Assembly (NCBI RefSeq): GCF_001921205.1
Contig: NZ_MSIE01000083.1
Location: forward strand, 1-41,510
Length of the DNA stretch: 41,510 nt
Source of the DNA: Actinophytocola xanthii
GTDB lineage: Bacteria > Actinomycetota > Actinomycetes > Mycobacteriales > Pseudonocardiaceae
Direction of reading: 5' to 3'
Made by a program: the position numbers and the translations under genes. The notes under the pieces are model-generated. The model saw nothing but the letters and a program-made list of their open reading frames with translations, did no database searches and had not been told where the DNA came from. Of the stretch, positions 1 through 41,510 are shown piece after piece (the first letter of the stretch is position 1; each line of letters begins with the position of its first letter).

Positions 1-205
1 ACGCCAGTTCACCACACCATGAAGATCTCAAACACGCTCTTAGACGCGCTGCTTCCCACCCGGCGTCGTCCGGAATAGTTACAGAGGCGAACAACGTGTA
101 TCGAACAGGCTTGCAGTACCGAAACTCCAACACACGCTCGGGTGGAGCGACATAATCAGCGTCAACGATCTCCACTTCATAATCTCCGAACACAAAAGTT
201 CGCAT
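1..205 (-). CDS. Partial small ORF, possible immunity protein (3' end outside window)
   Basis: An ATG at 203-205 opens a reading frame that stays open for 68 codons to the window edge. It begins MRTFVFGDYEVEIVDADY. An AGGA-type ribosome site lies about eight bases upstream. I do not recognise the family. The gene lies 50 bp downstream of a gene fragment with a polymorphic-toxin pretoxin domain, which is the usual place for an immunity gene. The base composition differs from the rest of the window: 124 of 240 bases (52%) at positions 1-240 are G or C by hand count, against a visibly much higher level elsewhere. That suggests recent transfer. The immunity role is inferred from position and size only, and the C-terminus is not visible. 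Confidence 0.5.
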   Translation of the reverse strand, partial: MRTFVFGDYEVEIVDADYVAPPERVLEFRYCKPVRYTLFASVTIPDDAGWEAARLRACLRSSWCGELA

Positions 206-255
206 CGAAAGAATCCTACGCCCTTCAATCCAAGAAGGTGACAAACCTGCCGCCA

Positions 256-922
256 CTATCCAGCCGAATGCCCTTGTTTTCCCCTTCCCGCCTTCTTGTG
301 AAGTGCGCGGCCAGCCACCGTGTACGAAGCACCCGCCGCGTTCTTGGCATCTCCCTCAATCCCGCACGAGCCGCAGTTTACGCCGTCCGCCCACTCTCCC
401 AGCACGGGAACAAGGCCGATGAGGTCGAACAACAGATGGCCGGAGGTACTGAATGTGGGCGCCGACTGCGCCTGCCACCCGGGTACCGGATCGAGCATTC
501 GAGCGCGGTCTTCGTCGCTGCCGTTCTCGAAAAGCTCCCACTGGGTCGCGCTGACGTCGATACCCTCCTGAGCGAGCTTCTCCAGGTCGATGGTCGGGCG
601 TCCGTCGGCGCCGATCGTTCCCGGATGACGCCCGTCCGCCGTTGGCCAGTCGCAGGCGTCGCAGTAGTTGGCCGGTGCGGGCGGCGGCACGGGCGGCGAT
701 GGCCGGATCGGGGCGGGGGGCCCTGGCGTCGCCCGAGGCGCTTCCGCTGCCGCCGGAGCCGCGGCCTCCTGTAGTGAACGAGCTGCCGCCGGAGCCAAAC
801 CAGCCGTCGGGGAGGTTGCCCACCGAGGTGCCGCTCCAGCCGAAGGGCTGAGAACAACACGCGGGACCACACTTGGCGCCGCCGTCACCGGTCAGGGTGA
901 CGACGGCGCTGGCCAGGGCCAA
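256..922 (-). pseudogene. Frameshifted polymorphic-toxin tail with pretoxin domain
   Basis: Two overlapping minus-strand frames both show strong GC-third-position coding bias, but over different stretches. The first runs from 922 to about 720 and encodes a Gly/Ser-rich linker. The second runs from about 720 to the TAG at 256-258. Removing one base from the six-G run at 715-720 joins them into about 221 codons. The C-terminal part contains DLIGLVPVLGEWADGVN, then a Gly-Asp and Ala-rich stretch. This matches the pretoxin (PT-TG-like) domain that precedes toxin modules in secreted polymorphic toxins. Only about 24 residues follow it, so no toxin domain is recognisable. An in-frame TAA (923-925) lies just before the upstream end, so the RHS or secretion part is missing too. 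I read it as a decayed toxin tail. A sequencing error in the G run cannot be excluded. Confidence 0.55.
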
Positions 923-1000
923 TTATTGACGCAGCGTGTCGGTGTTACGGTTCTCTGCCCCTTGTGGGTGACCACCGCCAAGCGTTCAGAGGACCTGCGC

Positions 1001-2584
1001 GTGACGATCGCTTCGCCCTCCCCTGCCGTCTCGACCCCCGCCCCGGACACCCCGACTCGCCGTTCCCGCGCCTGGTTGTTCGTCGCGGGCGGGTTGGGGG
1101 TGCTGTTCCTGCTGGGCGTGCGGGCGGCGTGGTTCTTCACCATCGACGACGCCTACATCACCTTCCGGTACTCCGACAATCTCGCGAACGGCCACGGCCC
1201 GGTGTGGAACGTCGGCGAGGACCCGGTCGAGGGCTTCACGAACTTCCTCTGGATGGTCTGGCACACGCCGTTCGCGTTGCTCGGCCTCGACCTGCCGACC
1301 GTCGCGAAGCTGACCTCGCTGGTCGCGGGCGCGGCGGCGCTGGTGATGCTCGTGCGGTACTGCCACCAGCGGTACGGCCTGGTCGCGGCGCTGACCGCCG
1401 GCGGCGCCTTCGTCGTGTTCGTGCCCACCTACTTCCACCTCACCAGCGGCCTGGAGACCGTCGCGTTCGCGGCTCTCGTGCTGCGTGCGGTGATCGTGAC
1501 GCTGCGGGCGCTGGACGACCGGCCGGTGCGTGTGTGGGAGCCACCACTGCTGCTGGTGCTGGCCGGAATGCTGCGTCCCGAGGGAGTGCTGGCCGCGTTG
1601 CCGGCGTTCCTGCTGTGGCTGTGGCTGCGCCGCCGGGACCGGGTGGCCTGGCTGTGGTCCGCGGGTGCCGTCGTCGCCGGGGCCGCCTACTTCGTGTGGC
1701 GGTGGACCTACTACGGACACCTGTTCCCCAACACCTTCTACGTGAAGTTCGGCAACGTCGCGGCCGGCACCGCGTGGTTCGAGGCCACCGTCCCGCTGCT
1801 GGCGCCGCTGCTGGCGCTGACGCTGTGGCTGCTGGTCCGCAGAGAGACCCGCTGGGCCGGCGGGCTGCTGGTGGGTACGGTGGCGACGACCTACCTGACC
1901 TACGTGGTATCCGGACCGTCGATGGACTACGTCCACCGGTTCGCCTATCACGCCTTCCCACTGCTGTGCCTCGGCGCCGGTCTGGCCGTGGGGCCGATCC
2001 GGCGCTGGTACCTCGCCTCGGCGGTCGGCGCGGTCGCGGTCGGCTGGGTGGCGGTGACCGGTGTCCAGCCCTTCGACCTGCCGGTGATCGCCAACTACGG
2101 CCCGGACCTGGCCCGTGCACACGTCGCGATCGGCAAGGGACTCGGGCAGGTGGATTCGGTTCCCCCCGAGGAGCGCACCGTCGCGTTGAACGACGCCGGC
2201 GCCATCCCCTACTACAGCGGCTGGACGACGGTCGACATCATCGGGCTGAACGACGAGGCCATCGCCCACGGTGGCGACGTCACCCAGCGCGTCCTCGACG
2301 CCCGGCCGACGGTGATCGTCGTGCGGAGCCTCAGCCCGGACGTTCCGGCCGATGCCTACGGCATGGACGTGCTCCAGGTGACCGAGGGCTACGAGCACGT
2401 AGCCACGGTTCCGATGCGCGACAGCTACTACAAGCAGGTCTTCGTCCTCCCGGAATGGGCCGACGAGGTACGCGAGCCGATCATGGCCGCCGTGGACGAG
2501 GCTCAGCGGACCTACGACCCGGGCCGCTACGAGCTCACCATCGACCGGTGGCTCGACCGGGTGCGCAAGGACTTTCCCTGGTAG
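1001..2584 (+). CDS. GT-C membrane glycosyltransferase, AftB-like (GT89-type)
   Basis: This 527-residue polytopic membrane protein has a first membrane helix at residues 25-47. An Asp-Asp pair follows at 49-50 in FFTIDDAYITFRYSDNLA, then GEDPVEGFTNFLW. The acidic pair in the first extracytoplasmic loop is the catalytic signature of GT-C enzymes that use polyprenyl-phosphate donors. A C-terminal extracytoplasmic part at about 396-424 has the GAIPYY...DIIGLND pattern. Both features recall mycobacterial AftB, which adds terminal arabinofuranose to arabinogalactan. I chose the GTG at 1001 because the residues before it are low-complexity and the membrane helix follows directly. The gene stands alone: a toxin remnant precedes it and a convergent oxidoreductase follows 1 bp after its stop. 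The GT-C class is fairly secure; the arabinose substrate is inference. Confidence 0.7.
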   Translation: MTIASPSPAVSTPAPDTPTRRSRAWLFVAGGLGVLFLLGVRAAWFFTIDDAYITFRYSDNLANGHGPVWNVGEDPVEGFTNFLWMVWHTPFALLGLDLPTVAKLTSLVAGAAALVMLVRYCHQRYGLVAALTAGGAFVVFVPTYFHLTSGLETVAFAALVLRAVIVTLRALDDRPVRVWEPPLLLVLAGMLRPEGVLAALPAFLLWLWLRRRDRVAWLWSAGAVVAGAAYFVWRWTYYGHLFPNTFYVKFGNVAAGTAWFEATVPLLAPLLALTLWLLVRRETRWAGGLLVGTVATTYLTYVVSGPSMDYVHRFAYHAFPLLCLGAGLAVGPIRRWYLASAVGAVAVGWVAVTGVQPFDLPVIANYGPDLARAHVAIGKGLGQVDSVPPEERTVALNDAGAIPYYSGWTTVDIIGLNDEAIAHGGDVTQRVLDARPTVIVVRSLSPDVPADAYGMDVLQVTEGYEHVATVPMRDSYYKQVFVLPEWADEVREPIMAAVDEAQRTYDPGRYELTIDRWLDRVRKDFPW

Positions 2585-2585
2585 C

Positions 2586-3551
2586 TCACGGGATCAGGAC
2601 GACCTTGCCCACCGTTCGGCGTTGTTCCAGGTCCCGGTGGGCCTGCGCGGCGTGGGCCAGCGGGATCGGGGGGTTGGTCAGGGGGCGGATCCGACCGGCG
2701 GCCACCTCGGCGAGGGCTCTGGTCTCCAGGGAACGGAGGAACCCCGGCCGGCTGATCATGGGGCGGCCGATCGGCACCGACACGGTCAGGCCGCGGCCGT
2801 AGAAGTCCTCGGCGTGCAGCTCCACCGGCGCACCGGCGGACCAGCCGAACATCACCATTCGGCCGGCTGTGCCGAGGAGCTCCAGGGCCTGCCGGCCCGG
2901 CTTGCCGCCTACGCCGTCCAGGGCCACCGTCACCTCGCGGTCGCCCAGCTCCGCGCGGACCTGGTCGGGCCAGTCGTCGGTGTAGGGGTAGGCGTGGTGG
3001 GCGCCGAGACCACGGACGGTGTCCAGCTTGGGCTCCGAGGCCAGGCCGATCACCACGGCGCCGGCGTTGCGGGCGGCCTGGACCGCCACGCTGCCGATGC
3101 CGCCGGCCGCCGCGGGGATCACGACCACGTCCTCGGCGGTGATCGCGGCCTTGTCGAGCACGGCCAGCGCGGTGCGGCCGGTGCCGATCGTGGCCACGGC
3201 CTCGGGGTAGGACACCTGCGTGGGCAGCTCGTGCAGGGATGACACGGGGGCGACGGCCAGCTCGGCATAGCCGCCGCTGGCCATGCCCAGATGAGCCACC
3301 ACGCGCTTGCCCCGCCACGCGGGATCACCGTCGACCACCTCGCCGGCCACCTCGCGGCCGGGGGTCATCGGCAGTTCGGGGAGGGGGAACGGGCCACCGT
3401 GGACGCCGGCGCGGATCGCGGTGTCGAGGAGGTGGACGCCGGCGGCCCCCACCCGGATCAGGACCTGGCCCTCCCCCGCCACCGGGTCGGGTACGGGCTC
3501 GAGGACGAGGGCCTCGGGTGGGCCGAAGGCGTGCTGGCGGATGGCGTGCAT
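2586..3551 (-). CDS. Zinc-independent MDR family NAD(P)H:quinone oxidoreductase
   Basis: The 321-residue protein has the medium-chain dehydrogenase/reductase layout: an N-terminal GroES-like domain (LPMTPGREVAGEV at about 60-73) and a Rossmann fold with AAAGGIGSVAVQ at 147-158. The zinc-binding Cys set of alcohol dehydrogenases is absent, which fits the quinone oxidoreductase branch. That branch reduces quinones or other electrophiles with NADPH in the cytoplasm. The gene is leaderless or nearly so: the predicted -10 element ends 7 nt before the ATG. The promoter carries a palindrome inside a 19-bp spacer, typical of SoxR/MerR-activated genes (separate entry), which supports a redox-defence role. 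The exact substrate is not readable from sequence. Confidence 0.85.
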   Translation of the reverse strand: MHAIRQHAFGPPEALVLEPVPDPVAGEGQVLIRVGAAGVHLLDTAIRAGVHGGPFPLPELPMTPGREVAGEVVDGDPAWRGKRVVAHLGMASGGYAELAVAPVSSLHELPTQVSYPEAVATIGTGRTALAVLDKAAITAEDVVVIPAAAGGIGSVAVQAARNAGAVVIGLASEPKLDTVRGLGAHHAYPYTDDWPDQVRAELGDREVTVALDGVGGKPGRQALELLGTAGRMVMFGWSAGAPVELHAEDFYGRGLTVSVPIGRPMISRPGFLRSLETRALAEVAAGRIRPLTNPPIPLAHAAQAHRDLEQRRTVGKVVLIP

Positions 3552-3558
3552 GGCACAG

Positions 3559-3589
3559 AAACTAGGACCTCCAGGTTGCTGGAGGTCAA
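3559..3589 (-). promoter_or_regulatory. SoxR/MerR-type promoter with 19-bp spacer and palindromic operator
   Basis: Reading the minus strand, a -35 TTGACC (3589-3584) and a -10 TAGTTT (3564-3559) are separated by exactly 19 bp. The spacer region holds a perfect 9-bp inverted repeat, GACCTCCAG/CTGGAGGTC, with arms at 3566-3574 and 3579-3587 and a 4-nt loop. MerR-family activators such as SoxR bind this kind of palindrome and untwist over-long spacers. The SoxR box core is CCTCAAG-N4-CTTGAGG; here one symmetric base differs (CCTCCAG-N4-CTGGAGG). The site also lies just after the end of the divergently read-through permease gene, so it could double as a weak terminator. Confidence 0.6.
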
Positions 3590-3593
3590 CATC

Positions 3594-4520
3594 TCACTTC
3601 AGCACGCCCGCCGTCAGGCCCGCCTGGACCTGGCGTTGGAACAACACATAGACGACCAGCACCGGCAGCAGGGCGATCACCAGGCCGGCGAACAGCGCCG
3701 TCCAGTCCCCGCGGTAGCCCTGGCTGATCGCGAGCGCCGCCAGGCCCTGGGCGAGCACCTTCTTCTCCGGCTCGTTCATCAGCACCACCGGGAGTACGTA
3801 CTGGTTCCAGTGCCCCAGCACGTTGAACAACCCGATGCTGATCAGTCCCGGCTTCGCCATCGGCAGCATCACCCGGAAGAACAGTCCAAAGTGCGAACAT
3901 CCGTCCACGATGGCCGCTTCGGCGATCGAGGTGGGTTGGGTGCGGAAGAACGCTGTCAGGAAGAACACCGTGAACGGCAGCGAGAACGCCACGTACACCA
4001 GGGCCAGCGACACGTGGCTGTTGAGCCCCAGGAACTGGCCGACCCCGGGCAGCGCGGACAGGTTGCGCACCACGAAGAACAGCGGCACCAGAGCCAGGAA
4101 CACCGGGAAGATCATCCCGCCGACGAAGCCGTAGTAGACGATCCGGTTGCCCGGGAACTCGTAGCGTGCCAACACGTACGCCGCCATCGCGCCGAGCAGC
4201 ATGGTCAGCGGCACCGAGATCGCCACCACGACGACGCTGTTCACGAAGTACTGCCCGATGTTGGCCACGGTCCACGCGCGGGAGAAGTTCTCCACGTGCG
4301 GCTCACCGGGCAGGCCGAACGGCTCGGCCAGGAACTCGCTGTTCGACTTGAACGCCGACACGATCGCCCACAGCAGCGGCAGCGTCGTGATCAGCGCCCA
4401 GACCAGCAGGAACGTCCCGTTGAGCAGGTTCACCGCCCGCTCGCCGACGCCGACGCCAGGGGGCCGGTGCTCGGGCCCGGCGACCGGGGCTGGAGCCGGC
4501 GGGGACGACACGACGGTCAT
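3594..4520 (-). CDS. Carbohydrate ABC transporter permease, MalG/NgcG type
   Basis: This 308-residue inner-membrane permease of a CUT1-type sugar importer has about six helices, starting at NLLNGTFLLVWALITTLPLL. The EAA loop that docks the ATPase reads EAAIVDGCSHFGLFFRVMLP. The ATG at 4518-4520 overlaps the TGA of the upstream permease by 4 bp (ATGA), so translation is coupled. An N-terminal in-frame extension into the upstream gene is an antisense-frame artefact. It is the third gene of a binding-protein/permease/permease operon, and no ATPase gene is present. Actinomycete CUT1 importers often share a distant MsiK ATPase, so this absence is normal. Confidence 0.9.
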   Translation of the reverse strand: MTVVSSPPAPAPVAGPEHRPPGVGVGERAVNLLNGTFLLVWALITTLPLLWAIVSAFKSNSEFLAEPFGLPGEPHVENFSRAWTVANIGQYFVNSVVVVAISVPLTMLLGAMAAYVLARYEFPGNRIVYYGFVGGMIFPVFLALVPLFFVVRNLSALPGVGQFLGLNSHVSLALVYVAFSLPFTVFFLTAFFRTQPTSIAEAAIVDGCSHFGLFFRVMLPMAKPGLISIGLFNVLGHWNQYVLPVVLMNEPEKKVLAQGLAALAISQGYRGDWTALFAGLVIALLPVLVVYVLFQRQVQAGLTAGVLK

Positions 4521-5503
4521 GACAGCTCCACCCGCTCCCGCCGCGCGACCCGCATGAACACCGCCGCGACGACCAGCGTCAACAACAGCAGCACCACCCC
4601 GATGGCCGACGCGTAGCCGAACCGATAACTGTTGAACGCGCTCCGGTACAGCGCCAGGCCCAGGACGTCGCCGGAGCGCGATGGGCCACCGCCGATCCCG
4701 AGCATGATGTGCACCAGCGCGAAGGCGTCCATGGCCTGGATGGCCAGGTACACCCAGCCCACCTGGACCGTGTCCCACACCAGCGGCAGCGTGACCTGTC
4801 GGAACGTCATGAACCGACCCGCGCCGTCCAGCAGCGCGGCCTCGTAGATCTCCTTGGGGATGCTCTGCATCGCCGCGGAGAACAACACGACGTAGAACCC
4901 GACGAACGACCAGATCATCACCAGCAGGACGATCCAGAACGCGAAGTCCGGATCGCCCAGCCAGGGCTGGGCCCACCCGTCGAGTCCGACCGCGCGCAGC
5001 AGGCCGTTGAGGATCCCGCCGGCCTGGGTCGGGGCGAAGACGTACTTGAACAGCACCCCGATGATCGCCACCGAGAGCACCATCGGGAAGAAGTACACCA
5101 CCCGGTACACCGCCGAGCCGCGCACGCCCTCGACCCCGGATCTCCCGCGCCGGCCCACGTTCAGCATCGACGCCAGGAACAGTCCGAGCAGCACTGTCAC
5201 GGCGGGAACGACGACGACCAGGATCCCGTTGTTGCGCAGGGCGATCAGGAACTGCTCGTCATCCAGCAGGCGCGCGTAGTTGGCGAGCCCGACGAACGTC
5301 TGGCCGCCGGTCAGGCCGGTCCAGTCCGTCAGCGAGATGTAGATGGCCTGCAGGTAGGGCGACACCACGAACAGGCCGTAGATCCCGACCGGCACCAGCA
5401 GGAAGGACACCACGAAGGTGTACTTCCCGTGGTGCAGGGCGGGTCCGGCCTTCGATGTCGGCCGGCGTGGCACGGAGTTGCGAACGGACACGTCGGTCGA
5501 CAA
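4517..5503 (-). CDS. Carbohydrate ABC transporter permease, MalF/NgcF type
   Basis: The 328-residue permease has an N-terminal helix (FVVSFLLVPVGIYGLFVVSP, about 29-48), a periplasmic stretch and further helices. Its EAA motif reads IYEAALLDGAGRFMTFRQV. It pairs with the overlapping MalG-type permease to form the translocation channel. The start ATG at 5503 lies 18 bp after the binding-protein stop, so the three genes form one transcript. The substrate cannot be fixed from the permease alone. The binding protein and the neighbouring anmK suggest amino sugars. Confidence 0.9.
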   Translation of the reverse strand: MSTDVSVRNSVPRRPTSKAGPALHHGKYTFVVSFLLVPVGIYGLFVVSPYLQAIYISLTDWTGLTGGQTFVGLANYARLLDDEQFLIALRNNGILVVVVPAVTVLLGLFLASMLNVGRRGRSGVEGVRGSAVYRVVYFFPMVLSVAIIGVLFKYVFAPTQAGGILNGLLRAVGLDGWAQPWLGDPDFAFWIVLLVMIWSFVGFYVVLFSAAMQSIPKEIYEAALLDGAGRFMTFRQVTLPLVWDTVQVGWVYLAIQAMDAFALVHIMLGIGGGPSRSGDVLGLALYRSAFNSYRFGYASAIGVVLLLLTLVVAAVFMRVARRERVELS

Positions 5504-5521
5504 CGAGGGCTCCGCGGGTGC

Positions 5522-6943
5522 TCAGCGCGTGTACTTGGTAATGGAGTCGTCGTCGCGGATCTTCTTGGCCTCCGCCTCGCAGGCCGTGGAGAACTCGTCC
5601 ACGCTCATGCGGCCGGCCAGCAGGTCGCCGATGTGCGCGTTGATGCCGGGGTTCCACATGCTCTGGTACCAGGTCTGGTAACGCCAGTTGATGACGTTGT
5701 CGCCCGCGGTCTTGAGCGCGTCCTGGGCTGAGGTGAGGCCGGGCTTGAGCTGGAGGCCGTCCGCCGCGCCCTGTACGACGGTCAGGCTGGAGACCTCCTC
5801 GGTGAAGCCACGCGCGCCCTCCTTGGAGAGCATGATCCGCATGTACTCGAGCCCGCCGCGCGGGTTCTTCGCCGCCGCCGGCACGACGTAGGGCTCACCG
5901 GCCGTCGCCCGCAGCGTCTCCTTGGGCAGCGCGGAGTCCTCGGACAGCACGGGCTCGGGCATGAAGGCGAACTCGAACCCCTCGGGTGTCACGTCGACCT
6001 GCTCGCTCTCCAGCCAGGACCCGCACGGGACGAACGCCGCCTTGCCCTCGCACCAGGCACCCTGGGCCTGGATGTGGTCCATGCCCTCGGTGCCCTCGAG
6101 GATGAAGCCGCTGCGCTTGAGGCCGGCCAGCGCGTTCGCCGACTCCTTGATCGCCTCGTGCGCCCAGGCGCCCTCCTCGAGGTTGTCGATGGCCTTCAGG
6201 ACGTCCTCGCCGGCGTGCTTGGCGGCCATGGTGAGCAGCGGCCAGGTCATGTACCGGGCGTGCACGCCCTGGTAGGTCCAGGGGGCGATGCCAGCACCCT
6301 TGATCTCCTTGCAGAGATCGGTCATCTCGGCCCAGGTGGTGGGCGGGGTCCAGCCGTGCTGGTCGAAGAGCGCCTTGTTGTACCAGAGGCCGTAGATCGT
6401 CAACGCCAGGTGGAGCGCGTAGGGGGTGTCGCCGAACGTGCCCTCCTCGACCGCGCCGGGCACCAGCGTGTCGCGGACCTTCTTGCTCGGGTCGTCCCAG
6501 CTGGGAGCGTCGAACAGGTCGGCGAGGCTGTAGAGCTGCTTGTCGGAGACGAGCTGGCCGAGCGGGATCTGGCCGTCGCCGGAGTTGTTCACGAAGTCCG
6601 GCGGGTTGCCGGCGACGAAGCGGGACTGGAGGGCACCGGCGATGTCGACCTCGGCCTTGTGCTTGATCTCCGCGTTCGGGTACTTCTCCTTGTACATCGG
6701 CTCGTGCACGTCGGTGGCGTACTTGTCGCCGAACCCGCCGTTGAAGATGTAGATCTCGAGTGGGGAGTCGGTCGGCACCCCCAACGGGTTGTCGTCGCTG
6801 ACCTCACCCTCGGTCTGCTCCTGACCACCGCCGGAGGTGGCGCACCCCACGAGCACACCCGACCCCGGCACCACTAAGGCCCCTGTCGCGAGGGCGCTCC
6901 GCAGGAAGGTCCGCCTGCTCCACCCGCTCGGAATCCTGGTCAT
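5522..6943 (-). CDS. Sugar-binding lipoprotein, NgcE-like, Tat-exported
   Basis: The 473-residue extracytoplasmic solute-binding protein starts at the ATG at 6941-6943, preceded by a GAGGAG ribosome site. The signal peptide has a twin-arginine motif SRRTFLRSA (residues 9-17) and a lipobox LVGC with the lipidated Cys at 34, so it is a Tat-exported lipoprotein. Just after it, the mature start (DDNPLGVPTDSPLEIYIFNGGFGDKY) and RFVAGNPPDFVNNSG resemble NgcE, the N-acetylglucosamine/diacetylchitobiose-binding protein of Streptomyces. It is the first gene of the importer operon and is transcribed away from anmK. The NgcE resemblance is from memory of the family. The ligand could be GlcNAc, chitobiose or a muropeptide-derived disaccharide. 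Confidence 0.8.
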   Translation of the reverse strand: MTRIPSGWSRRTFLRSALATGALVVPGSGVLVGCATSGGGQEQTEGEVSDDNPLGVPTDSPLEIYIFNGGFGDKYATDVHEPMYKEKYPNAEIKHKAEVDIAGALQSRFVAGNPPDFVNNSGDGQIPLGQLVSDKQLYSLADLFDAPSWDDPSKKVRDTLVPGAVEEGTFGDTPYALHLALTIYGLWYNKALFDQHGWTPPTTWAEMTDLCKEIKGAGIAPWTYQGVHARYMTWPLLTMAAKHAGEDVLKAIDNLEEGAWAHEAIKESANALAGLKRSGFILEGTEGMDHIQAQGAWCEGKAAFVPCGSWLESEQVDVTPEGFEFAFMPEPVLSEDSALPKETLRATAGEPYVVPAAAKNPRGGLEYMRIMLSKEGARGFTEEVSSLTVVQGAADGLQLKPGLTSAQDALKTAGDNVINWRYQTWYQSMWNPGINAHIGDLLAGRMSVDEFSTACEAEAKKIRDDDSITKYTR

Positions 6944-7061
6944 GATCCGCTCCTCGTGTCCTCGCTCCGTCACTGGCCGAACCCGCCCCCGGGCGCAGGG
7001 TGACACACTAGCGCCCTGGTCCATAGCCAGTACCGCGAATACTCAACGCCTTCGACATCGG

Positions 7062-7077
7062 TTTGGTCAAGAACTAA
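7062..7077. promoter_or_regulatory. Possible DasR-like operator in the ngcE/anmK divergent region
   Basis: The 16-mer TTTGGTCAAGAACTAA agrees with the DasR responsive element (consensus close to AYTGGTCTAGACCART) at about 11 of 16 positions, including the TGGTC half-site and the central AGA. It lies in the 140-180 bp region between the amino-sugar importer and anmK, where a GntR-family GlcNAc regulator would be expected. On the minus strand it overlaps a TTGACC that could be a -35 element. The second half-site is degenerate, so this is tentative. Confidence 0.3.
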
Positions 7078-7122
7078 CGTGTCGTCTTGCACACCCTCGA
7101 CCCGGTGGCCTACCCAGATCCA

Positions 7123-8319
7123 GTGACTTCGTGCCGAGTGATCGGGCTGCTGTCCGGAACGTCGATGGACGGCGTGGACGTGGCAGTGGCCGAGCTGCGC
7201 CTGACCGGCGAGACCGTCGACCTCACCCCCTGCGGGCACACCGAGGTGCCGTTCCCGGACGGGTTACGCGCCCGGCTGCTGGCCGCGCTGCCGCCCAACT
7301 CCTGCACCGCTGAGGAGCTGTGCCGGTTGGACACCGCCGTGGGCCAGGCCTTCGCGACGGCCGCCGCGGACGCGCTCGCCGACATCGCCGACGGGCACGC
7401 CGACCTCGTGGCCTCGCTGGGACAGACGCTCTACCACTGGGTCGACGGCGACCACGCGCTCGGCACCCTCCAGGTGGGACAGCCGGCCTGGATCGCCGAG
7501 CGCACCGGTCTCCCGGTCGTCGCCGACCTGCGGGCGCGGGACGTGGCCGCGGGCGGGCACGGCGCACCGCTCGCGAGCCTGTTCGACCAGCTGTGGCTGC
7601 GCCCCGGGGAGGGGACCACGGCCGGGCTGAACATCGGCGGGATCGCCAACATCACCGTCGTCCCGGCGAGCGGCCCGGCTGTCGCCTTCGACACCGGACC
7701 CGGCAACGCGCTGCTGGACACGGCCGCCCGGATGATCTCCAACGGAGCCTGGCAACTCGACGTGGACGGCGACCTCGCCGCCCAGGGGCGGCCGCACGAG
7801 GCGCTGCTGGCGGTGTTGCTGGCCGACCCGTACTACGCGCTGCCCGCGCCGAAGTCGACCGGCAAGGAGTACTTCCACCTCGGCCACCTCCGGGCGGCCC
7901 TGGCCGAGGTGGGCCATGTGAGCGGGCCCGACCTGCTCGCCACGCTGGTCGAGCTGACCGCCGTCACGGTCGCCGACGCCTGCCGCGCGCACCGCGTGAG
8001 CCGAGTCGTGGCGGCCGGCGGCGGGGTCCGCAACCCCACGCTGATGACCGCGCTGCGCCGACACCTTGGCGAGGTGGAGGTGGTGGGAAGCGACGAGCTC
8101 GGGCTGCCCAGCAGCGCGAAGGAGGCCTACCTCACCGCGCTGCTCGGCTTCCTGTCCTGGCTCGGCCTGCCGGCCAACGAGCCCCACGCGACCGGCGCCG
8201 CCGGCCCCCGGCTGCTCGGCTCGATCACCCCGGGCGCGTCGCCCCTGCGGCTGCCCTGTCCCACGACGACCAGCGTCACCCGGCTGCGGGTGGCCCAACC
8301 TGCGATCAGCGGGAGGTAA
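7123..8319 (+). CDS. anmK: Anhydro-N-acetylmuramic acid kinase
   Basis: AnmK cleaves the 1,6-anhydro bond of anhydro-MurNAc and phosphorylates it to MurNAc-6-phosphate during cell-wall recycling. The family motifs are all present: VIGLLSGTSMDGVDVAV at the N-terminus (nucleotide binding), RARDVAAGGHGAPL containing the catalytic Asp, NIGGIANIT, FDTGPGNALLD and TGKEYF, with a C-terminal GGGVRNP. With the GTG at 7123 the protein has 398 residues. A TTG at 7087 and a GTG at 7105 are alternative starts. None has a clear ribosome site, and the family usually starts only a few residues before VIGL, which favours 7123 or slightly downstream. The stop is 3 bp from the start of the symporter, so the two genes form an operon. 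Confidence 0.9.
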   Translation: MTSCRVIGLLSGTSMDGVDVAVAELRLTGETVDLTPCGHTEVPFPDGLRARLLAALPPNSCTAEELCRLDTAVGQAFATAAADALADIADGHADLVASLGQTLYHWVDGDHALGTLQVGQPAWIAERTGLPVVADLRARDVAAGGHGAPLASLFDQLWLRPGEGTTAGLNIGGIANITVVPASGPAVAFDTGPGNALLDTAARMISNGAWQLDVDGDLAAQGRPHEALLAVLLADPYYALPAPKSTGKEYFHLGHLRAALAEVGHVSGPDLLATLVELTAVTVADACRAHRVSRVVAAGGGVRNPTLMTALRRHLGEVEVVGSDELGLPSSAKEAYLTALLGFLSWLGLPANEPHATGAAGPRLLGSITPGASPLRLPCPTTTSVTRLRVAQPAISGR

Positions 8320-8322
8320 ACA

Positions 8323-9951
8323 GTGCGCGCGCTCGACGTCGCGATCATCGTGCTCTTCCTGGTCGGGATGCCGCTGCTCGGCGTCCTGATCGGTGGGCGG
8401 CAGAAGTCGGCCACCGACTACTTCATCAGCGAGCGGAAGATCTCCTGGTGGGTGGTCTGCGTCTCGGTCGTGTCGGCGGAGACGTCGACGCTGACCGTGC
8501 TCTCGGTGCCCGTGGTGGCCTATCTCGCACCGGCGCAGGCGGGCGGGATGACCTACCTGACGCTGGCCTTCGGCTACATCGTCGGCCGCATCATCGTCTC
8601 GTTCGTCCTGCTGCCCCGGTATGTGGCCGGCGAGCTGGTGACCGCGTACGCCTTCCTGGGCAAGCGCTACGGCGACGGGATGCGCGCGACGGCGTCGGTC
8701 ACCTTCCAGTTCACCCGGCTGCTCGCCGACGGCATCCGGCTGTTCGCCACCGCCATCCCGATCAAGGTCGTGCTCGCCTCCTACGGCATCAACGCCTCGT
8801 ACTGGGTGATCGTGGCCGTGCTGGGCGTGGCGATGGTCTTCTACACGTTCGTCGGCGGGGTACGGGCCGTCGTGTGGGTCGACGCCATCCAGATGCTCTG
8901 GTATGTCCTGGGCGGGATCATCGTGGTGATCGCGCTGGCCGGGTCGCTGCCGGACGGCTGGTTCGGCGACGCCATGGACGCCAACAAGTTCCAGCTGTTC
9001 GACTTCTCCTCCAACGCGCTCACCGGGAGCTTCCCGTTCATCGCGGCGTTCTTCGGCGGGGCGATGCTGTCGATGGCCAGCCACGGTGTCGACCAGCTGA
9101 TCGTCCAGCGGCTGATGTCCACCCGGGACGTCAAGGCGGCGCAGAAGGCCCTGGTCACCAGCGGGGTCGTGGTGCTGCTGCAGTTCGCGTTCTTCCTGGT
9201 GATCGGGATCATGCTGTGGGCGTTCTACGCCGCGGCGGTGCCGACCGACCCGACCGCCGACGGCGGGCTCGGCCTCGGCAACAAGGACGAGCTGTTCGCG
9301 AACTTCATCGTCACCGAGCTGCCGTCCGGCCTGTCCGGGTTCGTCATCGCCGGGATCCTGGCCGCGGCGCTGTCCTCGTCGCTGGGCGCGCTGGCCTCGG
9401 CGACGGTCACCGACGTCTACGAGACGGTCTCCCGCCGCACGCTGTCCGACGACGACCGGCTGCGGCTGGGTCGGATCTGGACGGTCGTCTGGGCCGGGCT
9501 CCTGATCATCTGCGCGGGTCTGTTCGCGACGGCCAACAAGACCACGGCCGACCCGATCGTCGTGCAGGCGCTCGGGATCACCGGGTACACCTACGGCGCG
9601 TTGCTGGGCGCGTTCCTGCTCGGGCTGATCGTGAAGCGGGCGAACCAGGCCGACGGGATCATCGCGTTCGTCACGACGGTGGCGGTGATGACGTTCGTGA
9701 TCCTCGGGGTGAAGTTCCTCGGCCCGTCGGCCGCGGAGGACCCGGTGGCCAACGGCTACGGCGAGTGGGACTCGATCACGATCGACTTCTCCGCGGCGGC
9801 CCCGGCCGAGGGCGTGCGGACACTGGTGAGTTGGTGGTACACCCCGCTGGGCGTGGCCCTGACGCTGATCGTGGGCGGGCTGCTGGCGCTGCGCCACCGC
9901 GACCGCCCGGAGCCGCCGGCACGGGAGCAGGTGGCCGCGAAGGCCGCCTGA
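8323..9951 (+). CDS. Sodium:solute symporter (SSS family)
   Basis: The 542-residue protein has an SSS-family layout with about 13 membrane helices. It starts at a GTG, preceded by GGGAGG overlapping the anmK stop region (GGGAGGTAAACAGTG), so translation is tightly coupled. SSS carriers bring sugars, amino acids or vitamins in with sodium through a LeuT-type fold. The C-terminus after the last helix is short and basic. Cotranscription with anmK makes a cell-wall sugar such as anhydro-MurNAc the obvious candidate, but no substrate residues can be assigned from sequence. A strong hairpin follows the stop. Confidence 0.88.
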   Translation: MRALDVAIIVLFLVGMPLLGVLIGGRQKSATDYFISERKISWWVVCVSVVSAETSTLTVLSVPVVAYLAPAQAGGMTYLTLAFGYIVGRIIVSFVLLPRYVAGELVTAYAFLGKRYGDGMRATASVTFQFTRLLADGIRLFATAIPIKVVLASYGINASYWVIVAVLGVAMVFYTFVGGVRAVVWVDAIQMLWYVLGGIIVVIALAGSLPDGWFGDAMDANKFQLFDFSSNALTGSFPFIAAFFGGAMLSMASHGVDQLIVQRLMSTRDVKAAQKALVTSGVVVLLQFAFFLVIGIMLWAFYAAAVPTDPTADGGLGLGNKDELFANFIVTELPSGLSGFVIAGILAAALSSSLGALASATVTDVYETVSRRTLSDDDRLRLGRIWTVVWAGLLIICAGLFATANKTTADPIVVQALGITGYTYGALLGAFLLGLIVKRANQADGIIAFVTTVAVMTFVILGVKFLGPSAAEDPVANGYGEWDSITIDFSAAAPAEGVRTLVSWWYTPLGVALTLIVGGLLALRHRDRPEPPAREQVAAKAA

Positions 9952-9963
9952 GCCGGCCGGGTG

Positions 9964-9993
9964 GCGGGAGCCGTGCCCTCGAACGGCTCCCGC
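9964..9993. terminator. Bidirectional hairpin between symporter and GNAT genes
   Basis: A perfect 11-bp inverted repeat has arms at 9964-9974 and 9983-9993 (GCGGGAGCCGT / ACGGCTCCCGC) and an 8-nt loop. It lies between two convergent genes whose stops are about 55 bp apart, so it can end transcription from both. No U-run follows, as is common in high-GC actinobacteria. Confidence 0.7.
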
Positions 9994-10007
9994 GACCCAC
10001 GGCCCGG

Positions 10008-10943
10008 TCACCGGGCGGGCAGGACCGCCCCCTCCCGGTGGTAGCTGACCAGCTCGGTGTCCGAGGTGAACCCGAGCGCGGTGAACATCCGCTCGGAGGC
10101 GCCGTTGCTCACCCGGACCAGTGCCGCCGCGCGGTCCCTGCGCCCGGTGGCGGCCAGCACGGCGAGGAGCCGGCGTATCAGCAGGCGCCCGACGCCCAGG
10201 CCGCGAACCTCGGGGTCGACACCCACCACGTCCACGTAGTACTCCTCCGCCTGCGTGTAGCCGGCCGCGTAGCCGAGCAGCAGCCCGTCCCCCGGCAGGA
10301 CGACCACCGTGTGCCCGGAGGTCCCGGCCACCAGCTCGGTCCCGGTCGTCGGCGCGCCCGGGAAGCACCGGTCGTGCAGGCGCACCACCGCGTCCCGCAC
10401 GGCCGGGTCCTCGGGCAGCGCGACCACCCGGTCCGGTTCGTCCCCGGTCCGGCCCAGCAGGGCGAGCAGCGCGGAGCCGGTGAGGGTGAACAGCCGGCTC
10501 GTCTCGCCGGCGAGGATCCCGTGGCGGGTGGCGAACTCGGCCAGCAGGCGGTTCTGCCGGTGGCCGAACAGGTCGACGGCGGACACCCCGGACATGGCGG
10601 GGAGCCGGAAGGCGGCGGCGAACAGGGCGTCGGCGGTCTGCTGCCAGAGCTGGCCGGCGGCCGGGTGGGTCGCCGGCACGTCCACGTACGGCCCGTAGAG
10701 GAACGCGCGGTGCTGTGCCTTCGACACCTCGACGCTGAGCACGCCCCGCAGTCTGTCGTTCCGGTCCACGGCGACCACGGCGAGCGTGGGCCAGTTGCCA
10801 CCGAGACCGGCGAGCTCCTCGACAACCTCCTCGGCGGTCTCACCGTGGAAGGCGATGTGGTGTGCCGGGTCGGCCTGCAGCCGGGTGATCATCTCGATCA
10901 CGCCGAGCAGGTCGCGCGGCACGGCGGTTCGCACTCGATACAT
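10008..10943 (-). CDS. Two-domain GNAT acetyltransferase
   Basis: The 311-residue protein is built as two GNAT folds. The C-terminal half has the acetyl-CoA binding motif A (VVGVDPEVRGLGVGRLLIRR, about 235-254) and a typical NGASERMFTALGF ending. The N-terminal half (MYRVRTAVPRDLLGVIEMI...) keeps the fold but lacks an obvious R/QxxGxG/A loop, so it is probably a substrate-binding or degenerate domain. The domain order resembles mycothiol synthase MshD, but MshD-specific sequence is not evident. The substrate is unknown. It is transcribed divergently from the small membrane protein gene and converges on the symporter. Confidence 0.75.
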   Translation of the reverse strand: MYRVRTAVPRDLLGVIEMITRLQADPAHHIAFHGETAEEVVEELAGLGGNWPTLAVVAVDRNDRLRGVLSVEVSKAQHRAFLYGPYVDVPATHPAAGQLWQQTADALFAAAFRLPAMSGVSAVDLFGHRQNRLLAEFATRHGILAGETSRLFTLTGSALLALLGRTGDEPDRVVALPEDPAVRDAVVRLHDRCFPGAPTTGTELVAGTSGHTVVVLPGDGLLLGYAAGYTQAEEYYVDVVGVDPEVRGLGVGRLLIRRLLAVLAATGRRDRAAALVRVSNGASERMFTALGFTSDTELVSYHREGAVLPAR

Positions 10944-11054
10944 AGTGGAAAGTGTGAACTGCTGAGAGTAGTCGCGCTAATGGTTTAACCGCCCCGAGGG
11001 GCAACCGGGGGTGCAGCGTTCGCCACATCTCCGAACACTGATGCCTTTCCGTGA

Positions 11055-11131
11055 CTCATACCTACGGGTGATGGCTCATACTTCCTGACCTGCGGGGGTA
11101 CCGTCCCCTGTGCACAGACAGGTGAAATCAC
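11055..11131. promoter_or_regulatory. Cluster of repeats upstream of the small membrane protein gene
   Basis: The 207-bp divergent region between the GNAT and membrane-protein genes holds several symmetrical elements. CTCATAC occurs at 11055-11061 and again at 11075-11081, exactly 20 bp apart (about two helical turns). A perfect 10-bp palindrome CTGTGCACAG sits at 11108-11117. GTGA-AA-TCAC lies at 11122-11131. They are candidate regulator sites; I cannot assign a regulator. Confidence 0.3.
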
Positions 11132-11150
11132 ACAACGGAAGGCCGGCAAG

Positions 11151-11615
11151 ATGGCGCAATTCGATGTCAAGCGAGTGACGACGCTTGAATGGGCTGGCAT
11201 CGGTGCCGGCGTACTCGCATTTATTGTTAGTTTTTTACCGTGGGTCACACTGGACTTCGGTGACGAGTTCGGCGACCTCGGCCTCAGCACGAGCGTCAGC
11301 GGGAGCGCCTGGGATGCCGCCTTCCTCGGCTGGTTCCCGATCCTGCTGCTGCTCGGCGCCGCGGTGGTCGTCGCCCTCCCCCACTTCGGCACCCAGGTGG
11401 CCCAGCGCTCGATGATCTGGCTCGGGCTCGCGGTCGCCGCGTTCGTGTTCATCCTGCTCCGTTGGCTGACCCTGGACGAGTTCGTCGCCCCCGGCTTCGG
11501 CCTGTTCATCGGCCTGGTGCTGGCGCTCGTGTCCGCCGTAGCGGCCTTCCTGGTCCACCGCGCGGCGCCGAAGCCGACGACCAACCCGCACCCCGGCACC
11601 GCCTACGGCGCCTGA
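11151..11615 (+). CDS. Small four-helix membrane protein of unknown function
   Basis: The 154-residue protein begins MAQFDVKRVTTLEW after a GGAAGG ribosome site. It has four predicted membrane helices: about residues 14-32, 60-80, 88-104 and 110-134. A short acidic loop (DFGDEFGDLG) follows helix 1, and a Pro/Thr-rich tail follows helix 4. It is typical of small actinobacterial membrane proteins of DUF5336-like kind, but I do not assign a family. Codons near residues 20-30 are unusually A/T-rich (ATTTATTGTTAGTTTTTTACC) compared with the neighbours. A strong terminator follows, and the gene converges on smc. Confidence 0.75.
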   Translation: MAQFDVKRVTTLEWAGIGAGVLAFIVSFLPWVTLDFGDEFGDLGLSTSVSGSAWDAAFLGWFPILLLLGAAVVVALPHFGTQVAQRSMIWLGLAVAAFVFILLRWLTLDEFVAPGFGLFIGLVLALVSAVAAFLVHRAAPKPTTNPHPGTAYGA

Positions 11616-11653
11616 CCGGCCACAGCGACCGGACGAACCAGACATACAGCAGA

Positions 11654-11691
11654 CGGAACGGCGCTCCTCGCGGGAGAGGAGCGCCGTTCCG
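11654..11691. terminator. Strong bidirectional hairpin between membrane protein gene and smc
   Basis: Perfect 15-bp arms at 11654-11668 and 11677-11691 (CGGAACGGCGCTCCT and its complement) enclose an 8-nt loop. The hairpin sits 38 bp after the membrane-protein stop and 18 bp after the smc stop on the other strand, so it fits both genes. Confidence 0.85.
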
Positions 11692-11709
11692 CTGTTCGGT
11701 GTGGACGGC

Positions 11710-14700
11710 TCAGGCGGATGCCGGTTCGGCCGCCTCCTCGCGGCCGTGCAGGCGCTGCGAGATCACCTGGGTGATGCCGTCGCCCCGCATGCTGACCCCG
11801 TAGAGCGCGTCGGCGATGTCCATCGTCGGCTTCTGGTGGGTGATGATGATCAGCTGTGAGGTGGCCCGGAGCTCCCGCAGCAGCCCGATCAGCCGGCGCA
11901 TGTTGACGTCGTCCAGCGCGGCCTCCACCTCGTCCATGACGTAGAACGGCGACGGCCGCGCCCGGAAGATCGCGACCAGCATGGCCACGGCCACCAGCGA
12001 CTTCTCCCCGCCCGACAGCAGCGAGAGGCGCTTGATCTTCTTGCCGGGCGGCCGCGCCTCGACGTCGACACCCGTGGTCAGCATGTCCTCCGGCTCGGTC
12101 AGGATGAGCCGGCCCTCCCCGCCCGGGAACAGGGTGCCGAACACGATCTCGAACTCGCGGGCCACGTCCTCGTAGGCGGAGGTGAACACCTCGAGGATCT
12201 TGTCGTCGACCTCCTTGACCACGGTCAGCAGGTCGCGCCGGGTCGCCTTGAGATCCTCCAGCTGGGTGGACAGGAACTTGTAGCGCTCCTCCAGCGCCGC
12301 GAACTCCTCCAGCGCCAGCGGGTTCACCTTGCCCAGCAGCGACAGGTCCCGCTCGGCACGCTTGGCCCGCCGCTCCTGGGTCGCCCGGTCGTAGGGAATC
12401 GGCTGGGGCGCGGAGACCGTCTCGCCGCGCTCCTTGGCCGCCTCGTACTCGGCCACCTCGACCGAGCTCGGCGGCACCGGGATCGCCGGCCCGTACTCGG
12501 CGACCAGGTCATCCAGGCCAATGCCGAAGCTCTCGGCGATCCGCGTCTCCAGCTGCTCCAGGCGCATCCGCTGCTCGGCCCGCAGCACCTCGTCGCGGTG
12601 TACCGCGTCGGTCAGCTTCTCCAGCTCGGTGGACAGCTCGCGGACCTTGTTGCGCACCTCGATCAGCACCCGCTCGCGCTCGTGGCGCTCGGCCTGCACG
12701 GTGTCCCGCTCCCGGGCGGCGGCGGCGAGCGACCGCTCGATCCGCTCCAGGGCCAGCTCGCCGCCGGACACCACGGCCCGTGCGACGGCCGCTCCCCTGG
12801 CGCGGGCAGCCTGGGCCCGCGCGGCTCGCTCGCGGGTCTCCCGTTCGGCGCGGGCGGTCCGGCGCAGCTCCTCCGCCTTGCCGTACAGCGCCCGGTGGCG
12901 CTCCTCGGCGGTGCGCAGTGCCAGCCGGGCGTCCATCTCCTCCTGACGGGCCGCGGCCAGCGAGGCGGCGGCCTCGTCCCGCTCCGCGGTGTCCGGTTCG
13001 TCGGTGACCGGCTCGTGCTCCTCCGCGACGGCCAGCCGCTCCTCCAGCTCGGCGAGCTTGGTGAGCGCCTCCTCACGGGCCCGTTCGACCTCGGCGCGGC
13101 GCACCGACACCCGCTCGGCCTCGGCCTGGGCGGCCCGAACCGCCTGGCGCATCCGGTTGAGCCGCTCACCGGACCTGGCGGCCCGCACCTTCGCCTCGTT
13201 GCGTGCCTCGGCGGCGGCGGAGGCGTCCGCCGCGCGGGCCTGCTGCTCGGCCTTCGCCCCGGCCAGTGCCGCGGCGGCGCGCTCGGCTGCGCTCTCCGCG
13301 GCGACCAGCCGGTCGTTGGCCTCGTCCACGGCGGCCTGCACCTCGATCACACTCTGCCCGCGGTCGGCGCCGCCGACCACCCAGTGCGCGCCGAACACGT
13401 CGCCCTCGGCGGTGACCGCGCGCACCCGCGGGTGCGCCGCGACCAGCTCGCGGGCCGCGTCCAGCGAGTCGACGACGGCGACCCGGTCCAGGGCACGCAG
13501 CACGGCCGAGCGGAGCGACTCCGGCGCCCGCACCAGGTCCACCGCCCAGCGCGCCCCGGCCGGCAGCGTCGGCCACCCCGCGCGGTCGGCCGGCTCCCAG
13601 CTGCCCACCAGCACCCCGGCCCGACCGGCGTCGGTCGCCCGGAGCAGCCGCAGCGCGGCGACGGCGTCCTCGCCGGAGGACACCGCGACCGCGTCGGCGA
13701 CCGGGCCCAGCGCCGCGGCCAACGCCACCTCGTGGCCCGGCTCGACGGTCAGCAGCGCCGCCACCGAGCCAAGCAGCCCGGGGAGGCGGTCGCCAGCGGC
13801 CAACAGCGCGCCCGCGCCGTCCTTGCGCGACAGGCCCATGGCCAGGGCGTCGACCCTGGCCTTCCAGGAGGCGATGTCCTTCTCCGCCGCCCGCTCGGCG
13901 GCGACCAGCTCGTCCACCCTGGCCTGTGCCGCCCGCTGGGCCTGCTTGGCCTGCTCGAACCGCTCGCCCAGGCCCGCGTCGTCGGCGTCCTCGACACCGG
14001 TCTCGGCCTCCGCCTCGGCCAGCTCGACAGCGGCCTGCTCGGCCCGCTCGGTGGCCTCGGCGAGCGCCGTGGACATCCGCTCGATCTCCTCGGCGGTGGC
14101 GTTGGTCTTGCTGCGCAGCGCCTCGACCTGGCCGGCCAGCCGGGCCAGGCCCTCGCGGCGGTCGGCGACGGCACGCACGGCGGCCAGGTGCGCCCGCTCG
14201 GCGGTCTGCACGACCTGCTCCAGCTCGGCCCGGCGCTCGGTGGCGTCACCCAGCATCGACCGGGCCACCTCGACGTGCTCGCCGAGCTCGGCCTCGCGAA
14301 TCGCGATCTCCTCGGCCTCGGCCTCCAGCTCCTCCGGGTCACGGCCGACCCGGGCCTGCGCCGCCTCGTTGGAGGCGAACAGGTGGCGCTCGCGCTCGAC
14401 GGCGAGCCGCACGGTGCCGCGCAGGCGCTCCTCCAGCGCGGACAGGCGGTACCAGGTGTCCTGGGCCGCGGCCAGCCGCGGCGCGTCGGCGGCGAGCTGG
14501 TCCTCGAGCCCGGTCTGCCGCGAGTCGACGACCTCGAGCATCTGCTCGACCTCGTGGCGGCGGGCCCTGGCGGCGGCCTCGTCGGCCTGCTCCCTGGCGA
14601 TCTCGGCACGCTGGGTGACCAGGTCGTCGGCGTGCAGGCGCAGCCGGGCGTCGCGCAGCTCGGACTGCACGGCCTGGGCCCGGCGGGCGATCTCGGCCTG

Positions 14701-15321
14701 CTTGCCCAGCGGCTTGAGCTGGCGGCGCAGCTCGCTGGTCAGGTCGGTGAGCCGGGTGAGGTTGGCCTGCATCGCGTCCAGCTTGCGCAGCGCCTTCTCC
14801 TTGCGCTTGCGGTGCTTGAGCACGCCGGCCGCCTCCTCGATGAAGGCGCGCCGCTCCTCCGGCTTGGACTCGAGGATCTGGGCCAGCTGGCCCTGCCCGA
14901 CGATGACGTGCATCTCGCGGCCGATGCCGGAGTCGCTGAGCAGCTCCTGGACGTCCATCAGCCGGCAGGAGCTGCCGTTGATCTCGTACTCGCTCGCGCC
15001 GTCGCGGAACATCCGGCGGGTGATCGAGACCTCGGTGTACTCGATCGGCAGCGCGCCGTCGCTGTTGTCGATGGTCAGGCTCACCTCGGCGCGGCCGAGC
15101 GGGGCGCGGCCCGCGGTGCCGGCGAAGATGACGTCCTCCATCTTGCCGCCGCGCAGGTCCTTGGCGCCCTGGGTGCCCATGACCCAGCGCAGGGCGTCCA
15201 GCACGTTCGACTTGCCCGAGCCGTTGGGCCCGACAACGCAGGTGATACCGGGTTCGAACCGCAAGGTCGTGGCCGACGCGAACGACTTGAACCCCTTGAG
15301 CGTCAGGCTCTTCAGATGCAC
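11710..15321 (-). CDS. smc: Chromosome partition protein SMC
   Basis: The 1203-residue SMC ATPase binds and loops DNA together with ScpA/ScpB to condense and segregate the chromosome. The N-terminal head has Walker A GPNGSGKSN at 31-39. Two long Ala/Glu/Arg-rich coiled coils flank a central hinge at roughly 500-650. The C-terminal head has the ABC signature LSGGEKSL (about 1100) and Walker B FYVMDEVEAALDD. Length is normal for actinobacterial SMC. In many actinobacteria ftsY follows smc; here a convergent unrelated gene follows, so the smc-ftsY link is broken. The ATG starts 98 bp before the stop of the anti-sigma gene region. Confidence 0.97.
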   Translation of the reverse strand: MHLKSLTLKGFKSFASATTLRFEPGITCVVGPNGSGKSNVLDALRWVMGTQGAKDLRGGKMEDVIFAGTAGRAPLGRAEVSLTIDNSDGALPIEYTEVSITRRMFRDGASEYEINGSSCRLMDVQELLSDSGIGREMHVIVGQGQLAQILESKPEERRAFIEEAAGVLKHRKRKEKALRKLDAMQANLTRLTDLTSELRRQLKPLGKQAEIARRAQAVQSELRDARLRLHADDLVTQRAEIAREQADEAAARARRHEVEQMLEVVDSRQTGLEDQLAADAPRLAAAQDTWYRLSALEERLRGTVRLAVERERHLFASNEAAQARVGRDPEELEAEAEEIAIREAELGEHVEVARSMLGDATERRAELEQVVQTAERAHLAAVRAVADRREGLARLAGQVEALRSKTNATAEEIERMSTALAEATERAEQAAVELAEAEAETGVEDADDAGLGERFEQAKQAQRAAQARVDELVAAERAAEKDIASWKARVDALAMGLSRKDGAGALLAAGDRLPGLLGSVAALLTVEPGHEVALAAALGPVADAVAVSSGEDAVAALRLLRATDAGRAGVLVGSWEPADRAGWPTLPAGARWAVDLVRAPESLRSAVLRALDRVAVVDSLDAARELVAAHPRVRAVTAEGDVFGAHWVVGGADRGQSVIEVQAAVDEANDRLVAAESAAERAAAALAGAKAEQQARAADASAAAEARNEAKVRAARSGERLNRMRQAVRAAQAEAERVSVRRAEVERAREEALTKLAELEERLAVAEEHEPVTDEPDTAERDEAAASLAAARQEEMDARLALRTAEERHRALYGKAEELRRTARAERETRERAARAQAARARGAAVARAVVSGGELALERIERSLAAAARERDTVQAERHERERVLIEVRNKVRELSTELEKLTDAVHRDEVLRAEQRMRLEQLETRIAESFGIGLDDLVAEYGPAIPVPPSSVEVAEYEAAKERGETVSAPQPIPYDRATQERRAKRAERDLSLLGKVNPLALEEFAALEERYKFLSTQLEDLKATRRDLLTVVKEVDDKILEVFTSAYEDVAREFEIVFGTLFPGGEGRLILTEPEDMLTTGVDVEARPPGKKIKRLSLLSGGEKSLVAVAMLVAIFRARPSPFYVMDEVEAALDDVNMRRLIGLLRELRATSQLIIITHQKPTMDIADALYGVSMRGDGITQVISQRLHGREEAAEPASA

Positions 15322-15418
15322 GAGTTGCGAGCCTCCCAGGTGACCCGGTGCGGCGGATATCCCGTCGAGGGTACCTGTGGGGCCGGCGCGGCCGTGGGAC
15401 CCCGGCGGGGTCGGAGCG

Positions 15419-16177
15419 TCAGCGCACCGGTGCCTTGATCGTCAGGAAGGTCACCTTGTCGTCGAGCTTGAACTCGATCCGGTCGATCCAGCTGCGGCGG
15501 ATCGAGGTGCTCCCGGGGATCTCCACGTCCGCGTCGTGGTCGGTGCCCCACCAGCCGGCCGTCTCCCGGTTGCCGTAGTGGTCGTAGACCACCGCGTAGC
15601 AGCTGCGGCCCGGCGGGAGGTTGGCCATCCTGATCTGGAGCTCGGTGCCCCACTCGTGGTCGAGGAGGCGCACGTTGGCGCTCACGTCGGTCTGCGGCGC
15701 CGTCGCGGTCCAGGTGATGCCGGTGTCCTCGGGCTGGGGAGCCGGGCCGCGCAGCGCGCCCCAGCCGAACACGGCGCCGACGGCCACCAGCACCACGAGC
15801 GCGGCCGCCACGGCGACCCGGTACATCCGGGGGCGGCGGGGGCGGGCCGGCCCGGCCGGCTCCTCCGGCGCCGGGGAGGGCTCGGGTGGGGACGGCGGGA
15901 CGAGCAGCTCCGGCGGCGGGGCGAGCATCTGCGGGGCCGGCGCGTTGAGCGTCTGGATCGGCATCGGCGCGGTCGGGTACAGCTCGCCGGGCGGCAGCCC
16001 CTCGTCGAAGTCCTCGACCGAGATCTGGTTGAGCATGCCCGGCAGCGGGGCCAACCGGATCAGCTCGGTGCGACAGCTGTCGCACTGCGCGATGTGGGAC
16101 TCGAACTCGTAGCGCTCCGGCGGCTCGAGGGCACCGAGCAGGTAGGCGCCCAGTGTCACGGTCTGGGTACAGGTCAC
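15419..16177 (-). CDS. Membrane-anchored zinc-binding anti-sigma factor, RslA-like
   Basis: The 252-residue protein starts at a GTG (16175-16177) that overlaps the sigma-factor TGA by 4 bp (GTGA), so the two are translationally coupled. The N-terminus has the ZAS zinc motif H28-x3-C32-x2-C35 in SHIAQCDSC, which holds the cognate ECF sigma factor. A Pro-rich linker (about 60-115) precedes one membrane helix (119-142). An exported C-terminal domain follows, with Cys and Trp residues (LPPGRSCYAVVYDHYGN...). That domain probably senses the envelope signal. The layout matches mycobacterial RslA, partner of SigL. The signal is unknown. Confidence 0.82.
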   Translation of the reverse strand: MTCTQTVTLGAYLLGALEPPERYEFESHIAQCDSCRTELIRLAPLPGMLNQISVEDFDEGLPPGELYPTAPMPIQTLNAPAPQMLAPPPELLVPPSPPEPSPAPEEPAGPARPRRPRMYRVAVAAALVVLVAVGAVFGWGALRGPAPQPEDTGITWTATAPQTDVSANVRLLDHEWGTELQIRMANLPPGRSCYAVVYDHYGNRETAGWWGTDHDADVEIPGSTSIRRSWIDRIEFKLDDKVTFLTIKAPVR

Positions 16178-16692
16178 GGCTCGGTCACCCCCCGCTCCTC
16201 GAGCGCGTCGCGTAATGCCCGCAACGCGTAGAACGAGCGGGACTTGACGGTTCCGGCCGGCACCCCGAGCACGGAGGCGGCCTCGCTGATCGTGCGCCGG
16301 CGGAAGAACAGCTCCGCGATGACCGCCCGGTGCTCCTTGGACAGGGCCCGCATCGCCTCCGCGACCTGCCAGCCCTGCAGGACCCGGTCGAAGTCGTCGG
16401 TGGGCCTCGCCCAGTCGCGTTCCAGGATCGGCACCTCGTCCACCCTGGCGCTCTGTCTTCGGTAGCCGGAGACCACCAGGTTGCGCGCGACCGTGTACAG
16501 CCACGGCCCAGCCTGGTCGACCGACAGTGAGTGCGCGTTGCGCCACGCGCGGAGCAGGGTCTCCTGCACGACGTCCTCGGCGTACTGGTGGTCGCCGCCA
16601 ACCGCCCTCAGCACGTAGCCGTAGAGCGGCCGCCGATAGCGGCTGTAGAGCTCACGGATGAGCTCGTCCTCCTGGTCCGGGGTGTTCCCCAC
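16174..16692 (-). CDS. ECF sigma factor, SigL-like
   Basis: The 172-residue ECF sigma factor has region 2 with AEDVVQETLLRAWRN (about 38-52), which melts the -10 element. Region 4 has a helix-turn-helix TISEAASVLGVPAGTVKSR (about 135-155) that reads the -35 element. It starts at GTG 16690-16692. A promoter of the type recognised by mycobacterial SigL (TGAACC-N17-CGT) lies directly upstream, which implies autoregulation. The anti-sigma gene follows in an overlapping frame. Similarity to SigL is supported by the sequence, the promoter and the RslA-like partner. Direct orthology is not proven. Confidence 0.85.
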   Translation of the reverse strand: MGNTPDQEDELIRELYSRYRRPLYGYVLRAVGGDHQYAEDVVQETLLRAWRNAHSLSVDQAGPWLYTVARNLVVSGYRRQSARVDEVPILERDWARPTDDFDRVLQGWQVAEAMRALSKEHRAVIAELFFRRRTISEAASVLGVPAGTVKSRSFYALRALRDALEERGVTEP

Positions 16693-16699
16693 ATCGCAG

Positions 16700-16729
16700 G
16701 ACTACGCCTGCGCACCCGAGGTCGGTTCA
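16700..16729 (-). promoter_or_regulatory. ECF/SigL-type autoregulatory promoter of the sigma operon
   Basis: On the minus strand, TGAACC (16729-16724) and CGTAGTC (16706-16700) are separated by 17 bp. This fits the mycobacterial SigL consensus TGAACC-N16-18-CGT. The -10 element ends 7 nt before the GTG start, so the message is probably leaderless. Confidence 0.6.
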
Positions 16730-16765
16730 ACTTTCGCCAGGCCGTGACCACGCTGTTATCACACG

Positions 16766-17059
16766 CTAGCGCTCCGCGAATCCGGCAAGATCACCCCGGG
16801 CCGGCGTCCAGCGCTCGACGACCGTGTCCACCGAGCCGGGCGTCGAACCGGATCGCAGCAGGTCAAGCAGGGTGTCGCAGCGTTCCCGGGGACCCTCCGC
16901 GACCACCTCGACGCGCCCGTCGACGAGGTTGCGGGCGTAGCCGGTCAGCCCGAGCTCGAGGGCACGGGCGCGGGTCCACCACCGGAAGCCGACACCCTGC
17001 ACCCGTCCGTGGACCCAGGAGGTCAACCGAACGGGTTGGTCAACTACGGTGTCGTCCAC
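16766..17059 (-). CDS. acyP: Acylphosphatase
   Basis: This 97-residue enzyme hydrolyses acyl phosphates such as acetyl phosphate and carbamoyl phosphate. The active-site signature is clear: [15 protein letters not shown] holds the phosphate-binding loop with the catalytic Arg. [12 protein letters not shown] contains the catalytic Asn and the second conserved segment. Length is typical. In mycobacteria acyP also lies between mutM and smc, so this is an inherited position. Here the sigma/anti-sigma pair separates it from smc. Confidence 0.93.
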
Positions 17060-17063
17060 GGCG

Positions 17064-17090
17064 TGAACCTACCGCGCCGTACTACGCCGT
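17064..17090 (+). promoter_or_regulatory. Possible second SigL-type promoter, for the PKD protein
   Basis: On the plus strand, TGAACC (17064-17069) is followed after 18 bp by CGT (17088-17090). This is the same element type as at the sigma operon, with spacing inside the SigL range. Transcription would begin close to the ATG at 17099. The match is short and could be chance. Confidence 0.35.
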
Positions 17091-17128
17091 CCGGAGCAAT
17101 GGCGGAGTTCGAGGAGGTTGGACGCCTG

Positions 17129-17860
17129 ATGTCCGAGCCAGAGGGTGAGCTGTCTCCCCTGCCGGAGCGACCCCTGGAGGGCGAACGGCGCTTCGCCAGG
17201 TCGCCCTACCTCTCTCTCGCCGTCGCCGCCGTCGTGGTGTCGACGGCGTTCGCGACCGTCGCCGCACTGGCCGGCTCGGGCGAGGAGCAGGCGGCGCCGA
17301 GACCGGACAGCCGCGGGGTGATCGAGTCCACGCCGTTCGACGACCCCCAGACCGGCACCACGACGCCGACCACCGCCTCCAGCGCTCCCTCCACCGCGCC
17401 GAGCACCGCGGCGTCCTCGACGACCACGTCCTCGACCAGCGCGAGCACGGCGACCGGCGCCTCGGGTACCAAGCCGACGAGCCAGGGCGGGCAGCCGGGC
17501 AACACGCAGCCGGCGGGCAATCCGCCACCGGCGGGCAACACCACGACGCCGAAGCCGACGACGAACCCGCCCACGACGACCACGCAGAACCAGGCGCCGG
17601 TCGCCTCGATCACCGGCGGCTGCCCGGACACCGGCTACGACTGCACGTTCAACGGCAGCGGGTCCAGCGACCCGGACGGCGACGGGCTGACCTACTCGTG
17701 GAACTTCGGTGACGGCGGTACGAGCTCCGCGGTCAGCCCCTCGCACACGTTCGCCGCGGGCAGCTACACGGTGACGCTGACCGTGAGCGACGGCCGGGGC
17801 AAGTCGCACACCGCAACGAAGGGGGTCACCGTCACGGCGCCCGGTACCACCGGTGCGTGA
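17129..17860 (+). CDS. Membrane-anchored surface protein with one PKD domain
   Basis: With the ATG at 17129 (GAGGAGG 11 bp upstream) the protein has 243 residues. An alternative ATG at 17099 would be leaderless behind the possible SigL-type promoter and adds ten residues. One membrane helix spans about 27-49. A long Thr/Ser/Pro/Gly-rich stalk (about 70-155) follows, then a C-terminal PKD domain. The domain shows APVASITGGC, FNGSGSSDPDGDGLTYSWNF and GDGG with a TVTLTVSDG strand. PKD domains are extracellular beta-sandwich spacers or binding modules. No catalytic domain is attached. It is 49 bp upstream of another stalked exported protein, so the pair may be surface-displayed together. Function unknown. 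Confidence 0.8.
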   Translation: MSEPEGELSPLPERPLEGERRFARSPYLSLAVAAVVVSTAFATVAALAGSGEEQAAPRPDSRGVIESTPFDDPQTGTTTPTTASSAPSTAPSTAASSTTTSSTSASTATGASGTKPTSQGGQPGNTQPAGNPPPAGNTTTPKPTTNPPTTTTQNQAPVASITGGCPDTGYDCTFNGSGSSDPDGDGLTYSWNFGDGGTSSAVSPSHTFAAGSYTVTLTVSDGRGKSHTATKGVTVTAPGTTGA

Positions 17861-17873
17861 CGGGTCCCCCTCT

Positions 17874-17901
17874 TTGTGGCGTAACACTTTGGTGGTACGT
17901 T
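17874..17901 (+). promoter_or_regulatory. Possible promoter of the CAP-domain gene
   Basis: TTGTGG (17874-17879) and TACGTT (17896-17901) are separated by 16 bp. The -10 element ends 8 nt before the GTG at 17910, which would give a leaderless message. There is no ribosome site at that start. Confidence 0.35.
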
Positions 17902-17909
17902 GCCGGACC

Positions 17910-18644
17910 GTGACCTCGTCACGGAGAATTCGCCGCCCCGTGCTTCCCGCCCTCAGTGCCGCCCTCGTCGGCGCGCTGACGGCGGGCGCCGCGACGTTCA
18001 TGACGGACGCCGAGTCCGTGGCCGACGCCGGCCAGGTCAACCTGGCCGTGGAGAACTCTCCCGCTTCCGACCCGGGCCTGTCGGACTCCGAGGACCCGAC
18101 CGGCGCGCTCCCCGCGGAGTCGGCGGACGAGCAGACCTACGAGCAGAACTCGAGCACGGTCGAGACCGTTCCGGCCTCCACCACGCAGCAGCCCACCTCG
18201 ACGCCGAGCGAGGCCCCGTCCTCCCCGTCCTCGGAGGCCCCCGCGCCGCCCCCCGCGACCGGGACGCCCACCCAGGTCACCGAGGAGGAGCAGGTCGTCA
18301 CCCTGGTCAACGCGGCGCGCGCGCAGAGCGGATGCGACCCGGTGACGACCGAGCCGGAGCTGGTGGAGGCGGCCCAGCAGCACAGCTCCGACATGTCCGA
18401 GCGCGAGTACTTCGACCACACCACCCCCGAGGGGCTCACCTTCGCCGACCGCATTCTCGAGGCCGGCTACGAGAGCCCGGGTGCGGAGAACATCGCCCGC
18501 GGGCAGACCAGCGCCACCCAGGTGATGAACAGCTGGATGGAGTCCGACGGCCACCGCGCGAACATCCTCAACTGCCAGCTCACCACGATCGGCGTGGGGC
18601 TCGACAAGGACGGCTGGTACTGGACGCAGAACTTCGGCTACTGA
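17910..18644 (+). CDS. Secreted CAP-domain (SCP/PR-1-like) protein
   Basis: The 244-residue exported protein has an N-terminal signal or anchor helix (about 10-32). A Ser/Thr/Pro/Glu-rich stalk follows (about 50-122), then a C-terminal CAP domain (about 125-244). CAP landmarks are HSSDMSEREYFDHTTPEG with the conserved His and acidic residues, GAENIARGQ, and a WMESDGHRANILN motif. In other bacteria such domains bind lipids or modify the envelope, but most have no known role. The start is the GTG 8 nt after a -10-like TACGTT. The gene follows the PKD protein in the same direction and is followed by two weak hairpins. Confidence 0.85.
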   Translation: MTSSRRIRRPVLPALSAALVGALTAGAATFMTDAESVADAGQVNLAVENSPASDPGLSDSEDPTGALPAESADEQTYEQNSSTVETVPASTTQQPTSTPSEAPSSPSSEAPAPPPATGTPTQVTEEEQVVTLVNAARAQSGCDPVTTEPELVEAAQQHSSDMSEREYFDHTTPEGLTFADRILEAGYESPGAENIARGQTSATQVMNSWMESDGHRANILNCQLTTIGVGLDKDGWYWTQNFGY

Positions 18645-18646
18645 GC

Positions 18647-18720
18647 CGGAGTTTCCCGGACTCCGAATATCCCCGTCACGGGCGGTTATTCCACCTGGTC
18701 CCCCGCGTCGTCCCAGGTGG
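18647..18720. terminator. Two hairpins after the CAP-domain gene
   Basis: A 6-bp stem CGGAGT/ACTCCG (18647-18652 and 18660-18665) begins 3 bp after the CAP stop. A second repeat CCACCTGG/CCAGGTGG follows (18691-18698 and 18713-18720). Either could end the PKD-CAP transcript. They are weaker than the other terminators in this window. Confidence 0.4.
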
Positions 18721-18788
18721 GGACGCTGGGAATTTCCAGAGCAACGAGGAAGGTAGTGGTCGGCGACCGTCTGCAGTACCGTTACTTT

Positions 18789-18807
18789 CCGAAGGATTTT
18801 CCTCCGG
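18789..18807. promoter_or_regulatory. Likely TetR autoregulatory operator
   Basis: An inverted repeat CCGAAGGA-TTT-TCCTCCGG (8-bp arms, one mismatch, 3-bp spacer) lies 12 bp upstream of the TetR gene start. Its position suggests autorepression by the downstream regulator. Confidence 0.45.
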
Positions 18808-18818
18808 ATAAGGCGACT

Positions 18819-19544
18819 ATGGACGACAACGACGGACGCAGACCCAGGCAGCGCCGCACTCGGGCCGACGCCCTTCGGAACCGGGAGCAGATCCTCCGCG
18901 CTGCCGTTGACCTCATCATTGAGCAGGGACCGACCGCGCCGATGGAGTTGATCGCGCGTCGCGCCAACGTCGGCATTGCGACGTTGTACCGCCACTTTCC
19001 AGACCGATCGGTATTGCTTCGTCAGGTTGCGCTGGACACCGTCCGGCAGTGCGGCACCGAGGCGAGAGCGGCCCTGGAGGAGGAGCCGGACGCCTTCTCC
19101 GGCCTCAGCCGCTACATGCACGACTCGATCGACCTGCGCATCGGTGCGGTGATGCCGGTCCTGGCCGACCGCATCCCGATGGACGAGGAACTGCTGGCCG
19201 CCCGCCGGGACTCCCGCGAGGCCGTGGACGCCCTCGTCGAGGCCGCCCACCTCGAGGGCTCGCTGCGCCCCGACATCACCAGCGGCGACATCGGTCTGCT
19301 GATCATCCGCCTCACCCCGCCGCTGCCCGGCGCGATGGCTCCCGAGGACAACCACCGCCTCAGCCACCGGCACCTGGAGCTCCTGCTCGACGGCCTGCTC
19401 AGGTTCGTCTCGACCGAGGAGCTGCCCGGTCCCGCGATCTCGGTCGACCAGCTCACCCGGATCCCGCCGGGCCCCGGGCCCGGCTACGCGGGGATGACCG
19501 CCGAGCTGCGCAGCAAGGAACGCGGACGCTGCCGTCCGCGCTGA
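18819..19544 (+). CDS. TetR-family transcriptional regulator
   Basis: The 241-residue protein has an N-terminal TetR DNA-binding domain. The helix-turn-helix ELIARRANVGIATLYRHFPDR is at about residues 43-63. A larger ligand-binding domain of unassigned subfamily follows. I chose the ATG at 18819 because AAGG lies 5 bp upstream and the preceding in-frame residues are non-conserved. The C-terminus beyond about 200 is Pro/Gly-rich and probably disordered. No obvious target gene is adjacent: it runs convergent with mutM, and exported-protein genes lie upstream. The likely operator is in its own leader. Confidence 0.85.
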   Translation: MDDNDGRRPRQRRTRADALRNREQILRAAVDLIIEQGPTAPMELIARRANVGIATLYRHFPDRSVLLRQVALDTVRQCGTEARAALEEEPDAFSGLSRYMHDSIDLRIGAVMPVLADRIPMDEELLAARRDSREAVDALVEAAHLEGSLRPDITSGDIGLLIIRLTPPLPGAMAPEDNHRLSHRHLELLLDGLLRFVSTEELPGPAISVDQLTRIPPGPGPGYAGMTAELRSKERGRCRPR

Positions 19545-19556
19545 CGAGCACGCCGG

Positions 19557-20417
19557 TCAGCGGGCCGTGGGGCGGGGCTGGCACCGGGGACAGCTGAACG
19601 AGCTCCGGTTCATGAACGGTTCCCGGCGGATGGGGCGGCCGCAGCGGCGGCAGGGGCGGCCTTCCTGGCCGTAGACGGCGAGGCTGCGGTCGAAGTAGCC
19701 GGACTGGCCGTTCACGTTCACGTAGAGGGCGTCGAACGAGGTGCCGCCGGCGCCGAGGGCCTCGGTCATCACCTCGGTGGCCGCGGTGAGTACCTCGGCG
19801 GCCTTGGCCGGGCCGATGCGGTCGGTCGGCTTGGCCCAGTGGACCCTGGCCCGCCAGAGGGCCTCGTCGGCGTAGATGTTTCCGATGCCGGAGACCAGGG
19901 TCTGGTCGAGCAGGGCGCGCTTGAGCTCGGTCCGCTTCCGGCGCAACGCCCGCACCGCCGCGGCGGGGTCGAAGCGGGGATCCATCGGGTCGCGGCCGAT
20001 GTGGGCGATCGGGGCGGGCAGGACGGTCCCGTCCACCTCCACCAGCTCCCCCATCGAGAAGCCGCCGAACGTGCGCTGGTCCACGAACCGGAGCTCGGGA
20101 CCGCCGTCGTCGAAGCGGAACCGGACGCGCAGGTGTTTCTCGTCCGGGGCGCCCTCGGGCTGAACCAGCAGCTGGCCGCTCATGCCGAGGTGGGCGAGCA
20201 TGGCGTCCCCGCCCGACAGCTCCGCCCACAGGTACTTGCCCCGCCGCCGCATCGCCGTCACCCGGCGACCGGTCAACCGGCCGGCGAAGTCGGACGCGCC
20301 GGGGAGGTGCCGGCGGATCGCGCGGGGATGGAGCACCTCGACCGAGCGGACCAGCCTGCCCGTGACGTGGACGTCGACCCCGTGGCGTACGACCTCGACC
20401 TCGGGTAGCTCAGGCAT
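19557..20417 (-). CDS. mutM: Formamidopyrimidine-DNA glycosylase
   Basis: MutM/Fpg removes 8-oxoguanine and formamidopyrimidines from DNA. After Met removal, the N-terminal PELPEVEVV supplies the catalytic Pro and Glu. RRRGKYLW has the conserved Lys near residue 60. A helix-two-turn-helix region ([12 protein letters not shown]) follows. The C-terminal zinc finger is [13 protein letters not shown]...CPRC. The 286-residue length is normal. The ATG overlaps the rnc stop by 8 bp, so the two are coupled. Confidence 0.96.
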
Positions 20418-21162
20418 CGCCGTCCGGCTTGCCCGACTTGACCAGCTCGGACAACGTGCGCCAGGCCGCCTCGGCGGCCTTCTGCTCGGCTTCCTTCTTG
20501 GTCCGGCCGTCCCCGCTGCCCCGGTCCTGCCCGGCGACGATCACCGTCGCGGTGAACTCCTTGCGGTGGTCCGGACCTTCCTCCTGCACGCGGTACTCCG
20601 GCACGCCGAGGCTGGCCTGCGCCGTGAGCTCCTGGAGCGAGGTCTTCCAGTCGAGACCCGCGCCGAGCAGCGGCGCCGCGGTCAGCAGCGGGTCGAACAG
20701 CCGGTGGATCAGGTCCCGCGCGGTCTCGATGCCGTGCTGCAGGAACACCGCGCCGATCACGGCCTCCATGCCGTCGGCGAGGATGCTCGGCTTGTCCCGG
20801 CCGCCGGTCAGCTCCTCGCCCTTGCCCAGCAACAGGTGCGGGCCGAGCCCGCCCTCGCCGAGGCCGCGCGCGACGCCGGCGAGCGCGTTCATGTTCACCA
20901 CGCTGGCCCGCAGCTTCGCGAGGTTGCCCTCGGGCAGCTGCGGGTGCGCCCGGTAGAGGTGATCGGTGACGACCAGCCCGAGCACGGCGTCCCCGAGGAA
21001 CTCCAGTCGCTCGTTGGGCGGCAGGCCACCGTTCTCGTAGGCGTACGAGCGGTGTGTCATGGCGAGCGTCAAGAGCTCGGCGTCCAGGTCGACGCCGAGC
21101 GCCTCGAGTAGCTTGGCCGGGTCGGCCGCCGGGCCGCGTGCCGCCCTACTCCCCACTGCCAC
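20410..21162 (-). CDS. rnc: Ribonuclease III
   Basis: The 250-residue double-stranded RNA endonuclease matures rRNA and processes structured mRNA. The signature [13 protein letters not shown] is present, and the conserved acidic residues of the second catalytic cluster follow in [14 protein letters not shown]-terminal double-stranded RNA-binding domain ([17 protein letters not shown]...[18 protein letters not shown]) completes it. The start is the GTG at 21160-21162. It lies 20 bp downstream of rpmF and overlaps mutM, in the conserved rpmF-rnc-mutM order. Confidence 0.96.
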
Positions 21163-21182
21163 AGCCCACCTTCACCCCCGGA

Positions 21183-21365
21183 TCAGGCCGGTTCGGTGAC
21201 CTGGCGGCCGTCGTACTGCCCGCAGGACGGGCACACGACGTGCTGCGGCTTGGGCGTGCGGCACGCCCGGTTGGAGCACTCCACCAGGTGCGGAGCGCTG
21301 GTCTTCCACTGCGACCGGCGAGAACGCGTGTTGGAACGCGACATCTTCCGCTTGGGGACGGCCAC
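21183..21365 (-). CDS. rpmF: Ribosomal protein bL32 (zinc-binding form)
   Basis: The 60-residue protein starts [20 protein letters not shown], the bL32 signature. Four Cys residues at 30, 35, 45 and 48 form the zinc ribbon of the zinc-dependent (C+) form. The gene lies between DUF177 and rnc, as in many bacteria. A Zur-regulated zinc-free paralogue, if the genome has one, is not in this window. Confidence 0.97.
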
Positions 21366-21410
21366 GACTCAATCTCCTTCAACGACAGGGTGGGACCGGA
21401 CGGCGCTTTC

Positions 21411-21965
21411 TCACTCGTCCCGGTCCGTGCTGAACCGCTCGGTGAGCGCGGCCCACCGAGGGTCAATCGTCTCATGCCGGTGATCCGGACCGGCATCGGC
21501 CCACTTGACACCGCACTCGGGGCACAGACCGGCGCAGTCCGGCGTGCACAGCGGCACGCTCGGCAGGGCGAGCACGGTCGCGTCCCGGACGACCGGCTCC
21601 AGGTCGACCAGGTCGTCGACCAGGCGCGCGACCTCGTCCTCGTCGGTGGTCTGCTCGGTGACGCTGTCCGGGTAGGCGAACAGCTCGGTGAACTCCACCT
21701 CGACCTCCTCGCCCCGGATCGGGTCGAGGCAGCGGGAGCACTCGGCCTCGGTCGGCGCCACCGCTGTGCCGGACACCAGCACACCCTCGACGACCGACTC
21801 GAGCAGCACGTCCAGCTGGACCTCGGCACCCTTCGGCACGACGACGACACCCTCGACACCGAGCGCCGTCTGGAGGTGTGCGGTACGGCGCACCTCTCGG
21901 GACAGGCCCGGCCGGCGGCCGAGCTCCCTGGTGTCGACGACCCACGCGCTCTTGCGTTCGGACAT
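21411..21965 (-). CDS. YceD/DUF177 family protein
   Basis: The 184-residue protein is encoded directly upstream of rpmF, the conserved place for DUF177. These proteins support 23S rRNA metabolism and large-subunit assembly, as shown for YceD/Duf177A in E. coli and plants. Two Cys-containing segments are conserved, ECSRCLDPI near the middle and PDCAGLCPECGVKW near the C-terminus, and probably bind zinc. I chose the ATG at 21965 (MSERKSAW). A TTG seven codons upstream is possible. Confidence 0.9.
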   Translation of the reverse strand: MSERKSAWVVDTRELGRRPGLSREVRRTAHLQTALGVEGVVVVPKGAEVQLDVLLESVVEGVLVSGTAVAPTEAECSRCLDPIRGEEVEVEFTELFAYPDSVTEQTTDEDEVARLVDDLVDLEPVVRDATVLALPSVPLCTPDCAGLCPECGVKWADAGPDHRHETIDPRWAALTERFSTDRDE

Positions 21966-22052
21966 GGCGAACTCGACGCTTCCCAACGGTTGATTTGGCC
22001 GCGCGCGACGCGCGGCGCGACCGTTCCAGCCTACGCGCTCACGCGGCCGGGG

Positions 22053-22772
22053 TCAGGCGGTGTAGTCGAAAGGCGCCGCGCTCACTCCGGTGACCGCCGC
22101 TCCCCGCAGGTGCGCCCGCCCCTTGCCGACCGTGCGGAGAGTGTGGCTGAGGAGGTCGGAGAACTCCGCGAGCTTGCTGTCGACGTACTCGTCGCACTCG
22201 GCGCGCTGACGGGCGGCCTCGTCGGCCGTCGCGTCGAGGATGCGGGCGGACTCGGCATGCGCCGCCTGGACGACCTCGGTCTGGGAGACCAACCGCTCCT
22301 GCTCGATGCGGCCCTCCTCGACCGAGCGCTCGAAGGACTCCCGACCGGCCTGGATCATCCGGTCGGCGTCCACCTGCGAGCGACCCACCAGCTCGTCGTA
22401 CTTGGCCTGCCCGGCGGCGACGGTCCTGGCCGCCTGGTCCTGCGCCTCGGCGACCAGCCGGTCGGCCCGCGCCTGCGCCTCGGCGATCATCCGCTCCGCC
22501 CTGGCCCTGGCGTCCTCGATCGCCTTGTCCGCCTCCATGGCGGCCTTGCTCACCGTCTGCTCGGCTTGGTGCTCGGCGTTGCCGATGATCTCGTCCTTGC
22601 GGTCGAGCACGTCCTGCGCGTCGTCGACCTCGGCCGGCAGCGCGTCGCGCACCTCGTCGAGCAGTTCGAGGACGTCACCGCGGGGCACCACACAGCTGGA
22701 GGTCATCGGCACCCCCCTGGCCTCCTCGACGATCGTGACGAGCTCGTCGAGCGCCTCGAACACCTTGTACAC
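22053..22772 (-). CDS. sepIVA: DivIVA-like septation protein SepIVA
   Basis: The 239-residue protein begins MYKVFEALDELVTIVEEARGVP. Most of the rest is an Ala/Glu/Arg-rich coiled coil (about 50-215). It has the same place next to DUF177, rpmF and rnc as Rv2927c of M. tuberculosis, which is SepIVA, a DivIVA-family protein needed for septation and cell elongation in mycobacteria. The conserved hydrophobic N-terminus supports that assignment. It probably binds membranes or partner proteins at the division site. The gene is separated from the upstream RNase gene by 90 bp. Confidence 0.85.
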   Translation of the reverse strand: MYKVFEALDELVTIVEEARGVPMTSSCVVPRGDVLELLDEVRDALPAEVDDAQDVLDRKDEIIGNAEHQAEQTVSKAAMEADKAIEDARARAERMIAEAQARADRLVAEAQDQAARTVAAGQAKYDELVGRSQVDADRMIQAGRESFERSVEEGRIEQERLVSQTEVVQAAHAESARILDATADEAARQRAECDEYVDSKLAEFSDLLSHTLRTVGKGRAHLRGAAVTGVSAAPFDYTA

Positions 22773-22862
22773 CGCCGGCCTCCTCCACCGCCCGCACCTG
22801 CCTGCGTCGGTCCAGTCTGCCGTCTGGCGCAGGGCGATCGGTGGAGGTGGCCCGCTGGCGTG

Positions 22863-23600
22863 TCAGCCGTCGGTGTCGACCTCCACGAACGTGGCGTACC
22901 TGTCCGGCGTGTAGTAGAACTCCCCGCCCTCGCCCGACACCAGCCGCCGGTCGCCCCGCCCAGAGACCCCGGGGGTGGGCACGGTGAAGAGGCGGTAGTA
23001 CCCGGACGCGCAGTCGGGCAGCAGACCCTCGCGGTTCTGGTAGGCCTGCCCGTCGCCGGGGTAGGGGTAGGGCCCGCCGGCGCGCACCAGCGCGACGGTC
23101 CGACCCACCTCGGACGGGAGGTCGGCCACCGGCACCTCGTCCAGACCGCTCGGGGCGCCGCACTCGTCTGGCGCCGCCTCGAGGTCGACCAGGACGAAGC
23201 TCGCGTAGTGGTCGTCGGTGAAGAAGTGCTCGCCGGCCGAACCGGTGACGATCCGGCGCGCCCCCCGGTGGGGCAGGCCGGGTGTCTCGACCGTGTACTC
23301 GTGGTAGTAGCCCTGCGCGCAGTCCGGCAGGAGGTCCTCGCGGTTGCCGAACACGGTGCCGTCCTGCGGATACGGGAACGGTCCGCCGGCGGCGATCAGC
23401 TCGGCGGTGTCGGTCGCCTCCGGCGGGAGGTCGCCGAGCGGCACGAGCTCGTAGCCGGAGGTGTCGCCGCACACCGGTTGTACGGCCGCGACCTCCGGCG
23501 CGGTGACGGTGGTGGCCGCCGCGGTGAGGCCGAAACCGGTGAGCGCGGTGACCAGAAGAGTGAGTAGCGTCGTGACGGACAGGGGCCGGACGTTGCTCAT
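22863..23600 (-). CDS. Secreted tandem guanyl-specific ribonuclease (RNase Sa type), second domain degenerate
   Basis: The 245-residue exported protein has a signal peptide (MSNVRPLSVTTLLTLLVTAL, cleavage near 29-40). Two copies of an RNase Sa/N1-type domain follow, at about 42-140 and 145-243. Domain 1 matches Streptomyces RNase Sa over its length (LPPEATDT...LIAAGGPFPY). It keeps the catalytic set: Glu101 in GYYHEYTV, Arg112, Arg116, His131 and Tyr132 in DDHYASF. In domain 2 Arg215, Arg219 and Tyr235 are kept. But Glu is Leu204 (GYYRLFTV) and His is Arg234 (TPDRYATF), so it should not cleave RNA. Each domain has its own Cys pair (44/94 and 147/197), placed differently from the RNase Sa disulfide. 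No barstar-like inhibitor gene is visible nearby. The family assignment is strong; the role of the second domain is unknown. Confidence 0.9.
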   Translation of the reverse strand: MSNVRPLSVTTLLTLLVTALTGFGLTAAATTVTAPEVAAVQPVCGDTSGYELVPLGDLPPEATDTAELIAAGGPFPYPQDGTVFGNREDLLPDCAQGYYHEYTVETPGLPHRGARRIVTGSAGEHFFTDDHYASFVLVDLEAAPDECGAPSGLDEVPVADLPSEVGRTVALVRAGGPYPYPGDGQAYQNREGLLPDCASGYYRLFTVPTPGVSGRGDRRLVSGEGGEFYYTPDRYATFVEVDTDG

Positions 23601-23666
23601 TCACCGACCGTAGACCCTGGAGGTGACGGCGCAGTAGCCGTCTTCAGGCGGGACACGGGAGTTCTC

Positions 23667-24137
23667 ATGGCAACGACCCCCCAGACGAGCACCCAGCCGC
23701 TCATCCGGCGGGCGACCGCCCGCGACGTCCCGGCGATCGTGGCGCTGCTCGCCGACGACGCGCTCGGCGCCCGCCGCGAGCGCGTCGGCGACGCGGCCTA
23801 CGCCAGGGCGTTCGCCGAGATCGACGCGGACCCGCGCCAGTACCTCGCGGTGACCGAGCTCGACGGCGAGGTCGTCGGCACGCTGCAGCTGACGTTCATC
23901 CCGGGTCTGTCCCGCCGCGGCGCCACCCGCGCGCTGATCGAGGCGGTCCGGGTGCGGGCCGACCAGCGCGGCGCGGGGATCGGTCGGCACCTGGCCGAGT
24001 GGGCCATCGAGGAGGCCCGTGCCCGGGGTGCGGCCGTCGTTCAGCTGACCACCGACGCGAGCCGGGTGGACGCCCACCGGTTCTACGCCCGGCTGGGCTT
24101 CGTGGCCAGCCACGTCGGCATGAAGCTCATCTTCTGA
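23667..24137 (+). CDS. GNAT family N-acetyltransferase
   Basis: The 156-residue cytoplasmic GNAT has motif A around RVRADQRGAGIGRHLAEWAI (acetyl-CoA pyrophosphate binding). It ends in VDAHRFYARLGFVASHVGM, the usual C-terminal strand. The ATG follows a GGGAG ribosome site. It is divergent from the RNase gene by 66 bp and convergent with coaD (6 bp apart). The acceptor substrate is unknown. Confidence 0.85.
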   Translation: MATTPQTSTQPLIRRATARDVPAIVALLADDALGARRERVGDAAYARAFAEIDADPRQYLAVTELDGEVVGTLQLTFIPGLSRRGATRALIEAVRVRADQRGAGIGRHLAEWAIEEARARGAAVVQLTTDASRVDAHRFYARLGFVASHVGMKLIF

Positions 24138-24142
24138 GCGCG

Positions 24143-24625
24143 TCAGCCCTGCTCGCCGAGCCGCTCGAGCAGGCGCCGGTGCACGGTGTCCGGGAGCAGG
24201 TGCGCGACGTCGCCGCCGTAGGTCGCGACCTCCTTGACCAACGAGCTGGACAGGAAGCTGTTCAGCGGCTTGGTCGGCATGAACAGCGTCTCCACACCGG
24301 TCAGCTGCTGGTTCATCTGGGCCATCTGCAGCTCGTAGTCGAAGTCGCTGACCGCGCGCAGGCCCTTCACGATCGCCCGGATCTCGTGCTGGCGGCAGTA
24401 GTCGACGAGCAGGCCGTGCCAGGAGTCGATCCGCACGTTGGGCAGGTGCGCGACCACCTCGCCGAGCATCTCCATCCGTTCCTCGACGGTGAACAGCCCG
24501 CGCTTGCTCTTGTTGATCAGCACCGCGACCACGACCTCGTCGAAGACGGCGGCAGTACGTTCCAGGATGTCGAGGTGTCCGTTGGTGGGCGGGTCATAGG
24601 AACCGGGACACACCGCGCGCCTCAT
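24143..24625 (-). CDS. coaD: Phosphopantetheine adenylyltransferase
   Basis: CoaD transfers AMP to 4'-phosphopantetheine, the penultimate step of coenzyme A synthesis. The nucleotidyltransferase signature CPGSYDPPTNGHLDI is at 6-20. The LSSSLVKEVA motif near the C-terminus corresponds to ISSTxVR. The 160-residue length is exactly the family norm. It lies downstream of rsmD in the same direction, as in mycobacteria. Confidence 0.97.
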   Translation of the reverse strand: MRRAVCPGSYDPPTNGHLDILERTAAVFDEVVVAVLINKSKRGLFTVEERMEMLGEVVAHLPNVRIDSWHGLLVDYCRQHEIRAIVKGLRAVSDFDYELQMAQMNQQLTGVETLFMPTKPLNSFLSSSLVKEVATYGGDVAHLLPDTVHRRLLERLGEQG

Positions 24626-24677
24626 TGGCGGACCGTATCAGCCCAGGAAGCGGCGCACCCGCCGGCGGTGGTCCTGA

Positions 24678-25226
24678 TCACCCCACCCGGCCCCAGTGCA
24701 GTGTCGTGTCCCCGTAGTGCCGCATCCGGTCCGCCACCAGGGGCTGGGGCCAGGCGGGGGTCCCGGACCGGCGGGCGCGCTCGACGACCACGAGCGACCC
24801 CGGCCGGGTCCACGCCGCGAGCGCGGCGAGGTCGGCGGCGAGCGCGGTGTCGGTGAGGGAGTAGGGCGGGTCGGACAGCACCAGGTCGAACGGCTCCGGC
24901 GGCGGGGTGGCCAGCACGGTCGCGACCTTGCCCTGGCGGACCTGGGCGCCGGTGAGCCCGAGCGCGGCCACGTTGCGGCGCAGGACGGCGACCGCCCCCG
25001 CGTCCGACTCGACCAGCAGCGCGTGCCCCGCCCCCCGCGAGAGCGCCTCCAGCCCGAGCGCGCCCGTGCCGGCGTACAGGTCGAGCACCCGGGCACCCGG
25101 CAGGTCCATCACCGCCTCGACCGCGCTGAACAACGCCTCCCGCACCCGGTCCGAGGTCGGCCTGGTGCCGCGCCTGGGCACCGCGAGCTGGCGCCCGCCG
25201 GCCGTCCCGGCCACGATCCTCGTCAT
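24678..25226 (-). CDS. rsmD: 16S rRNA (guanine(966)-N(2))-methyltransferase RsmD
   Basis: The 182-residue protein begins MTRIVAGTAGGRQLAVP, typical of RsmD. A SAM-binding motif VLDLYAGTGALGLEALSRGA is followed by the catalytic DPPY in VLSDPPYSLTD. It methylates G966 of 16S rRNA during small-subunit assembly. It is followed by coaD and divergent from the helicase gene. Confidence 0.94.
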   Translation of the reverse strand: MTRIVAGTAGGRQLAVPRRGTRPTSDRVREALFSAVEAVMDLPGARVLDLYAGTGALGLEALSRGAGHALLVESDAGAVAVLRRNVAALGLTGAQVRQGKVATVLATPPPEPFDLVLSDPPYSLTDTALAADLAALAAWTRPGSLVVVERARRSGTPAWPQPLVADRMRHYGDTTLHWGRVG

Positions 25227-25266
25227 CCCGACATCGTCGCGCAGGACGCGCTAGGCATGCTTGACC

Positions 25267-25282
25267 AGGGGGTCCACCCCCT
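25267..25282. promoter_or_regulatory. Inverted repeat in the rsmD/helicase divergent region
   Basis: A perfect 7-bp inverted repeat AGGGGGT-CC-ACCCCCT lies 80 bp upstream of the helicase start. It could be a regulator site. It is not the rifamycin-associated element: the CTTGC/GCAAG core is absent. Confidence 0.35.
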
Positions 25283-25346
25283 CCCCCGGGAATTCGCGTA
25301 GGCTCGCTCTTCCCATTCCACAAAGCAGGTACACCAGGGAGAGTGC

Positions 25347-27479
25347 GTGTCGCACATCTCTGTCAGGCAGTCCGAGATCGCTGTCGAGCAGGCACACGTC
25401 GACGTCGTCTACGCGCGGGTCGAGGAGATGCGCGTCGAGGCGCGCGACATGCGACGCAAGGGCGACCAGCTGGCGCACGGCGCGCGGAACGAGGCGATCT
25501 TCGAACAGGCCTCGATGCTGTTCGAACGCGACGTCATGGTGCGCCACGCCAACCAGATCCTGCGCAGCCTGGACGCCGAGCACGAGGGGCTCGTGTTCGG
25601 CCGCCTGGACATCGTCGGCGGCGAGGACACCGGCCCCGCGACCGAGACCATGTACGTCGGGCGGCTCGGGATCCGGGACGTGAACTTCGACAACCTGGTC
25701 ACCGACTGGCGCGCCCCGGCCGCCGCCGCCTTCTACCAGGCCACCGCCGAGCAGCCGATGAACGTCGTGCGCCGGCGGGTCATCCGCTCCTCGGGTCAGA
25801 ACGTCGTGGACATCGACGACGACCTGCTCGCCCCGGACAAGCGCCCGGACGGCATGGCGGTCGTCGGCGAGGGCGCGCTGATGGCGAGCCTGACCCGGGC
25901 CCGCGGCGACAAGATGCGGGACATCGTCGCGACGATCCAGAAGGAGCAGGACGAGGCGATCCGGGCGCCGTGGCGGGGCATCACCGAGATCACCGGCGGT
26001 CCCGGAACCGGCAAGACCGCCGTCGCGCTGCACCGGGTGGCCTACCTGCTCTACCGCGACCGCAGGCGGATGGGCGGCTCGGGGGTGCTGGTCATCGGCC
26101 CGTCGCCGGCGTTCACCTCCTACATCTCCCGCGTGCTGCCCTCGATGGGCGAGGACACCGTGGAGCTGCGCTCCCTCGGCGAGGTGCTCGACGGCGCCGC
26201 GGCGGCGACGGTGGACCCGCCCGAGGTGAACCGGGTCAAGGGCTCGCTGCGGATGCGCCGCGTGCTCAAGCGGGCCCTGCGCGACGCCCCTCCCGGCGCC
26301 CCCACCGAGCTGCGCATCACCCACCGGGGCGAGGTGCTCAAGCTCGACGAGCAGGAGCTGGGCCGGGTCCGCCGCCAGGTCCACTCGGCCGGCCGGCCGC
26401 CGAACCAGTCCAGGGTGGACGCGGCCGAGGCGCTGCTGGCGGCGTTGTGGCGGCAGGCCGAGGGCCGGCCGGGCATGGAGCGCGACGAGGTGATCACCGA
26501 GCTGGGCGAGCGGATCGACTTCCACCGGTTCGTCGTCGTGTGGTGGCCGATCCTCACCCCGACCGAGGTTTTGGGCTGGTTCGCCGACCGGGACCGGCTG
26601 GCCGCGGCCGCGGGCCGCGCTCTGTCCCCCGCCGAGGTCGGCCTGCTGGCCGCGTCGTTCTCCTCGCCGACCGGCCCGACCGTCGCCGACATCGCGCTGC
26701 TCGACGAGCTACGGGTGCTGCTCGGCCCGCCCCCCAAGCGCCACCGCAGGCGCGCCGCGGCACAGGCGGCCGAGCTGCGGGCGTGGGGCGAGCGGCCGGA
26801 CGCGCCCACCTACCGGCGGACCGAGCACTACGACGAGTACTCCCACATCGTGGTGGACGAGGCACAGGACCTGTCCCCGATGCAGTGGCGCATGGTGGGC
26901 CGGCGCGGCCGGTACGCGAGCTGGACGATCGTGGGCGACCCGGTGCAGAGCTCCTGGCCCGACCCGGACGAGGCGGAGTCGGCTCGCGCCTCGGCGCTCG
27001 GCGCGCGGACGACGCGCCGCCGGTTCGCCCTCGGCACGAACTACCGCAACTCCGCGGAGATCTTCGAGCTGGCCGCCCAGGTCGTGGCCGACGTGTCCAC
27101 TCCGGACCAGCTGCCGACCGCGGTGCGCAGTACCGGGGTCAAGCCGTCGGTGCGCGCGGTGGCCCCCGAGGAGCTGGTGGCGGCCACCCTGCCGGAGGCC
27201 ACGTCGCTCCTGTCCGAGGTGGACGGGACGGTAGGAGTGATCACCTCGACCGGCCGGCTGGCCGAGGTCCGCGCCGCCCTGTCCGACCTGGACGACCCCC
27301 GACTGTCCGTGGTGGACGGCGTGGAGGCCAAGGGGCTCGAGTACGACGCGGTGGTGCTGGTCGAGCCGACCGAGCTGGTCACCGAGTCCACGACCGGCCC
27401 GCGCACGCTGTATGTGGCACTCACCCGGGCGACCCAGCGCCTGACCGTGCTGACGACCGACCCGTCCTGGCCCGCCTGA
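25347..27479 (+). CDS. UvrD/HelD-family ATPase, HelR-like RNA polymerase recycling factor
   Basis: The 710-residue superfamily 1 ATPase starts at GTG 25347, 5 bp after GGGAGAG. The N-terminus (about 1-75) is a charged coiled-coil arm, as in HelD. Walker A is GGPGTGKT at 217-224, and motif II is VVDEAQDLSPMQW. A C-terminal block has VDGVEAKGLEYDAVVLVEP and LYVALTRATQRLTVLT. HelD proteins remove stalled RNA polymerase from DNA; in actinomycetes the related HelR also confers rifamycin tolerance. The presence of the HelD arm and absence of RecB/UvrD-type insertion domains favour that family over DNA repair helicases. HelR identity itself is inference. It is adjacent to rsmD on the other strand. 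Confidence 0.8.
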   Translation: MSHISVRQSEIAVEQAHVDVVYARVEEMRVEARDMRRKGDQLAHGARNEAIFEQASMLFERDVMVRHANQILRSLDAEHEGLVFGRLDIVGGEDTGPATETMYVGRLGIRDVNFDNLVTDWRAPAAAAFYQATAEQPMNVVRRRVIRSSGQNVVDIDDDLLAPDKRPDGMAVVGEGALMASLTRARGDKMRDIVATIQKEQDEAIRAPWRGITEITGGPGTGKTAVALHRVAYLLYRDRRRMGGSGVLVIGPSPAFTSYISRVLPSMGEDTVELRSLGEVLDGAAAATVDPPEVNRVKGSLRMRRVLKRALRDAPPGAPTELRITHRGEVLKLDEQELGRVRRQVHSAGRPPNQSRVDAAEALLAALWRQAEGRPGMERDEVITELGERIDFHRFVVVWWPILTPTEVLGWFADRDRLAAAAGRALSPAEVGLLAASFSSPTGPTVADIALLDELRVLLGPPPKRHRRRAAAQAAELRAWGERPDAPTYRRTEHYDEYSHIVVDEAQDLSPMQWRMVGRRGRYASWTIVGDPVQSSWPDPDEAESARASALGARTTRRRFALGTNYRNSAEIFELAAQVVADVSTPDQLPTAVRSTGVKPSVRAVAPEELVAATLPEATSLLSEVDGTVGVITSTGRLAEVRAALSDLDDPRLSVVDGVEAKGLEYDAVVLVEPTELVTESTTGPRTLYVALTRATQRLTVLTTDPSWPA

Positions 27480-27490
27480 GCACCGAGCAC

Positions 27491-28114
27491 TCAGCCGAGC
27501 ATCGAGTCGAGCAGGCGGATGGCCCGCGCGGTCAACATGTCGGCGTCGGTGCCGAGCTCCGCACCGCGGTGGTCGAGCTGGCCGTCGAGGGCCAGTGCGG
27601 CGAGCCCGTGGGCGAAGGCCCACAGGGACACCGCGAGGGCCTCGGGGTCGGGGCTGTCCAGCTCGGCCACGACGTCGGCGAGCACGGCGAACGCGGCGTC
27701 GCCGGCCGCGCGGGCGTCCGGGTGTTTCTCCGGCTGGGACAGTTCGGGGCGGAACATCAGCTGGAAGTAGCCCTTCCGCTCCCTGGCGAAGGTGACGTAG
27801 GCCCGGGCGAGCGAGACGACGGCCGCCCGCGGCTGCTCGCGGCCGGCCAGGGCCGCGCGCAACCGCTCGGTCAGCTGCTCGAAGCCCCGGACCGAGATCG
27901 CCGCGAGCAACGCGGCCCGGTCGGCGAAGTGGTGGTAGGGCGCCGCCGGGCTGACGCCGGCCTCGCGCGCCACCCGCCGCAGGCTGACCGCGCCGATACC
28001 CTCCACCTCGATCAGCCGCACGCAGGCGTTCAGGAGTTCCTCTCGGAGTGCGCCGTGGTGGTAGCTGCCGCGAGGGCGGGTGTGGGGCACCAACGGAGCG
28101 TAGTTGACGTCCAT
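27491..28114 (-). CDS. TetR-family repressor of the adjacent epimerase gene
   Basis: The 207-residue protein starts at ATG 28112-28114. The TetR DNA-binding domain (about 14-66) has helix-turn-helix LRRVAREAGVSPAAPYHHFAD. The C-terminal domain has a Trp-His-Gly-like ending (SLWAFAHGLAALALDGQL), common to a TetR subfamily of the actinobacteria. It is transcribed divergently from an NAD-dependent epimerase/reductase, 60 bp away, with a shared operator and promoter region (separate entries). So it most likely represses itself and the reductase until a ligand binds. Confidence 0.88.
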   Translation of the reverse strand: MDVNYAPLVPHTRPRGSYHHGALREELLNACVRLIEVEGIGAVSLRRVAREAGVSPAAPYHHFADRAALLAAISVRGFEQLTERLRAALAGREQPRAAVVSLARAYVTFARERKGYFQLMFRPELSQPEKHPDARAAGDAAFAVLADVVAELDSPDPEALAVSLWAFAHGLAALALDGQLDHRGAELGTDADMLTARAIRLLDSMLG

Positions 28115-28132
28115 ACAACAGAGGACTATACA
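28104..28132 (+). promoter_or_regulatory. Promoter of the epimerase/reductase gene
   Basis: TTGACG (28104-28109) and TATACA (28127-28132) are separated by exactly 17 bp. Transcription would start near 28139, inside the TetR palindrome. On the opposite strand TATAGT (28130-28125) is a candidate -10 of the TetR gene. Both lie inside or beside the operator. Confidence 0.65.
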
Positions 28133-28153
28133 GTGTTCAGATACTGAACAGTG
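28131..28153. promoter_or_regulatory. TetR operator between divergent tetR and epimerase genes
   Basis: An imperfect palindrome CAGTGTTCAG-ATA-CTGAACAGTG has 10-bp arms that match at 9 of 10 positions. It overlaps the -10 of the plus-strand promoter and the predicted start site, and lies just upstream of the minus-strand -10. A bound TetR dimer would block both genes. Confidence 0.7.
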
Positions 28154-28174
28154 CTTAGATGGAGGAGGGGGCTC

Positions 28175-29152
28175 ATGTCGAAGGTGCTGGTGACCGGGGC
28201 GTCCGGGTTCGTGGCGAGCCACTGCGTGGCCGACCTGGTCGCGCACGGGTACTCGGTTCGCGGCACCGCCCGCCGGCCGCGTCCGGGTGGCGTCGAGATC
28301 GTCCCGGCCGACCTGCTCGACGACCGCGGCTGGCCGGAGGCGGTCGCCGGCTGCGAGACCGTGCTGCACGTGGCGTCCCCGTTCCCGGCAGCGGAGCCCC
28401 GCGACCCGGAGGAGCTGGTCGCCCCCGCCGTCGAGGGCACGCTGCGGGTGCTGGCGGCGGCAGCGGCCGCCGGCGTGCGGCGGGTCGTCCTGACCTCCTC
28501 GGTCGCCGCGGTCAACGCCGGGCGGCGACGCGGCGACGACCGGGTGCGCACAGAGGCCGACTGGGCGTCCGTGGACACCGCGCACGCGTACGCGCGGAGC
28601 AAGACGCTCGCGGAGCAGGCCGCGTGGCGCTTCGCGGCCGAGCACCCGGAGCTGGAGCTGGTCGTGCTGAACCCCGGCATGGTGTTGGGCCCGGTCCTCC
28701 ACGCCTCGGCCGGCACCTCGGTCACGGTCGTCCGGCGCCTGCTCAACGGGGAGATACCGGCCGTGCCCAACCTCGGTTTCGCGATGGTCGACGTTCGGGA
28801 CGTGGCGGCCGCTCACCGGCTCGCCATCGAGACGCCGAACGCCGCGGGCAACCGCTACATCCTCGCCGGGGACAACGTCTGGTTGCCGGAGGTCGCCGCG
28901 ATCCTGGCCGAGGAGTTCAACCCCCGAGGTCATCGGGTGCCAACCCGCCGGCTGCCCTTCTGGCTGATGTGGACGCTGGCGCGCTTCGACCGCACGCTGC
29001 GGGTCGGCCTGGAGTACGCCGACCGCCCGGTGCACCTCAGCCACGACAAGGCGGAGCGGGAGCTGGGCTGGCGGATGCGCCCGCTCCGCACGTCGCTCGT
29101 GGACACCGCCGAGAGCCTCCTCGCCCACAACCTGGCCGCGGCCAGCACCTGA
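28175..29152 (+). CDS. NAD(P)-dependent epimerase/reductase (extended SDR, dihydroflavonol-reductase-like)
   Basis: The 325-residue extended short-chain dehydrogenase starts at ATG 28175 after GGAGGAG. The dinucleotide-binding motif is VLVTGASGFVASH at 4-16. The catalytic Ser is in VVLTSSVAAVN, and the Tyr-x3-Lys pair in AYARSKTLAEQAAW. The family reduces aldehydes or ketones or epimerises sugars; substrate is not visible. Control by the divergent TetR suggests it is inducible by a small molecule, as for xenobiotic-responsive reductases. Confidence 0.87.
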   Translation: MSKVLVTGASGFVASHCVADLVAHGYSVRGTARRPRPGGVEIVPADLLDDRGWPEAVAGCETVLHVASPFPAAEPRDPEELVAPAVEGTLRVLAAAAAAGVRRVVLTSSVAAVNAGRRRGDDRVRTEADWASVDTAHAYARSKTLAEQAAWRFAAEHPELELVVLNPGMVLGPVLHASAGTSVTVVRRLLNGEIPAVPNLGFAMVDVRDVAAAHRLAIETPNAAGNRYILAGDNVWLPEVAAILAEEFNPRGHRVPTRRLPFWLMWTLARFDRTLRVGLEYADRPVHLSHDKAERELGWRMRPLRTSLVDTAESLLAHNLAAAST

Positions 29153-29171
29153 CCCGCACGCGCGAGGTCGG

Positions 29172-32100
29172 TCAGGCGAGCACGACGAGCAGGTCGCCAC
29201 CCTCCACCTGGGCCACCGACCCGATCGCGAGACGCTGCACCGTGCCGGCCTTGGGAGCGGTGATCGAGGCCTCCATCTTCATCGCCTCGATCGTGGCGAC
29301 GGTGTCGCCGGCCTCGAGCTCGTCGCCCTCCGCCACGGCCAGCGTGACCACACCGGCGAACGGTGCGGCGACGTGGCCGGGGTTGGAGCGGTCCGCCCGC
29401 TCGGCGACCGGGAGGTCCGACGCGACCGAACGGTCCCGTACCTGGATCGTCCGCAGCTGGCCGTTCAGGCTCGCCAGCACGGTTCGCATGCCCCGCTCGT
29501 CCGGCTCGCCGATCGCCTCGAGCTCGATCAGCAGCCGCACACCCTTCTCCAGGTCGACCGGGTACTCCACCCTCGGTCGCAGGCCGTAGAAGAAGTCCTT
29601 GCTCTGCAACACACTGGTGTCGGAGAACTGCTCACGGTGGGCCAGGAACTCGTTGGCCGGCTGCGGGAACAGCAGCCGGTTCAGCGTGGTCCTGCGGTCC
29701 TCGGCGAGGCCGGCGCGGTCCTCGTCGCTCAGCGTCGGGGCCGGCCTGGGCTCGCCACGCCCCCGCAACGCCTTGCTGCGGAAGGGCTCGGGCCAACCAC
29801 CCGCCGGGTCACCGAGCTCGCCGCGGAGGAAGCCGATCACCGAGCCGGGCACGTCGAACCGGCCCGGGTCGGCCTCGAACTCGGCGGGGTTCACACCCGC
29901 ACCGACGAGGTGCAGAGCCAGGTCACCGACCACCTTGGACGAGGGGGTGACCTTGATCAGCCGGCCGAGCATCCGGTCGGCCGCCGCGTAGACCGCCTCG
30001 ATCTCCTCGAACCGGTCGGCAAGGCCCAACGCGGTCGCCTGCGTGCGCAGGTTCGACAACTGTCCACCGGGGATCTCGTGGGTGTAGACCCGACCGCTCG
30101 GCCCGGGCAGCCCGGCCTCGAACGGCGCGTACACCTTCCGCACGATCTCCCAGTAGGGCTCGAGGTCGCAGACGGCCTGCAGGTCCAGTCCCGTCTCGCG
30201 GGGACCGTGGTCGGTCGCCGCCACGATCGCCGAGAGCGGCGGCTGGGAGGTCGTACCGGCCATCGAGGCGCTCGCGCCGTCCACCGCGTCCACACCGGCC
30301 TGGATCGCCGCCAGGTAGGTCGCCAGCTGGCCGCCCGCGGTGTCGTGGGTGTGCAGGTGGACGGGCAGCTCGAACTCCTTGCGCAGCGCGGTCACCAGCC
30401 GGTGGGCAGCCGGCGCGCGCAGCAGTCCCGCCATGTCCTTGACGCAAAGCACCTGGGCACCCGCGCCGACGATCTGCTCGGCGAGCTTGAGGTAGTAGTC
30501 CAACGTGTACAGGCGCTCACCCGGGTCGGACAGGTCCGCCGTGTAGCACAGCGACACCTCGGCCACCGCGGTTCCGGTCTCCAGCACGGCGTCGATGGCG
30601 GGCCGCATCTGCTCGACGTCGTTGAGCGCGTCGAAGATCCGGAAGATGTCCACCCCGGTCGCCGCGGCCTCCTGCACGAACGCGGTGGTGACCTCGGTCG
30701 GGTACGGCGTGTAGCCGACCGTGTTCCGTCCGCGCAGCAACATCTGCAGGCAGATGTTCGGCAGCGCGGTGCGCAGCGCGGCGAGGCGCTCCCACGGGTC
30801 CTCGGCCAGGAACCGCAGGGCCACGTCATAGGTCGCCCCACCCCAGCACTCCACCGAGAGCAGCTGCGGGGTCATCGACGCCACGTACGGCGCGACGTTC
30901 ACCAGGTCCCTGGTGCGGACCCGGGTGGCGAGCAGGGACTGGTGGGCGTCGCGGAACGTCGTGTCGGTGACCCCGACCGCGTTCGACTCGCGCAGCCAGC
31001 GGGCGAAGCCCTCCGGGCCGAGCTCGTCGAGCCGTTGCTTCGACCCGGCGGGCGGGGACCCCAGCTCGACGGCCGGGAGCTTCTTGACCGGGTCGATCAC
31101 GTCCGGACGGTCGCCGTGCGGACGGTTGACCGTCACGTCGGCCAGGTAGGTGAGCAGCCTGGTGCCGCGGTCGGCGGACTGCCGCGCGGTCAGCAGGTGT
31201 GGCCGGTCCTCGATGAACGAGGTGGTGACGTTGCCGGCGATGAAGTCGGCGTCGTCGAGCACGGCCTGCAGGAAGGGGATGTTGGTCGCCACCCCGCGGA
31301 TGCGGAACTCGGCGACCGCGCGCCGGGCCCTGGCCACCGCGGCCGGGAAGTCGCGCCCCCGGCAGGACAGCTTGACCAGCATCGAGTCGAAGTGCGCGCT
31401 GATCTCGGTACCGGAGGACGAGGTGCCGCCGTCCAGCCGGATGCCCGCACCGCCGGGCGAGCGGTAGTGGCTGATGATCCCGGTGTCCGGGCGGAAGCCG
31501 TTGGCCGGGTCCTCGGTGGTGATCCGGCACTGCAGCGCCGCACCGCGCAGCCGGATGCCGTCCTGGCTCAACCCGAGGTCGGCGAGGGTCGCGCCGGAGG
31601 CGATCCGCAGCTGCGACTGCACCAGGTCGACGTCGGTCACCTCCTCGGTGACCGTGTGCTCGACCTGGATGCGCGGGTTCATCTCGATGAAGACGTGCTT
31701 GCCGTTCGCGTCGAGCAGGAACTCGACGGTGCCGGCGTTGCGGTAGCCGATGTGCCTGGCGAAGGCGACGGCGTCGGCGCAGATGCGCTCCCGGAGCTCG
31801 GGGGCGAGGTTCGGCGCCGGCGCGATCTCGATGACCTTCTGGTGGCGGCGCTGCACCGAGCAGTCCCGCTCGAACAGGTGGATCACCTCGCCCGTGGCGT
31901 CGGCGAGGATCTGCACCTCGATGTGCCGGGGCGAGACCACGGCCTGCTCGAGGAACACCGTCGGGTCACCGAACGCCGACTCGGCCTCGCGCATCGCCGC
32001 CTCCAGCGACTCGCGCAACGCGCCCGACTCCAGCACCCGGCGCATGCCGCGCCCGCCGCCGCCGGCGACGGCCTTCACGAACAGCGGGAAGCCCAGCTCC

Positions 32101-32546
32101 TCCCCCGCGGTGAGCAGCTCGTCGAGGTCGGCCGAGGGCGCCGAGGACCGCAGCACGGGCAGGCCGGCCTCGCGAGCGGCCGCCACCGCACGTGCCTTGT
32201 TGCCGGTCAGCTCGAGGACCTCGGTCGGTGGGCCGACGAAGGTGATGCCGGCCTCCGCGCACGCCCTGGCCAGCTCCGGGTTCTCCGACAGGAAGCCGTA
32301 CCCGGGGTAGACCGCGTCCGCGTTCGCCCGCCGGGCCGCGCCGATGATCTCCTGCACCGAGAGGTAGGCCCGGACGGGATGGCCCGGCTCGCCAATCTCG
32401 TAGGCCTCGTCGGCCTTCGTGCGATGCAGTGAGTTGCGATCCTCGTAGGGGAACACGGCGACCGTGCCGGCCCCGAGCTCGTATCCGGCGCGGAACGCGC
32501 GGATCGCGATCTCACCCCGGTTGGCGACGAGGATCTTGCGGAACAT
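29172..32546 (-). CDS. pyc: Pyruvate carboxylase
   Basis: The 1124-residue multidomain enzyme carboxylates pyruvate to oxaloacetate. In order it has a biotin carboxylase domain (MFRKILVANRGEIAIRAF at the start; GGGGRGMRRV ATP loop), a carboxyltransferase domain (VTDTTFRDAHQSLLATR with the metal-binding Asp) and a C-terminal biotin domain, in which EAMKMEAS carries the biotinylated Lys1090. I chose ATG 32544-32546 because AGGAGG lies upstream and MFRKILVANRGE is the normal start. A longer in-frame start is not conserved. Length matches the approximately 1127-residue mycobacterial enzyme. It is part of the pyc-rsmD-coaD order known from mycobacteria, here interrupted by the reductase, tetR and helicase genes. 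Confidence 0.96.
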   Translation of the reverse strand: MFRKILVANRGEIAIRAFRAGYELGAGTVAVFPYEDRNSLHRTKADEAYEIGEPGHPVRAYLSVQEIIGAARRANADAVYPGYGFLSENPELARACAEAGITFVGPPTEVLELTGNKARAVAAAREAGLPVLRSSAPSADLDELLTAGEELGFPLFVKAVAGGGGRGMRRVLESGALRESLEAAMREAESAFGDPTVFLEQAVVSPRHIEVQILADATGEVIHLFERDCSVQRRHQKVIEIAPAPNLAPELRERICADAVAFARHIGYRNAGTVEFLLDANGKHVFIEMNPRIQVEHTVTEEVTDVDLVQSQLRIASGATLADLGLSQDGIRLRGAALQCRITTEDPANGFRPDTGIISHYRSPGGAGIRLDGGTSSSGTEISAHFDSMLVKLSCRGRDFPAAVARARRAVAEFRIRGVATNIPFLQAVLDDADFIAGNVTTSFIEDRPHLLTARQSADRGTRLLTYLADVTVNRPHGDRPDVIDPVKKLPAVELGSPPAGSKQRLDELGPEGFARWLRESNAVGVTDTTFRDAHQSLLATRVRTRDLVNVAPYVASMTPQLLSVECWGGATYDVALRFLAEDPWERLAALRTALPNICLQMLLRGRNTVGYTPYPTEVTTAFVQEAAATGVDIFRIFDALNDVEQMRPAIDAVLETGTAVAEVSLCYTADLSDPGERLYTLDYYLKLAEQIVGAGAQVLCVKDMAGLLRAPAAHRLVTALRKEFELPVHLHTHDTAGGQLATYLAAIQAGVDAVDGASASMAGTTSQPPLSAIVAATDHGPRETGLDLQAVCDLEPYWEIVRKVYAPFEAGLPGPSGRVYTHEIPGGQLSNLRTQATALGLADRFEEIEAVYAAADRMLGRLIKVTPSSKVVGDLALHLVGAGVNPAEFEADPGRFDVPGSVIGFLRGELGDPAGGWPEPFRSKALRGRGEPRPAPTLSDEDRAGLAEDRRTTLNRLLFPQPANEFLAHREQFSDTSVLQSKDFFYGLRPRVEYPVDLEKGVRLLIELEAIGEPDERGMRTVLASLNGQLRTIQVRDRSVASDLPVAERADRSNPGHVAAPFAGVVTLAVAEGDELEAGDTVATIEAMKMEASITAPKAGTVQRLAIGSVAQVEGGDLLVVLA

Positions 32547-32566
32547 GGGCGAACCTCCTGGTAGGG

Positions 32567-32576
32567 GGGACGTCCC
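32567..32576. promoter_or_regulatory. Palindrome in the pyc leader
   Basis: A perfect 10-bp palindrome GGGACGTCCC lies about 20 bp upstream of the pyc start, next to the AGGAGG ribosome site. A second repeat, CCCGGT/ACCGGG, with a 7-nt gap (32591-32609) lies further upstream. It may be a regulator site or the end of the protease transcript. No regulator can be named. Confidence 0.3.
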
Positions 32577-32657
32577 AGGGAACGTTACCGCCCGGTCCCG
32601 CCCACCGGGAGTTAAGTCCCACGTGACGGGCACCTCTCGGAGGACATTCCGGGGTTT

Positions 32658-33785
32658 TCAGGGACCGGTGAACAGCAGCCGGTTCGCGGTGGCCGGCGGG
32701 ACCCCGCAGAGCACGTCCCGGGTGGCCGCGCCGACGACCGCGGCGGCGGCCGTCGCGGGGTCGGCGGTCGGGTTCGTGTGCAGGTACATCGCGACCGCGC
32801 CGGCGACGTGCGGGACGGCGAGCGAGGAGCCGGACATCGTCCGCGTCCCGCCGTCGGGCCACGGGCCGGTGACGCGCTGCCCCGGGGCGTAGAGGTCGAG
32901 TGCCGGACCGCGGTTGGACTGCGGTGCCGCGCAGTCGTCCGCCCCCGCCGAGCCGACGGTCAGCGCCTCGGTCACCCGGGCCGGGGAGTAGTTCGACGCG
33001 TCGCCGGCGGAGCTGCCGGCGGCCACGGCCACGCTCACCCCGGAGGCGACCGCGTTGCGCACCGCGGTGTCCAGGGCGGTGTTGGGGGCGCCGCCCAGGC
33101 TCAGGTTCGCGACGGCGGGCCGCACCGCGTTGGCGGTGACCCAGTCGATCCCGGCGATCACGTCGGCGACCGTGCCGGAGCCGTTGCCGTCGAGCACCCG
33201 CACCGGCACGATCGCGACGCCCTTGGCCACGCCGTGGGCGGTGCCACCGAGGATCCCGGCGACGAACGTGCCGTGCCCGTTGGCGTCCGCGGCGTCGGTG
33301 TCGTCGTCGACGAGGTCGATGCCCGGTCGGATCCTGCCCGCCAGGTCGGGGTGCGCGCTCACGCCCGTATCGATGACGTAGGCGTGCACCCCTTCGGCCC
33401 CGGTCGGGTACCGGTACACCCCGTCGAGTGGTAGCTCGCGCTGGTCGATCCGGTCCAGCCCCCAGGACGGCGGGGCGACCTGCTCACCGAACGCGCGGAC
33501 CGGGGTGTCCGGCACGACCGCCGCCACGCCCGGCTCCCTCGCCAACGCGGCGGCCTCGGACTCGCTGAGGCCGAGCGAGAAGCCGGGCAGCGCGGCGGTG
33601 AAGGTGTGCTCGACGACGCTGTCGAAGCGGCCGGCCGCCGCTTTCGCGCGACCCTCGACGTCGCGCTCCGCCGACAGCACCACGACGTACCCGGCGGTGG
33701 GCGGCTCGGCGTCCACCGGGGACACCGGGCCGACGGCCACCGCCGTGCCGAGCAGGAGAGCGACACCGGCGTTCGCGAGTTCCAT
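32658..33785 (-). CDS. Secreted subtilisin-like serine protease (S8A)
   Basis: With ATG 33783-33785 the protein has 375 residues. A signal peptide (about 1-27) is followed by an I9-type propeptide ([20 protein letters not shown] onward, about 30-98) and an S8 catalytic domain. The triad is Asp139 (YVIDTGVS), His171 (NGHGTFVAG) and Ser321 ([13 protein letters not shown]). The oxyanion-hole Asn found in VAAGN is Ser258 here ([12 protein letters not shown]). The enzyme could still be active but weaker. It is probably secreted and self-processed. It is divergent from the MMPL transporter gene. Confidence 0.88.
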
Positions 33786-33837
33786 ACCAATCTCGTTAGT
33801 CGTCCCCAGGGCGGGGAGCAAGGTTCACCAGTTGCCA

Positions 33838-33867
33838 GCCGGGGGTGGGGCTGTCCCCACCCCCGGC
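33838..33867. promoter_or_regulatory. GC hairpin in the protease/MMPL divergent region
   Basis: Perfect 13-bp arms (33838-33850 and 33855-33867; GCCGGGGGTGGGG and its complement) enclose a 4-nt CTGT loop. The hairpin sits 50 bp upstream of the protease start and 87 bp upstream of the MMPL start. A terminator-like structure is unusual between divergent genes. It could insulate the two promoters or act in the MMPL leader. Confidence 0.45.
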
Positions 33868-33953
33868 TCGGGGGAGCACACCCGTGTTCGCCGGTCCGCC
33901 AACCGAAAGCATGAAACCTGTTGTCGGGGTGGGCGTCTGGAGAGGACAGGCAT

Positions 33954-36158
33954 GTGAAGAGGCAGGCGAGCACCGTGCGCGTGGCGCGGTGGAGTGCGAC
34001 CCACCCCTGGCGGGCGATCGGCCTGTGGGTCGTGTTCGTCGCGGTGTGCCTGTCGGCCGGCTCGTGGCTGGGGACCAACGAGGCGACCGACGAGGACATG
34101 GCGATCGGCGAGGCGGGCCGCGCGACGTCGATCGTGAGCTCGGGCGAGTTCGGCGACCGCGCGGAGGAGAACGTCCTCATCACGGCGCGGTCGGGACAGC
34201 TGGACCAGGCGGCGGCGAGCGCGGCCGCCGCGGACGCCGCCGAGCGGATGCGCGGTCTCCCGGAAGTGGCCGAGGTCGGCGAGCCGGTGCCCTCGGCCGA
34301 CCGGCAGGCACTGCTCGTGCCGATCACGATGGCGGGCGACCCCGACGAGGCGCGCGACCGGCTCGACCCGCTGCTGGCGCAGACCGAGGCGGTGCAGCGA
34401 GACCACCCCGCGGTACGGGTGGAGGAGGTCGGCGGCCCGTCGATCAACAAGGGGGTCAACGACCAGATCGGCGAGGACCTCGCCAAGGCCGAGCTGATCA
34501 GCCTGCCGGTGACCCTGGTCATCATGCTGGTCGCGTTCGGCGCGATCATCGCGGCGGGGGTGCCGGTGCTGCTCGCCCTGTCCGCCGTCGGCTCCGCATT
34601 CGGGCTCAGCGCGCTCGCCTCGCACCTCGTGCCGGCCGTCGACACGGTCTCCAGCGTGATCCTGCTGATGGGCATGGCCGTCGGGGTCGACTACTCGCTG
34701 TTCTACCTCAAGCGGGAACGGGAGGAACGCCAGAACGGCAACCCGCACGTGCGGGCCGTCGAGATCGCCGCGGCCACCTCCGGGCACGCCGTCGTGGTGT
34801 CCGGTTTCGCGGTGATGATCTCGATGGCCGGGCTGTACCTGACCAGCGACGCCGTGTTCGCCTCGCTCGCCACCGGCTCGATCATCGTGGTCGCGGTGGC
34901 GGTGCTGGGTTCGCTGACGGTGCTGCCGGCACTGCTCGCCAAGCTCGGCCGGTTCGTCGACCGCCCGCGCGTTCCGCTGCTGTGGCGGCTGACCAACCGG
35001 TCGGGTCCGCCCCGGGTCTGGCCGCGGCTGCTCCGCCCGGCCCTGCGTTTCCCGGCCGCCACGCTCGTGCTCACGCTCGCCGCGCTGGGTGCCCTCGCCT
35101 GGCCGGCGCTGGACCTCAACCTGAAGAACAGCGGCGACGACGACCTGCCCCGCAGCATCCCGGTGATGCGCTCCTACGACCGGCTGACCGAGGCCTTCCC
35201 CAGCCAGGGGGTCATCCACGTCGTCGCCGTGCGGGCGGAGCCGGGCCAGGCCGATGCGGTGCGCGGCGCGCTGGTCGCGCTGCACGGGCAGACGGTGAAC
35301 GACCCGCTCTACGCGAGCGGCGCCGAGCCGGACCTCCGCGTCTCCGACGACCGGCGGGTCACCCTGCTCGAGGTGCCGACGACACAGGCTCCCGGTACCG
35401 ACGGGGCCGAGAGCTCGTTGGCGAAGCTGCGCACCGAGCTGGTGCCGGCGAACCTGGACCGGGTGCCGGGCAACGAGCACGCCGTCGGTGGGGACATCGC
35501 CCGCGACGTCGACTACACGGGCAACCTGGCCGACCGGATGCCGCTCGTGATCGGTTTCGTCCTGCTGCTGACGTTCCTGATCATGCTGGCGACGTTCCGC
35601 TCGATCGCGGTCGCGCTCACCGCGATCCTGCTGAACTCGCTGTCCGCGGCGGCCGCGTTCGGCACGCTCGTCCTGGTTTTCCAGCACACCTGGGCCGAGG
35701 GCATTCTGGGCTTCACCTCGACCGGCACGGTCGTCTCCTGGATACCGCTGTTCCTGTTCGCGGTCCTCTTCGGACTCTCCATGGACTACCACGTGTTCGT
35801 CGTCAGCCGGATCCGCGAGGCCGCCCGCGGCGGGCTGTCGACCAGAGAGGCGGTGGCACAGGGGATCACGCGTTCGGCCGGGGTGGTCACCAGTGCCGCG
35901 GTGGTGATGGTGTCGGTGTTCGCGATCTTCGCGACGCTGAGCATGAACGAGATGAAGCAGATCGGTGTCGGCCTGTCCGTCGCGGTGTTCATCGACGCGT
36001 TGGTGATCCGGGTGCTCGTCCTGCCCTCGCTGATGGCACTGCTGGGCCGGGCGAACTGGTGGCCCGGGCGAATTGAGGGTCGCGGCGAGGAGTCAATTGC
36101 CTCGTCCGACGATCATTCGGTCGAGCCGGCGAGGCGGGCGGCACAGCCCGTGCGGTGA
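33954..36158 (+). CDS. MMPL/RND-family transporter
   Basis: The 734-residue protein begins VKRQASTVRVARWSATHPW at GTG 33954 after GGAGAGGAC. It has the RND/MMPL layout: one helix, an extracytoplasmic domain (about 40-170), a block of helices, a second extracytoplasmic domain (about 370-510) and a C-terminal block of helices. The typical acidic and DY-type membrane motifs (MGMAVGVDYSLFYLKR; FGLSMDYHVFVVSR) are present. These motifs carry protons in MMPL proteins, which export lipids, glycolipids or drugs. No lipid biosynthesis genes are adjacent, so the cargo is unknown. A hairpin terminator follows. Confidence 0.88.
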   Translation: MKRQASTVRVARWSATHPWRAIGLWVVFVAVCLSAGSWLGTNEATDEDMAIGEAGRATSIVSSGEFGDRAEENVLITARSGQLDQAAASAAAADAAERMRGLPEVAEVGEPVPSADRQALLVPITMAGDPDEARDRLDPLLAQTEAVQRDHPAVRVEEVGGPSINKGVNDQIGEDLAKAELISLPVTLVIMLVAFGAIIAAGVPVLLALSAVGSAFGLSALASHLVPAVDTVSSVILLMGMAVGVDYSLFYLKREREERQNGNPHVRAVEIAAATSGHAVVVSGFAVMISMAGLYLTSDAVFASLATGSIIVVAVAVLGSLTVLPALLAKLGRFVDRPRVPLLWRLTNRSGPPRVWPRLLRPALRFPAATLVLTLAALGALAWPALDLNLKNSGDDDLPRSIPVMRSYDRLTEAFPSQGVIHVVAVRAEPGQADAVRGALVALHGQTVNDPLYASGAEPDLRVSDDRRVTLLEVPTTQAPGTDGAESSLAKLRTELVPANLDRVPGNEHAVGGDIARDVDYTGNLADRMPLVIGFVLLLTFLIMLATFRSIAVALTAILLNSLSAAAAFGTLVLVFQHTWAEGILGFTSTGTVVSWIPLFLFAVLFGLSMDYHVFVVSRIREAARGGLSTREAVAQGITRSAGVVTSAAVVMVSVFAIFATLSMNEMKQIGVGLSVAVFIDALVIRVLVLPSLMALLGRANWWPGRIEGRGEESIASSDDHSVEPARRAAQPVR

Positions 36159-36169
36159 TCATGAAAGGC

Positions 36170-36204
36170 GGGCCACCTCACCGTTTGCCATGGTGAGGTG
36201 GCCC
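36170..36204. terminator. Terminator after the MMPL gene
   Basis: Perfect 13-bp arms GGGCCACCTCACC/GGTGAGGTGGCCC (36170-36182 and 36192-36204) enclose a 9-nt loop, 11 bp after the MMPL stop. Confidence 0.85.
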
Positions 36205-36229
36205 TGGGCATTCACCGCTGCCTGCCGAT

Positions 36230-36247
36230 GTCACCCCTTGTGGTGAC
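36230..36247. promoter_or_regulatory. Inverted repeat before the DivIVA-like gene
   Basis: GTCACC-CCTTGT-GGTGAC (6-bp arms) lies 16 bp upstream of the ATG. A -10-like TAAAGT (36252-36257) lies between. The gene would be nearly leaderless. No regulator can be assigned. Confidence 0.35.
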
Positions 36248-36263
36248 CCTCTAAAGTGGGGCA

Positions 36264-37838
36264 ATGCCTGCTGGCGATTCCGACGCAAACAGCCGTGTCC
36301 CCCGGTTCGACACCGTTCTCCGGGGCTACAACCAGCGCCAGGTCAACGAGCGGGTCACTCGTCTGACCTTCGACCTCGGTCACGTCCAGAAGAGCCGCGA
36401 CGAGGCGGTGGCCAAGGTTGCCGAGCTGACCAAGGCGCTCGGCAGCGCACAACAGCAGCTGATCGACTCCAAGGCCCAGCTCAACCGCATCGCCACGAAC
36501 CCCACCAGCAACGAGGCGATGTCCGAGCGGCAGCGGTTGATGTGGCAGCTGGCCGAAGAGGAGATCGCGGAGTTCAAGCGCGACGCGGACAACTACGACC
36601 GCACCACGAGAGCCGACGCCGACGAGTACAGCCACTCGACCCGGGCCAAGGCCGACGCGCACGCCTCCAAGACCCGGGAGGACGCCGACAAGTACTCGGC
36701 GGCCACCCGCAAGGAGGCCGACGACCACGCCAAGGAGATCCGCACCAACGCGGACAGCTACGCCACGGCGACCAAGTCCGCCGCCGACGACTACGCCGCC
36801 GGCATCCGCTCCGAGGTGCAGAACTACGCCAAGGAGCAGAAGGCCAAGCACGAGGCGGCCTCCGCCGAGCTCGCGCAGCGCCGCAAGGCGCTGGAGGCGG
36901 AGTACGCCCGCAACCACGCCGCGCTGGAGACCGAGTACGAGGGTCTGCGAGCACGGGCGGCAGCCGAGCACGACCAGCTCATGGCCGACGCCCGAGCCGA
37001 GGTGGAGCGGGCCGCCCGGGCCAACGAGGAGCGGATCGCCCAGCTCGACGCCGCGGCCCGGCAACGGCGCGAGCAGCGCGACGCCGAGGCGGCCAAGCAG
37101 CGGGAGCTGCTGGACGCGAAGGCCGCCGAGCGGCGGGCCGCGCTCGAGCAGGAGGCCGAGGCCGGCATCGAGGCTCAGCGCGCGGAGCTCGAGCGCGAGC
37201 TGAACGAGCGGGCCGCGGTGGCCAAGGAACGCGCCGCCAAGATCATCGCCGAGGCCGAGCGGGAGGCCGCGAAGCTGCGCGAGGCGTGGAACGCCGAGCG
37301 GGCCGAGGCCGAGCAGGTCCTCGCCCAGCGCGAGGCCGCCGCGCAGGCGCAGGCGGACACGATCATCACCGACGCCCGGCGCCGGGTCGAGGAGGCGGAG
37401 AAGGCGCTGGCGGACAGGCAGGCGGCCACCGAGAAGCACCTGGCCCAGCTCCAGACCAGGGCTCAGCAGGAGGCCGAGAAGATGGTCGCCGACGCGGAGG
37501 CCAGGACCCGAGCCACCGACAAGGAGATCGCCGAGCGCCGCGGCCGGGTGGACAAGGAGCTGACCGAGCAGCAGGCCAACGCGAAGATCCGGGCCGCGAA
37601 GATCATCGAGGATGCCGAGGGGCGGCTGGCCGAGGCCAACGACCGCACCCGGCGAGCCGACGAGTTCGAGCGTCGGGTGTCCGAGCAGGTGAGCGCGACC
37701 TACGCGATCCTGGGCGAGGCGCGCCGCCACTTCGCCAAGGCCATGGGCGGGGACACCGGTGGAACGGACAAGCCGGCGCCGCCGCAGCCCAAGCCGCAGC
37801 CGGACAGCCAGGTTCGCTCCCACGTCAACGGGAAGTAG
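36264..37838 (+). CDS. DivIVA-domain coiled-coil protein (FilP/Scy-like)
   Basis: The 524-residue protein has a short DivIVA-type N-terminus: RFDTVLRGYNQRQVNERVTRL at 14-34, the region that binds curved membrane. A coiled coil then runs to about 490, followed by a Pro-rich tail. Residues 107-194 form eight tandem 11-residue repeats with pattern xADxYxxxTRx (entry below). The rest is Ala/Glu/Arg-rich heptads. The layout resembles the Streptomyces polar filament proteins Scy and FilP, which organise polar growth. In mycobacteria and relatives the role may instead belong to Wag31-type proteins. A long A/T-free intergenic hairpin ends it. No recognised partner is adjacent. Confidence 0.75.
   Translation: MPAGDSDANSRVPRFDTVLRGYNQRQVNERVTRLTFDLGHVQKSRDEAVAKVAELTKALGSAQQQLIDSKAQLNRIATNPTSNEAMSERQRLMWQLAEEEIAEFKRDADNYDRTTRADADEYSHSTRAKADAHASKTREDADKYSAATRKEADDHAKEIRTNADSYATATKSAADDYAAGIRSEVQNYAKEQKAKHEAASAELAQRRKALEAEYARNHAALETEYEGLRARAAAEHDQLMADARAEVERAARANEERIAQLDAAARQRREQRDAEAAKQRELLDAKAAERRAALEQEAEAGIEAQRAELERELNERAAVAKERAAKIIAEAEREAAKLREAWNAERAEAEQVLAQREAAAQAQADTIITDARRRVEEAEKALADRQAATEKHLAQLQTRAQQEAEKMVADAEARTRATDKEIAERRGRVDKELTEQQANAKIRAAKIIEDAEGRLAEANDRTRRADEFERRVSEQVSATYAILGEARRHFAKAMGGDTGGTDKPAPPQPKPQPDSQVRSHVNGK
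36582..36845 (+). repeat. Eight tandem 33-bp (11-residue) hendecad repeats
   Basis: Residues 107-194 of the DivIVA-like protein divide exactly into eight 11-residue units, for example DADNYDRTTRA, DADEYSHSTRA, KADAHASKTRE and DADKYSAATRK. Position 2-3 is nearly always Ala-Asp, position 5 is Tyr or His, and Thr-Arg or similar fills 9-10. A period of 11 gives a slightly right-handed coiled coil rather than the usual heptad type. Confidence 0.8.
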
Positions 37839-37856
37839 GGCGCGCCCCAGGGGACC

Positions 37857-37903
37857 GACACGAGAACGCCTTCGCCGCACCGCGGCGAAGGCGTTCTCGT
37901 GTC
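37857..37903. terminator. Very strong bidirectional terminator before recG stop
   Basis: A perfect 22-bp inverted repeat has arms at 37857-37878 and 37882-37903 and a 3-nt loop. It lies between the DivIVA-like stop (37838) and the recG stop (37904-37906) on the other strand, so it ends both transcripts. Confidence 0.88.
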
Positions 37904-40138
37904 TCAGACCTTCTCCAGGTACTCCGCACGGGAGTCGCCGACGAGATTCGCCACCATCCGCGCGAGACCGGGGTGCTCGCGCAGGTCCGGGCTCCGCGTC
38001 ACCAGGCGCTGGGCCACCTCGCGCGCCTCGGTGATCAGCTCCGCGTCGCGCAGCAGCGACAGCAGCTTGAGCTGTGAGTGCTTGCCCGACTGGGTGGCGC
38101 CGAGGATGTCGCCCTCGCGGCGCATCTCCAGGTCCACCTGGGCCAGCTCGAAACCGTCCAGGGTGGACGCCACCGCGTCCAGCCGGTCGCGTGTCGCGGT
38201 GCCCGCCAGCGCGTCGGTCACCAGCAGGCACACCCCCGCCGCCGAACCGCGACCGACCCGGCCGCGCAGCTGGTGGAGCTGGCTCACGCCGAACCGGTCG
38301 GCGTCCATGATCACCATCGCCGTGGCGTTCGGCACGTCCACGCCGACCTCGACGACCGTCGTGGCCACCAGCACGTCCACCTCCCCCGCCGCGAACGCGC
38401 GCATCACCGCGTCCTTCTCGTCGGTGGGCAACCGGCCGTGCAGCACCGCGAGCCGTAGGCCCTCCAGCGGCCCGGCGGCGAGCTCCTCGGCGACGGCCAG
38501 CACGGCCAGCGGCGGCCGGCGAGCGGACTCCGAGCCGGCCAGCATCTCGTCCAGCGCCTCGTCGGAGAGCTGGTCGGAGAGCTGGTCGACGTCCTCCGGG
38601 GCGTCCTTCTCGCCGATGCGGGGACAGACCACATAGGCCTGGTGCCCCTCGGCCACCTCCTCGCGCAACCGCTGCCAGGCGCGGTCGAGCCAGGTCGGCT
38701 TCTCGGCGGCCGGCACGACCGCGGTGCTGATCGGCGAGCGTCCCGCGGGCAGCTCGCGCAGCGAGGAGGTCTCCAGGTCCCCGTAGACGGTCATGGCGAC
38801 GGTCCGCGGGATCGGCGTCGCCGTCATCACCAGCACGTGTGGGCTGACGTTCTCCCCGGCCCGGGTGCGCAGCGCGTCCCGCTGCTCGACCCCGAAGCGG
38901 TGCTGCTCGTCCACCACGACCAGGGCGAGGTCGGCGAACTCGACCCGGTCCTGGATCAGCGCGTGGGTCCCGACCACGATGCCGGCCGCCCCGCTGACCA
39001 CGTCGAGCAGGACCTGCTTGCGCTGCGCGGCGGGGAGCGAGCCGGTGAGCAGGGCCACCCGGGTGGCGTGCTCGGCCGCCCCCAGCTCGCCGGCCTGGGC
39101 GAGGTCGCCGAGCATCTTCGCCAGCGACCGGGCGTGCTGGGCGGCGAGCACCTCGGTCGGCGCCAGCAACGCCGCCTGGCGGCCGGCGTCCACCACCTGG
39201 AGCATCGCCCGCAGCGCCACGACGGTCTTGCCGCTGCCCACCTCGCCCTGCAGCAGCCGGTTCATCGGGTGCCGGCCGGCGAGGTCCTCGGCGATCACCT
39301 CACCCACCTCCCGCTGCCCGCTGGTCAGCTCGAACGGCAGGCGCTGGTCGAACTCGGCCTGGATGCCGTCGGCGCGGCGGGGGCAGGCCGGGGCGGGGCG
39401 GGCGGTCGCCGCGGCGCGCCGCTGGGCGAGCGCGAGCTGGACGGCCAGCGCCTCCCCCCACTTGAGCCGCCCCCGGGCGGCGTTCACGCCGGCCCAGTCC
39501 TTGGCCGAGTGGATCGCCCGGACCGCCTCGTCGAAGGACATCCGCCCCTCGCGCAGCTCCTCGGGCATCGGGTCCTCGATGGTGTCGAGCAGCCCGAGGG
39601 TCTGCCGCACGCACTTGGCGACCTGCCAGGACTGGACCTTCGCCGCGGCCGGGTAGACCGGGATGAGCCCGAGGAAGTCGTCGATCGCCGTGTCGACGGC
39701 GGCCTCGCCACCGTCGTCGGCCGCCTGGTCCTGCTCGATCGGCTGGTACTCGGGGTTGGTGAGCTGGAGCTTGTTCTGGTAGATCGACACCTTGCCGGCG
39801 AACAACGCGCTCACCCCGGGCTTGAGCTTCACCGAGTGCTGGCGCATGTTGAAGAACGTGCAGTTCAGCGTGCGGGTGCCGTCGGTGATCACCACCTCGA
39901 GGATCCAGCCTCGGCGCTGGCGCATGCGCCGCTCGTTGACCGACTTCACCCGCGCGAGCACGGTCGCGTGCTCGCCGATCTCGAGCCCGGCGATGTCGGT
40001 CAGCTCCCCGCGCTCGGCGTACCGGCGGGGGTAGTAGTGCACGAGGTCGCCGACCGTGTGCAGGTCCAGCGCAGCCGCCAGCGCCTTGGCGGTGCGTGCG
40101 CCGACCGCCAGCTCGAGCTTGTCGTCCAGGGAGACCAT
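37904..40138 (-). CDS. recG: ATP-dependent DNA helicase RecG
   Basis: The 744-residue helicase reverses stalled forks and processes recombination intermediates. It begins with the wedge domain (HTVGDLVHYYPRRYAER), an OB-fold that grips branched DNA. Walker A GEVGSGKT is at about 297-304, and motif II VVDEQHRFGVEQRD is the RecG-specific DEQH. The last motif near QLHQLRGRVGRG is intact. Length is normal. It lies 27 bp downstream of the DAK2-domain gene in the same direction, as in mycobacteria. Confidence 0.96.
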   Translation of the reverse strand: MVSLDDKLELAVGARTAKALAAALDLHTVGDLVHYYPRRYAERGELTDIAGLEIGEHATVLARVKSVNERRMRQRRGWILEVVITDGTRTLNCTFFNMRQHSVKLKPGVSALFAGKVSIYQNKLQLTNPEYQPIEQDQAADDGGEAAVDTAIDDFLGLIPVYPAAAKVQSWQVAKCVRQTLGLLDTIEDPMPEELREGRMSFDEAVRAIHSAKDWAGVNAARGRLKWGEALAVQLALAQRRAAATARPAPACPRRADGIQAEFDQRLPFELTSGQREVGEVIAEDLAGRHPMNRLLQGEVGSGKTVVALRAMLQVVDAGRQAALLAPTEVLAAQHARSLAKMLGDLAQAGELGAAEHATRVALLTGSLPAAQRKQVLLDVVSGAAGIVVGTHALIQDRVEFADLALVVVDEQHRFGVEQRDALRTRAGENVSPHVLVMTATPIPRTVAMTVYGDLETSSLRELPAGRSPISTAVVPAAEKPTWLDRAWQRLREEVAEGHQAYVVCPRIGEKDAPEDVDQLSDQLSDEALDEMLAGSESARRPPLAVLAVAEELAAGPLEGLRLAVLHGRLPTDEKDAVMRAFAAGEVDVLVATTVVEVGVDVPNATAMVIMDADRFGVSQLHQLRGRVGRGSAAGVCLLVTDALAGTATRDRLDAVASTLDGFELAQVDLEMRREGDILGATQSGKHSQLKLLSLLRDAELITEAREVAQRLVTRSPDLREHPGLARMVANLVGDSRAEYLEKV

Positions 40139-40165
40139 CGGGGCAATTATGTCGCGCCGGCCGGC

Positions 40166-41510
40166 CTACTCCACGCCGAGCATCAGCACGGCGTGGCTCT
40201 GCCCGCCGTGGTACGCGACGACCTCGGTCTCCGGGTGCTCACGGCGCAGGTAGTCGGTGAGCTCGCCGGCGAGCTCCTCCGGCGCGTCGGCGCCGAGGAG
40301 CACGGTGACCAGCTCACCGCCCGTGCCGAGCAGACGCTCGACCACGCCGCAGGCGGCCCGGTCCAGTGCGGCGACGTCGGCCGGCCCGGGCTCGATCAGC
40401 ACCACCTCGCCGTCGGCCAGGCCGAGCACGTCCCCCGCCGCGCAGGTACCCACCCAGGTCATGGCCTCCTCGGCGGACACCACCACCTCGCCCCGCCTGG
40501 TGGCCGCGGCGGCCTCGGCCATCGCCACCACGTCGTCGCCCGCCCGCCGCCGGGGGTCGTGCACGGCCACCGCCGCCAGCACCTGCACCGGCGAGGCGCA
40601 CGGCACCACGACGACGTCCTGCCCGGCCGCCACGGCGCGGATCGAGGCCTCGTCGGCGGCCTCCACCAGGCCGGCGTCGCCCGGTAACACGCTCACGTGG
40701 GCGGCCCCCGTCGCGGTGATGACCTCGAGCAGCCGGAAGGCGGTCTCGCCCTCCCCCGCCTCCTCCCCGGCCAGGGTCACGACCACGACCCCCTCGCCGA
40801 CCAGGAGGTCCGCCAGCTCCGTACTGCGCACCGGCACCACGACGGCCCGGTCCCGGGCGAACCGGGACGCCTCGGCCGAGGGCGCGTCGGCGAACCGGGC
40901 CACCCTGATCTGGTGCGGGCGCCCGGTCTCCACACCGACCTCGATCGCCGCGCCCACGTCGTTGCAATGGACGTGCACCGTCCACAGGCCCGCCCCGTCG
41001 CCGACCACCGACACCGAGTCGCCGAGCCCGTCGAGCCGGTCCCGCAGCCGCCCGATCGGGTCGGGCCCGTCCTTGTCGGTCTCCTTGTCGGTCTCCTTGT
41101 CGATCTCCCTGTCGATGGTGTCGAGCAGGTACATGACCTCGTAGGCGAACTGGTCCGAGCCCGACTCCCGCGCGGTGAACATCGACGTCTCCGGCGCGGG
41201 CACCTCGCGTGCCCTGGCCGCGGCCACCAGCGCCGCCGGCTGTTCGGTGACCACCGCGACCAGGGCGTCGAGCATGACGACCACACCGCGACCACCCGCG
41301 TCGACCACCCCGGCCGCGGCCAGCACGGAGAGCTGCCGGGGCGTCTGCTCGAGCGCGGCGAGGGCGCCGGCGGCGGCCGCCGTCGCCACCGCGGCCAGCT
41401 CGTCGGACGGCTCGGCACGGGCCGCTGCCGCGGCACCCTCGGCGACGGTGATCATGGTTCCGGGCACCGGGTCGGTCATCGCCGCCGCGGCCCGGGCGGC
41501 GGCCGCGCCG
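40166..41510 (-). CDS. DAK2/DhaL-domain protein, FakA-like (5' end outside window)
   Basis: The frame is open to the right edge, so the start lies beyond the window; 448 codons are visible. AMTDPVPGTMITVAEGAAAAAR is typical of the DhaL (DAK2) nucleotide-binding domain, and the region near ALEQTPRQLSVLAAAGVVDAGGRG belongs to it. The C-terminal part (GEVVVSAEEAMTWVG...TVLLGADAPEEL) matches the FakA C-terminal domain. FakA phosphorylates fatty acids bound to FakB in Firmicutes. The actinobacterial homologue sits upstream of recG (as Rv2974c does) and its role is less clear. A 12-bp tandem repeat lies inside (next entry). Family assignment is good; function is uncertain. Confidence 0.85.
   Translation of the reverse strand, partial: GAAAARAAAAMTDPVPGTMITVAEGAAAAARAEPSDELAAVATAAAAGALAALEQTPRQLSVLAAAGVVDAGGRGVVVMLDALVAVVTEQPAALVAAARAREVPAPETSMFTARESGSDQFAYEVMYLLDTIDREIDKETDKETDKDGPDPIGRLRDRLDGLGDSVSVVGDGAGLWTVHVHCNDVGAAIEVGVETGRPHQIRVARFADAPSAEASRFARDRAVVVPVRSTELADLLVGEGVVVVTLAGEEAGEGETAFRLLEVITATGAAHVSVLPGDAGLVEAADEASIRAVAAGQDVVVVPCASPVQVLAAVAVHDPRRRAGDDVVAMAEAAAATRRGEVVVSAEEAMTWVGTCAAGDVLGLADGEVVLIEPGPADVAALDRAACGVVERLLGTGGELVTVLLGADAPEELAGELTDYLRREHPETEVVAYHGGQSHAVLMLGVE
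41070..41117 (-). repeat. Four tandem 12-bp repeats within the DAK2-domain gene
   Basis: TCCTTGTCGGTC occurs twice, then TCCTTGTCGATC and TCCCTGTCGATG, in perfect register. On the minus strand they encode DREIDKETDKETDKD, an in-frame acidic/basic tetrapeptide repeat in a linker. Copy number may vary between strains without breaking the frame. Confidence 0.8.

What the first reader, a model, noticed from the sequence alone, without database searches (positions are those of the whole stretch)
22863..23600. Secreted double RNase Sa with a catalytically dead second domain
Two complete RNase Sa-type domains are fused behind one signal peptide. Domain 1 has the full catalytic set (Glu101, Arg112, Arg116, His131, Tyr132). 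Domain 2 has Leu204 for Glu and Arg234 for His but keeps its fold residues and both Arg. A dead copy held by selection might bind RNA, improve substrate grip, act as a decoy for inhibitors such as barstar, or target other cells. Known RNase Sa-type enzymes that I can name have one domain. The gene is next to housekeeping genes with no inhibitor nearby, so self-protection would rest on export.
Basis: partly seen in the sequence, partly recalled or inferred. Interest (0 to 1): 0.78.

Follow-up and report, generated by a model that had tools for sequence, protein, structure and literature searches.

The report
Secreted RNase carrying conserved dead twin
This soil bacterium makes an apparently secreted RNA-cutting enzyme with a second copy of itself attached that has lost the key cutting residue; the same dead copy is found in relatives from three genera and, in one of them, also on an unrelated nuclease, so it may work as an add-on part that grips nucleic acid.

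Summary
Window 22863-23600 (minus strand) encodes one 245-aa protein: an apparent signal peptide and two PF00545 (RNase Sa-type) domains. Domain 1 has the full catalytic set. Domain 2 has Leu204 for the catalytic Glu and Arg234 for the catalytic His.

It is not a local accident. Two-domain genes were found in 80 of 390 family genomes searched (6 of 6 in this genus, Actinophytocola; 70 of 80 in unnamed genus g10; 4 of 7 in g27). In six g27 genomes the same dead domain sits at the C-terminus of an unrelated endonuclease I; relatives of that enzyme in 14 genomes outside g27 lack it.

Over these 86 dead domains the Glu is never kept (Leu 85, Phe 1); the His is kept in 42. In g10, g27 and the endonuclease tails the Arg65 loop is deleted (80 of 86). 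Residues matching the guanine loop (Tyr37, Asn39, Arg40, Glu41), Arg69 and Tyr86 are nearly invariant. The 32 dead domains put in a tree form one clade, and pairwise dN/dS shows constraint.

Best reading: a pseudo-RNase retained as an accessory, probably guanine/nucleic-acid-binding, module of secreted nucleases. A barstar decoy is unlikely.

The parts
22863..23600 (-). whole gene: apparently secreted tandem RNase Sa-type protein, 245 aa, one active-type and one dead domain
   Evidence: orthologues in 6 of 6 genomes of the genus
23487..23600 (-). apparent signal peptide and short pro-stretch (about aa 1-38; no signal-peptide predictor was run)
   Evidence: hydrophobic N-terminus read from the sequence; M1-S2-N3-V4 and L12, L13, L15, L16 invariant in six species
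23178..23477 (-). domain 1 (aa 42-141), RNase Sa-type, full catalytic set
23298..23300 (-). codon of Glu101 (RNase Sa Glu54) in domain 1
   Evidence: Glu in 80 of 80 domain-1 sequences
23208..23210 (-). codon of His131 (RNase Sa His85) in domain 1
   Evidence: His in 80 of 80 domain-1 sequences
22869..23168 (-). domain 2 (aa 145-244), dead RNase Sa-type domain
23028..23042 (-). domain 2 guanine-loop equivalent Y187-Q-N189-R190-E191 (RNase Sa 37-41)
   Evidence: Tyr37 86/86, Asn39 86/86, Arg40 85/86, Glu41 86/86 in dead domains; position 38 varies
22989..22991 (-). codon of Leu204 in place of the catalytic Glu
   Evidence: Leu in 85 and Phe in 1 of 86 dead domains
22899..22901 (-). codon of Arg234 in place of the catalytic His (variable among relatives)
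   Evidence: His in 42, Arg in 37, others in 7 of 86

Best explanation
Domain 1 is an ordinary secreted guanyl-specific RNase. Domain 2 is an old duplicate of the domain that lost catalysis (Glu54 to Leu, fixed; Arg65 loop deleted in most lineages) but kept the loop that in RNase Sa holds the guanine base (recalled), Arg69 and the RNA-contacting Tyr86. It is kept as a non-catalytic accessory module that binds nucleic acid at guanines and holds substrate close to the catalytic domain, as carbohydrate-binding modules do for glycosidases. The same module was later joined to an unrelated endonuclease I in one genus. SHOWN here: the two domains, loss of Glu in all 86 copies examined, the retained residues, one clade among 32 sampled copies, pairwise dN/dS below 1, reuse on a second nuclease. 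INFERRED: export, that the domain folds, lacks activity, binds guanine or nucleic acid, and thereby helps cleavage.
For: Glu54 is absent from 86 of 86 dead domains, while Tyr37, Asn39, Glu41 and Arg69 are present in 86 of 86, Arg40 in 85 and Tyr86 in 84. Of 45 RNase Sa positions that are 97% or more invariant in domain 1, 18 stay invariant with the same residue in dead domains, among them Asn39, Arg40, Glu41, Arg69 and Tyr86. The 32 dead domains in the tree form one clade, support 100/96, and 93/94 with the trait columns removed. dN/dS median is 0.42 against 0.35 in domain 1 over 2649 of 2701 pairs. The same dead domain is fused to Endonuclease_1 (PF04231; over cut-off in the three of six tested) in 6 of 7 g27 genomes through linkers rich in Pro, Glu, Gly or Asp. 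Endonuclease I relatives in 14 genomes outside g27 and in one g27 genome (G257) end without it. Each of the 7 g27 genomes has the domain on at least one of the two nucleases. What the two catalytic partners share is that they cut nucleic acid. PMC2791442 (passages read) gives Glu54 and His85 as catalytic and Gln38 and Tyr86 as RNA-binding residues of RNase Sa.
Against: No binding has been measured and no structure could be predicted. Asn39, Tyr51/52 and Phe89 may be kept for the fold rather than for binding, and position 38, an RNA contact in RNase Sa by PMC2791442, is not kept as Gln (Glu in 74 of 86). The dead domain is acidic in three of its four sets (median net charge -8.5 in the genus, -12.5 in g27, -14 on endonuclease I; +1 in g10), though less so than domain 1 of the same set (-14.5 in the genus, -17 in g27, -2 in g10). 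Ten of 80 g10 genomes have only the single domain in the same slot, so the module is dispensable. In the genus the domain evolves faster than domain 1 (mean dN 0.234 against 0.130). With the trait columns removed, the place of this window's dead domain is weakly supported (no starred set holds it).
Confidence: 0.5

Rival explanations
1. The dead domain is a protein- or cell-surface-binding module that places the nuclease on a partner, a cell wall or a matrix; the old guanine loop is kept only because the fold needs it.
For: Fusion to two different nucleases fits any anchoring role. Tyr-x-Asn-Arg-Glu and Thr-Pro-Asp are nearly strictly kept, which could be a protein-binding face.
Against: The residues kept include those recalled or reported as base- and RNA-contacting in RNase Sa (Glu41 recalled; Tyr86 in PMC2791442), while Glu54 is gone. 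Both partners act on nucleic acid.
Confidence: 0.25
2. The dead domain is a structural stabiliser, folding aid or spacer with no ligand.
For: Moderate dN/dS, two kept cysteines (80 of 80 tandem proteins), and absence in 10 of 80 g10 genomes.
Against: Does not explain Glu54-to-Leu in 85 of 86 together with Glu41 kept in 86 of 86, nor its place on an endonuclease I behind a Pro/Glu-rich linker.
Confidence: 0.13
3. Regulatory domain: it binds GMP or a guanine nucleotide made by the enzyme or by the cell and tunes activity.
For: Kept guanine-loop residues; RNase Sa-type enzymes leave guanine 3'-ends (recalled).
Against: The same domain on endonuclease I, for which I know no guanine end-product rule (recalled), behind a linker that reads as flexible.
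Confidence: 0.06
4. Decoy for barstar-type inhibitors.
For: Barstar-family matches over cut-off in 13 of 13 genomes tested, this one included.
Against: In this genome the barstar gene follows a different, single-domain RNase. The Arg65 loop is deleted in 80 of 86 dead domains, and the domain also sits on an endonuclease I.
Confidence: 0.04
5. Domain 2 is not dead: a residual or altered nuclease that works without Glu54.
For: Toxins of the same fold class such as RelE and MqsR lack the Glu/His pair (PMC2791442, passages); 42 of 86 keep His85.
Against: In 80 of 86 Arg65 is deleted as well and in 44 of 86 His85 is replaced. None of 88 distinct single-domain relatives lacks Glu54 or His85.
Confidence: 0.02

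Closest known systems
RNase Sa, Sa2, Sa3 (microbial guanyl-specific RNases, Pfam PF00545)
   Same: Both domains match the family; domain 1 has every catalytic residue, and the best solved relatives are RNase Sa-type structures (that 1py3 is RNase Sa2 is recalled).
   Different: The solved full-length ones are single domains of 96-99 residues. Among the loci gathered up, the 85 two-domain ORFs all belong to g1, g10 or g27, the other 90 have one domain. The second domain here lacks the catalytic Glu.
Barnase-barstar type RNase with dedicated inhibitor
   Same: Same enzyme superfamily; this genome has such a pair elsewhere, a single-domain RNase followed by a barstar gene.
   Different: The tandem gene has no adjacent barstar and its second domain lacks the catalytic residues.
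Endonuclease I (Pfam PF04231)
   Same: In six g27 genomes it carries the same dead RNase domain at its C-terminus.
   Different: Unrelated catalytic domain; its relatives in 14 genomes outside g27 lack the dead domain.
Carbohydrate-binding modules and other pseudoenzyme-derived binding modules (recalled, not tested)
   Same: Non-catalytic module appended to unrelated catalytic domains, in the endonuclease I case behind a Pro/Glu-rich linker.
   Different: Derived from an RNase fold and acting, if the reading is right, on nucleic acid.
RelE/MqsR-type toxins of the microbial RNase fold
   Same: Same fold class without the Glu/His pair (PMC2791442, passages).
   Different: Those are cytoplasmic toxins (recalled); this domain is apparently exported and attached to an intact RNase domain.

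Membership tests
Microbial RNase PF00545 (RNase Sa type), domain 1 | Significant match to the family model | tested here: met
   82.5 bits in the fragment holding domain 1 alone, cut-off 24
Microbial RNase PF00545 (RNase Sa type), domain 1 | Catalytic Glu54, Arg65, Arg69, His85, and Tyr86 | tested here: met
   E101, R112, R116, H131, Y132; kept in 80 of 80 domain-1 sequences
Microbial RNase PF00545 (RNase Sa type), domain 2 | Significant match to the family model | tested here: met
   70.8 bits, cut-off 24
Microbial RNase PF00545 (RNase Sa type), domain 2 as an active enzyme | Catalytic Glu54 and His85 | tested here: not met
   L204 and R234 in the window; Glu in 0 of 86 and His in 42 of 86 dead domains
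Microbial RNase PF00545, domain 2 | Guanine-site residues Tyr/Phe37, Asn39, Glu41, Tyr86 present (site assignment partly recalled) | tested here: met
   86, 86, 86 and 84 of 86; that the site binds guanine is not shown
Microbial RNase PF00545, domain 2 | RNase Sa fold in three dimensions | not testable with these tools
Barnase-barstar pair | Inhibitor gene next to the RNase gene | tested here: not met
   the one barstar match in this genome lies on contig C125, 3' of a single-domain RNase
Polymorphic or contact-dependent toxin | Trafficking or toxin-delivery domains before the RNase domain | tested here: not met
   only PF00545 found in the protein at E up to 1
Accessory binding module (CBM-like) | Same non-catalytic domain joined to unrelated catalytic domains | tested here: met
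   on RNase (80 genomes) and on endonuclease I (6 genomes); non-catalytic by residues, not by assay
Accessory binding module (CBM-like) | Binds the substrate of its catalytic partner | not testable with these tools
   needs a binding assay

The most novel reading that the evidence does not exclude
A new class of nucleic-acid-binding module: a guanyl RNase that died once in the ancestry of Actinophytocola and a second large genus of the family, was stripped of its catalytic loop in most lineages, kept its guanine pocket, and is now a portable binding module that different secreted nucleases carry, the nuclease counterpart of a carbohydrate-binding module.
Probability: 0.4. Interest if true: 0.75.

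Novelty: new variant of a known kind. Interest (0 to 1): 0.62.

Why it matters
Binding modules on secreted polysaccharide-degrading enzymes are well known (recalled). For secreted bacterial nucleases this would be a case of a module born from a dead copy of the enzyme itself, with the lost residue, the kept residues and the use on a second enzyme all visible in present genomes. It makes a simple question testable: does a dead RNase still grip guanine, and does that help the living one? It could also yield a small guanine-binding protein domain of practical use.

Tried and rejected
Local accident or sequencing error: rejected, since Glu is absent from all 86 dead domains from 83 genomes (80 tandem proteins and 6 endonuclease I fusions; 3 genomes have both). 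Neutral decay: rejected as the general reading, since 26 columns are 97% or more conserved in 80 second domains and only 3 of 2649 pairs have dN/dS over 1. Loss does happen: a short frame after the single-domain gene of one g10 genome weakly resembles the dead domain (L212, E 0.054). Independent duplication in this genus: disfavoured, not excluded. The 32 sampled dead domains form one clade even with trait columns removed (93/94), and forcing the genus's two domains together is not quite rejected (p-AU 0.053). Early single origin with many losses and transfer between genera were not separated. Barstar decoy: see rivals. Defence system: no PADLOC match for the tandem protein or one endonuclease I fusion. 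Viral contigs: 11 stretches fitted the patterns, none was confirmed as a relative of the loop-deleted domain. Plasmids: 17 records match, none covers 80% of the protein. Promoter and terminator scans found nothing, which says little in a high-GC actinomycete. Literature: searches (11 papers; 40 of 207 shown; 5; 2; 0; 13; 0), in one open-access library, showed no paper that by its title and the start of its abstract describes a natural tandem or dead RNase Sa domain. Only passages of PMC3814384 and PMC2791442 were read.

Limits of counts: in its large listing one search scored at most 7 candidates per genome. The order search (397 genomes) prints only its best rows, and its other-family hits were not checked for Glu. 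In one search the score parts the loop-deleted dead domains from all else, but not the loop-keeping ones: five of the six of this genus score 82-97, the sixth (G003) is not among the printed rows, and active single domains reach 88, so a loop-keeping dead domain in another genus could have been passed over. The phylum sample (396 genomes) gave 20 domains from 18 other genomes, all with Glu54 and His85. The tree used 102 rows chosen by hand, with few columns. Duplicates: searches counted some genes twice (same gene in two loci); one search counts each of the 80 tandem genes once. One of the three Pfam queries (meant for domain 2) was in a wrong frame, found nothing, and was repeated correctly.

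Full report
WHAT IS THERE. The gene runs on the minus strand from ATG at 23600 to the stop at 22863-22865 and encodes 245 aa. Pfam finds PF00545 twice (149.1 bits together). Domain 2 alone scores 70.8 bits and its best solved relative, 1py3, matches with E 5.2e-25. Domain 1 aligns to RNase Sa with E as low as 1.2e-31. E101, R112, R116, H131 and Y132 stand where RNase Sa has Glu54, Arg65, Arg69, His85 and Tyr86. Domain 2 has L204 and R234 at the Glu54 and His85 positions, and keeps R215, R219 and Y235. That Glu54 and His85 catalyse, and that Gln38 and Tyr86 bind RNA, is stated in PMC2791442 (passages read). That Glu41 and the 37-41 loop hold guanine is recalled. The start of the protein reads as a signal peptide; no predictor was run.

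SURROUNDINGS. On one side lie a divergent GNAT gene, coaD and rsmD; on the other a DivIVA-like gene, a YceD/DUF177 gene, rnc and mutM (the DivIVA-like label is a partial match below cut-off). Promoter and terminator scans of 22600-23800 were empty. The overlapping long ORFs on the other strand were not pursued; conservation supports the minus-strand frame. The slot is shared: in g10, 70 of 70 two-domain loci have coaD beside the gene, and of the 50 held with longer flanks (about 6 kb for most) 49 have the DivIVA-like gene, the YceD gene and rnc. In the genus the DivIVA-like and YceD genes are found in 6 of 6 and coaD in 5 of 6, most held with only 1.5 kb flanks. Single-domain genes sit in the same slot in the named genera Goodfellowiella, Herbihabitans, Actinokineospora, Saccharopolyspora, Kibdelosporangium and Streptoalloteichus. 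None of the 60 further named loci L055-L114 has coaD or the DivIVA-like gene beside it. The 4 g27 two-domain genes show none of these neighbours, for two of them with about 6 kb flanks.

DISTRIBUTION. Named loci place the window's genus as Actinophytocola: four Actinophytocola records carry tandem genes with 63-71% identity in the best segment. Of 390 genomes of the family, 316 match and 80 carry both domains: 6 of 6 in the genus, 70 of 80 in g10, 4 of 7 in g27. Ten g10 genomes have a single domain instead; all ten still have coaD and a DivIVA-like match beside it. With a model of the loop-deleted dead domain, hits of 134-158 bits in 386 family genomes occur only in g10 and g27. In the same printed list five of the six dead domains of the genus score 82-97 (the sixth, of G003, is not printed) and all else scores 88 or less, so this model does not part loop-keeping dead domains from active ones. 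In 396 genomes drawn from the phylum, 19 match; apart from this genome, 20 domains from 18 genomes were aligned and all have Glu54 and His85. All 88 distinct single-domain sequences have both residues.

THE DEAD DOMAIN. Of 86 dead domains (6 genus, 70 g10, 4 g27, 6 on endonuclease I), position 54 is Leu in 85 and Phe in 1. Position 85 is His in 42, Arg in 37, Tyr in 4 and Asp, Lys or Leu in 3. The Arg65 position is deleted with its loop in 80, as aligned; in the genus it is Arg in 4 of 6. Position 37 is Tyr in 86 (Phe in all 80 first domains), Asn39 86, Arg40 85, Glu41 86, Arg69 86, Tyr86 84; position 38 is Glu in 74. The Cys pair at 147 and 197 is kept in all 80 tandem proteins, which suggests a folded, exported domain.

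HISTORY AND SELECTION. In a tree of 102 chosen rows all 32 dead domains form one clade (100/96), inside the group of same-slot single domains and first domains. Without the trait columns the clade remains (93/94, below the tool's star), no starred set then holds the window's dead domain, and forcing the two domains of this genus together costs 33 log-likelihood units, p-AU 0.053. Few columns are available, so single origin is favoured, not proven. Pairwise dN/dS in g10 and g27 (2649 of 2701 pairs inside the dS limits) has medians 0.347 for domain 1 and 0.422 for domain 2. In the genus mean dN is 0.130 and 0.234 over 15 pairs. Domain 2 is constrained, less tightly than domain 1. The endonuclease I tails were not part of this measure.

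REUSE ON ANOTHER NUCLEASE. In six g27 genomes dead-domain hits are the C-terminal parts of open frames of 368-460 aa. Three of the six were scanned and match Endonuclease_1 PF04231 (145-146 bits) and PF00545 (27-35 bits, cut-off 24); the other three are alike along that part. The linkers are rich in Pro and Glu or in Gly, Pro, Asp and Glu. Endonuclease I relatives were found in 22 of 40 genomes searched. The dead tail occurs in 6, all g27. One g27 genome (G257) and 14 genomes outside g27, some of them in the genus and in g10, have the enzyme without it; in one more (G004) only pieces were found. Whether these are orthologues was not tested by a tree. In G253 and G258 the fusion and the tandem RNase lie about 37-38 kb apart on one contig. 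The fused dead domains group inside the dead clade with those of g27 and part of g10 (91/98).

MECHANISM. The pattern is loss of chemistry with retention of the base-holding loop, Arg69 and Tyr86, and re-use by a second nuclease. The simplest reading is a substrate-holding module. Against certainty: no structure, no assay, some kept residues may serve the fold, and the domain is acidic in three of four sets, though in the tandem proteins less acidic than the first domain. I put 0.5 on this reading. The decoy reading is weak: barstar matches occur in 13 of 13 genomes tested, but in this genome the gene follows a single-domain RNase, 13 bases between the two hits (Pfam PF01337 99.7 bits), and the fused endonuclease gives a barstar decoy no plain purpose.

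KNOWN OR NEW. Domain 1 is a plain member of the RNase Sa family. The two-domain protein and the dead domain are a new variant: seven searches of an open-access library (two found nothing, one showed 40 of 207) showed no description by title or start of abstract. Subscription papers were not searched, so prior mention cannot be excluded.

Noticed in passing
L290:3846-4250 and 4189-4539 (own genome, contig C125): A second, single-domain RNase with an N-terminal hydrophobic stretch is followed at once by a barstar gene (PF01337): a barnase-barstar type pair, separate from the tandem gene.
   Followed up: partly
L212:1403-1534 (minus strand), genome G157: A short open frame just after a single-domain RNase weakly resembles the end of the dead domain (E 0.054): a possible remnant of a lost second domain.
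   Followed up: partly
L044 (JOAA01000008.1): A record titled Rhodococcus rhodnii carries the same neighbourhood (coaD, RNase, DivIVA-like, rnc, mutM) as the family's loci, at 56-78% identity to the window, and may be mislabelled.
   Followed up: no
L116:4636-5918: In this g10 locus a sigma-70-type factor gene and a gene without Pfam match lie between the tandem RNase and the DivIVA-like gene; a number of other g10 loci show a similar extra distance.
   Followed up: partly
G120, contig C44, 94529-95221 and 182226-182918: Two matches of equal score to the tandem gene in opposite orientation on one contig, in an assembly with 7% contamination: duplication or assembly artefact.
   Followed up: no
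window:25347-27479 (+): A HelR/HelD-like gene (RNA polymerase recycling motor, below the curated cut-offs); a relative lies near the RNase slot in 50 of 50 g10 loci held with longer flanks.
   Followed up: no
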